Below, piece by piece: positions 1-64,000 of a stretch of DNA of 64,000 nt. Every line of letters starts with the position of its first letter. Within the stretch, counting starts at the first letter, position 1. This stretch comes from Nostoc sp. JL34 (GTDB lineage: Bacteria > Cyanobacteriota > Cyanobacteriia > Cyanobacteriales > Nostocaceae), in the NCBI RefSeq assembly GCF_017114945.1, contig NZ_JABXKQ010000124.1:30383-94382 (forward strand), in the 5' to 3' direction. The position numbers and the translations under genes were made by a program. The notes under the pieces are model-generated. The model was given only the letters and a program-made list of their open reading frames with translations. It was not told the DNA's origin and did not search any database.

Positions 1-1800
1 CAATTTGGGCAATGCTTACAATTATCAGGGAAAGTACCAACAAGCGATTGAGTTCTATCAGCAGTCTTTGGATATATTTAGGGACATAGGCGATCGCAAT
101 GGTGAAGGTAATTCCTTAAACAATTTGGGCAGTGCTTACAATTATCAGGGACAGTACCAACGAGCGATTGAGTTCTTCCAGCAGTCTTTGAAAATCAAAA
201 GGGACATAGGCGATTGTAATGGCGAAGGTAGTTCCTTAAACAATTTGGGCAATGCTTACAATTATCAGGGAAAGTACCAACAAGCGATTGAGTTCTATCA
301 GCAGTCTTTGGATATATTTAGGGACATAGGCGATCGCAATGGTGAAGGTAATTCCTTAAACAATTTGGGCAGTGCTTACAATTATCAGGGACAGTACCAA
401 CGAGCGATTGAGTTCTTCCAGCAGTCTTTGAAAATCAAAAGGGAGATTGGCGATCGCAATGGTGAAGGTAGTTCCTTAAACAATTTGGGCAGTGCTTACC
501 GTTCCCTGGGACAGTACCAACAAGCGATTGAGTTCTTCCAGCAGTCTTTGAAAATATATAGGGACATAGGCGATCGCAAAACAGAAGGCTTATCTTTAGC
601 TAATTTGGGTAATGCTTACTTATGTCTGGGGCAGTACCAACAGGCGATAGATTTCTACCAGCAGTCTTTGGACATTGCTAGGGAAATCGGCGATCGCAAA
701 ACAGAAGGCTTATCTTTAGCTAATTTGGGTAATGCTTACTTCTCTCAGGGGCAGTACCAACAGGCGATAGATTTCTACCAGCAGTCTTTGGATATAGCTA
801 CGGAAATCGGCGATCGCAAAACAGAAAGCTTATCCTTAATGAATTTGGGTGTTGCTGACTTATCTCTAGGGCATTACCAACAAGCGATAGATTTCCACCA
901 GCAGTCTTTGGATATAGCTACAGAAATCAGCGATCGCAAAACAGAAGGCTTATCTTTAGCTAATTTGGGTAATGCTTACTTCTCTCAGGGGCAGTACCAA
1001 CAGGCGATAGATTTCTACCAGCAGTCTTTGGATATAGCTACGGAAATCGGCGATCGCAAAACAGAAAGCTTATCCTTAATGAATTTGGGTGTTGCTGACT
1101 TATCTCTAGGGCATTACCAACAAGCGATAGATTTCCACCAGCAGTCTTTGGATATAGCTACAGAAATCAGCGATCGCAAAACAGAAGGCTTATCTTTAGC
1201 TAATTTGGGTAATGCTTACTTCTCTCAGGGGCAGTACCAACAGGCGATAGATTTCTTGCAGCAGTCTTTGGATATAGCTAGGGAAATCGGCGATCGCTTT
1301 GGCGAAGGTAATTCCTTAATCAGTTTGGGTAATGCTTACTTCTCTCAGGGGCAGTACCAACAGGCGATTGAGTTCTTGCAACAGTCTTTGGATATAGCTA
1401 GGGAAATCGGCGCTCGCAATTCTGAAGGCAAATCCTTAATGAATTTGGGTATTGCTTACGGTTCTCAGGGGCAGTACCAACAGGCGATTGAGTTCTTGCA
1501 GCAGTCTTTGGAGATAGCTAGGGAAATAGGCGATCGCGATTCTGAAGGCAAATCCTTAGGTAATTTGGGTAATGCTTACAACTCTCAGGGGCAGTACCAA
1601 CAGGCGATAGCTTTGTTTGAGCAGTCTTTGGAGATAGCTAGGGAAATAGGCGATCGCAATTCTGAAGGCGCATCCTTAGGTAATTTGGGTAATGCTTACA
1701 ACTCTCAGGGGCAGTACCAACGGGCGATAGAGTTCTTGCAGCAGTCTTTGGATATAGCTAGGGAAATAGGCGATCGCAATGGCGAAGCGATCACATGGTT
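1..1800 (+). repeat. Tandem array of fifteen 120-bp units (TPR codons), with recent 240-bp duplications
   Basis: The DNA repeats every 120 bp without length variation. Bases 721-960 and 961-1200 are identical, and 1-204 matches 241-444 exactly before a few differences. In 13 of 15 units the codons Gly-Asp-Arg (or Ser-Asp-Arg) are written as a HIP1 octamer at the same unit position. Units 2 (near 211) and 12 (near 1411) have lost it by point change. The pattern indicates recent expansion by unequal recombination in two-unit steps. Confidence 0.95.
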
Positions 1801-2026
1801 TAATTTAGGTCTGTCATTAGAAAACCTCAATCGGGAATCAGACGCGCTGGGTGCTTATCGCAATGCCCGTGAACTTTGTCAGGCGATGGGACTCGATGCT
1901 AATGTGCAAGATTGTAACAATGCAATTGAGCGTCTTTCTAAACCACAAACGCCTGTAGTCCATCGTCGTGGGTTTTGGGTGTGGTTGCATCGGTTGTGGC
2001 GTTGGATAGGCAGTTGGTTTCGGTGA
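2..2026 (+). CDS. TPR-repeat protein, 5' end outside the window
   Basis: This is the 3' part of a gene that enters from the left edge; the reading frame is open at base 2, so the real start lies upstream. It encodes about 15 tetratricopeptide units of exactly 40 residues plus one degenerate unit (about residues 600-635). Each unit follows the pattern NLGNAY-QGQYQQAIEFxQQSL-IAREIGDR. TPR arrays form alpha-solenoids that bind partner proteins. The 40-residue spacing is that of the extended TPR_12 class found in NB-ARC/AAA-linked and signalling proteins of filamentous cyanobacteria. The last 20 residues are rich in Trp and Arg and could touch a membrane or partner. Any N-terminal effector domain is outside the window, so the function is unknown. 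Confidence 0.9.
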   Translation, partial: NLGNAYNYQGKYQQAIEFYQQSLDIFRDIGDRNGEGNSLNNLGSAYNYQGQYQRAIEFFQQSLKIKRDIGDCNGEGSSLNNLGNAYNYQGKYQQAIEFYQQSLDIFRDIGDRNGEGNSLNNLGSAYNYQGQYQRAIEFFQQSLKIKREIGDRNGEGSSLNNLGSAYRSLGQYQQAIEFFQQSLKIYRDIGDRKTEGLSLANLGNAYLCLGQYQQAIDFYQQSLDIAREIGDRKTEGLSLANLGNAYFSQGQYQQAIDFYQQSLDIATEIGDRKTESLSLMNLGVADLSLGHYQQAIDFHQQSLDIATEISDRKTEGLSLANLGNAYFSQGQYQQAIDFYQQSLDIATEIGDRKTESLSLMNLGVADLSLGHYQQAIDFHQQSLDIATEISDRKTEGLSLANLGNAYFSQGQYQQAIDFLQQSLDIAREIGDRFGEGNSLISLGNAYFSQGQYQQAIEFLQQSLDIAREIGARNSEGKSLMNLGIAYGSQGQYQQAIEFLQQSLEIAREIGDRDSEGKSLGNLGNAYNSQGQYQQAIALFEQSLEIAREIGDRNSEGASLGNLGNAYNSQGQYQRAIEFLQQSLDIAREIGDRNGEAITWFNLGLSLENLNRESDALGAYRNARELCQAMGLDANVQDCNNAIERLSKPQTPVVHRRGFWVWLHRLWRWIGSWFR

Positions 2027-2479
2027 TAATATTGATTTACTATCTTATGGAAACGGAAATAGTCGGCTATTTTTCAACTATATGTTCGGAACTATAAGGC
2101 TTACCAATCATTTGAGCCGTTATTATCTCAAGAGTAATTTGGAGAATAGTTATAAAACCACGCGATCGCTCTTGTCGATTCCCATCACTGAGACAAAAGC
2201 GCTCGCAATTATTTTACTGGCTTTGACTCGCACATCACGAATTTGGCTCTCCCAACAACACAATTGAGATACAAATCTTTCTACTCGATTTGGAGGTGAT
2301 TTGCGATCGCAATTCAATTTTGCGCGTCTGGACTGGAATTCGACACCCTGAGTTCCTGTATGTACGTAAGTATCCTTGCTTATCTGCGAACTATCATCTG
2401 GAAAAATCTGGAAGACCGCTCTTATGGGTTCCTATCAATGATAATTTTAAGCATTGGGAACCCCTAAAAATCAAAGTTT
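2027..2479. other. Intergenic region, no supported gene
   Basis: AT-rich spacer between the TPR gene and chlM with two HIP1 sites. Short open frames exist on both strands: a plus frame from a TTG at 2290 that runs into chlM, and a minus frame open from 2431 down to 2150 with no ATG. Neither has a credible start or a recognisable family, so neither is called. The chlM promoter should lie here. Confidence 0.5.
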
Positions 2480-3166
2480 ATGAACGTAGCCGACGACAAA
2501 ACGATTGTTCGTGAGTATTTCAATTCCACAGGGTTTGACCGTTGGAAGCGAATCTACGGCGATGGCGAAGTCAACAAAGTTCAACTAGACATCCGCACTG
2601 GACACCAGCAAACCGTGGATACAGTACTCGGTTGGCTGAAGGCTGATAACAATTTACCACAACTATCAATCTGTGATGCTGGGTGTGGTGTCGGTAGTCT
2701 CAGCATTCCCCTGGCGGTAGATGGTGCCAAAGTCTATGCCACCGATATTTCTGAAAAAATGGTGGAAGAAGGCAAGGATAGAGCGAAGCAAACTTTGGGA
2801 AATACCGAAAATCCTACTTTTGCTGTGCAGGATTTGGAATCGTTGAGTGGTAGTTACGATACTGTTATTTGCTTGGATGTTCTTATTCACTACCCCCAAG
2901 AAAAAGCCGATGAGATGATATCTCACCTCTGTTCTTTGGCACAATCGCGGATAATTCTCAGTTTTGCACCGAAGACCTGTGCCCTGAGTATACTCAAGAA
3001 AATTGGCAGTTTCTTTCCTGGGCCTAGTAAAGCCACTCGTGCATATTTGCATCGTGAGGCTGATGTGGTGAAAATCTTGGAAAGTAATGGCTTTTCTTTG
3101 CAACGACGGGCAATGACGAAGACTCGCTTCTATTTTTCTCGCTTACTGGAAGCTACACGCGAGTAA
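2480..3166 (+). CDS. chlM: Magnesium-protoporphyrin IX O-methyltransferase
   Basis: Transfers a methyl group from S-adenosylmethionine to the 13-propionate of Mg-protoporphyrin IX, the step after Mg-chelatase in chlorophyll synthesis; it works at the thylakoid/plasma membrane. The 228 residues match the family length. Residues 65-75 (DAGCGVGSLSI) are SAM-binding motif I, and ATDISEKM (about 88-95) is motif II. The N-terminal DDKTIVREYFNSTGFDRW stretch and GDGEVNKVQLDIR are characteristic of ChlM/BchM. The ATG start agrees with these family hallmarks at the N-terminus, although no strong Shine-Dalgarno is seen. It appears monocistronic, followed by a stem-loop at 3172-3211. Recognition is by family motif. 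Confidence 0.95.
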   Translation: MNVADDKTIVREYFNSTGFDRWKRIYGDGEVNKVQLDIRTGHQQTVDTVLGWLKADNNLPQLSICDAGCGVGSLSIPLAVDGAKVYATDISEKMVEEGKDRAKQTLGNTENPTFAVQDLESLSGSYDTVICLDVLIHYPQEKADEMISHLCSLAQSRIILSFAPKTCALSILKKIGSFFPGPSKATRAYLHREADVVKILESNGFSLQRRAMTKTRFYFSRLLEATRE

Positions 3167-3171
3167 GATTA

Positions 3172-3211
3172 AAATCGCAGCAAAGGTATAATAAACCTCT
3201 TGCTGCGATTT
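3172..3211. terminator. 12-bp perfect stem-loop, possible bidirectional terminator
   Basis: AAATCGCAGCAA (3172-3183) pairs perfectly with TTGCTGCGATTT (3200-3211), with a 16-nt loop. It starts 6 bp after the chlM stop and also lies 8 bp past the end of a minus-strand frame (3219-3368). There is no long T tract, so it may act as a transcript-end stabiliser rather than a classical intrinsic terminator. Confidence 0.6.
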
Positions 3212-3218
3212 GACAATA

Positions 3219-3368
3219 TCAAACCTGAGATATGGTAGATATTGCAGTTGGCATCAAGCCTTGTTTTTTCTCTAAATAACCGTTGTTCCGCTCTGCATAA
3301 TCATACATTTTTACAAAGGTAGCGATCGCAGCTGCTTCCAAGAAAATTGTGAAAGCAACTAACCATAT
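3219..3368 (-). pseudogene. Possible 3' remnant of a small membrane protein gene
   Basis: On the minus strand a frame of 49 codons ends at 3219 and reads like protein. It has a hydrophobic N-terminal stretch (WLVAFTIFLEAAAIATFV) followed by a charged KMYDYAERNNGYLEKKQG segment. It is preceded by an in-frame stop and has no ATG or GTG at the beginning, so it may be the tail of a decayed gene. Another short minus-strand frame at 3440-3541, starting with GTG, could be part of the same decayed locus. The remaining DNA of 3167-3673 is AT-rich and holds nothing else recognisable. Confidence 0.25.
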
Positions 3369-3673
3369 TTACGTTTTATTCAGATAAAACTTTTTCTTTG
3401 AAGCTTCAACAGAGGATATAGATTTCTGGGAATGCTGACTCAAAGAGTTTCATAGGTGTATTTAATTTCTTGTTTATCTAGTTTCTCTAATTTCCTAATT
3501 TCATACCATAACGGGTGACATTGTATTAACCAACGCTGCACTAATTAAGCAATGTAGGCAAAAAAATATTGTGTAAAAGCTAAAAAACTGTCGCTGGGAG
3601 GAGATTGATATATTGGAACCTTTATGAAACTCAGGTTAAAATCGCAAGCAAAGTGTAAATCTGAAGTGAAACT

Positions 3674-4153
3674 ATGAAAACTGCTGAAAAATTAGCTGCC
3701 GGTTGGCTACTGACACTCGGATTCATGTTTGTAACTCTATCAGCAACAGCGGCATTAGAAAAACTTGCTACACGTAAAGCCATCATAATACCTACAAGTG
3801 AGTATGAGTTTAACGCACCGAATGCTACTTATGAAGATAATAATGCTGCTGTTGGCGGTCTAATTTTTGGCGTTCCTACCCTAACACTGGGTACATGGTT
3901 AGCATTGGGATTGTACCGTCAAAGTCGGCAGGATAAAAAGGCGATTAATCAACAAGTTAGCGATCGCCTGCAATCGATTTTTTATGAGATGCTACAAGAA
4001 AATCACGGGCGCGTAACTGTTTTAGGCTTTGCCATACAGTCACAACTACCCGCAGCTAACGCCAGACAATATTTAGATGAAAAAGCTAAAGAATTCAATG
4101 CAAACTTTAAGGTGAACGAAGAAGGGGCTGTATCATATCATTTTGATGTCTAA
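3674..4153 (+). CDS. Conserved hypothetical membrane protein with two TM segments
   Basis: 159 residues, family not recognised. The N-terminus is a hydrophobic helix (about 8-28, WLLTLGFMFVTLSATAAL), followed by an acidic/Asn-rich loop. A second membrane segment (about 58-78, GGLIFGVPTLTLGTWLALGLY) comes next, then a basic YRQSRQDKK stop-transfer. The soluble C-terminal region (about 85-159) is predicted alpha/beta (LQSIFYEMLQENHGRVTVLGFA, then ARQYLDEKAKEFNANF) and ends in a short strand with FDV. The C-terminal part resembles a small winged-helix-like fold (helix, LGFA turn, helix, strand), but this is inference. The ATG start is preceded by GAAGTGAAACT. The next gene (DUF423) is on the same strand 86 bp downstream, across a repeat. 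Confidence 0.7.
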   Translation: MKTAEKLAAGWLLTLGFMFVTLSATAALEKLATRKAIIIPTSEYEFNAPNATYEDNNAAVGGLIFGVPTLTLGTWLALGLYRQSRQDKKAINQQVSDRLQSIFYEMLQENHGRVTVLGFAIQSQLPAANARQYLDEKAKEFNANFKVNEEGAVSYHFDV

Positions 4154-4156
4154 ATT

Positions 4157-4213
4157 GTCATTGGTCATTTGTCCTTTGTCATTTGTTATTCACTAATGAC
4201 CAATGACCAATGA
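4157..4213. repeat. Inverted GTCATTGGTCATT / AATGACCAATGAC intergenic repeat
   Basis: Direct heptamer-like repeats (TTGTCATT, TTGGTCATT, TTTGTCATT) are followed by their complement (AATGACCAATGACCAATGAC). The block can fold on itself and is a repeat type common in Nostoc intergenic DNA. It ends in the first possible ATG of the downstream gene, an argument for using the later start at 4240. Confidence 0.7.
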
Positions 4214-4239
4214 CGATCTTCAACTTACGGCTAGGTCTA

Positions 4240-4620
4240 ATGACGCAGATTTTTTTGAGCGTAGCTGCCATTTTAGGCGGTTTGTCAGTTGCTGCTGGTG
4301 CTTTTGCTTCCCATGCCTTACGGGAAAAAATTAGTGAGCGATCGCTAGAAATTTTTGAAACTGGCGCTCGTTACCAAATGTATCATGCTTTAGCGCTTTT
4401 CTTAGTAGCCATACTAATTAGTCGTACTGAGTCCCCTCAACCCACTCTCATCGCCAGTGGATGGCTGTTTCTCATCGGCATTGCTATTTTCTCAGGTAGC
4501 TTGTATGCCCTTAGCTTAACCGGTATTAAATCCTTGGGAGCGATCGCACCACTAGGCGGTGCAGCCTTTCTTGCTGGTTGGGCTGCTTTAGCTTTTGCGG
4601 CTTGGAATTTGAAGTTGTAA
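4240..4620 (+). CDS. DUF423 (YgdD-type) inner-membrane protein
   Basis: A small integral membrane protein of unknown function, about 126 residues, close to the usual DUF423 length. Four hydrophobic segments are visible. Family signatures are the GGLSVAAGAFASHALRE motif near the N-terminus and the FETGARYQMYHALALF block after it, then SGSLYALSLTG and GAIAPLGGAAFLAGW. An in-frame ATG 30 bp upstream (4210) is part of the intergenic repeat, and the protein it would add does not resemble the family. The ATG at 4240 (MTQIFLSVAAI) is therefore preferred. It is followed by a stem-loop at 4625-4656. Confidence 0.85.
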   Translation: MTQIFLSVAAILGGLSVAAGAFASHALREKISERSLEIFETGARYQMYHALALFLVAILISRTESPQPTLIASGWLFLIGIAIFSGSLYALSLTGIKSLGAIAPLGGAAFLAGWAALAFAAWNLKL

Positions 4621-4624
4621 AAAA

Positions 4625-4656
4625 GTTAGGGGTTAGAAGTTAAAAACTCCTAACTC
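4625..4656 (+). terminator. Stem-loop after the DUF423 gene
   Basis: AGTTAGGGGTT (4625-4635) pairs with AACTCCTAACT (4646-4656); 10 of 11 positions are Watson-Crick and the other is a G-T wobble. The loop is 10 nt. It begins 5 bp after the stop codon, but no strong T run follows. It belongs to the GTTAGGAGTT repeat class scattered through this window. Confidence 0.55.
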
Positions 4657-5002
4657 CATTTATTGGAAGCTCAATTTCCTGCTTTTTATCGCATATTTTC
4701 CAACACATAAGATTGCCAAACTCATAAAAATAATTTCCGTAATTTTACATAAACTATGAGCATTAAAAAATATTTAATTGCATAAGTGTATTGCTAAATA
4801 ACGTTTAAATTTTTGTGATCAAATAATTGATAAACACCAAGGTAAAATATAAATAATATCAGAATTTGAGCAAGGAACAGAATTTGCAATCATTTTACCT
4901 ATTAAAACCCAAATAAACTAGTACTGCTATCTATAGGTAACGCAGAATTTAAAACTACCAAAGTTCTGTTTAAAAAAAAATCATGAGCGAGGAGTTATGA
5001 AC
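4657..5002. other. AT-rich convergent intergenic region, nothing recognised
   Basis: Spacer between the 3' ends of the DUF423 gene and the minus-strand nucleotidyltransferase gene. It is low-complexity AT-rich DNA with a run of nine A residues near 4972 and a small inverted repeat around 4998-5018 (ATGAACTCATAATTCAT type). No gene or known motif is seen. Confidence 0.5.
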
Positions 5003-5764
5003 TCATAATTCATAGCTTCTTACTCTCAAGCGAACCAACAAATTATGCAAAGCCACATTACTTGAAGGTACTTCAGGCAATGGGCTAGATTCATACGCCT
5101 CCTGCAACTTATTACGCAGACGTTCATATTCTCTTTGATGAAAATCTACATTAATATCTGACAAAATAGACCTTTCTGTACTTGCTAACTTTTGAGCAAT
5201 TAAATCATGAATATATGGTAAATTAAAAACCTCATTGAGCTTAATTAAATTAGCTTCAACTACCCCTGCTTGCATCAGATAAATCCCTGTCAAGAGGACT
5301 CGATAAACATAAAGCAATGGCTTAATTCGATGCGTCTGCTCTTGATGAAAAAGTTTCCATTGGGTTGCAGCAAAACCCATATAGTGGTAACTATAGTGAC
5401 GAGTAATGCAATTTTTAGCAATAAATTTCAATTCTTCATGTTCAGATGAAGTTGTTAATATTAAAGGTGAATACAATTGCTCTAAAACATAACCATTCTT
5501 TTTAAGTAGCATCAAAAAGAATTTTTTGACATCATGAGTTACTAAATCAATTTCTAAAGATTCGCGAACTTCTGAAACTTCAATAGTTTCATTTCCAGTC
5601 TCTAATCCTACTACTTCTTGAACTGGTAAAATATGCACACCACGCAAGTCATAATCAGAATCAGGTGACGGAAAGCCATATAAGTGGGAACCACTGATGA
5701 TGGTGAATAAAAGCGGGTAAGGCTGTTGCCCAATAATTGTGTTAATAGAAGGTGGAATATTCAT
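5003..5764 (-). CDS. Predicted nucleotidyltransferase (PF10127/RlaP-like, pol-beta superfamily)
   Basis: The 253-residue protein carries the nucleotidyltransferase signature GSHLYG (25-30) followed by DSDYDLRG (35-42). The Asp pair is expected to bind metal and nucleotide triphosphate. The rest is helical with conserved YHYMGFA and RIKPLLYVYRVLLTG blocks typical of this family, found in phages and bacteria, with substrate generally unknown. The start is ATG at 5764; no later start codon would keep the catalytic motif. The start codon is separated from the divergent egtC start by one base, so its promoter must overlap the egtC coding region. A role in ergothioneine metabolism is not supported beyond the adjacency. 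Confidence 0.8.
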   Translation of the reverse strand: MNIPPSINTIIGQQPYPLLFTIISGSHLYGFPSPDSDYDLRGVHILPVQEVVGLETGNETIEVSEVRESLEIDLVTHDVKKFFLMLLKKNGYVLEQLYSPLILTTSSEHEELKFIAKNCITRHYSYHYMGFAATQWKLFHQEQTHRIKPLLYVYRVLLTGIYLMQAGVVEANLIKLNEVFNLPYIHDLIAQKLASTERSILSDINVDFHQREYERLRNKLQEAYESSPLPEVPSSNVALHNLLVRLRVRSYEL

Positions 5765-5765
5765 A

Positions 5766-6554
5766 ATGTGCCGTTTACTTGCTTACCTCGGTTCGCCTGT
5801 TTCTTTAGATCATCTTCTGTATAAATCAGAACATTCACTGATAGTCCAGAGTTATCAACCCCGCGAAATGACCTCTGGGGTAGTAAATGCAGATGGCTTT
5901 GGTGTGGGTTGGTATCATAGTCAAAAAGATACTAACCCTTTTGTCTACAAAAATACCCTGCCTATTTGGAATGATATAAACCTACCCAGTCTGAGCCGTT
6001 ATGTTGAATCAAAGTGTGTACTTGCTTATGTCCGCAGTGCTACATCAGGACAATCCGTAGATTTTGCTAATTGTCAGCCCTTTAACCATCAACAACAGCT
6101 GTTTATTCACAATGGACGAATCGAAAATTTCCGCAAAACATTATACAGAAAAATTCGCAGCACTTTAACTCAAGAATTTTACGAAAAAATTCATGGCAGT
6201 ACTGATTCCGAACACATTTTTGCATTGTTACTTTCACAAAGTCAAATTAACAAACATCGACCTCCAGAATATGCTTTACGCAGCACATTATTAACGCTTT
6301 TAGAGATGGCAAAACGCTATGAAGTCGAAGCTTCACTCAATATAATCTTTAGTGACGGGCATCGCCTAATAGCTTCTCGCTTTGCTACCACTTCACCGCC
6401 TCCATCTCTTTACTGGATACGAGATGATCCGACTTTTCCAAAATCCGTAATTATTGCGTCCGAACCTCTATTTATAGGTAATTGGATTGCTTGTCCAGAA
6501 AATAGCATTATTAGTGTGGGAGCAGACTGTGAGATCCAAATTGAGCAAATCTAG
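5766..6554 (+). CDS. egtC: Ergothioneine biosynthesis amidohydrolase EgtC (class II glutamine amidotransferase fold)
   Basis: Removes the glutamate from gamma-glutamyl-hercynylcysteine sulfoxide, the third step of the mycobacterial-type ergothioneine route. The start is fixed at ATG 5766 because class II amidotransferases need Cys at position 2 as N-terminal nucleophile: the protein reads MCRLLAYLG. Other family motifs are DGFGVGW (43-49), RSATSG (90-95), HNGRI (115-119) and a DSEHIFALL block near 150. Its stop lies just before, or slightly beyond, the likely egtB start, so the two genes are probably translationally coupled. The neighbours egtB and egtD make the pathway assignment strong. In an isolated context this would only be called a YafJ-like amidotransferase. 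Confidence 0.88.
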   Translation: MCRLLAYLGSPVSLDHLLYKSEHSLIVQSYQPREMTSGVVNADGFGVGWYHSQKDTNPFVYKNTLPIWNDINLPSLSRYVESKCVLAYVRSATSGQSVDFANCQPFNHQQQLFIHNGRIENFRKTLYRKIRSTLTQEFYEKIHGSTDSEHIFALLLSQSQINKHRPPEYALRSTLLTLLEMAKRYEVEASLNIIFSDGHRLIASRFATTSPPPSLYWIRDDPTFPKSVIIASEPLFIGNWIACPENSIISVGADCEIQIEQI

Positions 6555-6555
6555 T

Positions 6556-7869
6556 GTGAAAGAGTCTATTTATCAAGCCTTTCATGAATGTCGCCTGATA
6601 ACTTTTCTACTGTTCCAAGATATGGACGAAGCCACATTCTCTAGTCAGTCTCATCCTGACTTTAGCCCTGTTGGCTGGCACTTGGGACATATTGCCTATA
6701 TCGAGTCTTTATGGCTGCTAGAACGCAGTGCAGGTAGCCCTTGTTTGTTCCCACAATATCGTAAGCTGTTTGCAGCTGATGGTTTGCCCAAATCAGAACG
6801 CATTCATTTACCAAACTTAAAAGAAATTCGTTATTATCTAGACACAGTTAGAGAAAAAGTTCTCGAATATCTAGAAGTAGCTAATATCGAGCAGCAAGAA
6901 CGTCTCTGGCGCTTTTTAATTCAGCACGAAAGTCAGCACTATGAAATTATTAGTTTTGTGTTGGAATTAGATAGGAGGAATGGGGAACTTGGCCCCCCCG
7001 CTGGGGATAAGGGGCGATGGGGAATCGAGAGGGAAACTAGTTATTCTTCTGTTTCACTCTCTTCTCAAAGCTCACAACTCGGCACTTTCACAGAAATGAT
7101 TCAAATCCCCAGTGGTGAATTTGAGCAGGGGAGCAACTCAAGTGATGCTCTGGATAATGAACGTCCGGCACACAAAGTATATTTAGATACGTATTTTATT
7201 GACCGCTACCCTGTGACTTGTGGACAGTATCGTGCATTCATGGAGGCAGGAGGCTACCAAAATTCTCATTGGTGGTCAGAATCCGGTTGGCAATGGTTAC
7301 AAACTCAGTCAGTAACACAACCGCTTTACTGGTGTAGCGATGCCTACGACAGCAAGCTACACGGTGACGATAATCACCCGGTTTGCGGTGTAAGTTGGTA
7401 TGAAGCTGAGGCCTACTCGCGATTTGTAGGCAAGCGACTACCTACAGAAGCCGAATGGGAAAAAGCAGTCAGTTGGGATGCACGAGCTAATAGTCACCGC
7501 ACCTATCCTTGGGGAGATGAAGAACCAACCGCCCAACACTGTAATTGCGTAGGCGTAGCCCGTCGTAGACATCATCTAATTGGTAACACAACGGCAGTAG
7601 ATGCCTACCCTGCTGGGCAAAGTGCCTATGGTTTGTACGATACTCTTGGCAATGTTTGGGAGTGGACAGCTTCCTGGTTTAATGGCTACAAAGGTTTCCA
7701 AAGTTACCCTTACACAGGTTACTCGCAAGTTTATTTTGACCAGCAGCACCGCGTTTTAAAAGGCGGTAGTTGGGCAACTTGTCCTTGGGTACTGCGTTCT
7801 AGTTTTCGCAATTGGTATCATCCTGGTGTACGCCAGATATTCGCAGGGTTTCGCTGTGCTGCTGATTAA
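6556..7869 (+). CDS. egtB: Hercynine oxygenase EgtB (sulfoxide synthase)
   Basis: A non-heme iron enzyme joining hercynine and gamma-glutamylcysteine with O2 to form the sulfoxide. The N-terminal DinB_2-type domain supplies three iron ligands: H45 in WHLGH, and H124 and H128 in the HESQH motif (numbered from the GTG). The C-terminal FGE-sulfatase domain (about 175-437) shows IPSGEFEQGS, RYPVTCGQYRAFMEAGGY, RLPTEAEWEKA, YPWGDEEP, GNVWEWT and GGSWAT. GTG 6556 is one base after the egtC stop; an in-frame TTG at 6541 is an alternative. An ATG at 6487 would add residues unlike the family. The linker (about 135-175) and a loop encoded at 7547-7573 contain repeat-derived insertions not expected in the family. 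Confidence 0.9.
   Translation: MKESIYQAFHECRLITFLLFQDMDEATFSSQSHPDFSPVGWHLGHIAYIESLWLLERSAGSPCLFPQYRKLFAADGLPKSERIHLPNLKEIRYYLDTVREKVLEYLEVANIEQQERLWRFLIQHESQHYEIISFVLELDRRNGELGPPAGDKGRWGIERETSYSSVSLSSQSSQLGTFTEMIQIPSGEFEQGSNSSDALDNERPAHKVYLDTYFIDRYPVTCGQYRAFMEAGGYQNSHWWSESGWQWLQTQSVTQPLYWCSDAYDSKLHGDDNHPVCGVSWYEAEAYSRFVGKRLPTEAEWEKAVSWDARANSHRTYPWGDEEPTAQHCNCVGVARRRHHLIGNTTAVDAYPAGQSAYGLYDTLGNVWEWTASWFNGYKGFQSYPYTGYSQVYFDQQHRVLKGGSWATCPWVLRSSFRNWYHPGVRQIFAGFRCAAD
7547..7573 (+). repeat. Nostoc dispersed repeat inserted in frame in egtB
   Basis: GCGTAGGCGTAGCCC followed by GTCGTAGACATC resembles the copy at 47818-47846 (GGCGTAGC, then GCCGTAGGCATCGC). Here it is read as Cys-Val-Gly-Val-Ala-Arg-Arg-Arg-His-His, a basic insertion between the YPWGDEEP block and the VDAYPAG block of the FGE domain. 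Confidence 0.65.
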
Positions 7870-7943
7870 GTAACAAGTTAGTAATAGCACTTAAGCGCTT
7901 ACTTGCTGTAATTTTAATGGGAAAATAGCTAAAAATAGCTTGA

Positions 7944-7969
7944 ATGCTTGAGCAATATTGCTCAAGCAT
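7944..7969. terminator. 26-bp perfect palindrome between egtB and egtD
   Basis: ATGCTTGAGCAAT continues into its exact complement ATTGCTCAAGCAT, followed by GATTTTATTAG. It lies 75 bp after the egtB stop and 91 bp before the egtD start. It may be a terminator or attenuator that lowers egtD expression relative to egtCB, or a repressor site. No direct evidence distinguishes these. Confidence 0.55.
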
Positions 7970-8059
7970 GATTTTATTAGCTATGGCTATGTGTTTCACT
8001 AATTGGGGTAAAGGTCTGCCATAAAAGGTAACCTATTACGCCAAGCAAACGGAGGTTTA

Positions 8060-9094
8060 ATGTCGATATCTAAAGCTGTTAACAGCAATATTACTTCTCA
8101 AAGCAGCGTTGAAAAACGCTTGCAGATAGAGCGTTTGTTAGGAGCAAATCAAATAGTTGCACCTAGTAGTGGGAGTGATGTAGTAAAGGGATTAACTCAA
8201 ACACCTAAATTTCTACCTCCCTGTTACTTTTATGATGACCGTGGTTCTAATCTGTTTGAGCAAATCTGTGATTTACCAGAATATTATCTTACACGCACAG
8301 AAACAAGGATTTTACAGCAGTATGCTGGCGAAATTGCCCAGATAACTGGCCCTTGTGAATTGGTAGAACTTGGCAGTGGCAGTTCTAGCAAAACCCGCAT
8401 TTTACTAGATGCGTACCAGCAGCTAGGCTATCCCCTACACTATCTACCAATTGATGTGTGTGCAGGGATGTTAGAAAGTAGTGCCAAGCAGTTATTGGGA
8501 GATTATCCCTTACTACAAGTTTATGCACTAGCGGGAACCTATGAATTAGCCCTTGCACAACTCCTACCGACGCAATTACCCAGTCGGATGATTTGTTTTA
8601 TTGGTAGCACTTTAGGTAATCTTACACCTGATGAGTGTGATGTATTCTTCTCTCAAATTACAAATGCTCTACAAGTAGGTGAGTATTTACTGTTGGGGAT
8701 AGATTTACGAAAGCCGAAACAGATTTTGGAACCAGCTTATAACGACAGTCAAGGAGTGACGGCAGCATTTAACCTCAATATGCTGGAACATTTAAATCAG
8801 CGGTTTGAGGGGAATTTTGACACCACACAGTTTGAACACTGGGCGTTTTACAATGAAAGTGAGGATCAAATAGAAATGCATTTACGCAGCTTGCGATCGC
8901 AAATTGTAGAATTACACGCTCTTAACCTCAAGGTTAATTTTGCCCTAGGTGAGACTATCCTCACCGAAATTTCTCGCAAATTTGACCCTAATACTATTAA
9001 GCAGCAACTCACTGCACAAGGTTTATTACCTCTTCATGTGTGGACAGATCCAAATCAATGGTTTGGTTTACTACTCTGTCAGCTACAAGCATAA
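8060..9094 (+). CDS. egtD: L-histidine N-alpha-methyltransferase EgtD
   Basis: Trimethylates histidine to hercynine with three SAM molecules, the committed step of ergothioneine synthesis. 344 residues, close to the usual 320-345. SAM motif ELGSGSSSKT lies at 103-112. Family blocks include LPPCYFYDDRGSNLFEQIC (52-70), EYYLTRTE (74-81), FIGSTLGNL, LLGIDLRKP and FALGETILTEISRKF. The ATG is preceded by a strong Shine-Dalgarno GGAGG (8051-8055). It follows egtB by 190 bp across a palindrome, so it may have its own promoter. No egtA or egtE is in the window. Confidence 0.93.
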   Translation: MSISKAVNSNITSQSSVEKRLQIERLLGANQIVAPSSGSDVVKGLTQTPKFLPPCYFYDDRGSNLFEQICDLPEYYLTRTETRILQQYAGEIAQITGPCELVELGSGSSSKTRILLDAYQQLGYPLHYLPIDVCAGMLESSAKQLLGDYPLLQVYALAGTYELALAQLLPTQLPSRMICFIGSTLGNLTPDECDVFFSQITNALQVGEYLLLGIDLRKPKQILEPAYNDSQGVTAAFNLNMLEHLNQRFEGNFDTTQFEHWAFYNESEDQIEMHLRSLRSQIVELHALNLKVNFALGETILTEISRKFDPNTIKQQLTAQGLLPLHVWTDPNQWFGLLLCQLQA

Positions 9095-9210
9095 AGCAAA
9101 TCAGCGTATGCCTCACACAGATAGCGGTTCTCAGTTGAATCCAATACCAATATAAACCTAGCAAAAACAGTCCCAACCCTTGTAGCGTTGGAGAGTAACA
9201 CTCAAAGCCT

Positions 9211-9227
9211 CTCTCCTTTTAGGAGAG
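9211..9227 (+). repeat. CTCTCCT-TTT-AGGAGAG hairpin after egtD
   Basis: A 7-bp perfect stem with a 3-nt loop, extended by CT/GG, lies 116 bp past the egtD stop. This hairpin type recurs in Nostoc intergenic DNA and may serve as transcript end for the egt genes. Confidence 0.5.
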
Positions 9228-9333
9228 GGGTCAAAGTCTTTTGCATACAAACAAGAACCGCTATAGATTAATATTCGTGCTACCCCAAGAAGAGAAAACA
9301 ATTAGAATCTCTCTCACTGGGATAATATTTTCA

Positions 9334-9440
9334 CTATAGCAATCCTGAATCAAACGCGCAGAAACAAGATCCCCGACAACTTTTACGAAGTCGGGGATCT
9401 GCGGGTTGCAATTCTCACAAATTAAATAAGATTGCTATAG
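9334..9440. mobile_element. MITE-like 107-bp element with 11-bp terminal inverted repeats
   Basis: The ends are CTATAGCAATC (9334-9344) and GATTGCTATAG (9430-9440), a perfect inverted pair. Inside is a perfect 11-bp hairpin, AGATCCCCGAC (9367-9377) against GTCGGGGATCT (9390-9400). No coding capacity. A divergent copy of its right two thirds is at 10383-10455. No clear target duplication was identified. Confidence 0.65.
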
Positions 9441-9490
9441 CTAATGTTGTATATCAGTGCAAGTGAGTCAACTAAATGTTTAACTGCTAA

Positions 9491-9805
9491 TTATTGCTGC
9501 ATTGAAGGTGTGGGAAAAATTCTGCTGAATATAGGAACCCGTGGCTTAGGCTTATTTTCTGTTATATTGGCATTAGTAGTAGAAGAGTTATTACCTGCCT
9601 CAGAGAGGATAGCTGGTTTGCTATTAGTAGAATTGGCAAAATCATTCAATTGGATAGCCGAAGGTGAATTTGAAGATATAGAAGTAAGATTATCAGTATT
9701 CTGACTATTGGGCTTTACCGGAGTTTCAGCTTGAGATGGAGTAACGATAAAAGTCGAACTTGCTCCTAATACCAATATGAGCAAATGAGAAATATATTGT
9801 TGCAT
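9491..9805 (-). CDS. Small secreted protein, Ser/Thr/Asn-rich, unknown function
   Basis: 104 residues from ATG 9805. The N-terminal hydrophobic stretch (SHLLILVLGASSTFIVTPSQA) looks like a signal peptide with cleavage after SQA. The mature part is low-complexity (rich in Asn, Ser, Thr) and ends with a basic Pro-rich tail KPKPRVPIFSRIF. No family was recognised and no clear Shine-Dalgarno is seen, so expression is uncertain. A longer frame from a TTG at 9838 is less likely. The plus-strand frame over the same DNA is regarded as its shadow. Confidence 0.5.
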   Translation of the reverse strand: MQQYISHLLILVLGASSTFIVTPSQAETPVKPNSQNTDNLTSISSNSPSAIQLNDFANSTNSKPAILSEAGNNSSTTNANITENKPKPRVPIFSRIFPTPSMQQ

Positions 9806-10665
9806 GGGGATTAGTAAAGTGGGTTGATAAATATTCAAAGCTTAAGGAAGTTGTGTTTGTTATTAGTTGGAAATAAAACTGCAATTTCCCAATATAAATC
9901 ATGGCGCTGTTGTCCAATCAAACCTGAACACAGCGATTTATAAATGAATAGACTACTAGTGCTTAATACGTTAATTCGCTAACAATAACCGAACCTATCT
10001 CAATCAAGGGTAAGGTAAACTTCTCTTTGGTAAAAAGAGAGTGGTTATTTTAAGACTACTGAATTTGTCTGATAGAGAGTTGGTAAATAGATAGCACCTG
10101 AAATAATTGACGTTTTTTAATCAACTAACTCTGCACAACCATTAATATTTTAGTGATATTGAACTTCTTATTAAAAGAGGAATGTTACTGAACTTTTTCA
10201 AAAAGCTGATTTATCTAAAATCAACTCTTAATTCGCATATTTAACTAAATATAGGAAAAACTATATGAATTTTTAACAAACCCTGAGTTTGATGAAGTAG
10301 CTTTCATAAATAAATACGTGTATCCGTTCAGCAATAGATACTAATCTGACTATATTAGGTAAATACTGAGAATATAAACCCACAGTTCCCCGAATGATTT
10401 AAAAAGTTGGGGAGCTTATTTCTCACCAATGATTTAGGATTGCTTGCTATATATAAGTTTAGCTGTAGACATTCTAGAACTGCAAGCCGTTTCTATCAGA
10501 TGAACCAGCCAAAAAATAAATGGGAGTTTTTTTGATTTATGTCGATATTTTAAGGTTTACCATCCCATGAGAAACTTTCAGAGCATCTGGGTATTATGAC
10601 AAGTTAAACTAGACTTCTCTAGTTACTAATAGTGACACCCGCACCTCCTATTTTTCTGAAAATAT
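9806..10665. other. Long AT-rich intergenic region with a second MITE-like copy
   Basis: No gene is supported in these 860 bases. Bases 10383-10455 (GTTCCCCGAATGATTT, then AGTTGGGGAGCT, TTCTCACCAATGATTTAGG, ATTGCTTGCTATA) resemble the hairpin and right end of the element at 9334-9440. The last 200 bases should carry the promoter of the secreted protein that starts at 10666. Confidence 0.5.
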
Positions 10666-11958
10666 ATGAAATTTAGAACCTTCAAATATCCTTTTGCACT
10701 GATGCTAGTCAGCTTCAGTTTTTTGCAGACAGCTGATGCTCAAACTCCTGTAGCTGAAATCTCCAAGCTATCTCAGGAAGTTTCTGTGCTTCGGAAACAG
10801 GGCCCAACAGGGTTAGAAGTATTTCTCAAATCCCATAACAATCCGCTAAATAGCGATTCTTCCGGTGCAGTTCTACCTTCCCCTGCACTCCGCGTAGCTT
10901 TAGACGAACTTTGCCAACAACGGGACTGTTACGCCTCTCACTTGTACTGGTACACTGACATAGAACAAGCCAAAGCTGCTGCTAGAACTAGTGGTAAACC
11001 CATTTTATCTCTGCGGTTGCTGGGTAGGCTGGATCAGGATTTGAGTTGTGCTAATAGTAGGTTCTTCAGGGTTGCGTTGTATCCGAATGCTGAAATTTCT
11101 AAACTGCTTCAAGACCGCTTCATTTTGCACTGGCAATCAGTGCGCCCTGTACCTAAAGTAACTATTGATTTTGGCGACGGACGCAAGTTAGAGCGAACGA
11201 TTACAGGCAATAGCATTCATTATATATTGGATGCATCGGGGCGTCCAATAGATGCAATTCCAGGGTTATATAGTCCCAAAGCATTTTTGCGTCAGCTACA
11301 GCAGGCTGAAGTAGCAGTAAAAAATTATAGTAAACTTACACCAAGCGATCGCGAGTCTTATTTAAGAAAATACCACAGCGATCGCCTGAATTCTATCCAA
11401 GCCCAATGGGTTGCAGATTTATCCCGCCTGGGTATCCAGTCTCCCCCTAAGTTGGTGAAAATTCCGACCAATCCTAGTCAGCCACCTACAGCAGAAATAG
11501 CCAGTTCTTTAGCAGTTTCTAAGATGAGAGTTGAAACGCCAATGCTGAGTGCCCTCCAGTCTAGTGCTGAACGGAATCAAAACGCCTTAGCTGAAATAAC
11601 CGACCAGGAAGTTTGGAATAAAATCGCTCAACTCTATGCCGTTGATGCCAAGCTAGATCAAAACAGCATTTCTCTAATCAAAGCTAAAAAGTCTCAGTCT
11701 GCCAATACTCAGGAAGATAATTTGCCAACAATAGTGAAAAAATTTGAAGCCGCAATGGCTTTAGATACAGTCAGAAATGAATATATGCTGCACAGCCAAA
11801 TTCATCAATGGTTTATGCAGGGTAAGGAAACAAGGAATGTAGAAGCGCTGAATGAACAAGTATATGCCCAACTATTTTTAACTCCTAGTTCTGACCCTTG
11901 GTTGGGACTTTTCCCCAGCGATAGCTACAGCGCCATTGATAATGATGGCATCCGTTAA
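10666..11958 (+). CDS. Secreted protein with a thioredoxin-fold-like domain
   Basis: 430 residues with a signal peptide (1-26, ending TADAQ), so exported to the periplasm or outside. Residues about 95-190 resemble the thioredoxin_7-like pattern: YTDIEQAKAAARTSGKPILSL, then LSCANSRFFR, then LLQDRFILHW, then a beta-rich region with YILDASGRPIDAIPG. The usual CxxC is replaced by a single Cys in SCANSR, so redox activity is doubtful. The C-terminal half is helical and Gln/Ala-rich and unrecognised. Long non-coding stretches flank the gene and it looks monocistronic. The 3' side runs into a dispersed repeat with a strong hairpin. Family assignment is inference from pattern. Confidence 0.7.
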   Translation: MKFRTFKYPFALMLVSFSFLQTADAQTPVAEISKLSQEVSVLRKQGPTGLEVFLKSHNNPLNSDSSGAVLPSPALRVALDELCQQRDCYASHLYWYTDIEQAKAAARTSGKPILSLRLLGRLDQDLSCANSRFFRVALYPNAEISKLLQDRFILHWQSVRPVPKVTIDFGDGRKLERTITGNSIHYILDASGRPIDAIPGLYSPKAFLRQLQQAEVAVKNYSKLTPSDRESYLRKYHSDRLNSIQAQWVADLSRLGIQSPPKLVKIPTNPSQPPTAEIASSLAVSKMRVETPMLSALQSSAERNQNALAEITDQEVWNKIAQLYAVDAKLDQNSISLIKAKKSQSANTQEDNLPTIVKKFEAAMALDTVRNEYMLHSQIHQWFMQGKETRNVEALNEQVYAQLFLTPSSDPWLGLFPSDSYSAIDNDGIR

Positions 11959-11977
11959 GCTATTGAAAGAGGTAGGA

Positions 11978-12119
11978 GTCAGAAGGTTTTATCTCAGTTG
12001 GGGATTCAGACTTCTCTTGAATAAAGCCACCAAATTAAAAGTTTGGTGGGGTCTTAAACTCTATGCTTTTTTTCAGTTACGGCAGATAGCAGGAAGAGTA
12101 ATGCTTCCTGCTATCTGCC
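11978..12119 (+). repeat. Dispersed repeat copy A, with a 16-bp perfect hairpin at 12081-12119
   Basis: The segment AGTTGGGGATTCAGAC, CCACCAAATTAAAAGTTTGG and GGGTCTTAAA matches the complement of 39290-39435 and, more weakly, 21018-21110. It ends with GGCAGATAGCAGGAAG (12081-12096), pairing perfectly with CTTCCTGCTATCTGCC (12104-12119) over a 7-nt loop. That hairpin is the strongest in the window and may end the transcript of the preceding gene. Confidence 0.7.
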
Positions 12120-13175
12120 TTGCTTCGGTAAGTAAAAAGGAGTGACGAGATTTTATAGTATTGACACCTCACCCATCACTCCTTATGACTTGCGCGTTGA
12201 TAAGCTGTTACGCATTGTTAAATTACACCAGCTTACTACTTCATTTATCCTCTAACTAAAGAGGCGGATAATTATTAATTTAATATGTGTTTTCATATAC
12301 AAACATTTGTAATTGATCAATATCTATTTTGCAATTTTAGATGTAATAGTTCGACTATTGCTCGTCCTCAGAAGTTTTACCCTTGCCTGTACCAAACAGT
12401 TCCATAATGGATTTGAAAATCGAAAGGCTCAGATTCACGACTTCTTAGAGGAGTTGGGAATCTTATTGTGAAATTTATTAATAGGGAACGTATTCACGAT
12501 CACAAACAAACTTAACTTAGATTCTATGTCTTTGGTAGTAGTGGCTTGACTCTTGTGATGGAAGTTGGGGAAAATCTGATCAGTTATTCTGGATAATAAT
12601 GGAAACAATTATCATTAGCGCTAAATCATTCATTGGGGGAATGACAAAGCAGGTTAAACAATAGTAAGAAACTAAGGTTTTCTGACTTTGGTATCTTATC
12701 TAATTTCTCTACTAGTCATAATTTTGACTGGTTTATCAGTTTAGTCACAAATTTGCATAGTCGTTAGTTCGGCAGATTTGGTGCTTGTATTTAGCTGAGT
12801 TTACCGATTTTTCCCACCAAAGGTAGAAGTAATACTTAGCAAAATACTGTAGAATTTCTTGTAAAAAAGCACCCAAGTGGCGAAAGTTTTAAATGGACAC
12901 TTTGTAATTTCCTAGATTCAGTCTACTTTGAGCATCTAGGTTGAATGTAACAGGTGTTATTTCAAAAACTGGCTTACTCATCTGTAGTGCTGTAGGAAAT
13001 AAATTGTCGAAAACCTAAAATAAATGTACTTTTATAAGTTCAATTGAATAACAATTGCAGTTTACAACCAGTTAAATTTATCACTCAGCAAAATCAGGAA
13101 TGCTGCAATTATTCCGAGGATTTACCTAGTAGATTTTTTTGCTCAACCTCTGCAAGCAAGTAGCGGGAATTTAAG
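12120..13175. other. 1.05-kb region without a convincing gene
   Basis: AT-rich DNA with many stops in all frames. One tiny minus-strand frame (12355-12438, GTG start, 27 codons, ending FGTGKGKTSEDEQ) reads like protein but is too short to call. A small hairpin CCTCT-AACTAA-AGAGG lies near 12249. The promoter and leader of the PAS-CRP regulator should be at the right end. Confidence 0.45.
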
Positions 13176-14345
13176 GTGAACATAGAAAAATTTATCCAAC
13201 GCGCAGAAGTATTGCACAAGGGTTTAGCAGATTTATACCAAACTGCTAATGTATTACCTTGGATTCCCCCGGATTTACTGCCGCAAGCTTTCAAGGAACT
13301 CTATAACACTTCAAAAATAGTCCAGTTAGCGGCGGAGGAACTTTATCAGCAAAATGAGGAACTAGTACAAACACGAAATTGGTTAGAAGCAGAACGTCAA
13401 CACTACCAAGATTTATTCGAGTTTGCGCCAGATGGCTATTTAGTTACTAATACAGAAGGAATCATCCAAGAAGCTAACCTCACCGCAGCTAAGTTGCTTA
13501 ATGTTTCAAAGCATTTTTTGGTGGGCAAACCAATGGTTAACTTTGTCCTTGTACAAGAACGTCAGCAAGTTCATAACGAACTAATGCAGCTATATCAATC
13601 AGACAGAGTTAAAGAGTTATTTGTACGTTTACAACAACGTTATGGCGAGTTTTTTGATGCAGCTTTGACAGTGGCAGTTGTGCGCAATCACCAGGGTAAG
13701 GCAATCTCTCTACGCTGGATGCTGCGTAATATTACTGAGCGTCAGGACAGAGAATCAGCAATTGTCAAAAATGACGGCGACTTTTTCAATGATCGTCCCA
13801 TATATAAGCATTCTAAAGGAGAAACTATTCCCCTCAACCCATTAGTAATTTGCTATGTTTGTCAGGGTTTGGTCAAGCTGAGTACGTATTGTGAAACGGG
13901 CGAAGAATTGTTGATAGGATTGGCGACACCAGGAATGGTTTTTGGTTCTAGTTTGACATCTCTAAACATTTACCAAGCAACAGCCCTCTCTGATGTTAAG
14001 TTGGTGTCAATTTACGCGGCAGAAATAGCAGCTTCCCCAAATCTGAGCCATACTCTTTTACCAAAAATTAATCACCGCTTACAGCAAACAGAATCTTTTT
14101 TAGTCATTTGTGGAAGACGACATGTACAAGAACGCTTGCACGATCTATTACAACTTTTGAAACGAGAAGTGGGTGAAACTGTGCCGGAGGGAACTCGTTT
14201 AAGTGTTCGCTTCACTCATGAAGATATTGCTAGCGCCTGCTGTACTACGAGAGTCACAATTACACGATTGATGGGCAAATTACAAGAACAAGGTCTAATC
14301 AGTTTTGACTTAAAAAAACATATTATATTAAAAGATTTCGATTAA
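13176..14345 (+). CDS. PAS-domain Crp/Fnr-family transcriptional regulator
   Basis: 389 residues combining an N-terminal helical region (1-72), a PAS domain (about 75-195: FEFAPDGYLVTNTEGIIQEAN through LRWMLRNITERQ) and a CRP-like region. The latter has a truncated cyclic-nucleotide-type beta-roll (about 215-290) and a winged HTH (about 325-385: TRLSVRFTHEDIASACCTTR, then TITRLMGKLQEQGLI). The HTH follows the Crp/Fnr pattern, so it binds DNA; the PAS domain is the probable sensor, with ligand unknown. No His of a heme PAS is evident. The start is GTG 13176, immediately preceded by TTTAAG; a later start would cut the first helix. Genes around it do not suggest a target. Confidence 0.82.
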   Translation: MNIEKFIQRAEVLHKGLADLYQTANVLPWIPPDLLPQAFKELYNTSKIVQLAAEELYQQNEELVQTRNWLEAERQHYQDLFEFAPDGYLVTNTEGIIQEANLTAAKLLNVSKHFLVGKPMVNFVLVQERQQVHNELMQLYQSDRVKELFVRLQQRYGEFFDAALTVAVVRNHQGKAISLRWMLRNITERQDRESAIVKNDGDFFNDRPIYKHSKGETIPLNPLVICYVCQGLVKLSTYCETGEELLIGLATPGMVFGSSLTSLNIYQATALSDVKLVSIYAAEIAASPNLSHTLLPKINHRLQQTESFLVICGRRHVQERLHDLLQLLKREVGETVPEGTRLSVRFTHEDIASACCTTRVTITRLMGKLQEQGLISFDLKKHIILKDFD

Positions 14346-14754
14346 TTATTTGGCAGTCGATTGATTAAGTAGTCATTGGTTATTGGATTTTGGTGTATAC
14401 CCCGCCCCTTATGAGTGGAAAAATTTTCTCTTTTTGGACTAATTCAAACCACGTTTTTGCGTAAAATCGTAGCATTTTTAAATGTACAGAGAGGCAAAGT
14501 AAGTAGGTAAACATAATTAAATATAAAATAAACTCCTAGTTTGTAGTGAGCGATTTATCGCTCAGAGCAAGGATTATCAGGACTAAAGTCCTGACTACAA
14601 ACTTTAAATTGATTTATGCCTAGATACTTAAGTGCAACGCTATGCAAACAGGGAATTCAAAATGTACCCAAAATAATGTATATCTGATTTGACGAGTATT
14701 ACTAAAATCGCAATGCCTAGGTTGGTCTACGCCTACGCAGCATTCAAAGCGGCT
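14346..14754. other. Intergenic region upstream of glpK with repeats
   Basis: Contains the miniature palindromic element at 14538-14603 and, from 14724 to 14758, a stretch (GGTCTACGCCTACGCAGCAT) that matches in reverse complement the GCGTAGGCGTAG core of the Nostoc repeat seen in egtB. The repeat runs up to the glpK start. No gene is seen. Confidence 0.55.
14538..14603. repeat. 66-bp miniature element folding as a cruciform with two inner hairpins
   Basis: Outer arms AGTTTGTAGT (14538-14547) and ACTACAAACT (14594-14603) are perfect inverted repeats. They enclose GAGCGAT-TT-ATCGCTC (14548-14563) and AGGACT-AA-AGTCCT (14579-14592). The AGGACTAAAGTCCT core is a frequent dispersed unit in Nostoc genomes. 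Confidence 0.7.
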
Positions 14755-16269
14755 ATGCACATACTTAGCAACACAACTCCATCATCGGGCTACATCTTAG
14801 CACTGGACTTAGGGACGACAGGCAACCGCGCCTTTGTATTTAACGCAGATGGCAAGATTGTTGGGCAGGCATACAAAGAACTAACTCAACATTATCCTCA
14901 GCCTGGATGGTTAGAGCATGATCCCGAACAAATCTGGCAGGATACCTGTTGGGTGATGCAAACCGCAATTGGGAATGCCCAGATTGCTCCATCCGCGATC
15001 GCAGCTTTGGGACTGACTGTACAGCGCGAAACCTGTTTGATTTGGGACAAAACTACTGGTAAACCACTCCATAGAGCGATCGTCTGGCAAGATCGCCGCA
15101 CTGCTCCCTTTTGCCACCAGTTACAAGAGCAAGGCTACGCTGAAGAAATTTCCGATCGCACCGGATTAATCATCGATGCTTACTTTTCTGCTACCAAACT
15201 CAAATGGCTGTTAGACAAGTTTACAGATGTTGACTTGAACAATGTCTTGGCAGGTACTATTGATACCTGGGTGTTGTGGAATCTCACAGGTGGGAAAATC
15301 CATGCCACTGACCACAGCAACGCCAGCCGTACAATGTTGATGAATCTCAAAACCTGTGAATGGGATGAGATTTTACTGGATCTGTTCCAGATTCCGGCTC
15401 ATATTTTGCCCCAGATTCAGCCGAGTTTAGGAGTATTTGGAGTCACTGATGCGACTTTGTTGGGTGCTGAAATTCCCATTACTGCCATCTTGGGAGATCA
15501 GCAAGCTGCTCTATTTGGTCATGGCTGCGATCGCCCTGGTTTGATGAAATGTACTTACGGAACTGGTAGCTTTTTAGTTGCTCACACAGGCGATCAAATT
15601 GTGCGCTCGCCACATCAACTCATTTCCACGGTGGCATGGACTCAAAGAAATTCAAGGGGAAGTTTAGATGTAGGCTATGCGCTAGAAGGCAGTATGTTTA
15701 CTAGTGGAGCTTGTATCCAATGGTTGCGCGATCGCCTCAAACTGATTAAAACTGCTGCTGAAACTGAAACGATGGCAAATCAGGTAAAAGATAATGGCGG
15801 AGTATATTTTGTGCCTGCATTTAGTGGACTGGGCGCTCCCTACTGGGATATGAGCGCTAGGGGAGCCTTTTTCGGCATTACCGCCAGTGTACAACCAGAG
15901 CATCTAGTTCGCGCTGTGCTAGAAGCGATCGCCTATCAAGTTCTAGAGGTGGTGCAAGCAATAAATGCATCTAGCAGTACTCCAGTTGGGCGATTAACCG
16001 TAGATGGTGGTGCTTGCGAGAATAATTTCCTGATGCAGTTTCAGGCTGATGTGTTGGGTATTCCAGTTGAACGGCCCATAATGCGTGATACGACCGTTCA
16101 GGGTGCAGCATTTGCAGCAGGTTTAGCTGTAGGATTTTGGGAGAGCTATGCAGCATTGGTAGAACAACGGCAGATTGAACGTGTGTTTGAGCCGGGGGGC
16201 GATGATCCATTGTCTAACTTTGCTACTTGGAAAAAGGCAGTGAAACGCACTCTGGCTTGGGAGGAGTAG
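14755..16269 (+). CDS. glpK: Glycerol kinase
   Basis: Phosphorylates glycerol to glycerol-3-phosphate in the cytoplasm using ATP; FGGY kinase family. The ATG at 14755 gives 504 residues, matching the usual size (about 500) and placing the ATP-binding ILALDLGTTGNRAFVF at 14-29. Upstream in-frame starts (ATG 14713, TTG 14689) lie in a dispersed repeat and would add non-family sequence. Other motifs are HDPEQIW, WQDRRTAPFC, CTYGTGSFL, GLGAPYWDMSARG and the C-terminal VDGGACENNFLMQFQAD. Glycerol substrate is supported by R/E/D-type residues in NRAF and WQDRR, but other FGGY sugars cannot be fully excluded. Confidence 0.92.
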   Translation: MHILSNTTPSSGYILALDLGTTGNRAFVFNADGKIVGQAYKELTQHYPQPGWLEHDPEQIWQDTCWVMQTAIGNAQIAPSAIAALGLTVQRETCLIWDKTTGKPLHRAIVWQDRRTAPFCHQLQEQGYAEEISDRTGLIIDAYFSATKLKWLLDKFTDVDLNNVLAGTIDTWVLWNLTGGKIHATDHSNASRTMLMNLKTCEWDEILLDLFQIPAHILPQIQPSLGVFGVTDATLLGAEIPITAILGDQQAALFGHGCDRPGLMKCTYGTGSFLVAHTGDQIVRSPHQLISTVAWTQRNSRGSLDVGYALEGSMFTSGACIQWLRDRLKLIKTAAETETMANQVKDNGGVYFVPAFSGLGAPYWDMSARGAFFGITASVQPEHLVRAVLEAIAYQVLEVVQAINASSSTPVGRLTVDGGACENNFLMQFQADVLGIPVERPIMRDTTVQGAAFAAGLAVGFWESYAALVEQRQIERVFEPGGDDPLSNFATWKKAVKRTLAWEE

Positions 16270-16413
16270 CCGATTCAGAATTATATCTAAATTTGGAGTC
16301 CTGTATTTTGTACCTTACTTAAAAAGTAAACTGCTGTAATTCTTCCCTTCTGCCTATTGCCTTCTCTTGTAAGTATTAATCAGTCAAAATATCACTCACA
16401 TCTTAAGAAGCGC

Positions 16414-17388
16414 ATGACTACTAAACCGAAGATTTTTATTGATGGGGAATCAGGAACCACAGGCTTACAGATTTACTCACGCCTCAACCAACGGGATGAC
16501 ATTGAGTTAGTTAGTATTGACGCATCTAAACGTAGAGATGCATCTGAGCGAGCCAAACTAATCAATGCTGTTGATGTTGTGATTCTCTGCCTACCTGATG
16601 ATGCGGCCCGCGAAGCTGTTAGCTTAGTCAGTAATACTAGGGTTAAGATCCTTGATGCTAGTACTGCCCATCGCACGGCTAAAGACTGGGTATATGGCTT
16701 CCCTGAACTAAATCCAGGACAGCGAGAGAAGATCGCCAGCGCTCAGTTTGTCAGCAATCCAGGCTGTTATCCCACAGGATTTTTAGCTTGTATCCGTCCG
16801 TTGATTGCCAAGGAACTCCTGAACAGCAACTTTCCCATCACCGTTAATGCAGTGTCAGGTTACTCTGGTGGCGGGAAGAATCTCATTCAAGAGTACCATA
16901 CCTTCCATGAGCAGCAAGCCGGAGCAGAGTCACTCTATCCCTATGGCATCTACGGTTTGCAGTTTGGGCATAAACACGTTAAGGAAATGCATCATTACTC
17001 AGGGTTAGCATCGCCGCCGCTGTTTGTACCCGCAGTAGGGGATTTTGAGCAAGGGATGCTGGTACAAGTACCTTTACCGCTGGGGACTTTGGATAATCCA
17101 CCATCAGGTGAGATTATCCATCAAGCGATCGCTAACTACTACCAAAGTGAAAAGTTCGTGCAGGTTGCTCCATACCAAGATTCTACTCTGCTCAGAGGCG
17201 GAACATTTTTGGATGCAATCGCACTGAATAATACCAATATTGTTCAGGTTTTTGTATTTGCCAATGACACCACTAAAGAAGTGTTGTTAGTTGCTCGTCT
17301 TGACAACCTGGGTAAAGGCGCATCAGGAGCCGCTGTCCAAAACCTAAACATCATGCTCGGTTTTCCAGAAGAGTTGGGATTGTCATGA
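16414..17388 (+). CDS. argC: N-acetyl-gamma-glutamyl-phosphate reductase, short type (ArgC type 2)
   Basis: Reduces N-acetylglutamyl phosphate with NADPH to the semialdehyde in arginine synthesis. 324 residues from ATG 16414, preceded by AAGAAG. The nucleotide-binding IFIDGESGTTGLQI is at 7-20 and the catalytic Cys is C118 in SNPGCYPTG. Other family blocks are VSGYSGGGKNLI, YGLQFGHKHVKEM and the C-terminal NLGKGASGAAVQN. The compact form fits the type 2 enzyme. Many cyanobacteria also carry a longer type 1 ArgC, so this may be a second copy. glpK upstream is metabolically unrelated. Confidence 0.92.
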   Translation: MTTKPKIFIDGESGTTGLQIYSRLNQRDDIELVSIDASKRRDASERAKLINAVDVVILCLPDDAAREAVSLVSNTRVKILDASTAHRTAKDWVYGFPELNPGQREKIASAQFVSNPGCYPTGFLACIRPLIAKELLNSNFPITVNAVSGYSGGGKNLIQEYHTFHEQQAGAESLYPYGIYGLQFGHKHVKEMHHYSGLASPPLFVPAVGDFEQGMLVQVPLPLGTLDNPPSGEIIHQAIANYYQSEKFVQVAPYQDSTLLRGGTFLDAIALNNTNIVQVFVFANDTTKEVLLVARLDNLGKGASGAAVQNLNIMLGFPEELGLS

Positions 17389-17438
17389 AAAAGGGTTAAG
17401 CAGTGAGGAGTGGGGAGAAAAGGAGAAGTTGCAGTATA

Positions 17439-18470
17439 CTATTTCCCCTCTGCCTCTTCTGCCCTATGCCCATTATGTTGATTTTTTTTCAGTTCTTCAA
17501 GCAACTGAATAACATTATGCTCAAATCCTTGATTTCGCTCTTGAACTGATTCAACCAGGGGTTTGTCAAAAAGATTAATGACATACTTAGCTAGCTGAAT
17601 GCCTAGAGGTCTTAAATGTTTACCTGCTAAAGGTTTCCGAAAATTTTCAGGTGGCTTTTGCAGAATATCAGTAAACCATTCACCGGTTGGTTTAGCAATC
17701 TTATCTGATTTCAAACAGACTAAACCCATGATATTAAATAGCCCACTATCATAGATTAAAGTCTGGGTTTCTTTAACGGTTGGTTTCACACCCCAACCAA
17801 GATTATCGATAATATCCGCTAAAAATCGAGGACGAATTGCGCTCCCTGTGTCAGCAATAGCAGGTGCTAAGAGGATAGAAACCTGCCCTTTAATGAAGAC
17901 ACTGTTAATATTGATATTTTTCTGCACATAAGTATAAATTAAGTTTTTAACTTCATCCCTTTTTCGCGTTAGTTCTTCAAAGAGAATGTTAATGTCTGCA
18001 ATCACACTTTCTATCTGTGACTCATCGGAAGTTTTAGATAGTAAATTCCGAATAAACTGTTCTCTCTCTTGAGGCTCTGGAGGTAGAGCAGTAAATCCTT
18101 CTAACAGCGAGATATATTTACAGCCAAGGCTATGTCCAATCCAAGAAAAGTTTTTATCATCTAGATAGGCTTCATAATCATATCCTGCAACACTTGCCAT
18201 TTTCACAAGTTGCGGCAGAATTTCATACTGCTCTCTCATGAGAAAACCAGCTTCTACATAATGGTTAAAAGTAAAATTAAACGGCAAAAGAATAATCGTA
18301 TATCCCTGCTCGAATAGAGATTGAAGCAGATAGCGATAAAAAAGCATGGGGCCAAATGTACCAAAGAAAGCCCCAGCAATAAATTGAATTACCCCTTTAG
18401 GCTGTGGATGTAGAGCAACCCAACTGTGAGAAACGGGTTTAAATCTCAGTTTTAAATTTACATTTCCCAT
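17439..18470 (-). CDS. DUF1350 family alpha/beta-hydrolase-like protein
   Basis: 343 residues, a family shared by cyanobacteria and plastids. Residues 112-116 (GHSLG) form the nucleophile elbow of an alpha/beta hydrolase, preceded by strand GVIQFIAGAFFGTFGP (26-41) and YTIILLPFNF. A downstream DTGSAIRP and a C-terminal helical region follow. The biochemical role is unknown; a lipid or ester substrate is only an inference from the fold. ATG start; the C-terminus ends in a low-complexity charged tail (HNGHRAEEAEGK) that derives from a CTGCCTCTTCTG repeat. Convergent with argC. Confidence 0.85.
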   Translation of the reverse strand: MGNVNLKLRFKPVSHSWVALHPQPKGVIQFIAGAFFGTFGPMLFYRYLLQSLFEQGYTIILLPFNFTFNHYVEAGFLMREQYEILPQLVKMASVAGYDYEAYLDDKNFSWIGHSLGCKYISLLEGFTALPPEPQEREQFIRNLLSKTSDESQIESVIADINILFEELTRKRDEVKNLIYTYVQKNININSVFIKGQVSILLAPAIADTGSAIRPRFLADIIDNLGWGVKPTVKETQTLIYDSGLFNIMGLVCLKSDKIAKPTGEWFTDILQKPPENFRKPLAGKHLRPLGIQLAKYVINLFDKPLVESVQERNQGFEHNVIQLLEELKKNQHNGHRAEEAEGK

Positions 18471-19212
18471 AATTTAGCAATGAGTGCATCTCATTTTAGT
18501 AGGTGTATACTTAATCTCCAAAGTTAAATTGCTGCTTTTCGGATTCTTTAAGAGATTTTTTTATAAAAAACTGAGATCCTTGCCTTATGAACATAGTAAA
18601 TGCAGACAGTTATCAAAGTTTACAGCATTCACGTTTATGAAAGGGAGTAAGCAGTAGGGAATACTATAGTTCAATAGTGAAATTGAATTGGTGCAAAGCT
18701 TATAATAGACTCTTTTAGATTTTAGTATTTTTTTTAACCAGAGTAATATCTGTGACACTATGAAAAGCTTCAATGTAAATTCAATCAAGTTCGTAGTTAG
18801 ATTTATACACCTGAAACTATCAAGACTAATTCATTCCCAGAGACTAAAGAAAATGTAGCGGTGAATATCAGTAAGTTTATTGTTGAAAGCATCTAAAAAA
18901 CTGCAATTTTCCTCTATACACTGATTCTCTAGCACTAGGCACAATGCGCTTTGAGGTGATTCCTATCACACTTTTTTTGTTCATACTCTTGACATAGTTG
19001 ATGATGACACGTTATAAACTGTGAAGAAAAATAAATCAGTCTGCTTAATCCACTATAATTCCCTGAAAAATTTTGTGAGTAAGGGTAAACCGGAGCGGAG
19101 GAACCAAGTTTGGGGCGTATCTTGGAGAAAGTTAGAGTTAAGAGTGAGGAGTTAAAAGTTACTAACATAGATAACTGATAATTCATAATTTACAACTCAT
19201 AACTTTCTTAAG
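18471..19212. other. Intergenic region, promoter DNA and short repeats only
   Basis: 742 bases without a supported gene. Near 19150-19205 are AT-rich CATAATTTACAACTCATAAC type repeats common in Nostoc. Potential -10 boxes (CATAAT) lie just upstream of the structured RNA element. Confidence 0.5.
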
Positions 19213-19365
19213 AAGGACATCTCTCAGTCCTAGCCCGTCAGCTAACTTCGTCGGCATTGAGAGGAGACTGAACGAGAAGCATTCTTACAAGTAATGCCTT
19301 GTTCTCGTCAGTGTCCTTTGGCTGGTAACTTTGCGGTTCGTTGTGCCTGCCCTCGGCCTTGAGAG
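19213..19365 (+). ncRNA. Candidate structured RNA or 5' leader upstream of the GT4 gene
   Basis: AAGGACA (19213-19219) pairs with TGTCCTT (19312-19318) and closes a three-way junction. Arm 1 is CTCTCA (19221-19226) with TGAGAG (19258-19263). Arm 2 is a long hairpin with GACTG/CAGT, ACGAGAA/TTCTCGT and GCATT/AATGC (19266-19312). A second TTGAGAG at 19359-19365 can compete for CTCTCA, so two alternative folds are possible. The DNA is more GC-rich than its surroundings and non-coding. It ends 66 bp before the glycosyltransferase ATG, so it may be a cis-regulatory leader. A free small RNA (6S-like, about 150-190 nt) is an alternative. No known riboswitch consensus was recognised. Confidence 0.45.
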
Positions 19366-19431
19366 AGGATAACAATATCTTGATTTCTGGCGTCTGAGGC
19401 AGGATTATTTACCTTGAGGTGAAAATCAGCT

Positions 19432-20703
19432 ATGTTCCAGAATAAGAAACATCGCATTGCCCTAATTTCTGTTGATGGTGACCCAGCTGTTGAAATCGGT
19501 CAAGAAGAGGCTGGGGGTCAAAATGTCTATGTGCGTCAAGTAGGTTATGCCCTAGCCCAGCAAGGTTGGCAAGTGGATATGTTCACTCGTCGTAGTAGTC
19601 CTGAACAAGCTGCGATCGCTCAACATAGTCCAAACTGTCGGACTATTCGGTTAAACGCTGGCCCAGCTGAGTTTATCGGGCGAGATAAATTATTCAACTA
19701 TTTACCTGAATTCATCAGAGAATTCCAGCAATTCCAGCAGCACCAAGGGTTCCATTACTCTCTAATTCATACCAACTACTGGTTGTCTTCTTGGGTTGGT
19801 ATGGAATTGAAAAAGCAACAACCGCTGATTCAGGTGCATACTTACCACTCTTTAGGAGCAGTAAAATACAGAAGTATTAGTGATGTTCCCGTAATTGCAG
19901 CCCAGCGATTAGCTGTAGAAAAAGCCTGTTTAGAAACTATAGACTGCGTGGTTGCCACCAGTCCGCAAGAACAGAAACACATGCGGATACTCGTTTCTAG
20001 CAAGGGGAACATTGAAATGATTCCCTGTGGCACCGATACTGATAAATTTGGAGAAATTCAACGGTCTGCTGCACGGGAAAAGTTAGGAATTGCACCAGAT
20101 GTCAAGATGGTTCTCTACGTTGGTCGCTTTGACCGACGCAAAGGTATTGAAACTTTGGTACGAGCCATTGCCAAGTCTAGTTTAAGGGGTGAGGCTAACC
20201 TCCAACTAGTGATTGGGGGTGGCAGCCGTCCAGGTCAGAGTGATGGAATCGAACGCGATCGCATTGGCAGTATCGTCACTGAACTTGGATTAGAAGATTG
20301 TACAACCTTTGCCGGTCGCCTAGATGAAACTATCCTCCCCTTCTACTACGCCGCCGCTGATGTCTGCGTAGTACCCAGTCACTATGAACCTTTTGGTTTA
20401 GTTGCCATTGAGGCGATGGCGAGTAAAACTCCAGTCGTAGCTAGTAATGTCGGTGGGTTGCAGTTTACTGTAGTACCAGAAGTCACAGGATTACTTGCGC
20501 CCCCTAAAGATGAAGTGGCTTTTGCTGCTGCCATAGACCGCATTCTCATCAACCCAGCTTGGCGAGACCAGTTAGGTGAAGCGGCAAGGCAACGGACAGA
20601 AATTGCTTTTAGTTGGTATAGCGTGGCATTCCGACTGACTCAGTTATACAGTCGTTTGCTGGCTCCAACTGCACCCAATACCCGACCCCGGATTGCAGCT
20701 TAA
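19432..20703 (+). CDS. GT4 glycosyltransferase, sucrose-phosphate-synthase-like
   Basis: 423 residues, a minimal GT-B glycosyltransferase. The N-terminal domain has ALISVDGDPAVEIGQEEAGGQNVYVRQV; the GGQNVYV motif (29-35) is typical of sucrose synthase and sucrose-phosphate synthase. The C-terminal domain has YVGRFDRRKGIETLVRA and the E-x7-E nucleotide-sugar motif EPFGLVAIE near residue 319. Filamentous cyanobacteria have SPS proteins of this length, so sucrose phosphate synthesis is plausible, but other GT4 roles (polysaccharide synthesis) are possible. The ATG is preceded by GAGGTGAAAATCAGCT. A conserved-looking structured leader lies upstream. Confidence 0.85.
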   Translation: MFQNKKHRIALISVDGDPAVEIGQEEAGGQNVYVRQVGYALAQQGWQVDMFTRRSSPEQAAIAQHSPNCRTIRLNAGPAEFIGRDKLFNYLPEFIREFQQFQQHQGFHYSLIHTNYWLSSWVGMELKKQQPLIQVHTYHSLGAVKYRSISDVPVIAAQRLAVEKACLETIDCVVATSPQEQKHMRILVSSKGNIEMIPCGTDTDKFGEIQRSAAREKLGIAPDVKMVLYVGRFDRRKGIETLVRAIAKSSLRGEANLQLVIGGGSRPGQSDGIERDRIGSIVTELGLEDCTTFAGRLDETILPFYYAAADVCVVPSHYEPFGLVAIEAMASKTPVVASNVGGLQFTVVPEVTGLLAPPKDEVAFAAAIDRILINPAWRDQLGEAARQRTEIAFSWYSVAFRLTQLYSRLLAPTAPNTRPRIAA

Positions 20704-20807
20704 CTTCTACAGCTTTGAGCGCGGAACTAATATCATCAGAGTGATTTTGCCGCGCACAAACACTCTCATACAAACTACTCAACCTAGTTAATTAGGAAGT
20801 CAGAATT

Positions 20808-21005
20808 ATGCTGAATATCGGAGATTATGCTTTGCATCAAAGAACAGGGCAGGTTGGTCAAGTTTGTGGTTATGGACATCAGCTAATGGATGGAGTTTAC
20901 ATAACTACCCTGAAAGTTAGAGTAAGCAAGCATAAGGGAACTCGTCGTCAAAGCAGATTTGTCGAGGATGCTTACTCCACTTGGATGCTGACAGAGGAAG
21001 CTTGA
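20808..21005 (+). CDS. Small conserved hypothetical protein (65 aa)
   Basis: Begins MLNIGDYALHQRTGQVGQV and continues with a beta-rich pattern (GVYITTLKVRV) and a basic KHKGTRRQSRF segment. It could be a small SH3-like barrel, comparable to CarD/KOW-type folds, but this is inference. The start has a reasonable upstream AGGAAG. It follows the glycosyltransferase by 104 bp on the same strand and may be co-transcribed. No function is known to me. Confidence 0.65.
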   Translation: MLNIGDYALHQRTGQVGQVCGYGHQLMDGVYITTLKVRVSKHKGTRRQSRFVEDAYSTWMLTEEA

Positions 21006-21017
21006 AGAAGAATGCAG

Positions 21018-21199
21018 AATTCAGAATTCAGAATCAATTAGTGGCGGGTCTGAATCCCCCACTTTCTTGTTGACTACTAAATCAAAAATTTAGTGGGGGG
21101 ACTTAAACCCTTTTATTCAGACGCTCTCTACGAGACGCTACGCCTAGCTTGCTTCTTTGCAGGAGTCCGCGGACTCGCTATCTGCCAATCACACAGAAT
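21018..21199. repeat. Dispersed repeat copy B plus nested palindromes
   Basis: Bases 21040-21105 (GGGTCTGAATCCCCCACTT, AAATCAAAAATTTAGTGGGG, GACTTAAACCC) are a divergent copy of the repeat at 11978 and 39290. Then comes a GAGACGCTACGCC-type Nostoc repeat and a perfect palindrome GAGTCCGCGGACTC at 21163-21176. CAGAATTCAGAATTCAGAAT at the left is mirrored by ATTCTGAATTCTGG at the right. Confidence 0.65.
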
Positions 21200-24100
21200 T
21201 CAATTCTGAATTCTGGCTCCTAACTCCTGAATTCTGTTTTTTAATTTGTTGATCAGGGTTTGTACTGTAGATTCTGATTGCTGACGTGGCACAGGCTTTT
21301 GCTGTCCAAAGCCATCAAACAATTCGTCGAGCTTTACCGTGAAGCCCAAATACGCCCCACCTGCGGAACGTGTCCCGGAAAAATCTCGGTCATCGACTTT
21401 ACCAAAAACATATCCAGCCGAAAGGCGCAGATTAGGAGTGAGGTAATAGCCTGTTTCCACAACAAAGCCTGTCTCGCTGTAGTTAGATTGACCAATCCAA
21501 CGAGCCTCACCAACTAGATCCCAGCTATATCCCAAACGATAAGTAGCTCGTAATTGGCCCAGATTCACCATACTTGTACCAGCTAAATCGTTAGCTAAAT
21601 AAGAAGTACTGTTACGCAAAGCATATTTACCATAGAATTCCCATTGCCAGTTAGGGGCGTAGATAGCTTCTAAGGCAAAGGTATGGTCTTGGGAACCAGT
21701 ACCACTTCCTAACAAAATAGTCTCAGGAATAATCGCCGGATTTTGGCGATATTCATAACGCAACAAAGCATTAAATTTATCGCTGTAGGGGTCGCGGTAG
21801 GCTAAACCCAGTTTCAGGTTAGCGGTATCTCCCAATCCTGAAAGCTTTTGATTGGAAGAGTTTGCTTGTTGATAACGTACTAGAGCCGTCAGAGCCGGAG
21901 AAATTTTACCTGTAATCCCTGCGGTAATTACTGTATTGCTACCACCAGAAGAAGACCGATGATCATATCGAGCGCTGGCTTGAAACTGTGGATTATCACT
22001 GTATTCCAGCCCAACGCTGTAACTATCGCCACCATCAAATCCGATCGCAGATGCTGCTTGACCATAGGCGTAGGGTTGGGCATATTGTTGACCCGCCGCA
22101 GTTCGTCCGAAGAAGTTGCCAAATACGTGTTCGTAAGCTAAGTTCAGCCGCAATCCCGGAGCAATAGCCCAGCGGTTATTTAGACCAATTGCACCTTGGG
22201 TAGTAAGTTCATTTGCACCACCCAAAATTGAGTATCGACCAGTCAAGGTGGTATCAGTACCGAGTTTGTGTTCACCATTGACACTTAAGCTGGTGATAGA
22301 ATTACCCGAAAATTGACCGCTAGTGTAAAACTGTTGGGCCAGACTGACGCTGACACCAGGAATTACTGCCCAATTCAACCCTAAAATAGTCCGGTCTGGG
22401 TAAACAGTATCTTTTTGGGAAGATAAGCTGAGTTCATTTTGGGCTTGGAAAGTCAGGTTTTTAGCGATGGGAACTGTAAAGCGCGATCGCAATTGATTAG
22501 AATTACTACTCAGAGCCTCAGTAGAGATGCGATCTTCCCGATGACGATGAATCCAATCCACATCAAAGGTAGCGCTACCCAAACGTTGTTGAATCCCAGC
22601 GGAAATCGTCGTCAGCGAATTATCAACTTTACTCCCAGGTATGGCCTCAGAACGAGGTGCAAACAGTTCTTCAAAGGTGTCTAGGGGTTGGGGAGCAATG
22701 CCAAAATTGTCTTCGTGGTCGTATTGCGCTCTGACGTTGGTACTTGAGGTGAGTTTTGCTGTCACCTCCGCTCCATAACGGGCTTGTCCTGGGACAAAGC
22801 TGATAGTGGCATTATTGGCAAAACCCGTATCAGCAAAGCGATAATAGGCACGACCTTGAATCCCATTGGCAATTTCTCCCTCAGCTTCCAAGCGGTAGGC
22901 GTCACCCCTGACTTTTCCCACAACATCAGAATCATTAGTGGAATGGGCATATTCTGCGATTAACTTCCCCTTGTCACCCAAAGCTATCAATGCATCTGCA
23001 CCGTAGAGTTGAAAGTCACGCACCCCGTGATTTTCTTGAACGTAAGTTGCTCCGATCCAACTTTCCTGATTCAGCTTGCGGGAAAGGTTATATTGCAAAC
23101 GACCAGCATAGATGTTGCCTTCAGAGTTTTGGTCTTCATATTGGTAGCTAACAACAATCCGGCGAACCAACACTTGTCCGGTTTGATCGATATCGGTACG
23201 AAGAATCGGTTCGCGAAATAATAAAGTCCCGCGCTCGTAATCGATTTCGTAGTCTGGGCCTCGGTTAAGCTGTTTGCGTTCTAATACAGTCCCAGGACGA
23301 TTAAGTTCTTCTAACTCGATAAAGACATTTTCACTACCTGCTTGTAGTAGGCGGCGAGAGAGGAAGTAATAACCACTAGTCCCATCGGGAGCAATAGTAT
23401 CCCGTTGGAACCCTTCTAAGTGGTCGCCATAGAAACCTGTAATTTGTAAGTTTCCTAAATTGTAGTTAGCTTTAAAACCGTGGAGTTGACGAGTGATAGA
23501 AGTAAATTGCTGTGATCGCCGCGCAAATTCTTCTGTGTTGTAGTCACCCCACATGGCATAATCGGGATCGGAGCCGGGGATACGAGCTGAACGCTCGAAA
23601 CGCAGAAATACGCTGTCAATGGAAGGAGCGACTACATCAACTTTGGAGCTATCGCCATAGACAGGATAGTTTTGTTCACTGGATTGGTAAGTTCTAAACA
23701 GGCGATTATTGCACTCACAATCTTCATTGAGGCTACGAGAACTGTTGTATGCGCCTGTAAACAGCCATTCCCCGATCGCACCAGTGGCAAATATTGCTGA
23801 ATGGAAATCTAATTGCGTTCCATTGTCTTTGTCAGGAGGGAGGAAATCACGGAAACTACCGTAATAATTTGTCCCTCTAGCGCCCAAACGTAAATCTATT
23901 ATTCCTGTTAGCAAACTCGGACGCAGTGCCGTTTCAAATTGCAGTTGAGTAAAGGCTTCTAAATCATTAGCGATCGCCCGAATTGTGACAGTTTCCGCCT
24001 TCAGTTGCGATCGCAACGTAGCAGTAAATTGCCCCCCTTTCGCCTCCACTTGAAATCCGGGTTCATCGGGTTTGAAGTCTTTCCCAACTAACTCACCAGC

Positions 24101-25114
24101 AGTAGGGATGAGGGTGACAACAGCATCACGGTTAGAGCGATTGCCACTTGCATCGATCAGTTGACCCCGGATTGTAGCTGTGGAACGTCCATCTGCTGGA
24201 ATACGCGACTCAACTGTTTCTACAGTTAGTTGCTGTGGCGCTCCCCGGACTGCGACTTGTACGGTTACAGGGGGTTCTGTTCCGCCAACAACTTGTGCAG
24301 AGATAGTGTTTGCACCTTCTTTTAAGGAGACACCATACCATGTCTGCGTTACCAAGTTGGTGGTAGCATCAGTTTCCGTCCGTCCCACTAAGGAAGGGTC
24401 TACCAATGCACCATTTACTCGCAATTCCACTTGACTCCCAGCGGGAAACTGCACAATCACCGTGCTAGCTTGTACATCTACAACACTGTCAGCCGTCGGA
24501 GTCAGAATTTTGATTGCTGTAGATATTGGGACAGTAGGGGACACAGGAAGATTTTCCCCTTTCTCCTTATCCCCCCCCGCGTCCTCGACTCCTGCAATTT
24601 TGCGTAATCCTCTAGGCAAACCTACAGAAGTTGCCGGTTGAAATGGTTGTATTCCCGTTGGAGAAGCATGAAACTGGGTCTCAGTATCTTTGCGGCCGTC
24701 GTTCTTGTCCTCTATTCCGGCAATTTTTGGGCGTAAGCCTCTAGATAAACCTACAGAAGTGGCTGGTTGAAATGCTTGTATTTCTGTTTCACTTAGCTGG
24801 ACATCTGGAATTGAAGTATCAGTAGTTGGTGCTGAAGAAGTGGAAGGAAATTCAAGAGGTGACTGCTGCTCGGAACTTTCCAAAAGATGGGGAGAATTTG
24901 AATCTATACTTTTTTCAGCAACTTTATTTTGATCCGCTTGATCTTCGACTTCAACACCTTTGTCTACTTGCGAAGGGGAGTTAGGAAAAACGAGGTTTTC
25001 ACTAGTGATTTCTGCTTTGACTATTGCAGGGTACAAAACAAGGCTGAGAGCTACCGGCATTGCCCCCATCAATCTCAGGTTCAAGATAGTTGCACAGTGC
25101 AGTCTGGTTTTCAT
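21200..25114 (-). CDS. Large outer-membrane beta-barrel protein with Ig-like (invasin type) domain
   Basis: 1304 residues. A signal peptide (about 1-34) is followed by a Ser/Pro/Gln-rich linker. The linker holds two near copies of a unit FQPATSVGLxRGLRxKIAG-ED (about 114-180). Next come Ig-like beta domains (about 195-400), the second of which (RIPADGRSTATIRGQLIDASG, then VTLIPTAGELVG) follows the Big_1/invasin pattern. The remaining 900 residues alternate short amphipathic strands and Tyr-rich turns, as in outer-membrane barrels, and end with a GGAYLGFTVKL strand before a short charged tail. Its start overlaps the stop of the preceding gene (ATGA), so the two are co-translated. It could anchor or export the DUF11 proteins encoded upstream in the operon. 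That role is inference. Confidence 0.82.
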   Translation of the reverse strand: MKTRLHCATILNLRLMGAMPVALSLVLYPAIVKAEITSENLVFPNSPSQVDKGVEVEDQADQNKVAEKSIDSNSPHLLESSEQQSPLEFPSTSSAPTTDTSIPDVQLSETEIQAFQPATSVGLSRGLRPKIAGIEDKNDGRKDTETQFHASPTGIQPFQPATSVGLPRGLRKIAGVEDAGGDKEKGENLPVSPTVPISTAIKILTPTADSVVDVQASTVIVQFPAGSQVELRVNGALVDPSLVGRTETDATTNLVTQTWYGVSLKEGANTISAQVVGGTEPPVTVQVAVRGAPQQLTVETVESRIPADGRSTATIRGQLIDASGNRSNRDAVVTLIPTAGELVGKDFKPDEPGFQVEAKGGQFTATLRSQLKAETVTIRAIANDLEAFTQLQFETALRPSLLTGIIDLRLGARGTNYYGSFRDFLPPDKDNGTQLDFHSAIFATGAIGEWLFTGAYNSSRSLNEDCECNNRLFRTYQSSEQNYPVYGDSSKVDVVAPSIDSVFLRFERSARIPGSDPDYAMWGDYNTEEFARRSQQFTSITRQLHGFKANYNLGNLQITGFYGDHLEGFQRDTIAPDGTSGYYFLSRRLLQAGSENVFIELEELNRPGTVLERKQLNRGPDYEIDYERGTLLFREPILRTDIDQTGQVLVRRIVVSYQYEDQNSEGNIYAGRLQYNLSRKLNQESWIGATYVQENHGVRDFQLYGADALIALGDKGKLIAEYAHSTNDSDVVGKVRGDAYRLEAEGEIANGIQGRAYYRFADTGFANNATISFVPGQARYGAEVTAKLTSSTNVRAQYDHEDNFGIAPQPLDTFEELFAPRSEAIPGSKVDNSLTTISAGIQQRLGSATFDVDWIHRHREDRISTEALSSNSNQLRSRFTVPIAKNLTFQAQNELSLSSQKDTVYPDRTILGLNWAVIPGVSVSLAQQFYTSGQFSGNSITSLSVNGEHKLGTDTTLTGRYSILGGANELTTQGAIGLNNRWAIAPGLRLNLAYEHVFGNFFGRTAAGQQYAQPYAYGQAASAIGFDGGDSYSVGLEYSDNPQFQASARYDHRSSSGGSNTVITAGITGKISPALTALVRYQQANSSNQKLSGLGDTANLKLGLAYRDPYSDKFNALLRYEYRQNPAIIPETILLGSGTGSQDHTFALEAIYAPNWQWEFYGKYALRNSTSYLANDLAGTSMVNLGQLRATYRLGYSWDLVGEARWIGQSNYSETGFVVETGYYLTPNLRLSAGYVFGKVDDRDFSGTRSAGGAYLGFTVKLDELFDGFGQQKPVPRQQSESTVQTLINKLKNRIQELGARIQN

Positions 25115-26661
25115 TTCTTGACTGGCTCCTGAAATGTGGGGGTGACAGCGAAGTTCATCCGTACCAAGCCACCAGGCTCTAAATGCACCAAGCGAGATTG
25201 GCTATTGCGTTCGCGGAATTTTTCGTTATGAGCTAGGGTGTAACCGGGTACACTACTGAGGTCTAATACACCAGTGTGGTATCCAGGTAAGGCATTAGCT
25301 AAGGAGAACAAACCATTAGGATCTGTAGTGATGCGGTTTCCATCCTCCAGAAAAATCACCGCATTGGGTACTCCAGGCTCACCACGCTGTTGTTCACCGT
25401 CAAAGTTTTTATCAACAAACACCCGACCGATAATCGTGCCGCAGTCAGAAACGATTCCTGGACGAATTTTCAATTGGTGCGTTGCAGGGCCATCCTTAGT
25501 ACTAAAACGGTTATCTGCTCGTTGCCCATTAACGATCGCAGTGTTGCGACCATTACTACGCAGCGCATCGGCTGTTAATTGAGCAGCGTAGGCAATATTC
25601 AGGACTTTATCAGTGGGAATCGTTACGTCTGTGCGGAATGTCACTGTGTTAGCATTGCCTTCTGAGGTAATAGTGACTGGTTGACCATCCACTTCTCCCC
25701 GCACAGATTTCGGCAAGAAGTTGAATCCTAAAGGTAGGTTGTCGATGACAAATATATTATTCAAACCAGCATCAGCAAGATTTTTTACCGATAGGCGGTA
25801 GATTACCGTATCTCCAGGTTCAGCAGCAGCGCGATCGCTTGTTTTGACAATCTGCAACTGATTGGCTTGACACAAATTTGTGGTGAATTCAAAGGCTAAT
25901 AAGTCCAGTCCCACAACTTCTGCATTGGGAACTAAAACAACTGTTTGCTCTATCCTGGTTTCACCTGTGAGACTAATTGGTTGACCATCTAGAGAACTAG
26001 CGACATATCGTACAACACCATTACCTTGTGTGCCACTGCTAGCAAGGATTTCAATCTTGATCCGCCGTTGTTTGTAGATAGAATTTGGTGGTGGATTAAC
26101 TACAAAAATGTAGGTTCTACCTGGATCAGTTTGACCCTTATTCGGATCGAGTAGGAAATTGTAGACACCCGCAGGGTTATTGGTAACGAAGTAGGGATTA
26201 CTATTTTCGGTATTTGGCGATTTACCACCAGGAACGTTGTTATTAGGAATATCTGGTAATTCTGTTCGAGTCAAAGCAACCAAGCTGCCCAATTCTGTCC
26301 CCGTTGGGTCGCTAGAGTTAGGTTCGTATACCCCAACAGAAAAACCTGTATAGTCAGGTAAAATTGTGCCAGCGCAACCTAAAATCCGCCCTAATGGATC
26401 GAGTAATGGGCTAGGACTAACATTAATTTGACTAGAACTTCCTTGATATTGATAATTACTAGCAGAATCTGTATAAGTATAAGTAGCTTGATTTATTAAT
26501 GGCACAGACGCAACCTGATTGTTAGTCTGTTGCGCGATCGCTGGTATAGGTATAGTAGTATGCAAAAAACTTCCCAGAAGAACAGTAGCTGTTAACCGTC
26601 GCCACCAGCTACTGCTCAAAGTAATTTGCTTTTGGTTTTGAGGACGGCTCACTGAACACAT
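25111..26661 (-). CDS. Secreted DUF11-domain protein with SdrD-B-like domain
   Basis: 516 residues, with a basic N-terminus and hydrophobic segment (about 22-44, ending PAIAQQ) as a signal peptide. The middle (about 45-260) is beta-rich. Residues about 265-365 form a DUF11 domain (LQIVKTSDRAAAEPGDTVIYRLSVKN, then VIDNLPLGFNFLP). Residues about 405-480 resemble an SdrD B-like/CNA-B fold (GTIIGRVFVDKNFDGEQQRG, then DPNGLFSLANALPG); such domains can form isopeptide bonds and bind calcium. Third gene in the operon; its stop overlaps the next start by 4 bp. It probably sits on the cell surface. Confidence 0.83.
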   Translation of the reverse strand: MCSVSRPQNQKQITLSSSWWRRLTATVLLGSFLHTTIPIPAIAQQTNNQVASVPLINQATYTYTDSASNYQYQGSSSQINVSPSPLLDPLGRILGCAGTILPDYTGFSVGVYEPNSSDPTGTELGSLVALTRTELPDIPNNNVPGGKSPNTENSNPYFVTNNPAGVYNFLLDPNKGQTDPGRTYIFVVNPPPNSIYKQRRIKIEILASSGTQGNGVVRYVASSLDGQPISLTGETRIEQTVVLVPNAEVVGLDLLAFEFTTNLCQANQLQIVKTSDRAAAEPGDTVIYRLSVKNLADAGLNNIFVIDNLPLGFNFLPKSVRGEVDGQPVTITSEGNANTVTFRTDVTIPTDKVLNIAYAAQLTADALRSNGRNTAIVNGQRADNRFSTKDGPATHQLKIRPGIVSDCGTIIGRVFVDKNFDGEQQRGEPGVPNAVIFLEDGNRITTDPNGLFSLANALPGYHTGVLDLSSVPGYTLAHNEKFRERNSQSRLVHLEPGGLVRMNFAVTPTFQEPVKK

Positions 26662-26826
26662 CTCCTCTGAAATGTCAAGCTTGTTGTTAATAAAAGCACT
26701 TATTTATTTGGGGAAATGCAGTTAAGCCAAAACCCTTTAAAAATGTCGTTTCCAGATTCCATTTAGAAATACTGTTGATTGCGGCTCTTTTTCAAGTCAG
26801 GAAGGCGGCGTGTCCCCGCGTCCCAA

Positions 26827-27390
26827 TCAGCGCACTTGGGTTTGATAAGTCGCCTTGACTGTTGTCTTAGCTGCAAGTAATGGAATCTGTAAACGGATAT
26901 GGGTGTAAGCAATGGCTGGTGCTGGTTTTGTTTCCACTTTGCCGCCAGGAAGAGTAACTTTAACAGTGGGATTTTCGAGAAAGCTACGCCCGCCATCAAT
27001 GCTGTAAATAACTTTGGCATTGTTGGCGACATTGGTAGAATTCAGCACGTAGACCATTCCTTTAGGAATAGGTTGATTAAAAGTCAAATTCTTCACTGGG
27101 CGATCGCTCTTATTTTCGCCACTCAAGGTATATCGCAACACATCTCCTGGTCGCACCACAGCTTGACCTTTCAAAGGTTCCCATTTTTGGCTTTGCTTAC
27201 CCTGCTGATCCTGTGCCACCACTTGTTTTTCTGCTTCTAAACGCAATTGAATTTGCCCTTGAGTTTTGATATTCTGAGCAACAGCACTTCCTGAATGCCA
27301 TACATTTGCGATTCCCGGAATTTGACCGACAAATGGGACTGTAGCAATCAGGGCGAACGCTCCTAAACCTGCCAGAGAAACACGCTTCAT
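26827..27390 (-). CDS. Secreted single-domain DUF11-type protein
   Basis: 187 residues with a signal region (MKRVSLAGLGAFALIATVPF). The mature part reads QIQLRLEAEKQVVAQD, then GDVLRYTLSGENKSDRPVKNL and IPKGMVYVLNS, the DUF11 pattern of a surface Ig-like domain. It continues with YSIDGGRSF and ends in a short basic tail. It lies between the two larger DUF11 genes, 180 bp after the first and 165 bp before the next, on the same strand. It may act as a minor subunit or cap of a surface structure; this is inference. Confidence 0.78.
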   Translation of the reverse strand: MKRVSLAGLGAFALIATVPFVGQIPGIANVWHSGSAVAQNIKTQGQIQLRLEAEKQVVAQDQQGKQSQKWEPLKGQAVVRPGDVLRYTLSGENKSDRPVKNLTFNQPIPKGMVYVLNSTNVANNAKVIYSIDGGRSFLENPTVKVTLPGGKVETKPAPAIAYTHIRLQIPLLAAKTTVKATYQTQVR

Positions 27391-27570
27391 ATAAATAACC
27401 TCAAAAAACTTCCAGAATGTTAATTGTTGACTTATCTTTCCCAGCTTTTGCTAAGAAAAAGTCACTCTGCTATTTGCTTGCTGTTTGGGGTTGGGGATCA
27501 GGTAAAATGGTTGCGGCGATAGCACAATCTCTTAGAATCTGCCAACGTCGCAGTCCCCAATCCCAACGAA

Positions 27571-30114
27571 TTAGTTCACCTTGCGTTGGAAGGTAAATGT
27601 TCTTTGAATACCCGGTGCGATCGCGCCAGTTACACTATCTATGTACTTAGCAACATCAGTGTTTGCGGTAGTTCCAGTTTGGTCGATACCAGAGTTAGTG
27701 GCTGGATTACCACTAAAGAATTGGATGGTTGCAGTCCCGGAATCTTTAGCTGAACCAACAATGTTGCTAGTATCAATTTGACCGCTGGCATCGTTATCTA
27801 ATGCCCAGTTATTGGGGCTTTTCGTACCGTCTTCAGTAATCACAACTTTGTTAGCATTCAAAATCACGTTACCGGTTCCAGATTGAGGATCGGAAATATT
27901 TGTGTACTGAATTTGGTACTCAATAATATTTCCTGGTGCCGGCTTCTTCGGATCGATACTGAATGTGCCATCATTCCCCTGAACTACGGGCCCGGTTCCT
28001 TGTAAGACTCGCGACGTTTTTAGCAGTTTCAGGAAGCCAGTGTAGACGCGATCTATGGTGATGTTGGATGAATCAAAGATATTATCGTTCCCACTATCTT
28101 TGATTCCATCAGCATTTGTATCCGTTGTGTAGTTATCAATCGAAGCAGTGATGGGTACTGGGAAGCCTTTGCTAATATCAGTAGATAACTGTGTGCCTGG
28201 AGGTAAATCAACTTCTACACCATAGTTGAGAGTTGCATTAGGAGCAAAGTTGGGGATTGTGATTGCTGTACCAGCAGTTAATGTAAACGCTCCATTATTG
28301 TAGGTATAGACAGCAGACTGACTATTATAGGTAATAGTCACCTTTGTATTATTCGGTAAATCTCCTGGAATTGCTGGTGGCGTTGGCTCTATCTTCAAAA
28401 CACCTGAGTCAGTACCACTGTTCTTAACTGTATTGGTGAAACCAACTGATTGAGGATCAAGTGTACTACCAGGTGGTGTACCAGCAGGAACGAGAGAAGA
28501 TTTGTTAGTGAAGTCATCGTTGGTCAGACCCGATGGGCCAGTGGCATCAGGGGCATTCAGCGGCCCGTTGAGTATCGCTGAAGCGACAGGTGCTTGCACT
28601 GTGAAGACGTTCGCCTCACCACCAGTCCCAGCACCACTGTTATTGTTACCCGTGTCAGTCCCAGTTTCTGGAGATGCTGGAGTGTTAATATAACCATCAT
28701 CAACGTTGCCAGGTGGTAGAGTATCGGGAACACCATCACCATTGGTATCTGTACCCACAGGAGGTGTCATACTGCCTGGGGAGCCGTCATAGTTGCTGGG
28801 ATTTTGGTCACCAGACTCGTCGTATACTGGGAAATTGTTGGTAGGCGTTTGACCAAATAATTGAGCGATATTGGCAATGGTTAAGGGTGAAGATGCAGTT
28901 GATTCAACAGCTAGCTGAATCGAGAAGCCATTTACCGTTGTACCAGGAGCGATGGAAGTAATAGTCGCTGGATTATTGATAAAACCGATGCGAGTGACTG
29001 AGGCCAGAGAGCCTGGTGCTGTCGTAGTCCAACTAGCTGTATTAGCATTAGTTGTAACTGGATTGGTGGTATAGACAGTTCGCCAACCAGGAGGTGCAGT
29101 TGGTGCTACTGCCAAATCTGTACCCGCAGGAATCGCATCAGAAACCAAGATATATTTGCTAGCAACGCCATCAACATTGATGCTTGTACCCGTCAAAGCT
29201 GCTGGTGTAATTCCCTGCCCTGTAGGATCATTGGACTCAACTCGCAAACTCAAATCATAAGTCAGCTTGTCATCTGTAATTGCAGTGGTGCCAGCATTGT
29301 TATAGCCACTGCGAATCTTTAGAATGGTGGCTAAAGCGTAGGTCTTCACCGTTAAACCAACCTTAATTTGCTCGGTGGCGCTAGCTTCCCGTGTACCATT
29401 AACTGGTGTCCCAAGTACCTCACCAACAACACTGCCATCGGGGTTATCTACGGTAAACACGTCACCACCATCAGGACTCCGCAGTTGGTTTTGAGCATCA
29501 CCAGGAGTGTTACCAAGGGTAACGGTAATTATGTCGTTGGTTTGAGCCCCAGCTTGTACAGTAACTGGCACACGCACCAACACAGTACCGCCAACTGGAA
29601 CTGAGGGTGTGTCTACGCCGCCTTGCGGGACGTTTGTCCAAGTTTGACCGCCGTCGGTGCTATATTGCAGGCTATTAGCTGTACCACCATTTGGTAATGT
29701 GCCAGAAACTGTACCTGGCCCAGTTGTTGTCGCTTGGTTAGGAATGTGGAATTTGGTGGGGTCGTTACCTACGTTAGTCAGGTTGTAGGTGTAGATGAGT
29801 AAGTCGCCAACCTGAACTGTTGTATTAGTAGGACTAGAAGTGGCATCAGTTACACCAGAAGCTGTGACGGTAATCCCAGCAACCTCTGCCACGGTGACAA
29901 CAACAGTGTTAGAAGTCGCATTGATTGTTGTCCCTGGACTGTTGGGATCTTCGTAGGTTGCTGTCGCGGTGTTACTGATAGATGTACCTGCGGTAGTTCC
30001 GTCAGCTAATACAGGTGCGAGAAATTGGAAAAAGCTACCAGTTAATAATGCTGTTGCTACTAGAGATTGGTAAAGTTTACGCTGCTTGTTGACAGATTTA
30101 TTTCGATTTACCAT
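27571..30114 (-). CDS. Large secreted DUF11-like repeat protein, first gene of the surface operon
   Basis: 847 residues, signal peptide about 1-37 (LATALLTGSFFQFLAPVLA-like core). The mature protein is a chain of beta-sandwich units rich in Thr, Gly, Asn and Pro with DUF11-like features: ISNTATATYEDPNSPG, VGDLLIYTYNLTNVGND, LQYSTDGGQTW and a C-terminal unit LLKTSRVLQG ... GNIIEYQIQYTNIS. Two calcium-loop-like motifs are present (DTNGDGVPD and DTNADGIKD). No membrane anchor or sorting motif is visible at the C-terminus. It is the likely major surface component, with the 1304-residue barrel at the end of the operon as export or anchor partner. Confidence 0.8.
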   Translation of the reverse strand: MVNRNKSVNKQRKLYQSLVATALLTGSFFQFLAPVLADGTTAGTSISNTATATYEDPNSPGTTINATSNTVVVTVAEVAGITVTASGVTDATSSPTNTTVQVGDLLIYTYNLTNVGNDPTKFHIPNQATTTGPGTVSGTLPNGGTANSLQYSTDGGQTWTNVPQGGVDTPSVPVGGTVLVRVPVTVQAGAQTNDIITVTLGNTPGDAQNQLRSPDGGDVFTVDNPDGSVVGEVLGTPVNGTREASATEQIKVGLTVKTYALATILKIRSGYNNAGTTAITDDKLTYDLSLRVESNDPTGQGITPAALTGTSINVDGVASKYILVSDAIPAGTDLAVAPTAPPGWRTVYTTNPVTTNANTASWTTTAPGSLASVTRIGFINNPATITSIAPGTTVNGFSIQLAVESTASSPLTIANIAQLFGQTPTNNFPVYDESGDQNPSNYDGSPGSMTPPVGTDTNGDGVPDTLPPGNVDDGYINTPASPETGTDTGNNNSGAGTGGEANVFTVQAPVASAILNGPLNAPDATGPSGLTNDDFTNKSSLVPAGTPPGSTLDPQSVGFTNTVKNSGTDSGVLKIEPTPPAIPGDLPNNTKVTITYNSQSAVYTYNNGAFTLTAGTAITIPNFAPNATLNYGVEVDLPPGTQLSTDISKGFPVPITASIDNYTTDTNADGIKDSGNDNIFDSSNITIDRVYTGFLKLLKTSRVLQGTGPVVQGNDGTFSIDPKKPAPGNIIEYQIQYTNISDPQSGTGNVILNANKVVITEDGTKSPNNWALDNDASGQIDTSNIVGSAKDSGTATIQFFSGNPATNSGIDQTGTTANTDVAKYIDSVTGAIAPGIQRTFTFQRKVN

Positions 30115-30636
30115 AAAAGTAGTTTATTTGTTTGCTGAACTTGTATCTGGGATTTTGAGACAGAATAAAGTTCGGCAATTCTTGAAAGAATTACCGATTA
30201 TAGCTGCCCAAAACTTCAACGTTTCGGTAATGCATATTTAAGGAGTTAAATTATTGACACTCCTTGAAAATTATATTGAGGCAATAACCAGAAATAACTT
30301 GTCCACTTGTTTTAGGCTTACCCTTGAGACTCAAGGCTGGCAATCGCAAATATGTGTAATTTATTACTGTATTTTCCTTGATTTTCGATGTAAATAGCAA
30401 TGTAGCTTTTACATCAAAAAAAATCTTCCGTATAAATAAGTAACTTCTCTAGCTATGAGTGAGTGCATAAAAGCTAAAAAAGTAACTTTATTTTGGCAAC
30501 ACACATAGCAATTTTAGTGGTTTAACTCAGATGCTAAAAACACTAAAACTTATATATGAAAATACTTTTGAGTCTTTGCTGTCAGAAATGGATACTGCTC
30601 TGTGGAGTCATTAAGATAAAAAAATTGAAAGTTAAC

Positions 30637-30656
30637 TAAGTGATCTAGATCACTTA
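30637..30656. promoter_or_regulatory. 20-bp perfect palindrome matching the CRP-type site
   Basis: TAAGTGATCTAGATCACTTA is fully palindromic. Its core GTGATCTAGATCAC is the central part of the CRP consensus TGTGA-N6-TCACA; only the outermost T of each half-site is changed to A. Cyanobacterial cAMP receptor proteins use this same consensus. It is 523 bp upstream of the DUF11 operon start and 290 bp upstream of thrC. Occupancy and target are inference. Confidence 0.55.
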
Positions 30657-30842
30657 AATGGGATAGTAATGGAAACACATGCAAATTACTCATAAACATC
30701 ATGCGATTTAATCATATTATTTAACAGTGTTAGCACTGGGGATTTGAAGCTACTTTATTTTTTTTTAACATTAGATATATGCGTGTAAATACTAAATAGA
30801 GGGATTACTGATATTAAAGGTTTACAAGAATCATTCCTTTCA

Positions 30843-30889
30843 ATACCAAACATACCCGACAATTTTTGTCGGGTATGTTTGACTGGTAT
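30843..30889 (+). repeat. Long hairpin in front of thrC
   Basis: CAAACATACCCGAC (30847-30860) pairs perfectly with GTCGGGTATGTTTG (30868-30881). Outside that, ATACCA (30843) can pair with TGGTAT (30884). The loop is AATTTTT and a T-rich TATTTTTG follows, so it could act as a terminator or attenuator 56 bp before the thrC start. It may also be a dispersed repeat. Confidence 0.6.
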
Positions 30890-30945
30890 TTTTGCTCGTG
30901 TTACTATCAGGCGACAGCCGACAGACAAACAGGGAAAGCTAGTTT

Positions 30946-32250
30946 ATGACTCAGGCAATCACAACCCAAACCAAAGCCAGCACTGCCTACTTTCAAGCCT
31001 TGAAGTGTAAGGAGTGTGGTGCAGAATATGAACTCAAAGCCAGTAATGTTTGTGAGTTATGCTTTGGGCCGTTAGAAGTCAAGTATGACTACAGCGCTCT
31101 GCGTCTCACTGTCACTCGTGAAACAATTCAAGCCGGGCCCAACTCAATTTGGCGCTACCGTCCCTTTTTGCCTGTCGCCACTGATAACGTTATAGATGTG
31201 GGAACTGGTATGACTCCCTTAGTTCGTTCCCACCGTCTAGCCCGTCGCTTGGGTCTAAATAAACTTTATATAAAAAATGATGCCGTTAACATGCCCACCC
31301 TGAGCTTTAAGGATCGGGTGGTGTCAGTCGCTCTATCTAGAGCGCGGGAGTTGGGTTTCACTACTGTTTCTTGCGCTAGCACTGGGAATTTGGCAAATTC
31401 TACAGCTGCGATCGCAGCTCACGCCGGTTTAGACTGTTGTGTGTTCATCCCCGCAGATTTAGAAGCCGGTAAAATTCTGGGTAGCCTGATTTACAGTCCC
31501 ACCCTAATGGCCGTCAAGGGCAACTACGATCAAGTAAATCGTCTCTGTTCTGAAGTTGCTAATACACATGGCTGGGGTTTTGTCAATATCAATCTCCGCC
31601 CTTATTACTCTGAAGGTTCCAAGACGCTAGGCTTTGAAGTTGCGGAACAACTAGGCTGGGAACTACCCGATCATGTTGTTGCTCCTTTGGCATCTGGTTC
31701 ACTCTTTACAAAAATTTATAAAGGCTTCCAAGAATTTGTAGAAGTTGGTTTGGTAGAAAACAAGAGCGTCCGTTTCAGTGGCGCTCAAGCTGAAGGTTGT
31801 TCACCCATCGCCCAAGCTTTCAAAGAAGGACGCGACTTTATTAAGCCAGTTAAACCGAATACAATTGCTAAATCGCTAGCGATCGGCAATCCAGCAGACG
31901 GTATTTATGCTGTGGAGTTAGCTCAGAAGACTGGTGGTAACATTGAATCAGTCAATGATGCAGAAATTATTGACGGCATCAAGCTGCTGGCAGAAACCGA
32001 AGGCATCTTCACAGAAACGGCTGGTGGTACAACCGTTGCCGTACTGAAAAAACTGGTAGAAGCAGGCAAGATTGATCCAGATGAAACTACCGTAATTTAC
32101 ATCACCGGCAATGGTCTGAAAACCCAAGAAGCAATCCAAGGCTACGTTGGTGAACCCTTGACTATTGATGCCAAACTCGATAGTTTTGAACGGGCCCTTG
32201 AGCGATCGCGTACTCTTGATCGCTTGGAATGGCAACAAGTCCTCGTTTAA
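30946..32250 (+). CDS. thrC: Threonine synthase (PLP fold type II)
   Basis: Converts O-phosphohomoserine to threonine in the cytoplasm. 434 residues. An N-terminal zinc-ribbon-like segment (CKEC about 21-24 and CELC about 37-40) precedes the PLP domain. The PLP lysine is in TLSFKDRVV near residue 125; CASTGNLANS is the phosphate/cofactor loop and ASGSLFTKIYKGF a family block. The C-terminal FTETAGGTT and YITGNGLKT fit class II threonine synthases. The ATG lacks a strong Shine-Dalgarno. It is followed 100 bp later by a CysO-like sulfur carrier gene on the same strand, hinting at a link to sulfur transfer. Confidence 0.92.
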   Translation: MTQAITTQTKASTAYFQALKCKECGAEYELKASNVCELCFGPLEVKYDYSALRLTVTRETIQAGPNSIWRYRPFLPVATDNVIDVGTGMTPLVRSHRLARRLGLNKLYIKNDAVNMPTLSFKDRVVSVALSRARELGFTTVSCASTGNLANSTAAIAAHAGLDCCVFIPADLEAGKILGSLIYSPTLMAVKGNYDQVNRLCSEVANTHGWGFVNINLRPYYSEGSKTLGFEVAEQLGWELPDHVVAPLASGSLFTKIYKGFQEFVEVGLVENKSVRFSGAQAEGCSPIAQAFKEGRDFIKPVKPNTIAKSLAIGNPADGIYAVELAQKTGGNIESVNDAEIIDGIKLLAETEGIFTETAGGTTVAVLKKLVEAGKIDPDETTVIYITGNGLKTQEAIQGYVGEPLTIDAKLDSFERALERSRTLDRLEWQQVLV

Positions 32251-32350
32251 GTAGGAGTTATGAGTTGTGAGTTTTTTATTCATAACTCTTCACTATTAAC
32301 TTATTCCTAACTTCTCACTCCTCACTCTTCATTATTCACTTTGTACTTCT

Positions 32351-32626
32351 ATGGCTGTAAAAGTTTTAGTTCCTACAACTCTTCAGAGTTTTACTAATAA
32401 TCAAGCTACTCTAGAATCTAGCGGTAGCACCATTGCTGAATTATTGGACTCTTTAGAACAAAGCTTTCCTGGTATTAAATCCCGGTTGTGCGATGAACAA
32501 GGTAAGCTACGGCGATTTGTAAATTTTTACGTCGATAGCGAAGACATCCGTCATTTAGATGGTATAAACACAACTCTTAAAGATGGCGATGAAGTAAGTA
32601 TTGTCCCAGCTGTTGCTGGTGGTTAA
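32351..32626 (+). CDS. MoaD/ThiS-family sulfur carrier, CysO-like
   Basis: 91 residues with a ubiquitin-like beta-grasp pattern ending in AVAGG; the terminal Gly-Gly is the site of adenylation and thiocarboxylation. The C-terminal half ([35 protein letters not shown]) is much closer to mycobacterial CysO than to molybdopterin MoaD, which usually lacks the RFVN-YV block. CysO donates sulfide to O-phosphoserine through a PLP fold type II enzyme. Here the neighbour is a fold type II enzyme annotated as threonine synthase. No Mec-type protease or MoeB/ThiF activator is in the window. Confidence 0.88.
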
Positions 32627-32686
32627 TACAGAGAATAGTAAATAAAGTAAAAACCTCACTAGGAAAACCTTTGAGAGATTACCTCG

Positions 32687-32707
32687 TTCCCAGTCTCAGA
32701 CTGGGAA
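32687..32707. repeat. Perfect inverted repeat TTCCCAGTCT-C-AGACTGGGAA
   Basis: 10-bp perfect arms with a one-base centre, 61 bp after the sulfur carrier stop. This is a commonly dispersed Nostoc palindrome and may double as a transcript end. Confidence 0.65.
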
Positions 32708-32783
32708 TGCCCATTAAGAGTTTCCGCCTCCTTTGCTTGCGATGGTGTGGGTTTTTTTAACTCAGCACTATTCATTTGGCTAA

Positions 32784-33137
32784 CTATGCAGCAATTATTT
32801 GAGCAAGTCTTTGTTGCCAAGATTCATTGTCATCGATAGTTAAGATAATCCGCTTGTAGGATTCATCTCGCAATTGCATGGTTAAATAATTTGTATCTCG
32901 ATTCACATACCAAAACTCTTTACCCCGGTTAGTATAATAAGTCCCAGCCTTAATCACTCCAGGAACAAAACTACCAGGGGCACGCAATTCTCGCCAATTA
33001 CTTTGGGGTTCGGCTATCGTAACTTGTTCAATATGGGCTAGTGATATTTGCCAAAGTTTATTCAAACGAACAGCTAGCAGTTGCTCTTTAAACGTAAATT
33101 CTATCTGCAATTTATCATCAACTATACTTAGGTTCAT
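32784..33137 (-). CDS. Small PH-like domain protein, unknown function
   Basis: 117 residues from ATG 33137. An alternation of strands (KLQIEFTFKEQLLAVRL, IEQVTIAEP, GKEFWYVNRDTNYLTMQL, KRIILTIDD) is followed by a C-terminal helix (SWQQRLAQIIAA). This resembles a bacterial PH domain. Residues such as GVIKAGTYYTNRGKEFW recur in proteins of this type. A longer frame reaching 33227 would add a hydrophobic N-terminus, but the residues at the ATG 33137 (MNLSIVDDKLQIEF) look like a natural beginning. Convergent with the sulfur carrier gene. Function is not known. Confidence 0.65.
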   Translation of the reverse strand: MNLSIVDDKLQIEFTFKEQLLAVRLNKLWQISLAHIEQVTIAEPQSNWRELRAPGSFVPGVIKAGTYYTNRGKEFWYVNRDTNYLTMQLRDESYKRIILTIDDNESWQQRLAQIIAA

Positions 33138-34017
33138 GATGAACTTCGTCGTCAGTAATTTTTTATCTAGTATTACCCACAAAAGTTCGATCATAATCAG
33201 TATTTTCTGGTGACTGGCAAGTGCCAAAAATATTATCTGCGACTGTAAAAATATTTATAAAAAGCCAAATAATTATACAATTTAGAAATTACGCAAGTAG
33301 ATTTAATTGATGGTGCAATATCTACGACAGGATATGCCTACGCAAGTTTTTTTGATGTCCCCAAGTCGCCCACCCTATGCGATATTAATTAACGACGATA
33401 TAAAACTATATTTTCTTGTTGCAATTCATAGCTATATGCTTTGAGTAACTATTAATTTTTGCTGAGAGTAAAATTTATAGCTGATAAAAATATCTAATTA
33501 CAGAGAAATTAATCTTCGTGTTTGATTGGTAAGTATTTGGCAATTTGGCAGATTGTTATGAAAGTATTTTGATATATTGCAGAAATTACCAAGATGTTTT
33601 TACTTATTATACAGAGGACGGGCTAACCCCCGTCTTTTTTGTTGTTGATTCTTTGCCATTTTGGCATTACATTACAATCAAACTGTGATATATTATCTAG
33701 AATTTAAATAATTAAAACATTAGGAATAAGGCAGACTACTATTCTTTTTGTTTATATTATTTGCTAGTCTTACAACCTATTAAGTTTTATTTGTGCTACT
33801 CCTTCCAGAATCCAAGGTGTATTGCCACTTTCAAGCTATTTGGATAGGATGATTTCTGCCATCTTTTATTTTGCTTGCTAGTTGGAAAAATCGCTTGAAT
33901 GCAAGTTCTGGATGTAAAAATACTTTTATCGGAATGAGATTCAATTCTCCATGAGCAAGTGCAAACATCTATATCGAGTCATGCTTGATAAATAAGCGGC
34001 AGCTAAGTTTTTCATAA
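33138..34017. other. 880-base intergenic region with an orphan terminator
   Basis: Mostly AT-rich and without a gene on either strand. The notable feature is a strong intrinsic terminator at 33617-33640 on the plus strand, with no plus-strand gene upstream of it for almost 1 kb. The rest shows no structure that I can name. Confidence 0.5.
33617..33640 (+). terminator. Strong intrinsic terminator with no assigned gene
   Basis: GACGGG (33617-33622) pairs with CCCGTC (33629-33634) over a 6-nt loop and is followed by six T residues. This is a classical Rho-independent terminator. Upstream, TTGTTA near 33553 and TATATT near 33573 could be a promoter, suggesting a small RNA of about 50-60 nt. Confidence 0.75.
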
Positions 34018-34434
34018 TTACCAATTACAAGAAGCAACCAAATTAGCCACTATCTCAACTAGTTCTTCTGGAGCGATTGGTTTAGATACATGAGTGTCAA
34101 AGCCAGCTTCCAAAGCACGAATCCGAGCCTCACTATCAGCAAATGCTGTTAAAGCAATAGCCGGGACTCGTCCACCATTCTTTGGTTTGAGCGCACGGAT
34201 TTTGCAGATAAAAGTGTAGCCATCCTCCCCAGGTAACCCGATATCGGAAATTAAAACATCGGGTTGGAATTCAGATAATACTTGGCGTGCCTCCGCTGCT
34301 GATATCACTGCTATAACTTTTGCTCCATCCATTTCCAAGACAGTAGTGATAAAAAAGCGAGTATCATCATCATCCTCAACTACCAGGATATCTAAACCAG
34401 CAAGAGTTCCAGAAGGTTGTATAATAAATGACAT
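34018..34434 (-). CDS. Single-domain response regulator (CheY-like receiver)
   Basis: 138 residues from ATG 34434, preceded by a good Shine-Dalgarno (AAGGA, 5 bp away). Receiver hallmarks are the acidic cluster VVEDDDDTR, the phospho-acceptor Asp in LISDIGLPGEDGY, the Thr in ALTAFAD and the Lys in HVSKP. No output domain follows, so it probably acts in a phosphorelay or by protein contact. The receiver resembles those fused to hybrid kinases. The frame stays open upstream to 34659, but that part has no family character and the ribosome site supports the shorter form. No kinase is adjacent. Confidence 0.85.
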   Translation of the reverse strand: MSFIIQPSGTLAGLDILVVEDDDDTRFFITTVLEMDGAKVIAVISAAEARQVLSEFQPDVLISDIGLPGEDGYTFICKIRALKPKNGGRVPAIALTAFADSEARIRALEAGFDTHVSKPIAPEELVEIVANLVASCNW

Positions 34435-34961
34435 TTTATCCTTACTTGCTGTGACTTTGCCCCCATTTAGAGCTTCTTTTAGAGCAGATTTTGGGTTCAC
34501 AAAAGTAGATTGATGTCCTCTGAGTGTTGATAAGATACCGAAACAGGCTCTTTTAACAACAAATGTTTCAACACCATAATTCCAAAAATATAGCTTGGTG
34601 ACCACTACCGCTTTATCTATTTTCCTACTGCAAGACCACTTCGCACAAATGGAATTCAAGCGTGATTAGGAAGTCTCCAATCATCTCGGTTATCTATCCA
34701 CTAGCCAAGATCAGCAGGGCCTTTGATGTTCAAAGGGAGTGTCAATGCTTTGAGCGATCGCATAAATCCTTGTATTATATCAAGTCAGGCTAATCACTTA
34801 TTATTAAAATCTTCCCGCGTCTTTGCGATCGACGGATATAGCAATAACGTAACCTCAACTCCAATCAAGAAAACGGCTGCCATCACGATGCCATCACTCT
34901 ACCGTTAAAATCAATTCTGCACTGGCGCTCAAGCGGGTTCTATGGGTAGACTTGACTCACC
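34435..34961. other. Intergenic region, no gene recognised
   Basis: Contains the open but unsupported upstream extension of the response regulator frame (34435-34659) and then AT-rich DNA with two HIP1-like sites. Nothing else was identified. Confidence 0.45.
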
Positions 34962-35159
34962 CTATTGGTTTCTTTGCGGTCTGATTTGTTTGCCTGTCTG
35001 ATTGATTGTTAAGGCGCTCATATATCCTGTAGCATCCTTATAAAACTGAACGTGAGTGTTAATCGCCTTAGCAAAAAACTCAAACTCTGAGATTGGAAAT
35101 AGAGGAAGCGGAGGTTTTTGTGCAAGTTGAACGCATCGCGGCAGTAACTTTGATGCAAT
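34962..35159 (-). pseudogene. C-terminal fragment of a DUF3471 (serine hydrolase-associated) gene
   Basis: About 65 codons on the minus strand read like the end of the DUF3471 domain found behind beta-lactamase-related serine hydrolases. A short PPLPLFP stretch is followed by EFEFFAKAINTHVQFYKD, then ATGYMSALTINQTGKQI and a stop. An in-frame stop at 35160 and the absence of the catalytic part show this is a remnant. Confidence 0.55.
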
Positions 35160-35228
35160 CTAATTTAATCCTAAACTGCGATAGATGATCTCCAAATACT
35201 GCCCTCAGCGATAACTTAGGCAACATAA

Positions 35229-35271
35229 CGCCCCAGCCGACCGTTTTACGCCAAAACAGTCGGCTGGGGCG
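35229..35271. terminator. GC-rich 13-bp perfect hairpin downstream of the VOC gene
   Basis: CGCCCCAGCCGAC (35229-35241) pairs perfectly with GTCGGCTGGGGCG (35259-35271). An inner GTTTT/AAAAC and outer AACA/TGTT pairs extend the fold. It starts 30 bp past the VOC stop. A terminator is the simple reading. The shape also recalls an integron attC site, but the conserved core heptamers are not clearly present. Confidence 0.6.
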
Positions 35272-35301
35272 CTTTGTTAGCAGATTGTGTCGGGTGCATT
35301 T

Positions 35302-35709
35302 TCAACCTTGATTTATTGCGCTTGGCTCCATGTAGATAATTTCCCAAATGTGACCATCTAAGTCAGCAAACCCATGTCCATACATAAAACCGTGGTCTTG
35401 CGGTTGATTGTAGGTTGTTCCACCGGCGGCTACTGCTTTGCCAACCATTTCATCTACTTCTTCTCGGCTTTGAGAAGACAAACACACAAGCACTTCTGTA
35501 CTTTTCGTAGCATCACAAATTTCTTTGGGAGTAAAAGTCTTGAATTTGTCGTGAGTCAACAGCATGACGAATATATCATCGCTAACAATCATGGAGGTAG
35601 CTGTCTCGTCAGTAAATTGGGCATTAAAACTGAAGCCAAGTTTAGTAAAAAACTCGACAGACCGACTGAGGTCTTTTACTGGGAGATTCACGAAAATTTT
35701 AGTAGCCAT
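35302..35709 (-). CDS. VOC-superfamily (glyoxalase/bleomycin-resistance-like) protein
   Basis: 135 residues with the vicinal-oxygen-chelate pattern: IFVNLPVKDLSRSVEFFTKLGFSF at the N-terminus and a second half ending GHGFADLDGHIWEIIYMEP. Potential metal ligands are His and Glu of the DGHIWEI motif. The substrate is unknown; families of this type often act on small molecules or confer resistance. A perfect AAGGAG precedes the ATG. It is followed by the AHSA1 and ArsR genes upstream on the same strand, from which it is separated by 120 bp, so it could be part of the same regulated group. Confidence 0.87.
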   Translation of the reverse strand: MATKIFVNLPVKDLSRSVEFFTKLGFSFNAQFTDETATSMIVSDDIFVMLLTHDKFKTFTPKEICDATKSTEVLVCLSSQSREEVDEMVGKAVAAGGTTYNQPQDHGFMYGHGFADLDGHIWEIIYMEPSAINQG

Positions 35710-35829
35710 ATTTTCTCCTTTTGAAAACTCATTTGTATGTAGGAAATATCAGTAAGCCGATGCTAATCTTTCCGTTGAGTCATTTCATACACACTATTAG
35801 TTGACCGTCTTATCCGTGGCAAGAAAAAC

Positions 35830-36327
35830 TCAAGTCTTCGCTAAGAACTCATCGAGGCAATCAAAACTGGAATTCCACCCTGTAATGACCCCCATCTCTT
35901 CATGCTTGAAGCGATCCTCAACAGACTCATGCATAATCTGGAGTGTGAGTTTGGTCTTACCGGCCAAATCCTCGAAAATCGCTGTCATAACTATTCCCCT
36001 TGGCAAATCAGCGTTAACGATTTTTTCAAAGCCTTCATCAAATTCATCACTGGTAACAATCCGTTCAAGGGGCACGATTTCGCGGAAGACGCCTTTGACC
36101 GGGTACTCCGTGCCGTCTGGGCCAATCATGACGTAGCGCCATTTACCGCCAGGACGCAGATCCAACTCAGTCACCCGAGTTGTGAAACCTTTCGGCCCCC
36201 ACCACTGCGCTACGTGTTTTGGATCAGTCCACACCTGAAACACCAGTTCGCGCGGCGCGTTGAAGATGCGAGTGATGACGATCTCGCGTTCTGATTGAGC
36301 ATTAGTGGGATCATTTTTGTTGCTCAT
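35830..36327 (-). CDS. SRPBCC/AHSA1-type (Activator of Hsp90 ATPase homologue) protein
   Basis: 165 residues from ATG 36327, preceded by AGGAG at 8 bp. Family motifs are IVITRIFNAPRELVFQVWTD, QWWGPKGF, DLRPGGKWRYVM and the C-terminal helix GWNSSFDCLDEFLA. The fold forms a hydrophobic ligand cavity; ligand unknown. The start lies inside the end of the ArsR gene (17-bp overlap), an arrangement widely seen for ArsR-AHSA1 pairs. Codon use looks more GC-rich than neighbouring genes, which may reflect horizontal acquisition. Confidence 0.88.
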   Translation of the reverse strand: MSNKNDPTNAQSEREIVITRIFNAPRELVFQVWTDPKHVAQWWGPKGFTTRVTELDLRPGGKWRYVMIGPDGTEYPVKGVFREIVPLERIVTSDEFDEGFEKIVNADLPRGIVMTAIFEDLAGKTKLTLQIMHESVEDRFKHEEMGVITGWNSSFDCLDEFLAKT

Positions 36328-36661
36328 CTTGTTTCTCCTGGGTTTGTAATTCGTGCAGGTAATCATCCAGCCGATCGAGCCTCTCTTCCCACAATTGGCG
36401 ATATTGCTCGATCCAATCCGCCGCATCCTTGAGCTGCTCCGCTTTGATCTGGCACGGTCGCCATTGAGCCTCACGACTTTGCGTGATCAGTCCGGCACGC
36501 TTCAGTACATTGAGGTGCTTGGAGATTGCCGGAAGGCTCATCTCGAAGGGCTTGGCTAACTCTGTTACCGATGCCTCACCCTTGGCGAGGTGAGCCAGGA
36601 TCGCCCGCCGCGTGGGATCGGCAAGAGCGGCAAAGGTAATGCTCAGTTGATCGGTAGACAT
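36311..36661 (-). CDS. ArsR-family transcriptional repressor
   Basis: 116 residues with a winged helix-turn-helix: FAALADPTRRAILAHLAKGE, SVTELAKPFEMSLPAISKHL and VLKRAGLITQSREAQWRP. No metal-binding Cys pair of ArsR/SmtB type is present (only one Cys, in RPCQIK), so it is a non-metal sensor like other AHSA1-linked regulators. The C-terminus is a helical tail rich in Gln and Glu. It precedes and overlaps the AHSA1 gene, and the two tandem palindromes just upstream of its start (36668-36699) are the likely autoregulatory operator. Confidence 0.9.
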   Translation of the reverse strand: MSTDQLSITFAALADPTRRAILAHLAKGEASVTELAKPFEMSLPAISKHLNVLKRAGLITQSREAQWRPCQIKAEQLKDAADWIEQYRQLWEERLDRLDDYLHELQTQEKQDEQQK

Positions 36662-36667
36662 TTTTAT

Positions 36668-36699
36668 TTAACCACACGGTTAATTAACTATTAGGTTAA
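36668..36699. promoter_or_regulatory. Tandem 16-bp palindromes, likely ArsR operator
   Basis: TTAACC-ACAC-GGTTAA (36668-36683) is perfect. It is directly followed by TTAACT-ATTA-GGTTAA (36684-36699), which differs in one position. Two adjacent sites of the form TTAACY-N4-GGTTAA sit 7 bp before the repressor start codon, where they would block the ribosome site and promoter. Confidence 0.7.
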
Positions 36700-36894
36700 A
36701 TGTACTATCGAAGAATGTCAAGCGCTGACTTAACCCGTCGTTTGAAGTCTTACATTCAAATAGGGCAAACCTCAACAGAAAAAAATGGTATCCTTACCGC
36801 CAGTGAAATTTTTGACTTGAAATAAAACCTGAATTAGTCGTTCTCAGTGCTTGCACACCAGGCGAGACAAGATTACTGGTTTTATGGAAAGTCG

Positions 36895-39144
36895 TTAACG
36901 CCGACTGCGAAAACCCTGTTTACCATTAACTTGGTCAAAGAGGACATCGTATTTATCAAACAAGGCGATTCCAGGATTTACAAATATAGTCGGTTCTGCT
37001 TGTGGTGAGATACTCAAATTCCAGCGATTAAATCCGTCCCGGTTTCCTGGTGTCAAGCTGTAATCAAAAATGCCATTAATTCCTACTTTCACAGCATTTG
37101 CTGAACTTAATACTCCTGGTTTGAGTTTACCTGCTGTAGAAGCTGACTTGAATTCAGTCAAACCATTAATAGTTCCAGTATCAGCGATCGCTCTGCTATT
37201 ACACGAATTTTTCGCAGAACTTCCAGCAAGAGTTAAACAAACTTTGCTCAGTCGAGAGTCCCATCTTTTACCGGGTACACCATTAATTTCGGGTTGCTGA
37301 CTCCAAGAAGCCATTTTGAAACCTACTTGATTCTCAGTAGTTAAACCGAGAATTAGGCTGCCATTGTTGTTACTACCACCATTGCCAACGACGATAAATC
37401 CGTTACTCAGATTACCTGGTAATTTTCTCAACGGGTTATAGGGAAGTGATTTTTCAAAATAGTTGACACCGACAATACCGGAAAATGGCACACCACTCTT
37501 TGCTGAACAATTAGGTTTTTGGGCAGTACATTTGCGACTAGTAACAACCTGTACGGGAACGGGTTCTGCGGTGGGAATCAAACCAAACCGGACATTCGTA
37601 TAAACTAATTCTCCCTCCAGGATAGTACCATCACTTAATACTTCCTTGACATTTTGACCTGTTTTTTGGATCGGAGCATTACCTAAAAACTCTTTGGGAA
37701 CTCTTAGCCCAGATGATCCTGTATCCAATAAAATACGTCTTGGTTGACCACCTGCGATCGCAACTTCCAAAAAATAGCCGCGAACACGTTGACCAAGGGA
37801 AGGTTTTGGATATAAAGGTAAAGATATGGTGTTAAAAGTTGGCTTGCGGGGTGTATTTTGCGAGATATCGCGCAACGCTGAATTTGGGAAAAGAGCCGCG
37901 AATGTCGACTGGCGTTGTGCTGCTGGTTCAGGAGCGATATCCCAAAGGCTTTCGTAATAGAAAAAGCCAATACCTAAACCGCGTTGTTGCGCTGCTTGCA
38001 CCTGGCATTGGATTTGTGGTATCGAAACTGGGCGATTTCGTAACCCCGCCATAATACCGATACCAGTTGGGATGATTTGTTGGGTTTCTAAAATTTCTGG
38101 GCGGGTAATTTGAGCGATAAAACTTTCCAAATCATTACGGTACACCTGCATAACCAACTCATCGACAATACCTAAACGTACCCAGTTCAGCCAGTCTTGC
38201 AGTTGTATCTTATAGGCGAAATCATAGTAATTAGGAGCAACTGAGAAGATAGCATTCGGTTTTCGGGCTTTCACAGTTTGGTAGAGGTCTACCATGAATG
38301 CAGTAATTTTATCTGCCCGCCATTTTATCCATGCTTGGGCTTGGGGATTGGGTGGAGGAGGATTACCAGTTTCTTGAGTATATAGACTAATTGTGTACTT
38401 ATCGTAACCAAAATCTACTGGTAAACTCATGTGGTCGTCAAATTGAACGCCATCAGCATCGTATTGAGTAATAACTTCCATGACGAGTTCGCGGATAAAC
38501 TTTTGCACTTCCGGGTGAAAGGGATTCAACCACGCGACTTCACCCGCAGCACTAATTGAAGTTTGAGTCCCATCCCCTTTTTGTGTTAGCCAATCTGGAT
38601 GCTCCGATGCGAGTTCCGAAGTTAGAGGAACCATGAAACCAAATTCAAACCAAGGTATTGCTAATAGCCCTTGTTTGCGGGCTTGAGTGATAATGTCTGC
38701 AATTACATCTTGTCCCTCTATTCCCTTGAAGAAAAAGGGAATACCCATTTTCTGCATGATGGCGCTGGGGTATTGTGTATAACCATCATTCCAGACTACG
38801 GGATACACAGTATTAAAGTTTAACTGCCGCAGTTGGCTCATGGCTGCAAGCACCTGTGAACGATTTCTAAAAACGCTAAAATCGTTACCACTTAGCCATA
38901 CCCCCCGAATTTCCTGACGAGGTTGAGGAGGTAGTTGAGCAACGGCAGGGGCAAAGCTGTTAAGTAGCAATACCGTACAGAATGATATCAGACATAATAA
39001 TGGCAGCAGACGCTTTTTCAAAAGCCACCAACCTTGATGAATCAAAGGCGATGTCTCTTGACTCGCCGCTTTTCTACGAAACGCTACGTATAGCTGGCTT
39101 ATCCGTAGAAGTACAGGCTTAAATAGTAAGTTAGCAGCTAACAT
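36895..39144 (-). CDS. GHL10 glycoside-hydrolase-like protein fused to a pepsin-like aspartic-protease domain
   Basis: 749 residues. A signal or anchor segment (about 45-70, LLPLLCLISFCTVLLLNSFAPAVA) precedes the GHL10/DUF187-type barrel (about 78-420: IRGVWLSGNDFSVFRN, NFNTVYPVVWNDGY, IPWFEFGFM, YDADGVQFDDHMSLP). From about 455 on a second domain begins, with ILLDTGSSGLRVP near 472 and AIADTGTING near 653; a pair of D-T-G motifs as in pepsin-family proteases. Both Asp are kept, so it may be catalytic. The first ~35 codons overlap a dispersed Nostoc repeat; an in-frame TTG further down (before IHQGWWLLKK) is another possible start. Periplasmic or surface polysaccharide-related role is inference. 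Confidence 0.83.
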   Translation of the reverse strand: MLAANLLFKPVLLRISQLYVAFRRKAASQETSPLIHQGWWLLKKRLLPLLCLISFCTVLLLNSFAPAVAQLPPQPRQEIRGVWLSGNDFSVFRNRSQVLAAMSQLRQLNFNTVYPVVWNDGYTQYPSAIMQKMGIPFFFKGIEGQDVIADIITQARKQGLLAIPWFEFGFMVPLTSELASEHPDWLTQKGDGTQTSISAAGEVAWLNPFHPEVQKFIRELVMEVITQYDADGVQFDDHMSLPVDFGYDKYTISLYTQETGNPPPPNPQAQAWIKWRADKITAFMVDLYQTVKARKPNAIFSVAPNYYDFAYKIQLQDWLNWVRLGIVDELVMQVYRNDLESFIAQITRPEILETQQIIPTGIGIMAGLRNRPVSIPQIQCQVQAAQQRGLGIGFFYYESLWDIAPEPAAQRQSTFAALFPNSALRDISQNTPRKPTFNTISLPLYPKPSLGQRVRGYFLEVAIAGGQPRRILLDTGSSGLRVPKEFLGNAPIQKTGQNVKEVLSDGTILEGELVYTNVRFGLIPTAEPVPVQVVTSRKCTAQKPNCSAKSGVPFSGIVGVNYFEKSLPYNPLRKLPGNLSNGFIVVGNGGSNNNGSLILGLTTENQVGFKMASWSQQPEINGVPGKRWDSRLSKVCLTLAGSSAKNSCNSRAIADTGTINGLTEFKSASTAGKLKPGVLSSANAVKVGINGIFDYSLTPGNRDGFNRWNLSISPQAEPTIFVNPGIALFDKYDVLFDQVNGKQGFRSRR

Positions 39145-39473
39145 CTTAGCAAAAGTAAGTACAAGGCTTGGGCTAGACCTTAATCGAGTCGATAGGGATT
39201 ACTTGACGCAACCCGTGCAGTTCTACGCATGAATTCCACACCTTGAAGGTGTGGGTGCGTCAAACTTAGTATTTTTATCAAGAAAGGCAGGAGGTAGGAG
39301 AAATAATGCTTGCTGCTCTGTGCGGCGACTGCAAGGTTCTTGGATTTAAGACCCTAGCCAAATTTTTAATTTGGTGGCTCTTATTCAGGAGAGGTCTTGA
39401 ATCCCCAACTCAGAGAAAACCTCTTGCCTTCTTCAAGTTTTTTTTCTCAAAATAATCTCTTAAAAACAGTGTT
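39145..39473. repeat. Intergenic region with dispersed repeat copy C (39290-39435)
   Basis: The reverse complement of about 39290-39435 (AGTTGGGGATTCAAGAC, CCACCAAATTAAAAATTTGG, GGGTCTTAAA) matches copy A at 11978-12060 for most of its length. Left of it, 39225-39260 has CACACCTTGAAGGTGTGGGTG, a small hairpin. No gene is present. Confidence 0.65.
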
Positions 39474-41126
39474 TTACAAACTAGATTTGTACATTTGGGT
39501 TATAACACCTGTTGTTGAATCTAACCAACCAATAAAATCTAAAACAGCAGAAACAGCAGGTGGGGGTTGAGAAATTAGCGTATCCTCCTGAATCAAGCGT
39601 CCAAAGTCAATCTCAATTGCTTCTGTTCGTTCAGTAACTCCATCACTTTTATAAAACTTTACACCAGCTAATTTCATGATCTTAATGATTTCCTGTGTGA
39701 TAATCCCATAGCCAATAGTAGTGGGATGAATGCCATCTAGAGAAAATAGTCCACCTTGTTGACGCCCCTGTAAGTTGGACTTAAACAACAGTGAGGTTGG
39801 TTTTGGCTCGAGTGCATCAATTGCTCTGGGTAAAATGTATTCAGTCCACCATTCGGGACGAGCTTGTTCATCCTCAATAAAGCGTCGCACAGCTAAACGA
39901 TCTAGTAAGCCAGCCGCTTCAAAGACATACCAGTCTTTTCCTTGTTCGCGACCTTTGCGTACTGCATCTACGATAGATTCGTTGTAATTATCAATAACGC
40001 TATCGATCGCTCTAGCTTGATTTGCAGTCAGGTGTGGATGCCGTTGAGGGTCAAAAGTCTCATCAGTGAACCAAAATGGAGCGTAAAAAGGGAAATAGCG
40101 AGAACCTGGTTTTACTTTCTGACCATTTTTATCTTTGCTAATACCACGAGCAAAAGGAACAATTGTCACATGGGGAACTGTTGCCCAAATTACATGGCGG
40201 GCCTTAATTCGCTGAACTACCTCAACAATTTTGTCTAGTTCAGCTTTGAAATGACTGGGAAGCCATACAGTGTATTTGTCATTCTTTGCCATATCCATGA
40301 AATCGTCGCCAGACCAGCTAACGTTGAAGGATAAAATGCTTCCCAAGGCATTATTAGCACCAATAAAGATAATTAGCGTTTCAATTCCATCTCCTTGGCC
40401 CGATTCTATATTTCCTTCCTCACTTAACTGTAGTGCTGCCTCTAAGGGAGTTAAGGCATTTCCCAAGGAATCTCGTGCATTATTTAAAACCCATAGTGTT
40501 GCTATTTCATTGGCGTTTTCAGGGACTTGTTGAAGAAAATTGGAATCATCTTTGGGAGGTTTTGCTTGGATAATTGTTTTGGCGATATCTGCGTTCCGAG
40601 ATAAAGTATTCCGAAGATCCCATCCATACACAGCCAGGTTGTGGTTGAATTTCCCTGTTGTGGGGGCTTCTTTTCCTTTCCCTTGTTCCCAGTAATTCTC
40701 TGTTTTGTTCCAATAATCCCATAACCACGGCGTAATAAAAGCGACATCTAAAGCATTTATCCCATCTGCAACCTGATATCGATTACCTAATTCTCGGACT
40801 AGCTTTTCCAAATTCATTGGTAAGCCATCTCCTGGGCCGGAATAGGCTGGATGGCGGAAATCTTTGTCCCATCCCATTTCACGGGCAATGAGCATGGGAT
40901 AAGACAAGTTTGTTTTGAAAATAGCTCCACTTTGGAATCCCTGAGTCAAGGAGTCACCGATTGTTACTAGTCGATGCTGAGGCTTGCCTTGTCGGTTAAC
41001 TGATACTTTTATGCCTAAAGTCGGATCTGTCTCTGGTTCACGAGGTTCTGTACGAATGACCGCTTTCACTTCCTCTGGCACATCTTCTAAACCAATGAGC
41101 ATCTCAGGTTTTACAGGATTGATCAT
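39474..41126 (-). CDS. SGNH/GDSL-family hydrolase
   Basis: 550 residues, longer than typical single-domain GDSL esterases. Block I is TIGDSLTQGF (56-65) with the nucleophile Ser. Block III GANN (near 257) gives the oxyanion Asn. Block V is DGIHPTTIGYG near 462 with the Asp-His pair. The intervening segments are enlarged helical insertions. No signal peptide is seen at the N-terminus (MINPVKPEMLIGLEDVPEEV), so it may be cytoplasmic. Substrate is unknown. The ATG is preceded by AATAATT without a clear Shine-Dalgarno. Monocistronic by context. Confidence 0.85.
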   Translation of the reverse strand: MINPVKPEMLIGLEDVPEEVKAVIRTEPREPETDPTLGIKVSVNRQGKPQHRLVTIGDSLTQGFQSGAIFKTNLSYPMLIAREMGWDKDFRHPAYSGPGDGLPMNLEKLVRELGNRYQVADGINALDVAFITPWLWDYWNKTENYWEQGKGKEAPTTGKFNHNLAVYGWDLRNTLSRNADIAKTIIQAKPPKDDSNFLQQVPENANEIATLWVLNNARDSLGNALTPLEAALQLSEEGNIESGQGDGIETLIIFIGANNALGSILSFNVSWSGDDFMDMAKNDKYTVWLPSHFKAELDKIVEVVQRIKARHVIWATVPHVTIVPFARGISKDKNGQKVKPGSRYFPFYAPFWFTDETFDPQRHPHLTANQARAIDSVIDNYNESIVDAVRKGREQGKDWYVFEAAGLLDRLAVRRFIEDEQARPEWWTEYILPRAIDALEPKPTSLLFKSNLQGRQQGGLFSLDGIHPTTIGYGIITQEIIKIMKLAGVKFYKSDGVTERTEAIEIDFGRLIQEDTLISQPPPAVSAVLDFIGWLDSTTGVITQMYKSSL

Positions 41127-41389
41127 AATTATTATTACTTAAAACTCAAGATACATTTGAGTATCCGATTTTATGGACGAGAGCGCAATATTTGTCTTAA
41201 ATAATGAAAAATGTTAACAATATTTATTTTCTGGTAGTAGTACAAGTGAGATGAACTAGCTCATCTGGACGTTAGCAGCAAGAACACAAGGAGCGCGATC
41301 GCCAAGAAAAATAGAACGAATATAAATCTTGTTTCTGGTAGCTGGCTATACCTTCTTGTATAGTAAAGAAATTAGCAAAGGTATTGTTT

Positions 41390-42304
41390 ATGTCAAGTAT
41401 TTCTCAAATAATTACCCCACACATCAAAGATTTAGGAGGGTTTACAGCTCGTCGCAGTTTACCCCATGACGATCGCATGATGGTGGGGCCGTTTATTTTT
41501 TTCGACCATTTGGGCCCTGCTATCTTTCCTCCAGGTAAAGGGGTAGACGTTCGACCCCATCCTCATATCAATCTGGCTACGGTAACTTATTTGTTTGAGG
41601 GGGTATTATTACATCAAGATAGTTTGGGTAATGTACAAGAAATTTATCCAGGTGCAGTTAATTGGATGAGTGCGGGCAGGGGTATCGTTCATTCTGAAAG
41701 AAGTCCCCAAAGCGATCGCCTCAAAGAAAGCACTCTCCACGCTATTCAAACCTGGGTAGGTCTGAGCGAAGCTAACGAAGAAACCGAACCAACGTTTCGC
41801 CATTATCCTATTGAAGATATCCCGACTTGGACAGAAAACGGTGTGGCGATCGCTCTGATTGCGGGAGCAGCTTGGGGACGGACTTCTCCCGTCAAAACCC
41901 TATCTCCTATCATCTACCTCGATCTGTCTTTTGCTCCTGGAGCTAAATTAACTCTCCCTGCTGACTATAGCGAAAGGGGAATTTATAGCGTCACCCAAGG
42001 TCTTTTTGTTGATGGTGAGGAGCTAGAACAACATCGGTTAGCTATTTTATCTGCAAAGAGTATAGTCACAATATCCGCCAATACTCAAGCTCGCTGTGTA
42101 GTTGTCGGTGGCGAACCTATTGGCGATCGCTATCAGTGGTGGAACTTTGTCTCTAGTCGGCAAGAAAGGATTGAACAAGCTAAACATGATTGGCAAGAAA
42201 ATAGATTTGAGCAAGTGCCAGAAGAAAAAGAATTTATCCCCTTACCAGAAGATGCTTTTACAGCAAACGACAATCAATTAGACGAAGTACAGCCTTTAAG
42301 CTAA
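41390..42304 (+). CDS. Pirin-family cupin protein
   Basis: 304 residues from ATG 41390 (AAAGG eight bases upstream; a TTG six bases earlier is less likely). The N-terminal cupin carries the metal-binding pattern RPHPHINLATVTYLFEG (two His) and the later HSERSP; GAVNWMSAGRGIVHSE is the pirin signature. The C-terminal cupin is degenerate. Some pirins have quercetinase activity and others act in gene regulation; the role here cannot be told from sequence. A HIP1 site lies within the gene. No operon partner. Confidence 0.92.
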   Translation: MSSISQIITPHIKDLGGFTARRSLPHDDRMMVGPFIFFDHLGPAIFPPGKGVDVRPHPHINLATVTYLFEGVLLHQDSLGNVQEIYPGAVNWMSAGRGIVHSERSPQSDRLKESTLHAIQTWVGLSEANEETEPTFRHYPIEDIPTWTENGVAIALIAGAAWGRTSPVKTLSPIIYLDLSFAPGAKLTLPADYSERGIYSVTQGLFVDGEELEQHRLAILSAKSIVTISANTQARCVVVGGEPIGDRYQWWNFVSSRQERIEQAKHDWQENRFEQVPEEKEFIPLPEDAFTANDNQLDEVQPLS

Positions 42305-42508
42305 ATTAACAAGCGTAATATCGTGAAAGTGATTGAAGTCTACTGTGTTTTATTCAAGCAGTCAGCAGTCAAGTCGCTTCTCGAAATTAAAAATTATTAA
42401 TTACCCACAAAGTAAAATCCCCACATTTGAGGCAGGGACTATAGGCTTACTCTCAAGCATTAACACAAAAGTACTATAAAATTTACCCAAGGGGATCGCC
42501 CAGGTCAA

Positions 42509-42781
42509 CTAAAATACTTTTGGTTGCTGCCATAGAATGAGTTTCAATTCAGAGCAATTGCAAGCCCCATTAATAATTTCTCCTTCATGGTCAGCTAGCC
42601 AATCATAAATTTGTGCAGCCTTTGCTAATGCCACTTTTTCTGAACGATAAAGCCGAGGAGTAGGGCAGTAGGCTTGTCCGTTGATGTGTATAGCTGCAAT
42701 CTGCCAATAGTCGCTGTCTTCACCCTCTGGTACAACGTCTAAAAATCCGCTATTGTAAGACTCGATTATTCCTATGTTCAT
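42509..42781 (-). CDS. Small conserved hypothetical protein (90 aa)
   Basis: Cytoplasmic, no transmembrane segment. Reads MNIGIIESYNSGFLDVVPEG, then DYWQIAAIHINGQAYCPTP and SEKVALAKAAQIYDWLADHEGEII, ending near CNCSELKLILWQQPKVF. There are three Cys residues, one near the middle (AYCPT) and a C-x-C pair close to the C-terminus. The family is one I recall only as cyanobacterial and uncharacterised. No clear ribosome site. Confidence 0.6.
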   Translation of the reverse strand: MNIGIIESYNSGFLDVVPEGEDSDYWQIAAIHINGQAYCPTPRLYRSEKVALAKAAQIYDWLADHEGEIINGACNCSELKLILWQQPKVF

Positions 42782-42871
42782 CTATAACCATCAAACTTTA
42801 AAACAAACAGCACAACAAAGTCGATACCAGCCATTCAACCGCAGGGTAAGCTGGAATCACCAGGGAATGCA

Positions 42872-43015
42872 GTGGCAACCCCTACTAGTAATTTTGGGTT
42901 CGTAGTCAATGGAAATCTGAATTCTTGGTCACTTTTTGGCTTAATTCCGTTATTGGCAGCAATAATGGCAAGAGGAATAGGCACAAACGCGGCTAAATTA
43001 CTCCTGAGTCATTAA
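42872..43015 (+). pseudogene. Possible membrane-protein remnant
   Basis: A 47-codon frame (GTG start) contains a hydrophobic stretch NSWSLFGLIPLLAAIMARGIG resembling DUF2892-type small membrane proteins. The frame stops early, and a later hydrophobic stretch in another frame (LAFLASIAVLSLIG, about 43038-43080) suggests a frameshifted continuation. The rest of 42782-43221 is non-coding. Low confidence. Confidence 0.25.
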
Positions 43016-43221
43016 CAGCAGGTGGAACTAATTGACTGGCGTTCCTAGCCTCCATTGCGGTGCTGAGTTTAATCGGGACTAGTCAGCGCGTGTGCATTGG
43101 GATTGCTCAAATTCAAAGTGTGGATGGATGATACTGTGTAAAGCGAACTGATAAGCAGCGCCCACCTGAAATGACCGAAAATAAGGGAAGTGCTATTTAG
43201 ACCTTGAGGAGTAAATTTATC

Positions 43222-43713
43222 ATGTCCCATCTGCTAACAGCCTTCCAGCAGCGATTCTTGCAGAGGATCACTTTTGTAATACTCTTAACTTTGATTAGTA
43301 GTTTAATACTTCCTGGGGCTACTTGGGCTGCCTCTTCTAGTTTGGGAGTTGATCGTGGTCATCTGAGTTCTTGTCCAGCTTCAAACAACTGTGTTGTGAG
43401 TCAAAATGCAGACGACAAACACACGATCGACCCGATTGCTTATCATGTAGACCGCAATGCAGCTAGAGAAACCCTACTCAAAGTTCTCACTGTTGTTCCC
43501 CGTACAGAAGTTATAGAACAGACAGATGATTACATCCATGCTCTTTCTAAAAGCCGCATCTTCAAATTTGTTGATGACGTAGAGTTTTATTTACCTCCCA
43601 ATGAGTCAGTAATTCATCTGCGCTCGGCATCTCGCCTGGGAGAGTCCGATCTCGGTGTCAACCGCAGGCGTGTGGAACAAATTCGTTTGGCTCTACGCGA
43701 TTTAAATATTTGA
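43222..43713 (+). CDS. DUF1499-family secreted or lumenal protein
   Basis: 163 residues from ATG 43222, which has GAGGAG ten bases upstream; a TTG at 43204 overlaps that ribosome site and is rejected. A signal peptide is clear (FVILLTLISSLILPGATWAAS). The mature part has the DUF1499 features LSSCPASNNCVVSQ, HTIDPIAY, DDYIHALSKSRIFKFVDDVEFYL and IHLRSASRLGESDLGVNRRRVEQIR. The two Cys in CPASNNC may form a disulfide. Function unknown; some DUF1499 proteins of photosynthetic organisms are lumenal. Confidence 0.88.
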   Translation: MSHLLTAFQQRFLQRITFVILLTLISSLILPGATWAASSSLGVDRGHLSSCPASNNCVVSQNADDKHTIDPIAYHVDRNAARETLLKVLTVVPRTEVIEQTDDYIHALSKSRIFKFVDDVEFYLPPNESVIHLRSASRLGESDLGVNRRRVEQIRLALRDLNI

Positions 43714-43761
43714 TTTTACAGCAGTGAGGAGTGCCAAGGTTAATGATGGATGACAACCAAC

Positions 43762-44166
43762 TTAAACTTGGCTGAACTTACGAGAATAAAGTTCATCAGA
43801 AACTTCTTTGAGTTCTGGTTCAACTACTGTCAGATGTTGCTCCAAAATTGCCAAATTGCGAATATTAGACTTATAAAAAGCATCAAATAAATCACCCACT
43901 AAAGGCACAGTACCAACGACTGTTTCCAAGCCAACATTAAAAATCATTTTGGCTAAGTCTCGATGTGGGATACCAAAACGGGTAGCTAAAAATATGATGT
44001 AAGCTGAAAACGCTGTACTGATTAAATCACCAGCACCTGGAACCAAACCGATAATTGGGTCTATTCCAATGTGAAAACCTATTAGAGGGATACGTATAGA
44101 TGTATCCATCAAGCGGCTGAGTTTGCGGATGCGATTGAGAGTAGCAAGGCGTTTGGCAGCGTCCAT
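43762..44166 (-). CDS. DUF4112 membrane protein
   Basis: 134 residues. A basic helix is followed by IPLIGFHIGIDPIIGLVPGAGDLIS, then a membrane stretch (AYIIFLATRFGIP), and a second Gly/Pro motif ETVVGTVPLVGDLFDAFYKSNIRN. The pair of GxVPxxGD motifs is the mark of DUF4112. Function unknown. Convergent with the DUF1499 gene. Not in an evident operon. Confidence 0.88.
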   Translation of the reverse strand: MDAAKRLATLNRIRKLSRLMDTSIRIPLIGFHIGIDPIIGLVPGAGDLISTAFSAYIIFLATRFGIPHRDLAKMIFNVGLETVVGTVPLVGDLFDAFYKSNIRNLAILEQHLTVVEPELKEVSDELYSRKFSQV

Positions 44167-44308
44167 AATTTACGATATTTGCACTACTTTTAAATTGCAC
44201 TATTTTTAGTTATTCGTCTTGTACCGTTAGAAATAACTATGAATAACTTAGAGCTTTTCTTAGTGCTATTCAATTCAGATAGTCCAAAAAAAGGGGCTTT
44301 AGAAGTTC

Positions 44309-44326
44309 CCCCCAATTGATTGGGGG
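44309..44326. repeat. CCCCCAAT/ATTGGGGG hairpin between the RTX and DUF4112 genes
   Basis: An 18-bp palindrome (CCCCCAATTGATTGGGGG, 8 pairs around TG) lies 76 bp past the RTX stop. It is a frequent Nostoc intergenic repeat and may help end the RTX transcript. The region 44167-44401 has no gene. Confidence 0.55.
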
Positions 44327-44401
44327 CTAGGGGGATCTAGGCTCTAGTGCGTAAGTCTTATTCTTGTCCTCTGCGGCTAAATGATGGAACTCTAATAACG
44401 A

Positions 44402-47320
44402 TTAAACAACCACAAAATTGTTGTTCGTGAGTGACAACCCAGGAGATAATCCTGCAAATTGTACCTGAGTAAATGCGCCTGCACTACCATCTAGGTCAAA
44501 GAACAATGCACCTGTAGTGGAGTTATAAATAAATCGCTGGGTGCTAGTGGTTGCAGATTCTCCAAGTGTAAACTGACTTGTCTTAAGTACACCTGCTGAT
44601 AAACCGCCACTAAAACTCGCAGTCCCCACCTGAATTAGTTCATTAGTGGCATCGAAGTCACGTATCAGATTAAGACCTTCATTGAAGAAAGTATCGAAAA
44701 CAAAGGTATCAGTACCACCTTCCCCATAGAGACTATCATTACCATAGCCACCTATGAGGGTATCATCACCATTGCCACCTTTCAGGGTATTATTATTTGA
44801 GGCAGAAGAGGCTATCAGGAAGTCATTACCATCGCCCCCATTTAATAGATTATTGCCTGTAAAAGTGCCAATATTCAATGTATCGTTACCAACACCACCG
44901 TTGAGGATGTTCTCACCAGAGGTGTTAGTAGCAGAGAGGAAATCATTACCATCACCCCCATCTAATAGATTATCGTCTGCTGAACCGTAAACATTCAATG
45001 TATCGTTACCAGCACCACCGTTGAGGGTGTTATCGCCAGATACGCCATTTTCAACAAAATTTCCGTATTCGTCGTAAATGTAACTCAAGACCTGTAAAGA
45101 ATCATTGCCATTGCCTCCATTGAGGAGGTGATCCCCTGTTGAAAGACTAATATCCAAGAAGTCTTCACCAGCGCCGCCATCTATTGTATCGTTACCATTG
45201 CCTGAGCGGAGCGTATCATTACCATTGCTTCCCACAAGATAATCATCGTAGTCTGTACCTATGATATTTAATTGTTCGATATTCTTGTAGTTAAACACTT
45301 TTGTGTCCGCCGTCGTAGAAATTATTGCAATGTTAGTAGTAGGATTGAAAGTCGAAGTAATTCCCGTAGTAGCACTGCTATAACTGAAAGACAAGGTGTC
45401 GTTACCTGTTCCCCCGTCTACTGTTTGAGTCACTAACGTAGATAGGGAGTAGAAATTTAAAGAATCATCGCCATTCCCTCCATTGAGGGTGTTATTGCCA
45501 GTGCCACCATTGAGAGTATCATTGCCATCGCCACCGTTGAGAATATTATTGCCATCGCCACCCCTCAAAATGTCATTGCCACTTAAGCCTTCAATAATGT
45601 CATCACCCCCTTGACCATTGATCACATCATTTGAATTGTCAAATCCAGTAACATTGTTGGATAGGTCGTTTAGGAAGGTGACTGTGTTTTTTTTAAAGAC
45701 AGTGCTTTGGGTGGAGTTAGCATCAAAGACATCAAAGCTGTCGGTGAGGGTAGTTTGCCCATAAAACAGAATATTGCCCAAATCTACGGTAGCTCCAGTA
45801 GATTTGGTGAGGTTTTCCAGGTTTTCCAGGGCAAAGTTTTCCAGGATAAATCTGGTATTATCATACCCTTGAAAGCTGATTTCCAAACTTGTGCCATTCT
45901 GGGTGAGAAGCAAATTGTCGGCAGTGAAGGCACGAGAGTCCTGGAATATCAGAGTATCCACTTCGGCTATGACTGCTGCTGTGGGGTTTGTTCCTTTACC
46001 TACTCCAGTAAAATCGGCGATCGTATGAGTGCCAGTATTAATCCTGTCGTTGCTTAAGCCTTTGTAAACAAATTTATCCTTACCACCGCCGCCCGTGAGG
46101 CTATCCTTACCATCGCCGCCTGTAAGGCTATCATCGCCATTACCACCGTTGAGGGTATTATTACCAGTGGCACCAGAGGCTGTTAGAGTATCATTGCCAT
46201 CGCCCCCAGAGAGGAGGTTATTGCCAGATGAGCGAGAGTCGTAGCCGGAGTCATAATATTGGTAAAGAAAACCAGAGATGGAGAGAAAATCATTGCCATC
46301 ACCTCCAAAAAGCAGGTTATCGCCTGATGAACCACTAGCATTTAAAGTATCATTACCAGCATCACCGTTGAGGGTGTTATCGCCATCTGAGCGAGAGTTG
46401 GACGATGTGTACTGCTCACTGCTTACACTCCCAGAGATGGAGAGAGAATCATTGCCATCGCCCCCATCTAAGAGGTTATCGCCGAATGAACCACTAGCAT
46501 TTAAAGTATCATCACCAGCACCACCGTTGAGCGTATTATTGCCGAAAGAGCGATCATCGACTTCTCCGTAGTAGGCGTTGTACTCGTCGCTGCCAGAGGC
46601 TGTCAGAGAATCATTGCCATCGCCACCATTAAGCAGATTATTGCCTGAGGGGGAGTCAGCATCCAAAAAGTCGTCACCAACACCACCGTTAAGGGTATTA
46701 TTGCCCGCACCACCCTTCAAAATGTCATTGCCACTTAAGCCTTCAATAATGTCATTACCCCCTTGACCATTGATCACATCATTTGAATTGTCAAATCCAC
46801 TAACATTGTTGGATAGGTCGTTTAGGAAAGTGACTGTGTTTTTTTTAAAGACAGTGCTTTGAGTGGAGTTAGCATTGAAGACATCAAAGCTGTCGGTGAT
46901 GGTAGTTTGCCCATAAAACAGAATATTGCCTAAATCTACAGTGGCTCCAGTGGATTTGGTGAGGTTTTCCAGGTTTTCCAGGGCAAAGTTTTCCAAGATG
47001 ATTGTGCGAAAAATAAACCCTTGAAAGTTGATTTCCAGATTATTGCCATTCTGGGTGAGGATCAAGTTTTGGGCAGTGAAGTCATTATTGTTCTGGAAAT
47101 TTAGGGTGTCCACTTCAGCAATGACTGCTGCTGTGGGGTTTTTTCCTTCACCTACCCCACCGAAATCAGTGATTACGCTGGTATAGGAACCTACATCATT
47201 CCTGTAAACAAATATATCCTTGTCACCGCCACCAGTTACGGTGGTTATGGTGTCGAAAAAATCCTGCTCGGAAAATCCCTGTAGGGTATCGTTACCGTTG
47301 GTTCCAATGATAATTGCCAT
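44402..47320 (-). CDS. RTX-type calcium-binding repeat protein, probable type I secretion substrate
   Basis: 972 residues made largely of GGxGNDxLxG nonapeptides that form calcium beta-rolls, flanked by two related modules of about 150 residues (near 35-195 and about 425-585). Each module has DxFVY, NPTAAVIAEVDTL, ENFALENLENLTKSTGATVDLGNILFYG and VFKKNTVTFLNDLSNNV. The C-terminus (LIRDFDATNELIQVG and FIYNSTTGALFFDLDGSAG) is the usual uncleaved type I secretion signal region. No enzymatic domain is seen, so a structural or adhesive surface role is likely. The secretion apparatus is not in the window. Confidence 0.87.
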   Translation of the reverse strand: MAIIIGTNGNDTLQGFSEQDFFDTITTVTGGGDKDIFVYRNDVGSYTSVITDFGGVGEGKNPTAAVIAEVDTLNFQNNNDFTAQNLILTQNGNNLEINFQGFIFRTIILENFALENLENLTKSTGATVDLGNILFYGQTTITDSFDVFNANSTQSTVFKKNTVTFLNDLSNNVSGFDNSNDVINGQGGNDIIEGLSGNDILKGGAGNNTLNGGVGDDFLDADSPSGNNLLNGGDGNDSLTASGSDEYNAYYGEVDDRSFGNNTLNGGAGDDTLNASGSFGDNLLDGGDGNDSLSISGSVSSEQYTSSNSRSDGDNTLNGDAGNDTLNASGSSGDNLLFGGDGNDFLSISGFLYQYYDSGYDSRSSGNNLLSGGDGNDTLTASGATGNNTLNGGNGDDSLTGGDGKDSLTGGGGKDKFVYKGLSNDRINTGTHTIADFTGVGKGTNPTAAVIAEVDTLIFQDSRAFTADNLLLTQNGTSLEISFQGYDNTRFILENFALENLENLTKSTGATVDLGNILFYGQTTLTDSFDVFDANSTQSTVFKKNTVTFLNDLSNNVTGFDNSNDVINGQGGDDIIEGLSGNDILRGGDGNNILNGGDGNDTLNGGTGNNTLNGGNGDDSLNFYSLSTLVTQTVDGGTGNDTLSFSYSSATTGITSTFNPTTNIAIISTTADTKVFNYKNIEQLNIIGTDYDDYLVGSNGNDTLRSGNGNDTIDGGAGEDFLDISLSTGDHLLNGGNGNDSLQVLSYIYDEYGNFVENGVSGDNTLNGGAGNDTLNVYGSADDNLLDGGDGNDFLSATNTSGENILNGGVGNDTLNIGTFTGNNLLNGGDGNDFLIASSASNNNTLKGGNGDDTLIGGYGNDSLYGEGGTDTFVFDTFFNEGLNLIRDFDATNELIQVGTASFSGGLSAGVLKTSQFTLGESATTSTQRFIYNSTTGALFFDLDGSAGAFTQVQFAGLSPGLSLTNNNFVVV

Positions 47321-48199
47321 AAGTTTTTTCTACTTGAATCGATTTTTGGAGTAACTTTAGTTGTCAATAATCGAGTTAGGACTGTTTTTTAGCACAAATA
47401 ATATGCCAAAAGTTGAAATTTTCGGCATATTATATTATTCACTCTTTAGATAGACTCGCCAATTGTTCATTAAAGATTTCCCCTTTAATTCGCTTGGACA
47501 CATTACTTATTCCAATATTGAGGACTATCTAAGTCTTAGAGGTTCTTTGAAAAGTTGTAAAGTATACTCAAAATCCCGCTTCCATCGCTCTCCCCGAAAG
47601 GTCGATCGGCTTTAAAACCCCCATTCCGTACAAGAGAATGGGGGCTGGGGGGTTAGGTTTTCGAGGCTTAGATGTTACCAAAAAAACTTTTCAAACATCC
47701 TCTTAAGGACTGTACAAAAATTAGTTGATTTGTCAATGCATAAGTCTTACTAATTTCAAAATAGAGAACACTTGAGACAGACAGCATAAAACAAGAAATC
47801 TTTATGCATTCGTTGTTGGCGTAGCTTGCCGCCGTAGGCATCGCCCTTAAATTTCTATCTGTAAAATAGGAAACATTAAAATAACCCGACAATAACTTAA
47901 TATCGAATATTTACTTAGATGTCTATCTTTTCAAAAAATCTTTGCATCCTCTTCATATTTGTAACCGTTCAAGGGGGGGGTAAGAGAGCGATGCACCCTT
48001 TGCGATGGCGTACCCGCCCCCTAATCGCATACAATAGAGCTATTCGACCATAAAGCCAGTAAAGCTCTAAGTTCGGCAAGCTTTTACTTTAACTAACAAG
48101 TAGCCAAGTGATGATTCACAATTGTGGTCATTTTATGGTCAAGGCCACAGCATTACAAATGCCCTCAACGCAGTGACAATATCAAACAAGATCGCGATT
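47321..48199. other. Intergenic region with Nostoc repeats
   Basis: 879 bases without a gene. Contains a GGGGG/CCCCC hairpin around 47621-47648 (CCCCCATTC with GAATGGGGG), a copy of the GGCGTAGC-GCCGTAGGCATCGC repeat at 47818-47846, and further low-complexity G/C runs near 47973. Upstream of the RTX gene it should carry that promoter. Confidence 0.5.
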
Positions 48200-48685
48200 T
48201 TAGTCTACATAATCCGTTGGTATTTGCGAATCAACAGTGTTATTTGAAACTATTGGGCGGCTACCATCTATCTCTAGAGTATCCTGAACTGGAAAATTAC
48301 TCTTAGCGATCGGACGTTGACCGTCTATATCAAGAATTTCCTCAACCTCTAAATCACTAGGATCAATTGGACGTTTACTCTCTACAGTTAGCATGTCATT
48401 TTCTGGAAAAGCGCTCTTAGCAATTGGGCGTTGACCATCTATATTAATTGTTTTATCAGAATGATTTGCATCCTTCACAATTGGGCGTTGACCATCTACA
48501 TTAATTGTTTCCTTAATTTGAATGTTACTCGGATCAACTGGGCGTTGACCATCTATATTAATTGTTTTGTTTATCTGTCTCAGTTCGTTAGATGATGAAG
48601 ACATATCAGTTTCGGTCTCTACTGTCTGCTGCTCAGAATTATTTTTTTTACTATCAGCTTTGTTCGGGTTATCCATGTTTTTCAT
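48200..48685 (-). CDS. Protein of six exact 19-residue IDGQRPI repeats, unknown function
   Basis: 161 residues. The first 40 are hydrophilic (Lys, Asn, Ser, Gln, Glu) and look disordered, with no signal peptide. Residues 41-154 are six units of exactly 19 residues, each of the pattern hydrophobic-x-hydrophobic-(D/E)-(G/S)-(Q/K/S)-R-P-(I/V). The first is TINIDGQRPVDPSNIQIKE, the fourth is the most divergent (LTVESKRPIDPSD). Arg-Pro is invariant. The tail IPTDYVD ends the protein. No cysteine. The even period suggests a solenoid or a linear array of short motifs. The gene stands alone between the RTX gene and the RND operon. I recall similar RPI-repeat proteins in other cyanobacteria but cannot verify this. 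Function unknown. Confidence 0.8.
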   Translation of the reverse strand: MKNMDNPNKADSKKNNSEQQTVETETDMSSSSNELRQINKTINIDGQRPVDPSNIQIKETINVDGQRPIVKDANHSDKTINIDGQRPIAKSAFPENDMLTVESKRPIDPSDLEVEEILDIDGQRPIAKSNFPVQDTLEIDGSRPIVSNNTVDSQIPTDYVD

Positions 48686-49034
48686 TGTTTTTCTAAGATT
48701 ATTTATCTGCTAACAACATGACCTTAAGAGTTATTTTTCTGTAAGAAAAAGAAACTGGGGATTAGATAAAGATCGGAAAAATTATGATTGATCTAATAAT
48801 TTGTTCATTTAGTACGATACTGAAGTAGAATCAAAAAATCTTCTACCACAGCACAGAATGCATCTATGACTTGAGAGGGATTTGTCGTTTCTCAAGAAAC
48901 ACATAAATTTTCAGCCGTTTTTGAAAAGAAGCGGCTAAAAAGTTGGGAATAAAGTTATTTAAATGATGGCAAGTACCTTGTAACGACAAGCGCAACGGAA
49001 GAGTACCTTATATCATGTTCGGGTAAAGACTTAT

Positions 49035-49130
49035 CATTTAGACCGCAGGGGTGCAGGGAGCAGGGAGAAAGAGGTTTTCCTGATTTTTGCACGGATGCGG
49101 TAATCATAAGTAATTAATCGGACTTGATAT
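49035..49130 (+). repeat. Dispersed repeat (copy 1) with GCAGGGAGCAGGG core
   Basis: GCAGGGAGCAGGGAGAAAGAG, TTTCCTG, TTTTTGCAC, GATGCGG and CGGACTTGATAT occur in the same order in the reverse complement of 63905-64000. The two copies share most positions across about 90 bp. Confidence 0.65.
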
Positions 49131-49133
49131 TAT

Positions 49134-49280
49134 ATCTTGCACCAGGCGACTAGAAGTCGCGGCTACACGAGACTTCTAGTCGCCTCCGCAGGTTGAAAAG
49201 CCTTGATTTTGCGTTAGTTTGCGTAGGCGGACTTTGTTTGTATAGCCGCGATTTCTAATCGCTAGGGCTAGGTGCAAGAT
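49134..49280. mobile_element. MITE-like 147-bp element
   Basis: Ends with ATCTTGCACC (49134-49143) and GGTGCAAGAT (49271-49280), a perfect 10-bp inverted pair. Inside, GGCGACTAGAAGTC (49145-49158) pairs perfectly with GACTTCTAGTCGCC (49171-49184). The right end contains AGCCGCGATTTCTAATCGC, a degenerate inverted copy of the left AGAAGTCGCGGCT segment. No coding capacity and no evident target duplication. Confidence 0.65.
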
Positions 49281-49335
49281 GTGACGTACTGTTAAGTAGT
49301 ATGAGTTTCATCTTAAGAAGTCTGCCATTCTCTTG

Positions 49336-52300
49336 CTAAGTTTTGAAGAAAAAGCGGTAAAACTTAGGTTGGCCAAGCTTTTTCCGCCATGTCTCCATGT
49401 AAATATAAAATACTGGAGTCAGATAGAGAGTCAATATTTGAGAGAACAGCAATCCCCCAACGATCGCAATCCCCAGAGGACGACGCGCTTCTGAACCTAC
49501 TCCTGTCCCCAGAGCAATGGGGAGTGTGCCAATTAAAGCTGCCATCGTCGTCATCATAATTGGACGGAAACGAGTCAAGCAAGCGGCATAGATGGCATCA
49601 AAGGAATTTTTTCCTTCCTTTCGCTGCGCTTCAATGGCAAAATCTACCAGCATAATGCCATTTTTCTTGACGATACCCACTAGCAGGATTATGCCGATGA
49701 AAGAGTAAAGATTTAAATCAACCTGGAAAATCAGCAGCGTCAATAATGCGCCAAAACCCGCCGAAGGTAGACCAGAAAGAATGGTGATTGGGTGAATGAA
49801 ATCCTCATAGAGGATACCGAGAATTAGATAGATGACTAAAATAGACACCAACAACAGCACGCCTAAATCGTTGAAGGACTGCTGAAAAGTTTGGGCTGAA
49901 CCCTGAAAGCTGGGGGTAATTGTTGAGGGTAGCACCTCACTGGCTGCTTGCTTGATGGCATCGGTAGCCTGACTTAGAGATGTTCCTGGGAGTGTGTCGA
50001 AAGAGATAGTTGCAGAGGGGAGTTGAGCAACGTGAGTCACAGTCAGGGGGCCGACATTTTGGGTAATATTAGCGATCGCACTCAAAGGAACCAGTTTTCC
50101 AGTACTCGATTGCACATATAGCATCGATAAGGCGCTGGGATCTCGCTGAAATTCTGGTTTCACTTCTAAGATTACATAGAATTGGTCATTTGGGGTATAG
50201 ATAGTTGACACTTGACTGGAACCATAAGCCGCGCTAAGGGTTTGTTCAACTTGTTGGGCAGTAATCCCCAGGGTTGCGGCTTTGTTGTGGTTAAATTGGA
50301 CTTGGATTTGGGGAGTGCTGAGTTGTAAATCGCTGTCAACGTCCCGCAGTCCTGGTAAAGTTTTGACTTTATCTACAAGTTTAGGAACGTATTGGCGCAA
50401 GTCTTGCAGATTTAAACTCTGCAACGTGAACTGATAAGTAGAATTGGTTTGTTGTCCACCGATGGGAATAGCTGGCGGAGAACGGAGGAATGTCTTAACC
50501 CCAACTACACGTCTCAGCTTGGGGGTTAACTCTTGAATGATTTGGTCAGCACTGAGTTGACGTTGAGAACGTGGCTTGAGCCGAATCGTAATTCGCCCAG
50601 AGTTGACTGATGCATTAGGGCCACTTGCACCCACAATCGAGTCAACTGCTTCAATGTTGGGGTCTTTACGAATGATGTCAACTACCTTTTGTTGGTGAAG
50701 CCGCATATCATCAAAAGAAATATCTTGCGCTCCTTTGGTGTTCGCCATCAGTTGTCCGGTGTCTTCTGTAGGAATAAATCCTTTGGGAACGATGACGAAC
50801 AGATAGACGGTCATTACCAGCAGAATGCCAGAACCAATAAGCGTCATCAGGCGGTATTTTAAAATCGGCTTGAGCGTCCAATCATATCCCCGCAGTAGTA
50901 AATCAAATCCCCCTTCTAAGACTCGATACAGCAGATTTGGTCTTTGCTGATGGGATGAACTTAAGAAACGACTACACAACATGGGAGTGAGACTGAGGGA
51001 AACAAAACCCGAAACCAAAATTGCCACAGCGATCGTCACGGCAAATTCATGAAATAATTTACCGATTATTCCGCTCATAAACATGATCGGGATGAACACT
51101 GCCACCAGGGAAAGGGTCATCGACAAAATGGTGAAGCTGATTTCCTTTGATCCCTTCAATGCCGCATCTAGGGGAGATTCGCCCATTTCCCGATAACGGA
51201 CGATATTTTCCAACACCACGATCGCATCATCCACGACAAAGCCCACGGAGAGGGTCAACGCCATGAGTGAAAGGTTGTCTAGGGAGAAGCCCGATAGATA
51301 CATCACCGCAAAAGTGCCAATGATCGCTACAGGTAGCGCCAAACTGGGAATTAGCGTCGCCGTGATATCACGTAAAAATAAGAAAATCACCAAGATAACT
51401 AGACAAACCGAGAGAACCAAGGTAAATTTCACATCATTGACAGAGGCTCGGATGGTTTGGGAGCGATCGTACATAATCCCCATCTCAATCGATTTGGGAA
51501 CTTGTTCGCGGAGTGTAGGTAAAAGTTCCTGGATGGCATCAACAATATTTACAGTATTAGCACCCGGTTGCGGCTGTACAGCGAGAACAACGGAATGGCG
51601 GTTTGTCACCTTGCGATCACTATACAAATTTGAGACTTTGACGTTTTGTTCGCTGTCAATTACTTGCCCCAAATCCTGAAGCCGCACGGGCGCACCATTT
51701 TTGTAAGTTACAATCAGCTGGCGATAACTGGCAGCATCGGTGAGTTGACCGTTAGCCTGAATCGTATAGGTTTTGTAAGTGTTAGAAAGACTACCTGTTG
51801 GTAAGTTGACATTTCCCTGTTGAATTGCAGTTTTTACCTGACTTAGACCAATTCCCCGCGATGCCAACTCTCGCGGGTCAAGCTGGACGCGGACTGCATA
51901 TTGCTGTTGACCAAAAACCTGTACCTGAGCAACACCATTAATCATCGAGATGGGCTGACCAACCGTTACCTCTGCGTATTCATCTACTGTCGAGATTGGC
52001 TGTGTCTCAGAATACATATAGAGGAAGAGAATCGGTGAGACAGATGGGTTGACTTTGCGGTAGGTGGGCGGATGAGGCATTCCGGCGGGCAGTTGTCCGG
52101 CTGCGGCTGAAATGGCTGCCTGTACATCTTTGGCGGCATCTTCCACTCTGCGGCTAAAGTCAAATTGTAGGGAGATGTTGGTGCTGCCAGTTGAACTGGT
52201 GGAATTGAATGAATTGAGTCCGGCAATTTCGGTAAACTGTCTTTCTAGGGGTGCGGCGACCGAAGATGACATTGTTTCTGGGGTGGCACCAGGGAGACTA

Positions 52301-52446
52301 GCAGAGACAGAAATAAAAGGATATTCAACGTTAGGCAGCGCACTGATGGGTAACAATAGATAACTCATGAGACCGAAGATAAGGATACCCATCATTACCA
52401 AAGTGGTCATGACCGGACGACGAATGAAGAGTTCTGAAAGGTTCAT
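49336..52446 (-). CDS. RND-family efflux pump (HAE-1/MdtC-like), second pump of the operon
   Basis: 1036 residues, the size of AcrB/MdtB proteins, with 12 membrane segments and two large periplasmic loops. The N-terminus (NLSELFIRRPVMTTLVMMGI) is typical. The proton-relay Asp pair is in LSVGFVVDDAIVVLENIVR, and GIVKKNGIMLVDFAIEAQR and SGLPSAGFGALLTL mark the second half. About two-thirds of positions look the same as in the other RND gene, so the pair probably arose by duplication. A GGGAG sequence about 10 bp from the ATG is the likely ribosome site. Works with the membrane-fusion protein and an outer-membrane channel encoded elsewhere. Substrate unknown. Confidence 0.93.
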   Translation of the reverse strand: MNLSELFIRRPVMTTLVMMGILIFGLMSYLLLPISALPNVEYPFISVSASLPGATPETMSSSVAAPLERQFTEIAGLNSFNSTSSTGSTNISLQFDFSRRVEDAAKDVQAAISAAAGQLPAGMPHPPTYRKVNPSVSPILFLYMYSETQPISTVDEYAEVTVGQPISMINGVAQVQVFGQQQYAVRVQLDPRELASRGIGLSQVKTAIQQGNVNLPTGSLSNTYKTYTIQANGQLTDAASYRQLIVTYKNGAPVRLQDLGQVIDSEQNVKVSNLYSDRKVTNRHSVVLAVQPQPGANTVNIVDAIQELLPTLREQVPKSIEMGIMYDRSQTIRASVNDVKFTLVLSVCLVILVIFLFLRDITATLIPSLALPVAIIGTFAVMYLSGFSLDNLSLMALTLSVGFVVDDAIVVLENIVRYREMGESPLDAALKGSKEISFTILSMTLSLVAVFIPIMFMSGIIGKLFHEFAVTIAVAILVSGFVSLSLTPMLCSRFLSSSHQQRPNLLYRVLEGGFDLLLRGYDWTLKPILKYRLMTLIGSGILLVMTVYLFVIVPKGFIPTEDTGQLMANTKGAQDISFDDMRLHQQKVVDIIRKDPNIEAVDSIVGASGPNASVNSGRITIRLKPRSQRQLSADQIIQELTPKLRRVVGVKTFLRSPPAIPIGGQQTNSTYQFTLQSLNLQDLRQYVPKLVDKVKTLPGLRDVDSDLQLSTPQIQVQFNHNKAATLGITAQQVEQTLSAAYGSSQVSTIYTPNDQFYVILEVKPEFQRDPSALSMLYVQSSTGKLVPLSAIANITQNVGPLTVTHVAQLPSATISFDTLPGTSLSQATDAIKQAASEVLPSTITPSFQGSAQTFQQSFNDLGVLLLVSILVIYLILGILYEDFIHPITILSGLPSAGFGALLTLLIFQVDLNLYSFIGIILLVGIVKKNGIMLVDFAIEAQRKEGKNSFDAIYAACLTRFRPIMMTTMAALIGTLPIALGTGVGSEARRPLGIAIVGGLLFSQILTLYLTPVFYIYMETWRKKLGQPKFYRFFFKT

Positions 52447-52537
52447 GAGTTGTGTTCTCCCAGAAATGTGGTAGCGATGCGATCGCTAAATATAATTTCA
52501 ACGTGAATTTGATAAACCTGTAATAGGTGCAATAACT

Positions 52538-53518
52538 CTATCTTTGATTTTTAAACATCTCTAATGCCTCCTTAACTGCTTCTTGAACAACTGGATCTGG
52601 ATCTTCTAAAAGCTGCGAGACAAACTCCACAGCCTCAAATGCTTTGATTTTTCCTAAAGCAAATGCTGCTCTACTACGAACCCATTTGCTAGGGTGTTGG
52701 AGTCCTTGAATTAATGCATCTACTGCTCGAAGTTCTTCGAGTACTATTACTACAGAAAAACCTGAATCATGTTTTTCATCTTGCAGTAGATTCAGAAGAG
52801 TATTAACTACTTTAGTTTTCAGGTTATTTTGTGGAATTTCTATTGCATAGCTATTAATCATAGATAGGTCTTCATGAAGTAGTTGTACGGTTTGCCAAGA
52901 GGAATCTTCAGGAAATATTTTCAGAAATCTTTCGAGAGCTAAGTCTGTAATTCCTAAGTTGTAATTTCGATATACAGCAGCATACTTTTTCTCATCTTTC
53001 TCTATGTAACCGTTACGACCAATGAACAATCCCCCAGTCTCGTAAGATTCCGCTAGAGTCAACATCATAGCTGTTAAATTGGTGTATTGCAGTGAAATTT
53101 CAGCAATTTCGGAAATATGAATTACAGGAGAAGTTGTTTGTTCATCATCAGTTGCAACAACTGCTAAAAACTCCATATCCGATATACAGATTGGCAAGAC
53201 AGGTTTACCTGCATACTTATACATCAGGTTTATTTCTTCATGTTCCTCTACCCAAGTTTGAGCTTCTTTCACTGCTGACTCTAAATTTAAAAGGAACATA
53301 TAATAAAATATCCAATCATCTGCACATTCATATTTGGAATATCCATTTGACCATTGATAAATTTCCTTAACTTCGTTGGATACTTTAAAAGATAAAATAC
53401 TCAACAAATTATCTATTTCCAATGGACTTAAACCTGATGCCAAGGATGAAATCTTTGCTGGATATTTGTTTGTAAACCAGTAATGAATTCGGGTTAATGC
53501 ATCTTGAAGATCCGACAT
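52538..53518 (-). CDS. SUKH (SMI1/KNR4)-HEAT repeat protein
   Basis: 326 residues. The N-terminal half (about 1-190) matches the SMI1/KNR4 pattern: LSPLEIDNLLSILSFKVSNEVKEIYQWSNGY, then FLLNLESAVKEAQTWVEEH and LPICISDMEFLAVVA, near FIGRNGYIEKD. The C-terminal part (about 265-325) has HEAT/PBS-type repeats: LIQGLQHPSKWVRSRAAFALGKIKAFEAVEFV, then LLEDPDPVVQEAVKEALEMF. SUKH domains often serve as immunity or regulatory modules. The gene sits between the two RND genes on the same strand (91 and 66 bp gaps), an unusual place. No toxin gene is adjacent. Function uncertain. Confidence 0.8.
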   Translation of the reverse strand: MSDLQDALTRIHYWFTNKYPAKISSLASGLSPLEIDNLLSILSFKVSNEVKEIYQWSNGYSKYECADDWIFYYMFLLNLESAVKEAQTWVEEHEEINLMYKYAGKPVLPICISDMEFLAVVATDDEQTTSPVIHISEIAEISLQYTNLTAMMLTLAESYETGGLFIGRNGYIEKDEKKYAAVYRNYNLGITDLALERFLKIFPEDSSWQTVQLLHEDLSMINSYAIEIPQNNLKTKVVNTLLNLLQDEKHDSGFSVVIVLEELRAVDALIQGLQHPSKWVRSRAAFALGKIKAFEAVEFVSQLLEDPDPVVQEAVKEALEMFKNQR

Positions 53519-53584
53519 AAGTATTTAATTGGAATTTGTAATTCAGAAAATTAGATTTAGTCTTGGTTTTCAGATAATTGAACA

Positions 53585-56500
53585 TTACGATCGCCCGCCT
53601 GTAAATGAAAATACCCGCCGGAACTTCACTTGATTGAGCTTGTTCCGCCATGATTCCATGTAGATATAGAACACAGGAGTTAAATACAGGGTCAATATCT
53701 GAGAAAACACCAGTCCGCCCACAACTGCAATACCTAGAGGACGCCGGGATTCGGAGCCAGCCCCAAATCCGATCGCAATAGGCAAGGTTCCCATTAATGC
53801 TGCCATCGTCGTCATCATAATTGGACGAAAGCGCACCAAGCAGGCTTGATAAATCGCCTCAGACGGTTTTTTCAATTCTTCTCGCTGGGCAACAATTGCA
53901 AAATCCACCATCATGATGCCGTTTTTCTTGACGATGCCCACCAAGAGAATTATGCCGATGAAGGAGTAAACATTAAGTTCGACATGGAATATTATCAGCG
54001 TTAACAATGCTCCAAAACCTGCTGAAGGCAAACCGGAAAGAATGGTAATTGGGTGAATGAAATCCTCATAAAGAACGCCAAGAATCAAATAAATTACTAA
54101 GATGGCGATCGCTAACAATAAACCCAAACTCGGCAGTGAACTTTGAAATACCTGACTTGCGCCCTGAAAACTGGTGCTAATGCTGGCAGGAATCACCTGA
54201 TTAATCAGTTTTTCAATCTCTTCGTTGGCATTTCCCAAGGACACACCGGGAGCGAGGTTAAAGGAAATAGTGGCGGCGTTCATCCGACCGTTATGATTGA
54301 CCATTAACGGGCTGACTCCCTGAGATAGTTTGGCGAATGTCTTCAGAGGGACTGCCACTCCTGTGCTGGAGTTAATGTACAATGTCAACAAAGCATTGAT
54401 ATCTTCCTGATATTGCGGTGCTAATTCCAAAATCACCTGATACTCATTGGTCGCTGCATAGATGGTTGACACTTGGTAGGAACCGTAGGCACTTCTCAGG
54501 GTATTTTCGATTTGCTCGGCGGTAATCCCATAAGTTGAGGCTTTATCGCGGTCAATGTCAATTTGGATCTGGGAAGCAAACTGTAAATCGCTGTTGACAT
54601 CCTGGAGTTCTGTCATCTCCTTCATCTTGACAACAAGTTGAGGAACATACTCCTGTAAGGGTTTGACATCAGAACTCTGGAGTGCAACTTGATAAAGTCC
54701 TGTGCTTTGTTGAGCGCCAATAGGTATCGCTGGGGGATTTTGTAAGAATACTTGAATGCCTGGAACAGTGGCGAGTTTGGTTCGCAAATTTTGCACGATT
54801 TCGTCAGCTCCAAGTTGGCGTTGCGATCGCGGTTTTAACCGAATAAACAAACTACCAGAATTGGCTGCAACTGCTGCCCCACCGCCACTAGCACTAGCTC
54901 CTGCCCCAATATTGGAGTTGACTGCATCCACATTTGGATCTTGGCGAATTAGGTTAGCAACTGTCTGCTGATGCTGGACAAGATTATCGAAGGATGCATC
55001 CTCTGCAGCTTGGGTAATACCTGTAATTTGTCCGGTATCTTCACTAGGAATAAAGCCTTTGGGAACTATCACTAAAAGCCCAACTGTCACCGCCAATAGA
55101 AAAACAGATAAAATCATCGTGGTGCGATGATATTTTAAGACTTTTTTCAGACTCCAATCGTACAAACCAAGGAAGCGATCGAAGACATATTCGGAAGCTT
55201 GATATAACCGACTTTGATTAGCATGATTTACAGGACGCAGAAAACGGCTGCACAACATGGGAGTCAGAGTCAAAGACACAAAACCAGAGACGAGAATTGC
55301 CACTGCGATCGTCACAGCAAATTCATGAAATAATCGTCCCAGAACTTCACTCATGAACAACATGGGGATGAAAACTGCAACCAAAGAAAGGGTCATCGAC
55401 AGAATTGTGAAACCAATTTCTCTCGATCCATTCAACGCCGCTTCTAAGGGACGTTCCCCCATTTCGATATGACGGACGATATTTTCTAGCATGACGATCG
55501 CATCATCCACGACGAAACCCACCGAAAGGGTCAACGCCATCAGCGATAGGTTATCTAGTGAGTAGTGCAGCAAATACATCACCGCAAAAGTGCCAATCAG
55601 CGAAACGGGTAACGCCAAGCTGGGAATCACCGTGGCTGAGAGGTTCCGCAAAAAGATGAAAATTACTAAGATAACTAGAGCGATCGTCAGAATCAACGTA
55701 AATCTGACATCATCCACCGAATCTCGAATTGACTGAGATGCATCATAGAGAATCCCAATTTCCACGGATGCCGGAATCTGGTCTCGCAAATTCGGAAGCA
55801 ATTTCTTAATTGTGTCTACAACTTGTACCGTATTGGTTCCGGGTTGTCTTTGAATAGTGAGAATAATGGCGCGAGTATTGTTGTACCAGCTTGCTACCTT
55901 GTCATTTTCTACACTGTCAACAATCCGACCTAGTTGATTGAGATAGATGGGCATTCCATCTTTATAAGACACAATCAGCTGGCGATAAGCAGCTGCATCC
56001 TGGAGTTGACCGTTAGTTTGGACTGTAAAATTCTTGTGATTTCCCGAAAGACTGCCAGTGGGCAAATCGACGTTACCCTGTTGAATCGCCGTTGCCACCT
56101 GATCTAGCCCAATTTGCCGCGTTGCCAATTGCTGTGGATCGAGTTGAATTCGAGCCGCATATTTTTGGGAACCGTAGACAGCTACCTGTGCTACCCCATT
56201 GATTGTAGATAGCTTTTGCGCTAGATAAGTCTCGGCATAATTGTCTACTTGGGAAAGGGGCAGTGTGGGAGAATCCAGGTAAAGGTAAAGAATTGGTTGA
56301 TCAGCGGGGTTAACTTTGCTGTATGTCGGAGGATTAGGTAAATCCGTCGCAATTTGCCCCGATGCTCCCGATATTGCTGCTTGCACATCCTGCGCCGCAT
56401 CATCAATGTTCCGACTCAGGTTAAATTGCAGGGTAATTTGAGTTTGTCCCAGAGTGCTAGTTGAGTTGAGCGAATCGAGTCCCGCAATACTAGAAAATTG

Positions 56501-56707
56501 CTTCTCTAGGGGACGCGCAACCGATGCTGCCATCGTTTCCGGGCTGGCTCCCGGTCGGGAAGCACTTACCTGAATTGTCGGATAATCCACACTTGGTAAA
56601 TCGCTGATGGGCAGCAAGCGATAACTCATGAAACCGAAGATCAAAATCGCCGTCATCACCAAAGTCGTCATGATCGGGCGGCGAATAAATGGTTCTGAAA
56701 GGTTCAT
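53585..56707 (-). CDS. RND-family efflux pump (HAE-1/MdtB-like), first pump of the operon
   Basis: 1040 residues. The features match the second pump: NLSEPFIRRPIMTTLVMTAI at the start, the LSVGFVVDDAIVMLENIVRH proton-relay motif, and GIVKKNGIMMVDFAIVAQREE in the C-terminal half. The ATG overlaps the stop of the membrane-fusion gene (ATGA) and has GGAGGTGATTC just before it, so translation is coupled. Likely expels toxic compounds (detergents, drugs, bile-like molecules) with the fusion protein; whether it pairs with the second pump as a heterotrimer, as in MdtBC, is inference from the gene arrangement. Confidence 0.94.
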   Translation of the reverse strand: MNLSEPFIRRPIMTTLVMTAILIFGFMSYRLLPISDLPSVDYPTIQVSASRPGASPETMAASVARPLEKQFSSIAGLDSLNSTSTLGQTQITLQFNLSRNIDDAAQDVQAAISGASGQIATDLPNPPTYSKVNPADQPILYLYLDSPTLPLSQVDNYAETYLAQKLSTINGVAQVAVYGSQKYAARIQLDPQQLATRQIGLDQVATAIQQGNVDLPTGSLSGNHKNFTVQTNGQLQDAAAYRQLIVSYKDGMPIYLNQLGRIVDSVENDKVASWYNNTRAIILTIQRQPGTNTVQVVDTIKKLLPNLRDQIPASVEIGILYDASQSIRDSVDDVRFTLILTIALVILVIFIFLRNLSATVIPSLALPVSLIGTFAVMYLLHYSLDNLSLMALTLSVGFVVDDAIVMLENIVRHIEMGERPLEAALNGSREIGFTILSMTLSLVAVFIPMLFMSEVLGRLFHEFAVTIAVAILVSGFVSLTLTPMLCSRFLRPVNHANQSRLYQASEYVFDRFLGLYDWSLKKVLKYHRTTMILSVFLLAVTVGLLVIVPKGFIPSEDTGQITGITQAAEDASFDNLVQHQQTVANLIRQDPNVDAVNSNIGAGASASGGGAAVAANSGSLFIRLKPRSQRQLGADEIVQNLRTKLATVPGIQVFLQNPPAIPIGAQQSTGLYQVALQSSDVKPLQEYVPQLVVKMKEMTELQDVNSDLQFASQIQIDIDRDKASTYGITAEQIENTLRSAYGSYQVSTIYAATNEYQVILELAPQYQEDINALLTLYINSSTGVAVPLKTFAKLSQGVSPLMVNHNGRMNAATISFNLAPGVSLGNANEEIEKLINQVIPASISTSFQGASQVFQSSLPSLGLLLAIAILVIYLILGVLYEDFIHPITILSGLPSAGFGALLTLIIFHVELNVYSFIGIILLVGIVKKNGIMMVDFAIVAQREELKKPSEAIYQACLVRFRPIMMTTMAALMGTLPIAIGFGAGSESRRPLGIAVVGGLVFSQILTLYLTPVFYIYMESWRNKLNQVKFRRVFSFTGGRS

Positions 56708-58314
56708 GAATCACCTCCGCCTGACTTAGAAGGTTCTCCCCCCTGCTCCCTGCCCCCTGACCCCTTTCCTCTTCTAGACTTCTCTGCACTTGAGTCATTG
56801 CCGGCTGTTTTGATACGGATTTTGCTGCCCGAAACAAGGTTCGCTTGACCATCGGTGACAATTTTATCGCCTGGTTGCGGCCCTTTCTGAACCACATCTA
56901 GCCCCTCAATGGTGTTGCTAATTGTAACTGGGACATTTTCTACTGTCATGTCTGGCTTAACTACAAAAACAAACTGTCCATCGGGGCCATTCTGCACGGC
57001 TTGGGAGGGAACAACCGTTGCATTCGGTTCTTCAGTCAGCGTTAACGTTGCATTGACAAATTGACCAGGAAATAAGTTTCCTTGAGCGTTGTCAAATTGG
57101 CCAATCAGTTGAATTGTTCCCGTCGTGTTATCAACCGTATTATTAACAGATGTCAAAACACCTGGTGTCGAATGACCTTGACTATTGGGGAATGTCACAT
57201 CTACCTTCAGCTTGCCATTCTGCATATACTTTTGCACTTGGGGTAGATTTGTTTCGGGAATGGAAAAAGCAACTTCAATCGGGCGAATTTGGGTGATGGT
57301 AACAAGTGGAGTCGAACTGCTAGTCGTACCAGCCGTACTGTTGGTTTGCAGGGCATTCCCCTGAGTCAGCGAAGCACTGCTGTTAGCTTGCACCACATTC
57401 CCCTGAGTCACCGAAACATTCCCCGCACGACCATCAATTGGGGCATAGATTTTGGAGTAAGACAATTGCACTTTGGCATTGTCTAATGCTCCTTGGTCGG
57501 AAGTGACAACGGCTTGAGCATTAACAATCGCAGCTTGATCCCCCTTCACAACTGCGCCAGCATTAGTCAGCGCCACGCGATCGCTTTTCAAAACTGCTTC
57601 AGCATTAGCGATCGCTTCTCGATCTGCTTGGAGGGTTGCTGTAGCCGATTTGCTGTTGGAAACGTATTGCTGTGCTTGATCTAAACTGATCGCGCCCTTC
57701 TTATACAATGCACTATAGCGATCGCTCTGTCCCTGAGCAAATTCTGCTTGCGCTTGATCCTTGGCTAAATTCGCCTGGGCTTGTCGCACCAAGGCTTGGT
57801 CTTTAATTAAAGTGGCTCTAGCTTGGTCTACCTGACCCAAATCTCTAGTTAATGTATCTCTGGCTTGTTGTACCGAGGCTTGGTCTTTCGCGACAGTACC
57901 TTGAGCTTGCTGGATTGCAGCAGCTTGCGATCGGTCATCTAGGGTAAATAAAAGTTGTCCCTTTTTCACCTCTTGACCTTTCTTGAAATAAACTCCAATA
58001 ATCCGTCCACTAGCTTGGGGTGTAATTGCAACTGTAGAACCCGATTGCACATTACCGATCGCCTGCAATTGTACCGGAACCGTTTTTTGTGTCACCATTG
58101 CCACAGTTACAGGTGTCACTTGCTGCTTATTACGGCCAGATTTTTCAGTTTTGTCTGACTTGGCTGTACTTGCATGGATACCAAAAAGCCCCAGCCCAGC
58201 CAGCAATATCACCCCCAAAATTACCAACCGAATCTTTTTCTTTTTTGGCGATCGCGGTAGCTCCGGTTCTATACTGTTCTCAGTCAAACTCTCGTTAGAA
58301 ATTTCATGGTTCAT
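56704..58314 (-). CDS. RND membrane-fusion (adaptor) protein, AcrA/MdtA-like
   Basis: 536 residues from ATG 58314, preceded by GGAGG. A membrane anchor (about 29-48, IRLVILGVILLAGLGLFGI) follows a hydrophilic N-terminus. The lipoyl half (GNVQSGSTVAITPQASGRIIGVYFKKGQEVKKGQLLFTLDD), a long Gln/Ala-rich coiled hairpin (about 130-285), the second lipoyl half (YSKIYAPIDGRAGNVSVTQGNVV) and beta-barrel regions fit the family. The C-terminal 25 residues (Arg/Gly/Ser-rich, GSGGREQGGE) come from a CTGCTCCCTGCCCCC repeat read in frame. The adaptor links the inner-membrane pumps to the channel. First gene of the operon. Confidence 0.92.
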   Translation of the reverse strand: MNHEISNESLTENSIEPELPRSPKKKKIRLVILGVILLAGLGLFGIHASTAKSDKTEKSGRNKQQVTPVTVAMVTQKTVPVQLQAIGNVQSGSTVAITPQASGRIIGVYFKKGQEVKKGQLLFTLDDRSQAAAIQQAQGTVAKDQASVQQARDTLTRDLGQVDQARATLIKDQALVRQAQANLAKDQAQAEFAQGQSDRYSALYKKGAISLDQAQQYVSNSKSATATLQADREAIANAEAVLKSDRVALTNAGAVVKGDQAAIVNAQAVVTSDQGALDNAKVQLSYSKIYAPIDGRAGNVSVTQGNVVQANSSASLTQGNALQTNSTAGTTSSSTPLVTITQIRPIEVAFSIPETNLPQVQKYMQNGKLKVDVTFPNSQGHSTPGVLTSVNNTVDNTTGTIQLIGQFDNAQGNLFPGQFVNATLTLTEEPNATVVPSQAVQNGPDGQFVFVVKPDMTVENVPVTISNTIEGLDVVQKGPQPGDKIVTDGQANLVSGSKIRIKTAGNDSSAEKSRRGKGSGGREQGGEPSKSGGGDS

Positions 58315-58404
58315 CAGAACCTCCAATGCATTTTAGTTTATTAAAAACAGTGAAATCCTTTACCACCTCAACTCCCGCTTATCCAAATTTTATGTGTTTA
58401 TTTC

Positions 58405-59382
58405 TTACTTATTTAGCTGCCGATATAGAAGTTGTAGAGCTTGTTTTTCTATCTGTCTGACTCTTTCCCGACTAATACCCATCCGCTGACCAATCTGTTC
58501 TAGAGAAAGTTCATCTCCATCTGTCAAACCAAAGTGTAAATTTAATACTTCTTGTTGTTGACGATTTAGATTTAACAATAAAGCTTCAACTTCCTGATTG
58601 AGAGATTCCCTATTTGTATAGCCATTGTCAGAATATCTATAATCTTCTATTAAATCTTGTAATTGTATATCTTTGTCTGCCCCCACTGGCAGATCGAGGG
58701 AGATAGTTTGACGAGCCAAAAGTAGAAAGTCTCTAATCTGACTAGGCTTTAAAGAAAGTGCATCAGCAATTTCTGTACTGGTGGGAATGCGACCCAGCTT
58801 TTGAGATAACTCTCGCTGAACACGCTTAATTTTGTTTAACTTTTCATTGATGTGAATCGGTAATCTAATTGCTCGTCCTTGCTGGGCGATCGCTCTAGTA
58901 ATTCCTTGACGAATCCACCAGTAAACGTAGGTTGAAAATCTGTAGCCTAGAGCCGGATTGAATTTCTCAACCCCTCTCTCTAAACCCAAAGTCCCTTCTT
59001 GAATTAAGTCCATTAGCTCTAAGTTCCGTCTCTGATATTGCTTGGCAATTGATACTACCAGCCGGAGATTAGACGCGATCATTTTCTGCTTGGCTTTTTT
59101 CCCTTGATTTAACTGCTGAAGTAGTTCTTGTTCACTTAACTGCATTTGCTTAGCCCATTCTGACGGTGTGGGTGTACGGTTTAATTCAACAGTCAGTTTT
59201 TCCGATTCAGCAAGTATTTTCATCATCTGCTGAACTTGTTGAGCAAAAAAAATTTCTTGCTCTTGAGTTAACAGAGGTATCCGGCCAATTTCTTGAAGAT
59301 AAGCACGGACTGTATCAGTTGGAGATTGAGATACTTTGCTTGTGTTACTAACTTTGGTGTCTGTAAATGTTAAGTTACTCAT
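58405..59382 (-). CDS. Group 2 sigma-70 family factor
   Basis: 325 residues. An N-terminal region 1.2-like DTVRAYLQEIGRIPLLTQEQE; region 2 with NLRLVVSIAKQYQRRNLELMDLIQEG and FSTYVYWWIRQGITRAI for -10 recognition; region 3 (IRLPIHINEKLNKIKRV); region 4 with LSLEQIGQRMGISRERVRQIEKQAL for -35 recognition. The size and lack of the long region 1.1 fit the non-essential group 2 factors (SigB to SigE type) of cyanobacteria, which respond to stress, nitrogen or carbon status. Which member it is cannot be told from this reading. A membrane protein gene lies 20 bp upstream on the same strand. Confidence 0.92.
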   Translation of the reverse strand: MSNLTFTDTKVSNTSKVSQSPTDTVRAYLQEIGRIPLLTQEQEIFFAQQVQQMMKILAESEKLTVELNRTPTPSEWAKQMQLSEQELLQQLNQGKKAKQKMIASNLRLVVSIAKQYQRRNLELMDLIQEGTLGLERGVEKFNPALGYRFSTYVYWWIRQGITRAIAQQGRAIRLPIHINEKLNKIKRVQRELSQKLGRIPTSTEIADALSLKPSQIRDFLLLARQTISLDLPVGADKDIQLQDLIEDYRYSDNGYTNRESLNQEVEALLLNLNRQQQEVLNLHFGLTDGDELSLEQIGQRMGISRERVRQIEKQALQLLYRQLNK

Positions 59383-59402
59383 GTTGAGTTAGCCTCTGCT
59401 TA

Positions 59403-60311
59403 TTAATTAGGGTATTTTTTATTCGGGAAAAAGCGTAGATAGTGACTCGACGAGCCATAGAGGTTTTTATAAAAAAACCAGGTATCAAGTACTAGCTCCA
59501 AAAGAGCAATTAATACCCAAATTGCTAAAGAAACAATTACAGGTAGGCTGAGATCGGGAAACTTCCTTTGCAAATCGATAATGCCAAATAACAGCAAAAA
59601 CACGAGAGAAACTCCTAAGAGGAATGACAACTTGACGATCGCAAGAATGAAACGGCTCATCTCTAGGATGCGATTGTAAAGTCTGGAAAATCTTTCCAGT
59701 ATTTCTTCCATGTTATTGATGACAAGTGAAATTTGTTGTCGGTGCAGATGGGTAGCTAAGGAGCATTGTTGCTGCACTTGCGTCAACTCATGTTCATTCT
59801 TGAAATTATCTAAAAGCTTGTCCCAAGGTAGCACCTGGGAGCTAGTTGCCCAGATGGGAAAATCCTTTAAATGCAAGGGAACTAAATAGTTAATCAGTGC
59901 TATCAGAGTTTCATCAAAGTTACTAAGTTCGGGGGGAAGAGATTGAGTTAGACGAATGAGTTGGTCAATCTGAATCTGAAGTGTATAGTAGTCCTCATAT
60001 CTCCTTTGAGCAATCAACTGACTAGTAAAGGTGAGAAAAACAATTAACACTCCCAATAAAGCAGCTAAAGACTGGGATACAGCAGAAAAGAATTCAATCG
60101 CTACCTGTTTAGGTACTGTCAGCCAGGGGGCATTTTCCCGCATCGAAAAAACCAAGGTGGCAACAAATACAAGCCCGACGATCGCTAGCTGATGGTGGGT
60201 AACAATAGCTATGATTGTCCGCACTAAAGGAGTGTTACTAAGTTGAACCAAGATTTGCAGACCTGGGACTGGTTCACAAATTTGAAGTCGTTGGGCTTTG
60301 CGGGTTGACAT
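59403..60311 (-). CDS. Multi-pass membrane protein, unknown family
   Basis: 302 residues. Hydrophobic segments at about 32-56 (IIAIVTHHQLAIVGLVFVA), 72-100 (FFSAVSQSLAALLGVLIVFLTF), 218-245 (FILAIVKLSFLLGVSLVFLLLF) and 258-278 (LPVIVSLAIWVLIALLEL). Between the second and third is a soluble helical region (about 105-215, RRYEDYYTLQIQIDQLIRLTQSL) with a long amphipathic helix. The family is not recognised. Gene order with the sigma factor downstream (20 bp gap) suggests a joint transcript, perhaps a membrane sensor or anti-sigma-like partner; that is inference only. Confidence 0.7.
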   Translation of the reverse strand: MSTRKAQRLQICEPVPGLQILVQLSNTPLVRTIIAIVTHHQLAIVGLVFVATLVFSMRENAPWLTVPKQVAIEFFSAVSQSLAALLGVLIVFLTFTSQLIAQRRYEDYYTLQIQIDQLIRLTQSLPPELSNFDETLIALINYLVPLHLKDFPIWATSSQVLPWDKLLDNFKNEHELTQVQQQCSLATHLHRQQISLVINNMEEILERFSRLYNRILEMSRFILAIVKLSFLLGVSLVFLLLFGIIDLQRKFPDLSLPVIVSLAIWVLIALLELVLDTWFFYKNLYGSSSHYLRFFPNKKYPN

Positions 60312-60471
60312 GATAGAAAGATACGGTTCCTGACTTGTTCACGACAGTGTTTATTAAGGAAGGCAGGGGGCAGGGGAGAAAGAGAGTTATTATCTCTTCC
60401 CCTGCTTCTCTTCTCTCCCTGCTCCGCTCAACAGATAACTTTGTTAACCGAACTGTATTGTCCTGCCTCCT
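60312..60471. repeat. Inverted GCAGGGGAGAAAGAGAG repeat between the membrane protein and protease genes
   Basis: GGCAGGGGAGAAAGAGAG (near 60366) faces a CTCTTCCCCTGCTTCTC segment (near 60394). This is the same CTGCTCCCC-type dispersed sequence seen at 56738 and 63969. It may form a terminator for the protease transcript. Confidence 0.55.
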
Positions 60472-61752
60472 TTATTCCCCACGCTGCAAACTCACATGAT
60501 TGGCCCCAGACTGAATCAATTTGCTCAGGTCAGCAACGGCGCTAGCATACTGAGGATCGGCTAATGTCCCCAAGGTTTGGTTTTGCACTAATGCTTTCTG
60601 TTGTGCCTCGGTTAATGCCACGTTAATATCTGGGGCAATGCCGACATGATTGATATCTCGACCTTTCGGTGTGTAGTATTTAGCGATCGTTAATTTCAGC
60701 CCTGAACCATCCTCTAGTGGCTCTACTGCTTGAACTAAACCTTTACCGAAAGTGCGAGTCCCTACTAACGTGGCGCGATGATCATCTTGCAACGCTCCTG
60801 ACAGAATTTCGCTGGCGCTAGCAGATCCCTTATCAACGAGTATGACTAAGGGTTTGTCCGTGAGAGGATGTCCCGACGCATTGTAGCTTTCTTTCACTTG
60901 GTCTCGATTTACCAAAGACACGATCGCTCCTTGCTTCAACCACATACTGGCAATTTGCAAACTCGCATCCAGTAGTCCACCTGGATCGGAACGCAGATCC
61001 AAAACGTAGCCCTGCACCTGTTGTTTTTCTAATGCTTGAATTGCGCGATGCATCTCTGCGGGTGCAGTTTGCGTAAACTCTGGCAAGCGAATGTAACCAA
61101 TCTTGCCTGCTGGCGTTGTTTGCGTGTTGTAAGTTACAGGATGGATGGCAATATTTGCACGGGTAAGTTTGAAAGTTTGGGATTGGCTACCCCGTTGAAT
61201 TGTGAGTACTACCTTAGTTCCCACGGGGCCGAGAATTCGCTTCACGGCATCATCAATTTTCATCCCTTGAGTTATTTGACCATTAATTTGGACAATTACA
61301 TCGTCCGGCAAAATACCCGCTTTAAAAGCAGGGGTTCCTTGAATCGGGGCAACAACGGTTAAGGCTTTAGTTTTTTCATTCTGGGCCAGTTCCAGCCCTA
61401 CACCACTGAGGTTGCCAGAAATGTCGTTATTTAGGGCTTGAAATTCCTGGGGGTCAAAAAACTCGGTGTAGCGATCGCCTAATTTCGCCACCATTTCTTG
61501 AATCGCTCCATAAGCCTGTTTCTTGGAACTATAGGAACGACTAAGATACTGCTGGCGAATAGCTTTCCAATCTTGATGGTTAAAACTGACATCAACATAA
61601 TTTTTATCTAGGATTTGCCACACCTCATCCACCAGTTGTTGAGAGCTAGGTTGGGCTTTCCCTAGAGCTTTGGAAGTGTAGAGACTAGTTCCTACAAGGA
61701 TTGCTGCTATAACAGCCAGTTCTATCTTGACAAGCAATTTTTGTTTAAACAT
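60472..61752 (-). CDS. C-terminal processing peptidase (S41, CtpA/CtpB-type)
   Basis: 426 residues with an N-terminal signal or anchor (about 9-31). A PDZ domain (about 105-190: GVGLELAQNEKTKALTVVAPI through PVGTKVVLTIQRGS) precedes the S41 catalytic core: GYIRLPEF, YVLDLRSDPGGLLDASLQIA, the catalytic Ser in DKGSASASEIL (near 312) and Lys in TRTFGKGLVQ (near 338). CtpA matures the D1 protein of photosystem II, while other members process envelope proteins; the subtype here is undecided. Located in the periplasm or thylakoid lumen. Same strand as the Spy-like lipoprotein gene, 119 bp away. Confidence 0.9.
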   Translation of the reverse strand: MFKQKLLVKIELAVIAAILVGTSLYTSKALGKAQPSSQQLVDEVWQILDKNYVDVSFNHQDWKAIRQQYLSRSYSSKKQAYGAIQEMVAKLGDRYTEFFDPQEFQALNNDISGNLSGVGLELAQNEKTKALTVVAPIQGTPAFKAGILPDDVIVQINGQITQGMKIDDAVKRILGPVGTKVVLTIQRGSQSQTFKLTRANIAIHPVTYNTQTTPAGKIGYIRLPEFTQTAPAEMHRAIQALEKQQVQGYVLDLRSDPGGLLDASLQIASMWLKQGAIVSLVNRDQVKESYNASGHPLTDKPLVILVDKGSASASEILSGALQDDHRATLVGTRTFGKGLVQAVEPLEDGSGLKLTIAKYYTPKGRDINHVGIAPDINVALTEAQQKALVQNQTLGTLADPQYASAVADLSKLIQSGANHVSLQRGE

Positions 61753-61871
61753 ATTTGAACTCTTGAAGAATAATCCAGAATTCAGAATGCAATCAATGAA
61801 GGGCTGAATACTTCCAATCGGAGATAATTCCTTCGGAATTCTGACTCATAAATTCTGTTTTGATAATACTA

Positions 61872-62255
61872 CTAAGAATTATCTTGAGATTTCCCTTTGC
61901 GGTGGGGATAGGCAGTCTTAAAAATATCCTGAATTTTTGTCTTTTGTTCAGCAGTAAGATTCAGGCTCAACACTGCTTTACGCATTTTTTCACCTTGTTG
62001 TAATTTCGTTGACAATTCCTTTACCTGATCTGGGGTCAGAACTGCCTCAACTTGCTTGCGAACTTCTTCGCGCTTCTGGGCGCGTTCTGGCGTATTCGCT
62101 GCTGGAGAGTTTGGCACAGAAGTATCAGATACCTTTGTGCCAGAATCATTCCCTTGAGACACATCTGGAGACTTAGAACTGCTGCAACCTGTCATTCCTC
62201 CAATCAGGATAGTTGCCAGTAGCAGGGTTGGTAAAATTATCTGTTTTTTAATCAT
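61872..62255 (-). CDS. Spy/LTXXQ-like lipoprotein
   Basis: 127 residues. A lipobox is clear (LIGGMTGC, Cys near 24), so the mature protein is lipid-anchored in the envelope. After a Ser/Asn-rich linker comes a helical C-terminal half with two LTxxQ-type motifs (LTPDQVKELSTKLQQG and LTAEQKTKIQDIF), the mark of the Spy/CpxP family of periplasmic chaperones. Spy-like proteins are usually induced by envelope stress. The gene lies upstream of the protease on the same strand and divergent from the histidine kinase gene, which fits a stress module. Confidence 0.83.
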   Translation of the reverse strand: MIKKQIILPTLLLATILIGGMTGCSSSKSPDVSQGNDSGTKVSDTSVPNSPAANTPERAQKREEVRKQVEAVLTPDQVKELSTKLQQGEKMRKAVLSLNLTAEQKTKIQDIFKTAYPHRKGKSQDNS

Positions 62256-62579
62256 TTACTTCTGTTGTTTTTGTTGTGTGTAATAGAACTGTTCTGACTC
62301 AATTTCGGTTTATGACTGTTTAGAAGATGTTTAAAAAGTTGCTGCTTTACTCACACCAGCTAATCTTAGAAGTTGGAATGAATTTGCACATGAGCTAGAA
62401 TTCCTAACCTGACCAGTAAAAAAGTACTCAAGTTTTTGTGACTTTTTTCCTAATTTAGAAATAATTAATCAGTCGGAACGGCTCTACCAATACTAGAAAC
62501 AAATTCGTTATATAAAAAGGAGGGTTTCATCTCAACAGCGTCCATCTCTCAGGCTCCTGCCTCCTTTACCTCTAAAATT
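62256..62579. other. Divergent promoter region between the Spy-like lipoprotein and histidine kinase genes
   Basis: 324 bases of AT-rich DNA. It should carry promoters for both directions, but no specific operator was recognised. A CTCCTGCCTCC-type repeat lies close to the kinase start. Confidence 0.5.
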
Positions 62580-63866
62580 GTGAAAATACCTATGGTTTTG
62601 TCACAAAGTCCATTAAGTTGGAACAGTTCTATGGTTAGCTTGACCTACCCATCGTTTCGTCTATTGCTTTACCTAGAGTGGTTGTTATTAGCCACGGCAG
62701 TGTTCATGGAAGTTCTGCTGCCGTTTCAGTTGTCCTGGTCTTTGCCGCTAGGAGTTCTGGCGATCGCAACTTTCAGCTTGATGGGTTTGAGACTACCAAT
62801 GGTGAAGCTGGAAAGAAAATTAATTTATACAGCCCTGGAATTCGGTTTAATTTTGCTGCCAGCAACTCAACATACTTTATCGACTCGCTCCGTTTTCCTG
62901 CTGTGTCTGGTACTGGTGATGCGGAGTTGTCTCATATTTAAGCGATCGGGACAGTTGGCTGTCTTGGGTTTATCTCTGCTTTCTTATGGAACACTGCTTT
63001 TATCAAGACCGATTGTACCTGAGAATTTTATGCCAGATAAGCTGATCCTCATGTCCTGGGATTGGCGATTGAGTAATATATTATTGTTTAGCTTAACGTT
63101 GGTATTCGCTTTATTGTTAATTAATGCCCTGCTTGCAGAGCGCCAAAGTCGAGAGCAGTTAGAAATTGCCCATCAGCAATTAGAGATCACCAATCAACAG
63201 CTGTGTCAGTATGCGCTACGGATTGAAGATCAGGCAACTTTGCAGGAACGTAACCGAATTGCCCGCGAAATTCATGATGGGTTAGGACACACTCTCGCCG
63301 CCCAAACCATTCAAATTAATAATACTTTGTTATTTTGGCAATCAAATAATGACAAAGCATTAACATTTCTCAAACAAGCAAAAGAATTGGGGGCTGAGGC
63401 GCTGCTAGAAATTCGGCGATCGCTTTCGGTTTTGCGTTCAAATCCTTTGCAAGGGCAATCTCTCAAATCAGCCATTGAAAAGCTACTGACAGATTTTCAG
63501 CAAACTACAAGTATTGAACCGTCCTGTAAAATTGATTTACCGCACACTTTACCAACAGAAGTAAACACGGCCCTTTACCGGATTGTGCAAGAATCGCTGA
63601 CAAATATTTGCAAACATGCTCAGGCGACGAGTGTCACCGTTAAACTTCTGGCTCACGCTGGGATGATTCATCTGTCAATCGAAGATAATGGAAAAGGATT
63701 TAACCCCACTCAAAATACAACCGGCTTTGGATTACAAGGAATGCGAGAACGGTCGGTTGCACTGGGCGGTCAGTTAAATCTCCATAGTCAACTAGGAACA
63801 GGTTGCTGTATTTCTGTTTCTTTACCACTATCAAAGCTGTTGTTAGATGGCTTTTCAAGTAATTGA
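62580..63866 (+). CDS. Sensor histidine kinase, NarL/DesK type (HisKA_3)
   Basis: 428 residues. The N-terminal half holds about five to six membrane helices (residues about 25-185, ending LLFSLTLVFALLLINALL), a simple membrane sensor. A coiled linker (LEIAHQQLEITNQQLCQYAL) leads to the HisKA_3 dimerisation motif NRIAREIHDGLGHTLAAQTIQ with the phospho-His near 232. The ATPase domain has the N box VNTALYRIVQESLTNICKHA and G1 IEDNGKGFNP, then GFGLQGMRER. Start candidates are GTG 62580, ATG 62592 and ATG 62631. A NarL-type response regulator is expected downstream but the window ends. Divergent from the Spy-like gene. Confidence 0.9.
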   Translation: MKIPMVLSQSPLSWNSSMVSLTYPSFRLLLYLEWLLLATAVFMEVLLPFQLSWSLPLGVLAIATFSLMGLRLPMVKLERKLIYTALEFGLILLPATQHTLSTRSVFLLCLVLVMRSCLIFKRSGQLAVLGLSLLSYGTLLLSRPIVPENFMPDKLILMSWDWRLSNILLFSLTLVFALLLINALLAERQSREQLEIAHQQLEITNQQLCQYALRIEDQATLQERNRIAREIHDGLGHTLAAQTIQINNTLLFWQSNNDKALTFLKQAKELGAEALLEIRRSLSVLRSNPLQGQSLKSAIEKLLTDFQQTTSIEPSCKIDLPHTLPTEVNTALYRIVQESLTNICKHAQATSVTVKLLAHAGMIHLSIEDNGKGFNPTQNTTGFGLQGMRERSVALGGQLNLHSQLGTGCCISVSLPLSKLLLDGFSSN

Positions 63867-63904
63867 GTTACACTACTCCCCACTCCCTACTCCCCATCTC
63901 ATAT

Positions 63905-64000
63905 CATGTCCGCCTAATTAGTTATAATTCCCGCATCTGTGCAAAAACCAGGAAACTCTCTTTCCCCCTGCTCCCCTGCTCCCCTGCTCCCCTGCTCCCC
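63905..64000 (-). repeat. Dispersed repeat (copy 2) ending in 8-bp tandem units
   Basis: Its reverse complement matches 49035-49130. At the right end, 63969-64000 is four perfect copies of the octamer TGCTCCCC, a short tandem repeat running into the window edge. Confidence 0.65.

What the first reader, a model, noticed from the sequence alone, without database searches (positions are those of the whole stretch)
48200..48685. Protein of six exact 19-residue repeats with invariant Arg-Pro
The sequence shows a 161-residue protein whose residues 41-154 are six units of exactly 19 residues without any insertion or loss, each with a hydrophobic-D-G-Q-R-P-I motif, preceded by a 40-residue hydrophilic leader. 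No known domain fits. An even period with conserved turn residues may form a small solenoid. Alternatively a leader plus several similar short cores is also the layout of multi-core peptide precursors, but no maturation enzyme is nearby. Inference: either an uncharacterised cyanobacterial repeat fold or a peptide precursor-like protein.
Basis: partly seen in the sequence, partly recalled or inferred. Interest (0 to 1): 0.72.

Follow-up and report, generated by a model that had tools for sequence, protein, structure and literature searches.

The report
Undescribed cyanobacterial 19-residue repeat protein
The gene makes a small repeat protein that belongs to an unnamed family found in most sampled relatives of its host and in more distant cyanobacteria; it matters because such a widespread, evenly built protein has no known structure or job.

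Summary
The minus-strand ORF 48200-48685 encodes 161 residues (probably 158, from Met4) with six 19-residue units, each with Arg-Pro. It is a real gene: 22 related Nostocales loci, almost no indels inside the units, median dN/dS 0.26, and its own conserved promoter-like element. It is an accessory, sometimes plasmid-borne paralogue. Its genome also carries a 'core' copy; core-type genes match in 137 of 145 Nostocaceae genomes at E <= 1e-22, and family members in 102 of 105 sampled genomes of the order. The core gene lies head-to-head with uvrB within 800 bp in 42 of 80 loci. Pfam, NCBIfam, PHROGs and PDB gave no convincing match. A multi-core peptide precursor is unlikely: leader variable, repeats conserved. 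Even spacing, and indels confined to one loop (60 of 65; control mean 17.7), suggest an elongated array of small structural units showing evenly spaced Arg-Pro docking sites. AlphaFold2 on a shallow alignment gave no fold, so a disordered multivalent protein remains the main rival. Partner unknown.

The parts
48200..48685 (-). CDS of the accessory-type RPI-repeat protein, 161 aa (likely 158 aa from Met4, first base 48676)
   Evidence: ORF; 22 related loci; purifying selection; start conservation
48569..48685 (-). Leader, residues 1-39: hydrophilic, the variable part of the protein
   Evidence: 47% mean pairwise identity with many gaps; disordered side of the charge-hydropathy line
48512..48568 (-). 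Repeat unit 1 (residues 40-58) KTINIDGQRPVDPSNIQIK
   Evidence: 84% mean pairwise identity at this position over 22 aligned sequences
48455..48511 (-). Repeat unit 2 (residues 59-77) ETINVDGQRPIVKDANHSD
   Evidence: 69%
48398..48454 (-). Repeat unit 3 (residues 78-96) KTINIDGQRPIAKSAFPEN
   Evidence: 80%
48341..48397 (-). Repeat unit 4 (residues 97-115) DMLTVESKRPIDPSDLEVE; the family consensus has VDG where the window has VES
   Evidence: 80%; consensus
48284..48340 (-). Repeat unit 5 (residues 116-134) EILDIDGQRPIAKSNFPVQ
   Evidence: 87%
48227..48283 (-). Repeat unit 6 (residues 135-153) DTLEIDGSRPIVSNNTVDS; 7 of the 21 other aligned sequences lack one residue here
   Evidence: 81%
48203..48226 (-). 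C-terminal tail (residues 154-161) QIPTDYVD
   Evidence: 74% identity; Tyr159 invariant and Asp161 nearly invariant in 22 sequences; the core type ends mostly in L[MI]G[YF][LI]D instead
48842..48882 (-). Promoter-like element AATCCCTCTCAAGTCATAGAT-N11-TGTGGTAGA, ending 157 bases before the annotated start codon
   Evidence: Only match of the two-part pattern in the whole genome. First half with at most 3 mismatches in 29 of 43 upstream stretches, fewer than any shuffled stretch reached. The pattern was drawn; among 14 stretches not used for it and not apparent duplicates, 8 have at most 3 mismatches. Function inferred, not shown

Best explanation
The window gene is an accessory paralogue of a cyanobacterial family of repeat proteins that are probably intracellular. 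Shown by sequence: a variable hydrophilic leader, units of about 19 residues each with Arg-Pro-[Ile/Val], and a short conserved C-terminal tail. Inferred mechanism: each unit forms the same small, probably beta-type element (two short stretches of alternating hydrophobic residues, then a loop and a G-x-R-P turn), so that the array shows Arg-Pro sites at even intervals, and the protein works as a rigid or semi-rigid scaffold or ruler that holds several copies of a partner (or one long, regular partner), with the leader as a flexible spacer and the tail as an end dock. The accessory copy, carried with its own promoter-like element, would supply a variant of the core scaffold. Family membership and anatomy are well supported; fold and docking role are inferred; the partner is unknown.
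For: Spacing: 218 of 293 spacings between successive R-P-x motifs are exactly 19 and 37 are 20 in 77 family proteins fetched from across the phylum, stray motifs included. Unit profile from 218 units of 19: G1 in 83%, hydrophobic at 10 (98%), 12 (98%), 16 (88%) and 18 (75%), mostly polar at 8, 9, 11, 14, 15 and 17; R3, P4 and largely position 5 are fixed by how units were picked. In the 65 units of length 16, 17, 18 or 20 the best single indel position is 16-20 in 60; indels put at random places into 19-residue units gave 17.7 on average and at most 27 in 200 trials. In the 22 aligned accessory sequences the only indel in the units is one residue in unit 6, in 7 of them; each unit's best match outside its own sequence is the same position in 132 of 132. 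Median dN/dS 0.255 over 105 pairs of 15 sequences. Core type in 137 of 145 Nostocaceae at E <= 1e-22. No N-terminal hydrophobic signal is visible in the window sequence.
Against: Two AlphaFold2 runs gave no fold: mean pLDDT 46.5 and 46.5, pTM 0.10 and 0.11, although on 22 close sequences only. The window protein falls on the disordered side of the charge-hydropathy line in leader and repeats alike, as do both parts of the accessory-like L137; the repeats of the six core-type proteins computed fall on the ordered side. Spacing is looser in distant lineages: 16, 17 or 18 in 28 of 293, and 22-26 in 4. No binding partner was identified.
Confidence: 0.45

Rival explanations
1. Intrinsically disordered multivalent protein: the R-P-[IV] motifs are short linear motifs on a flexible chain that bind several copies of one partner, without a fold of its own.
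For: AlphaFold2 without fold twice; hydrophilic, acidic composition of the window protein; leader variable in length.
Against: Flexible linkers would be expected to vary in length; here 255 of 293 spacings are 19 or 20, odd-length units change at one loop in 60 of 65 against 17.7 expected, and positions 10, 12, 16 and 18 between the motifs stay hydrophobic. Repeats of the six core-type proteins computed fall on the ordered side.
Confidence: 0.33
2. The core protein is a partner or accessory of nucleotide excision repair, and the window copy a spare: the conserved head-to-head arrangement with uvrB reflects a shared function in DNA repair or its control.
For: uvrB lies upstream in the opposite direction within 800 bp in 42 of 80 fetched loci (41 of 77, plus L124), in 12 of 27 families by the labels (my count), one of them (f20) outside the host's order. 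Among the 20 distant loci L078-L097 uvrB is in the stretch in 10, the next most frequent neighbour cluster in 3.
Against: Not within 800 bp in 38 of 80 loci (4 of these have it further out; e.g. L080, L081, L083, L093, L097 have none in the stretch); LexA-box pattern in only 1 of 41 intergenic stretches (0.05 expected); no uvrB was seen near the window gene, and no uvrB-like cluster is shared by many accessory loci; divergent neighbours may share no more than a promoter region.
Confidence: 0.12
3. Multi-core peptide precursor: the leader guides a maturation enzyme and the units are cut out as several products.
Against: Leader 47% and repeats 80% identical, the reverse of the usual pattern of conserved leader and variable cores (recalled knowledge); no neighbour cluster shared by more than 5 of 23 loci; short forms (L012, L016-L020) lack most of the leader; one near-universal core gene in the family Nostocaceae.
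Confidence: 0.03

Closest known systems
DUF881 (Pfam PF05949)
   Same: 15 of 22 accessory-type sequences match weakly (best E 2.6e-5; window protein 9.2e-5, residues 12-67), a stretch that holds I-N-I-D-G-Q-R.
   Different: The window match is below the curated cut-off (22.8 against 25 bits), covers part of the leader and about one and a half units, and DUF881 is not among the matches at E up to 0.1 of the 20 core-type proteins.
AIDA-I type autotransporter repeats (NCBIfam NF033176)
   Same: A 19-residue period (recalled for AIDA-I), and weak matches: window E 0.0063; 2 of 20 core proteins, best E 0.00067.
   Different: 14 bits for the window protein against a cut-off of 1200; no visible signal peptide or barrel domain; the core proteins fetched are 101-239 aa.
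Right-handed beta-helix proteins with 19-residue coils (e.g. filamentous haemagglutinin repeats; recalled, not tested)
   Same: Repeat length and alternation of hydrophobic residues.
   Different: No sequence match in PDB at E up to 1 for the core profile; no fold predicted for the window protein; the known cases are secreted (recalled), here no signal is visible.
Multi-core RiPP precursors (recalled layout)
   Same: Leader plus repeated units.
   Different: Conservation pattern reversed, and no widely shared neighbour that could be the enzyme.

Membership tests
Cyanobacterial RPI-repeat family (described here) | Several tandem units with R-P-[IV] at about 19-residue spacing | tested here: met
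   Six units, spacing 19; the profile A3 of 20 core proteins finds the window gene at E 4.0e-15
Core type of that family | C-terminal L[MI]G[YF][LI]D-like tail after the last unit | tested here: not met
   Window protein ends PTDYVD. It belongs to a separate accessory group: the accessory sequences used form one clade without core sequences on a midpoint-rooted tree (103 sequences, support 0.83)
Core type of that family | Divergent uvrB neighbour (holds in 42 of 80 loci, so not strictly defining) | tested here: not met
   The next large ORF upstream of the window gene is a 1036-aa transporter-like protein; the link holds for the core copy of the same genome, L098, gap 201
DUF881 | Match above the curated Pfam cut-off | tested here: not met
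   22.8 bits against 25
AIDA-I autotransporter repeats | Match above the curated cut-off | tested here: not met
   14 bits against 1200
Multi-core RiPP precursor | Conserved leader, variable cores | tested here: not met
   47% against 80% identity
Multi-core RiPP precursor | Maturation enzyme encoded nearby | tested here: inconclusive
   No cluster other than the gene itself is shared by more than 5 of 23 loci, but several contigs are short and the neighbour clusters were not all annotated by function
Beta-solenoid | Solenoid fold | tested here: inconclusive
   AlphaFold2 pLDDT 46.5, pTM 0.10-0.11 on 22 close sequences; unit profile compatible

The most novel reading that the evidence does not exclude
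A cyanobacterial ruler protein: an old scaffold, near-universal in this order, whose 19-residue units form a new short repeat fold and place Arg-Pro docking sites at fixed steps along a regular partner, linked through its gene neighbourhood to uvrB, with plasmids spreading a re-tuned copy under its own promoter.
Probability: 0.12. Interest if true: 0.8.

Novelty: new variant of a known kind. Interest (0 to 1): 0.5.

Why it matters
A family with members in 102 of 105 sampled genomes of the order that holds Nostoc, and in 22 genomes of other orders of the class, gave no convincing match in Pfam or NCBIfam (20 core and 22 accessory sequences for Pfam; 20 core and the window protein for NCBIfam) and none in PDB for the core profile. 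It has a very even repeat and a conserved divergent neighbour, uvrB, so there is a simple way in: delete the core gene, look at UV survival, and pull down the partner. If a fold is found it may be a new short repeat.

Tried and rejected
Structure: two AlphaFold2 jobs, whole protein and repeats only, both without fold; no fold search was run because a low-confidence model gives meaningless matches. The core type was not folded: its loci came from the genome search and the fetch from genomes, which the folding tool does not name as allowed; none was submitted.

Peptide precursor: rejected on the conservation pattern. Phage origin: no match to the core protein in phages, none in PHROGs for 20 core proteins; in viral contigs three pattern matches, none a relative.

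Control of the uvrB/core region: LexA-box pattern in 1 of 41 stretches (0.05 expected). NtcA pattern in 2 of 41 against 2.5 expected, RbcR motif in 0 of 41 against 0.5 expected, so these scans say little. The LexA and NtcA patterns are recalled; the RbcR motif stands in a passage of PMC13249358 that I saw, but I had typed it from memory first.

Synechocystis slr0476: I guessed from locus numbers (memory) that this might be the core gene of PCC 6803, because uvrB is sll0459 there (PMC5101192, passages). I could not verify it: I recognised no genome of that strain among the 9 of one family searched. slr0476 is listed in an RbcR-regulon table (PMC12014562, a passage and one section) and in other tables (PMC4057619, PMC3516471, PMC3479031, passages). 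The lead is unproven and is not used as evidence.

Literature: searches for the repeat, its strings, and the uvrB neighbour showed me no paper on this family in the held library (open-licence PMC only; I saw listings, capped at 12-15 rows, and no hits for 37 and 41). Figure S1 of PMC5101192 shows gene order around cyanobacterial repair genes and may draw the neighbour as 'hypothetical' (legend seen; figure not held).

Rows dropped or special: of 80 fetched core-query loci, my ORF caller missed L124, L125 and L136, so one search counts 77; one search recovered all three by frame (L124 has uvrB close by, L125 and L136 none in the stretch; L125 is accessory-like). L137, counted among the 77, is accessory-like too. 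L138 and L143 were left out of the tree, and only every third A2 sequence went in. Loci were chosen by me from the matches, not at random. Five of the 43 upstream stretches look like duplicates of others (L160, L164, L167, L168, L169).

Full report
WHAT IS THERE. The minus strand of 48200-48685 encodes 161 residues. Residues 40-153 are six units of 19 with no indel; identity at shift 19 is 0.282, and the best shift in 1000 shuffled versions never exceeded 0.198. Arg-Pro is in all six; the longer motif with D-G-Q-R-P-I is exact in three. Met4 is the likely start, because it is kept in 12 of 13 long forms while Met1 is not. Some relatives (L012, L016-L020) have a shorter form that starts near window residue 28.

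IT IS A GENE. One scan of named genomes found 22 loci, all in Nostocales by their titles, 61-82% identical in the best segment. In the repeat block (15 sequences, 105 pairs) median dN/dS is 0.255. The units do not homogenise: every unit's best match outside its own sequence is the same position (132 of 132), with identity 0.80 for the same position in different proteins against 0.43 for different positions in one protein. L013 holds a doubled version with two six-unit modules.

IT TRAVELS ALONE. In 23 loci (window and L001-L022, some of them short) no neighbour cluster is shared by more than five. Eight plasmid records carry the gene, from Nostoc, Calothrix and Aulosira. Upstream lies an element that is the only match of its pattern in the genome (a looser search of the first half with two mismatches found one more place). 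The first half is present with at most three mismatches in 29 of 43 upstream stretches, below the lowest value (4) reached in shuffles; the pattern was drawn from 22 of these stretches, five of the 43 look like duplicates, and two had under 110 bases. Among 14 stretches that are neither, 8 have at most three mismatches. In 145 Nostocaceae genomes, 80 match the accessory profile at E <= 1e-15, but that includes core genes; from the listed places I count 49 genomes with a match at E <= 1e-29.

THE WIDER FAMILY. The window's own genome holds a second gene, 36% identical over 76 residues, with five R-P motifs at 19-residue spacing and the tail LMGFLD. With this core protein as query, 141 of 145 Nostocaceae genomes match at E <= 1e-4 and 137 at E <= 1e-22; the four weak ones may be accessory copies. 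With a profile of 20 core proteins (A3), 124 of 386 genomes of the phylum match at E <= 0.001. By the table, 102 are in the host's order, where three genomes without a match are listed, giving 102 of 105; this assumes that misses are listed by kinship, as they appear to be, and it counts core and accessory-like members together, among them G273 with stop codons inside. Another 22 lie in other orders of the class. The listed genomes of family f25 have none; 242 of the 262 misses are not listed. Outside cyanobacteria I searched only phages, plasmids and viral contigs, and the scan of named genomes used the accessory protein, so 'cyanobacteria only' is not shown.

ANATOMY OF THE UNIT. From 77 family proteins, 218 of 293 spacings are 19, 37 are 20, 28 are 16-18; ten others include stray motifs in leaders. 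The unit reads G-x-R-P-[IV]-x-A-S-x-L-x-[VI]-x-E-T-[YIFL]-x-[ILV]-x. In the 65 units of other length (16-20) the best place for the indel is position 16-20 in 60; random indels gave a mean of 17.7 and a maximum of 27 in 200 trials. This is what one expects from a repeated structural element with one tolerant loop. That it is beta-type is inference from the alternation of hydrophobic residues at 10/12 and 16/18.

STRUCTURE PREDICTION SPEAKS AGAINST, OR IS SILENT. Two AlphaFold2 runs with 22 close sequences gave pLDDT 46.5 and pTM 0.10-0.11. Shallow alignments of repeats often fail (recalled experience), so this is weak evidence, but it is the only direct structural test here and it did not support the solenoid. 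By charge and hydropathy the window repeats are on the disordered side, and so are those of accessory-like L137; those of the six core proteins computed are on the ordered side.

THE uvrB NEIGHBOUR. Of 80 fetched loci, 77 had a called ORF; 45 of 77 have uvrB in the stretch, in each case upstream and in the opposite direction, and 41 of 77 within 800 bp. L124, missed at first, has it too, so 42 of 80. By the labels these fall in 12 of 27 families, including f20 outside the order (my count). In the 20 distant loci L078-L097, uvrB is present in 10 and the next neighbour cluster in 3. The LexA pattern is in 1 of 41 intergenic stretches (0.05 expected). So the link is old, but its meaning is open: shared promoter region, or shared function. 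In 38 of 80 it is not within 800 bp; in L093 and L097 a gene resembling menD (my reading of the sequence) precedes the core gene.

KNOWN FAMILIES. Pfam: only DUF881 recurs, in 15 of 22 accessory sequences; the window match is below the cut-off, and DUF881 is not among the matches of the 20 core proteins. NCBIfam: weak AIDA-I matches. PHROGs: none for 20 core proteins. PDB: none for the core profile, two weak ones (E 0.11) for the accessory profile.

MECHANISM. I commit to an evenly spaced docking array (0.45), with a disordered multivalent binder as the main rival (0.33), a repair link by gene neighbourhood at 0.12 and a peptide precursor at 0.03. The deciding tests are a deep-alignment fold of the core protein, CD/NMR, and a pull-down.

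VERDICT. The finding is real and opens onto a large family that the libraries searched here do not describe. Its function is not known. Interest 0.5.

Noticed in passing
window 1-1780: About 15 copies of a 120-bp unit; the length of 40 codons suggests a TPR-type repeat protein cut by the window's edge.
   Followed up: no
window 44402-47320 (-): 972-aa protein with many GG-x-G-x-D-type repeats, like calcium-binding RTX proteins, downstream of the finding.
   Followed up: no
window 49336-52446 and 53585-56707 (-): Two proteins of 1036 and 1040 aa of one cluster that look like RND efflux transporters, with a 326-aa ORF between them (52538-53518).
   Followed up: no
window 63965-64000: An 8-bp unit CCCCTGCT repeated 4.5 times without mismatch at the window's edge.
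   Followed up: no
L013 9470-10411; L015 9950-10777: Double-length accessory genes: two leader-plus-six-unit modules in one frame (L015 is cut by the contig end in its second module).
   Followed up: partly
L137 4712-5314; L125 5042-5653: Accessory-like proteins (acidic D-G motif, tails TDYID and TDDYVD) from two other families of the order, f3 and f10, L125 with more units, so the accessory-like type reaches beyond Nostocaceae.
   Followed up: no
L098, L099, L102, L105, L109, L111, L157, between uvrB and the core gene: The string TTAATTATTGTAA recurs in these seven of 41 intergenic stretches; a possible regulator site in Nostocaceae.
   Followed up: no
L076 3500-4888 (plasmid NZ_CP040288.1): A short relative of the core type lies between two ArsR/SmtB-type regulator genes on a plasmid of Nostoc sp. 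C057.
   Followed up: no
L143 4772-5272: A distant family member whose motifs are spaced 17, 17, 17, 17: a different but equally even period.
   Followed up: no
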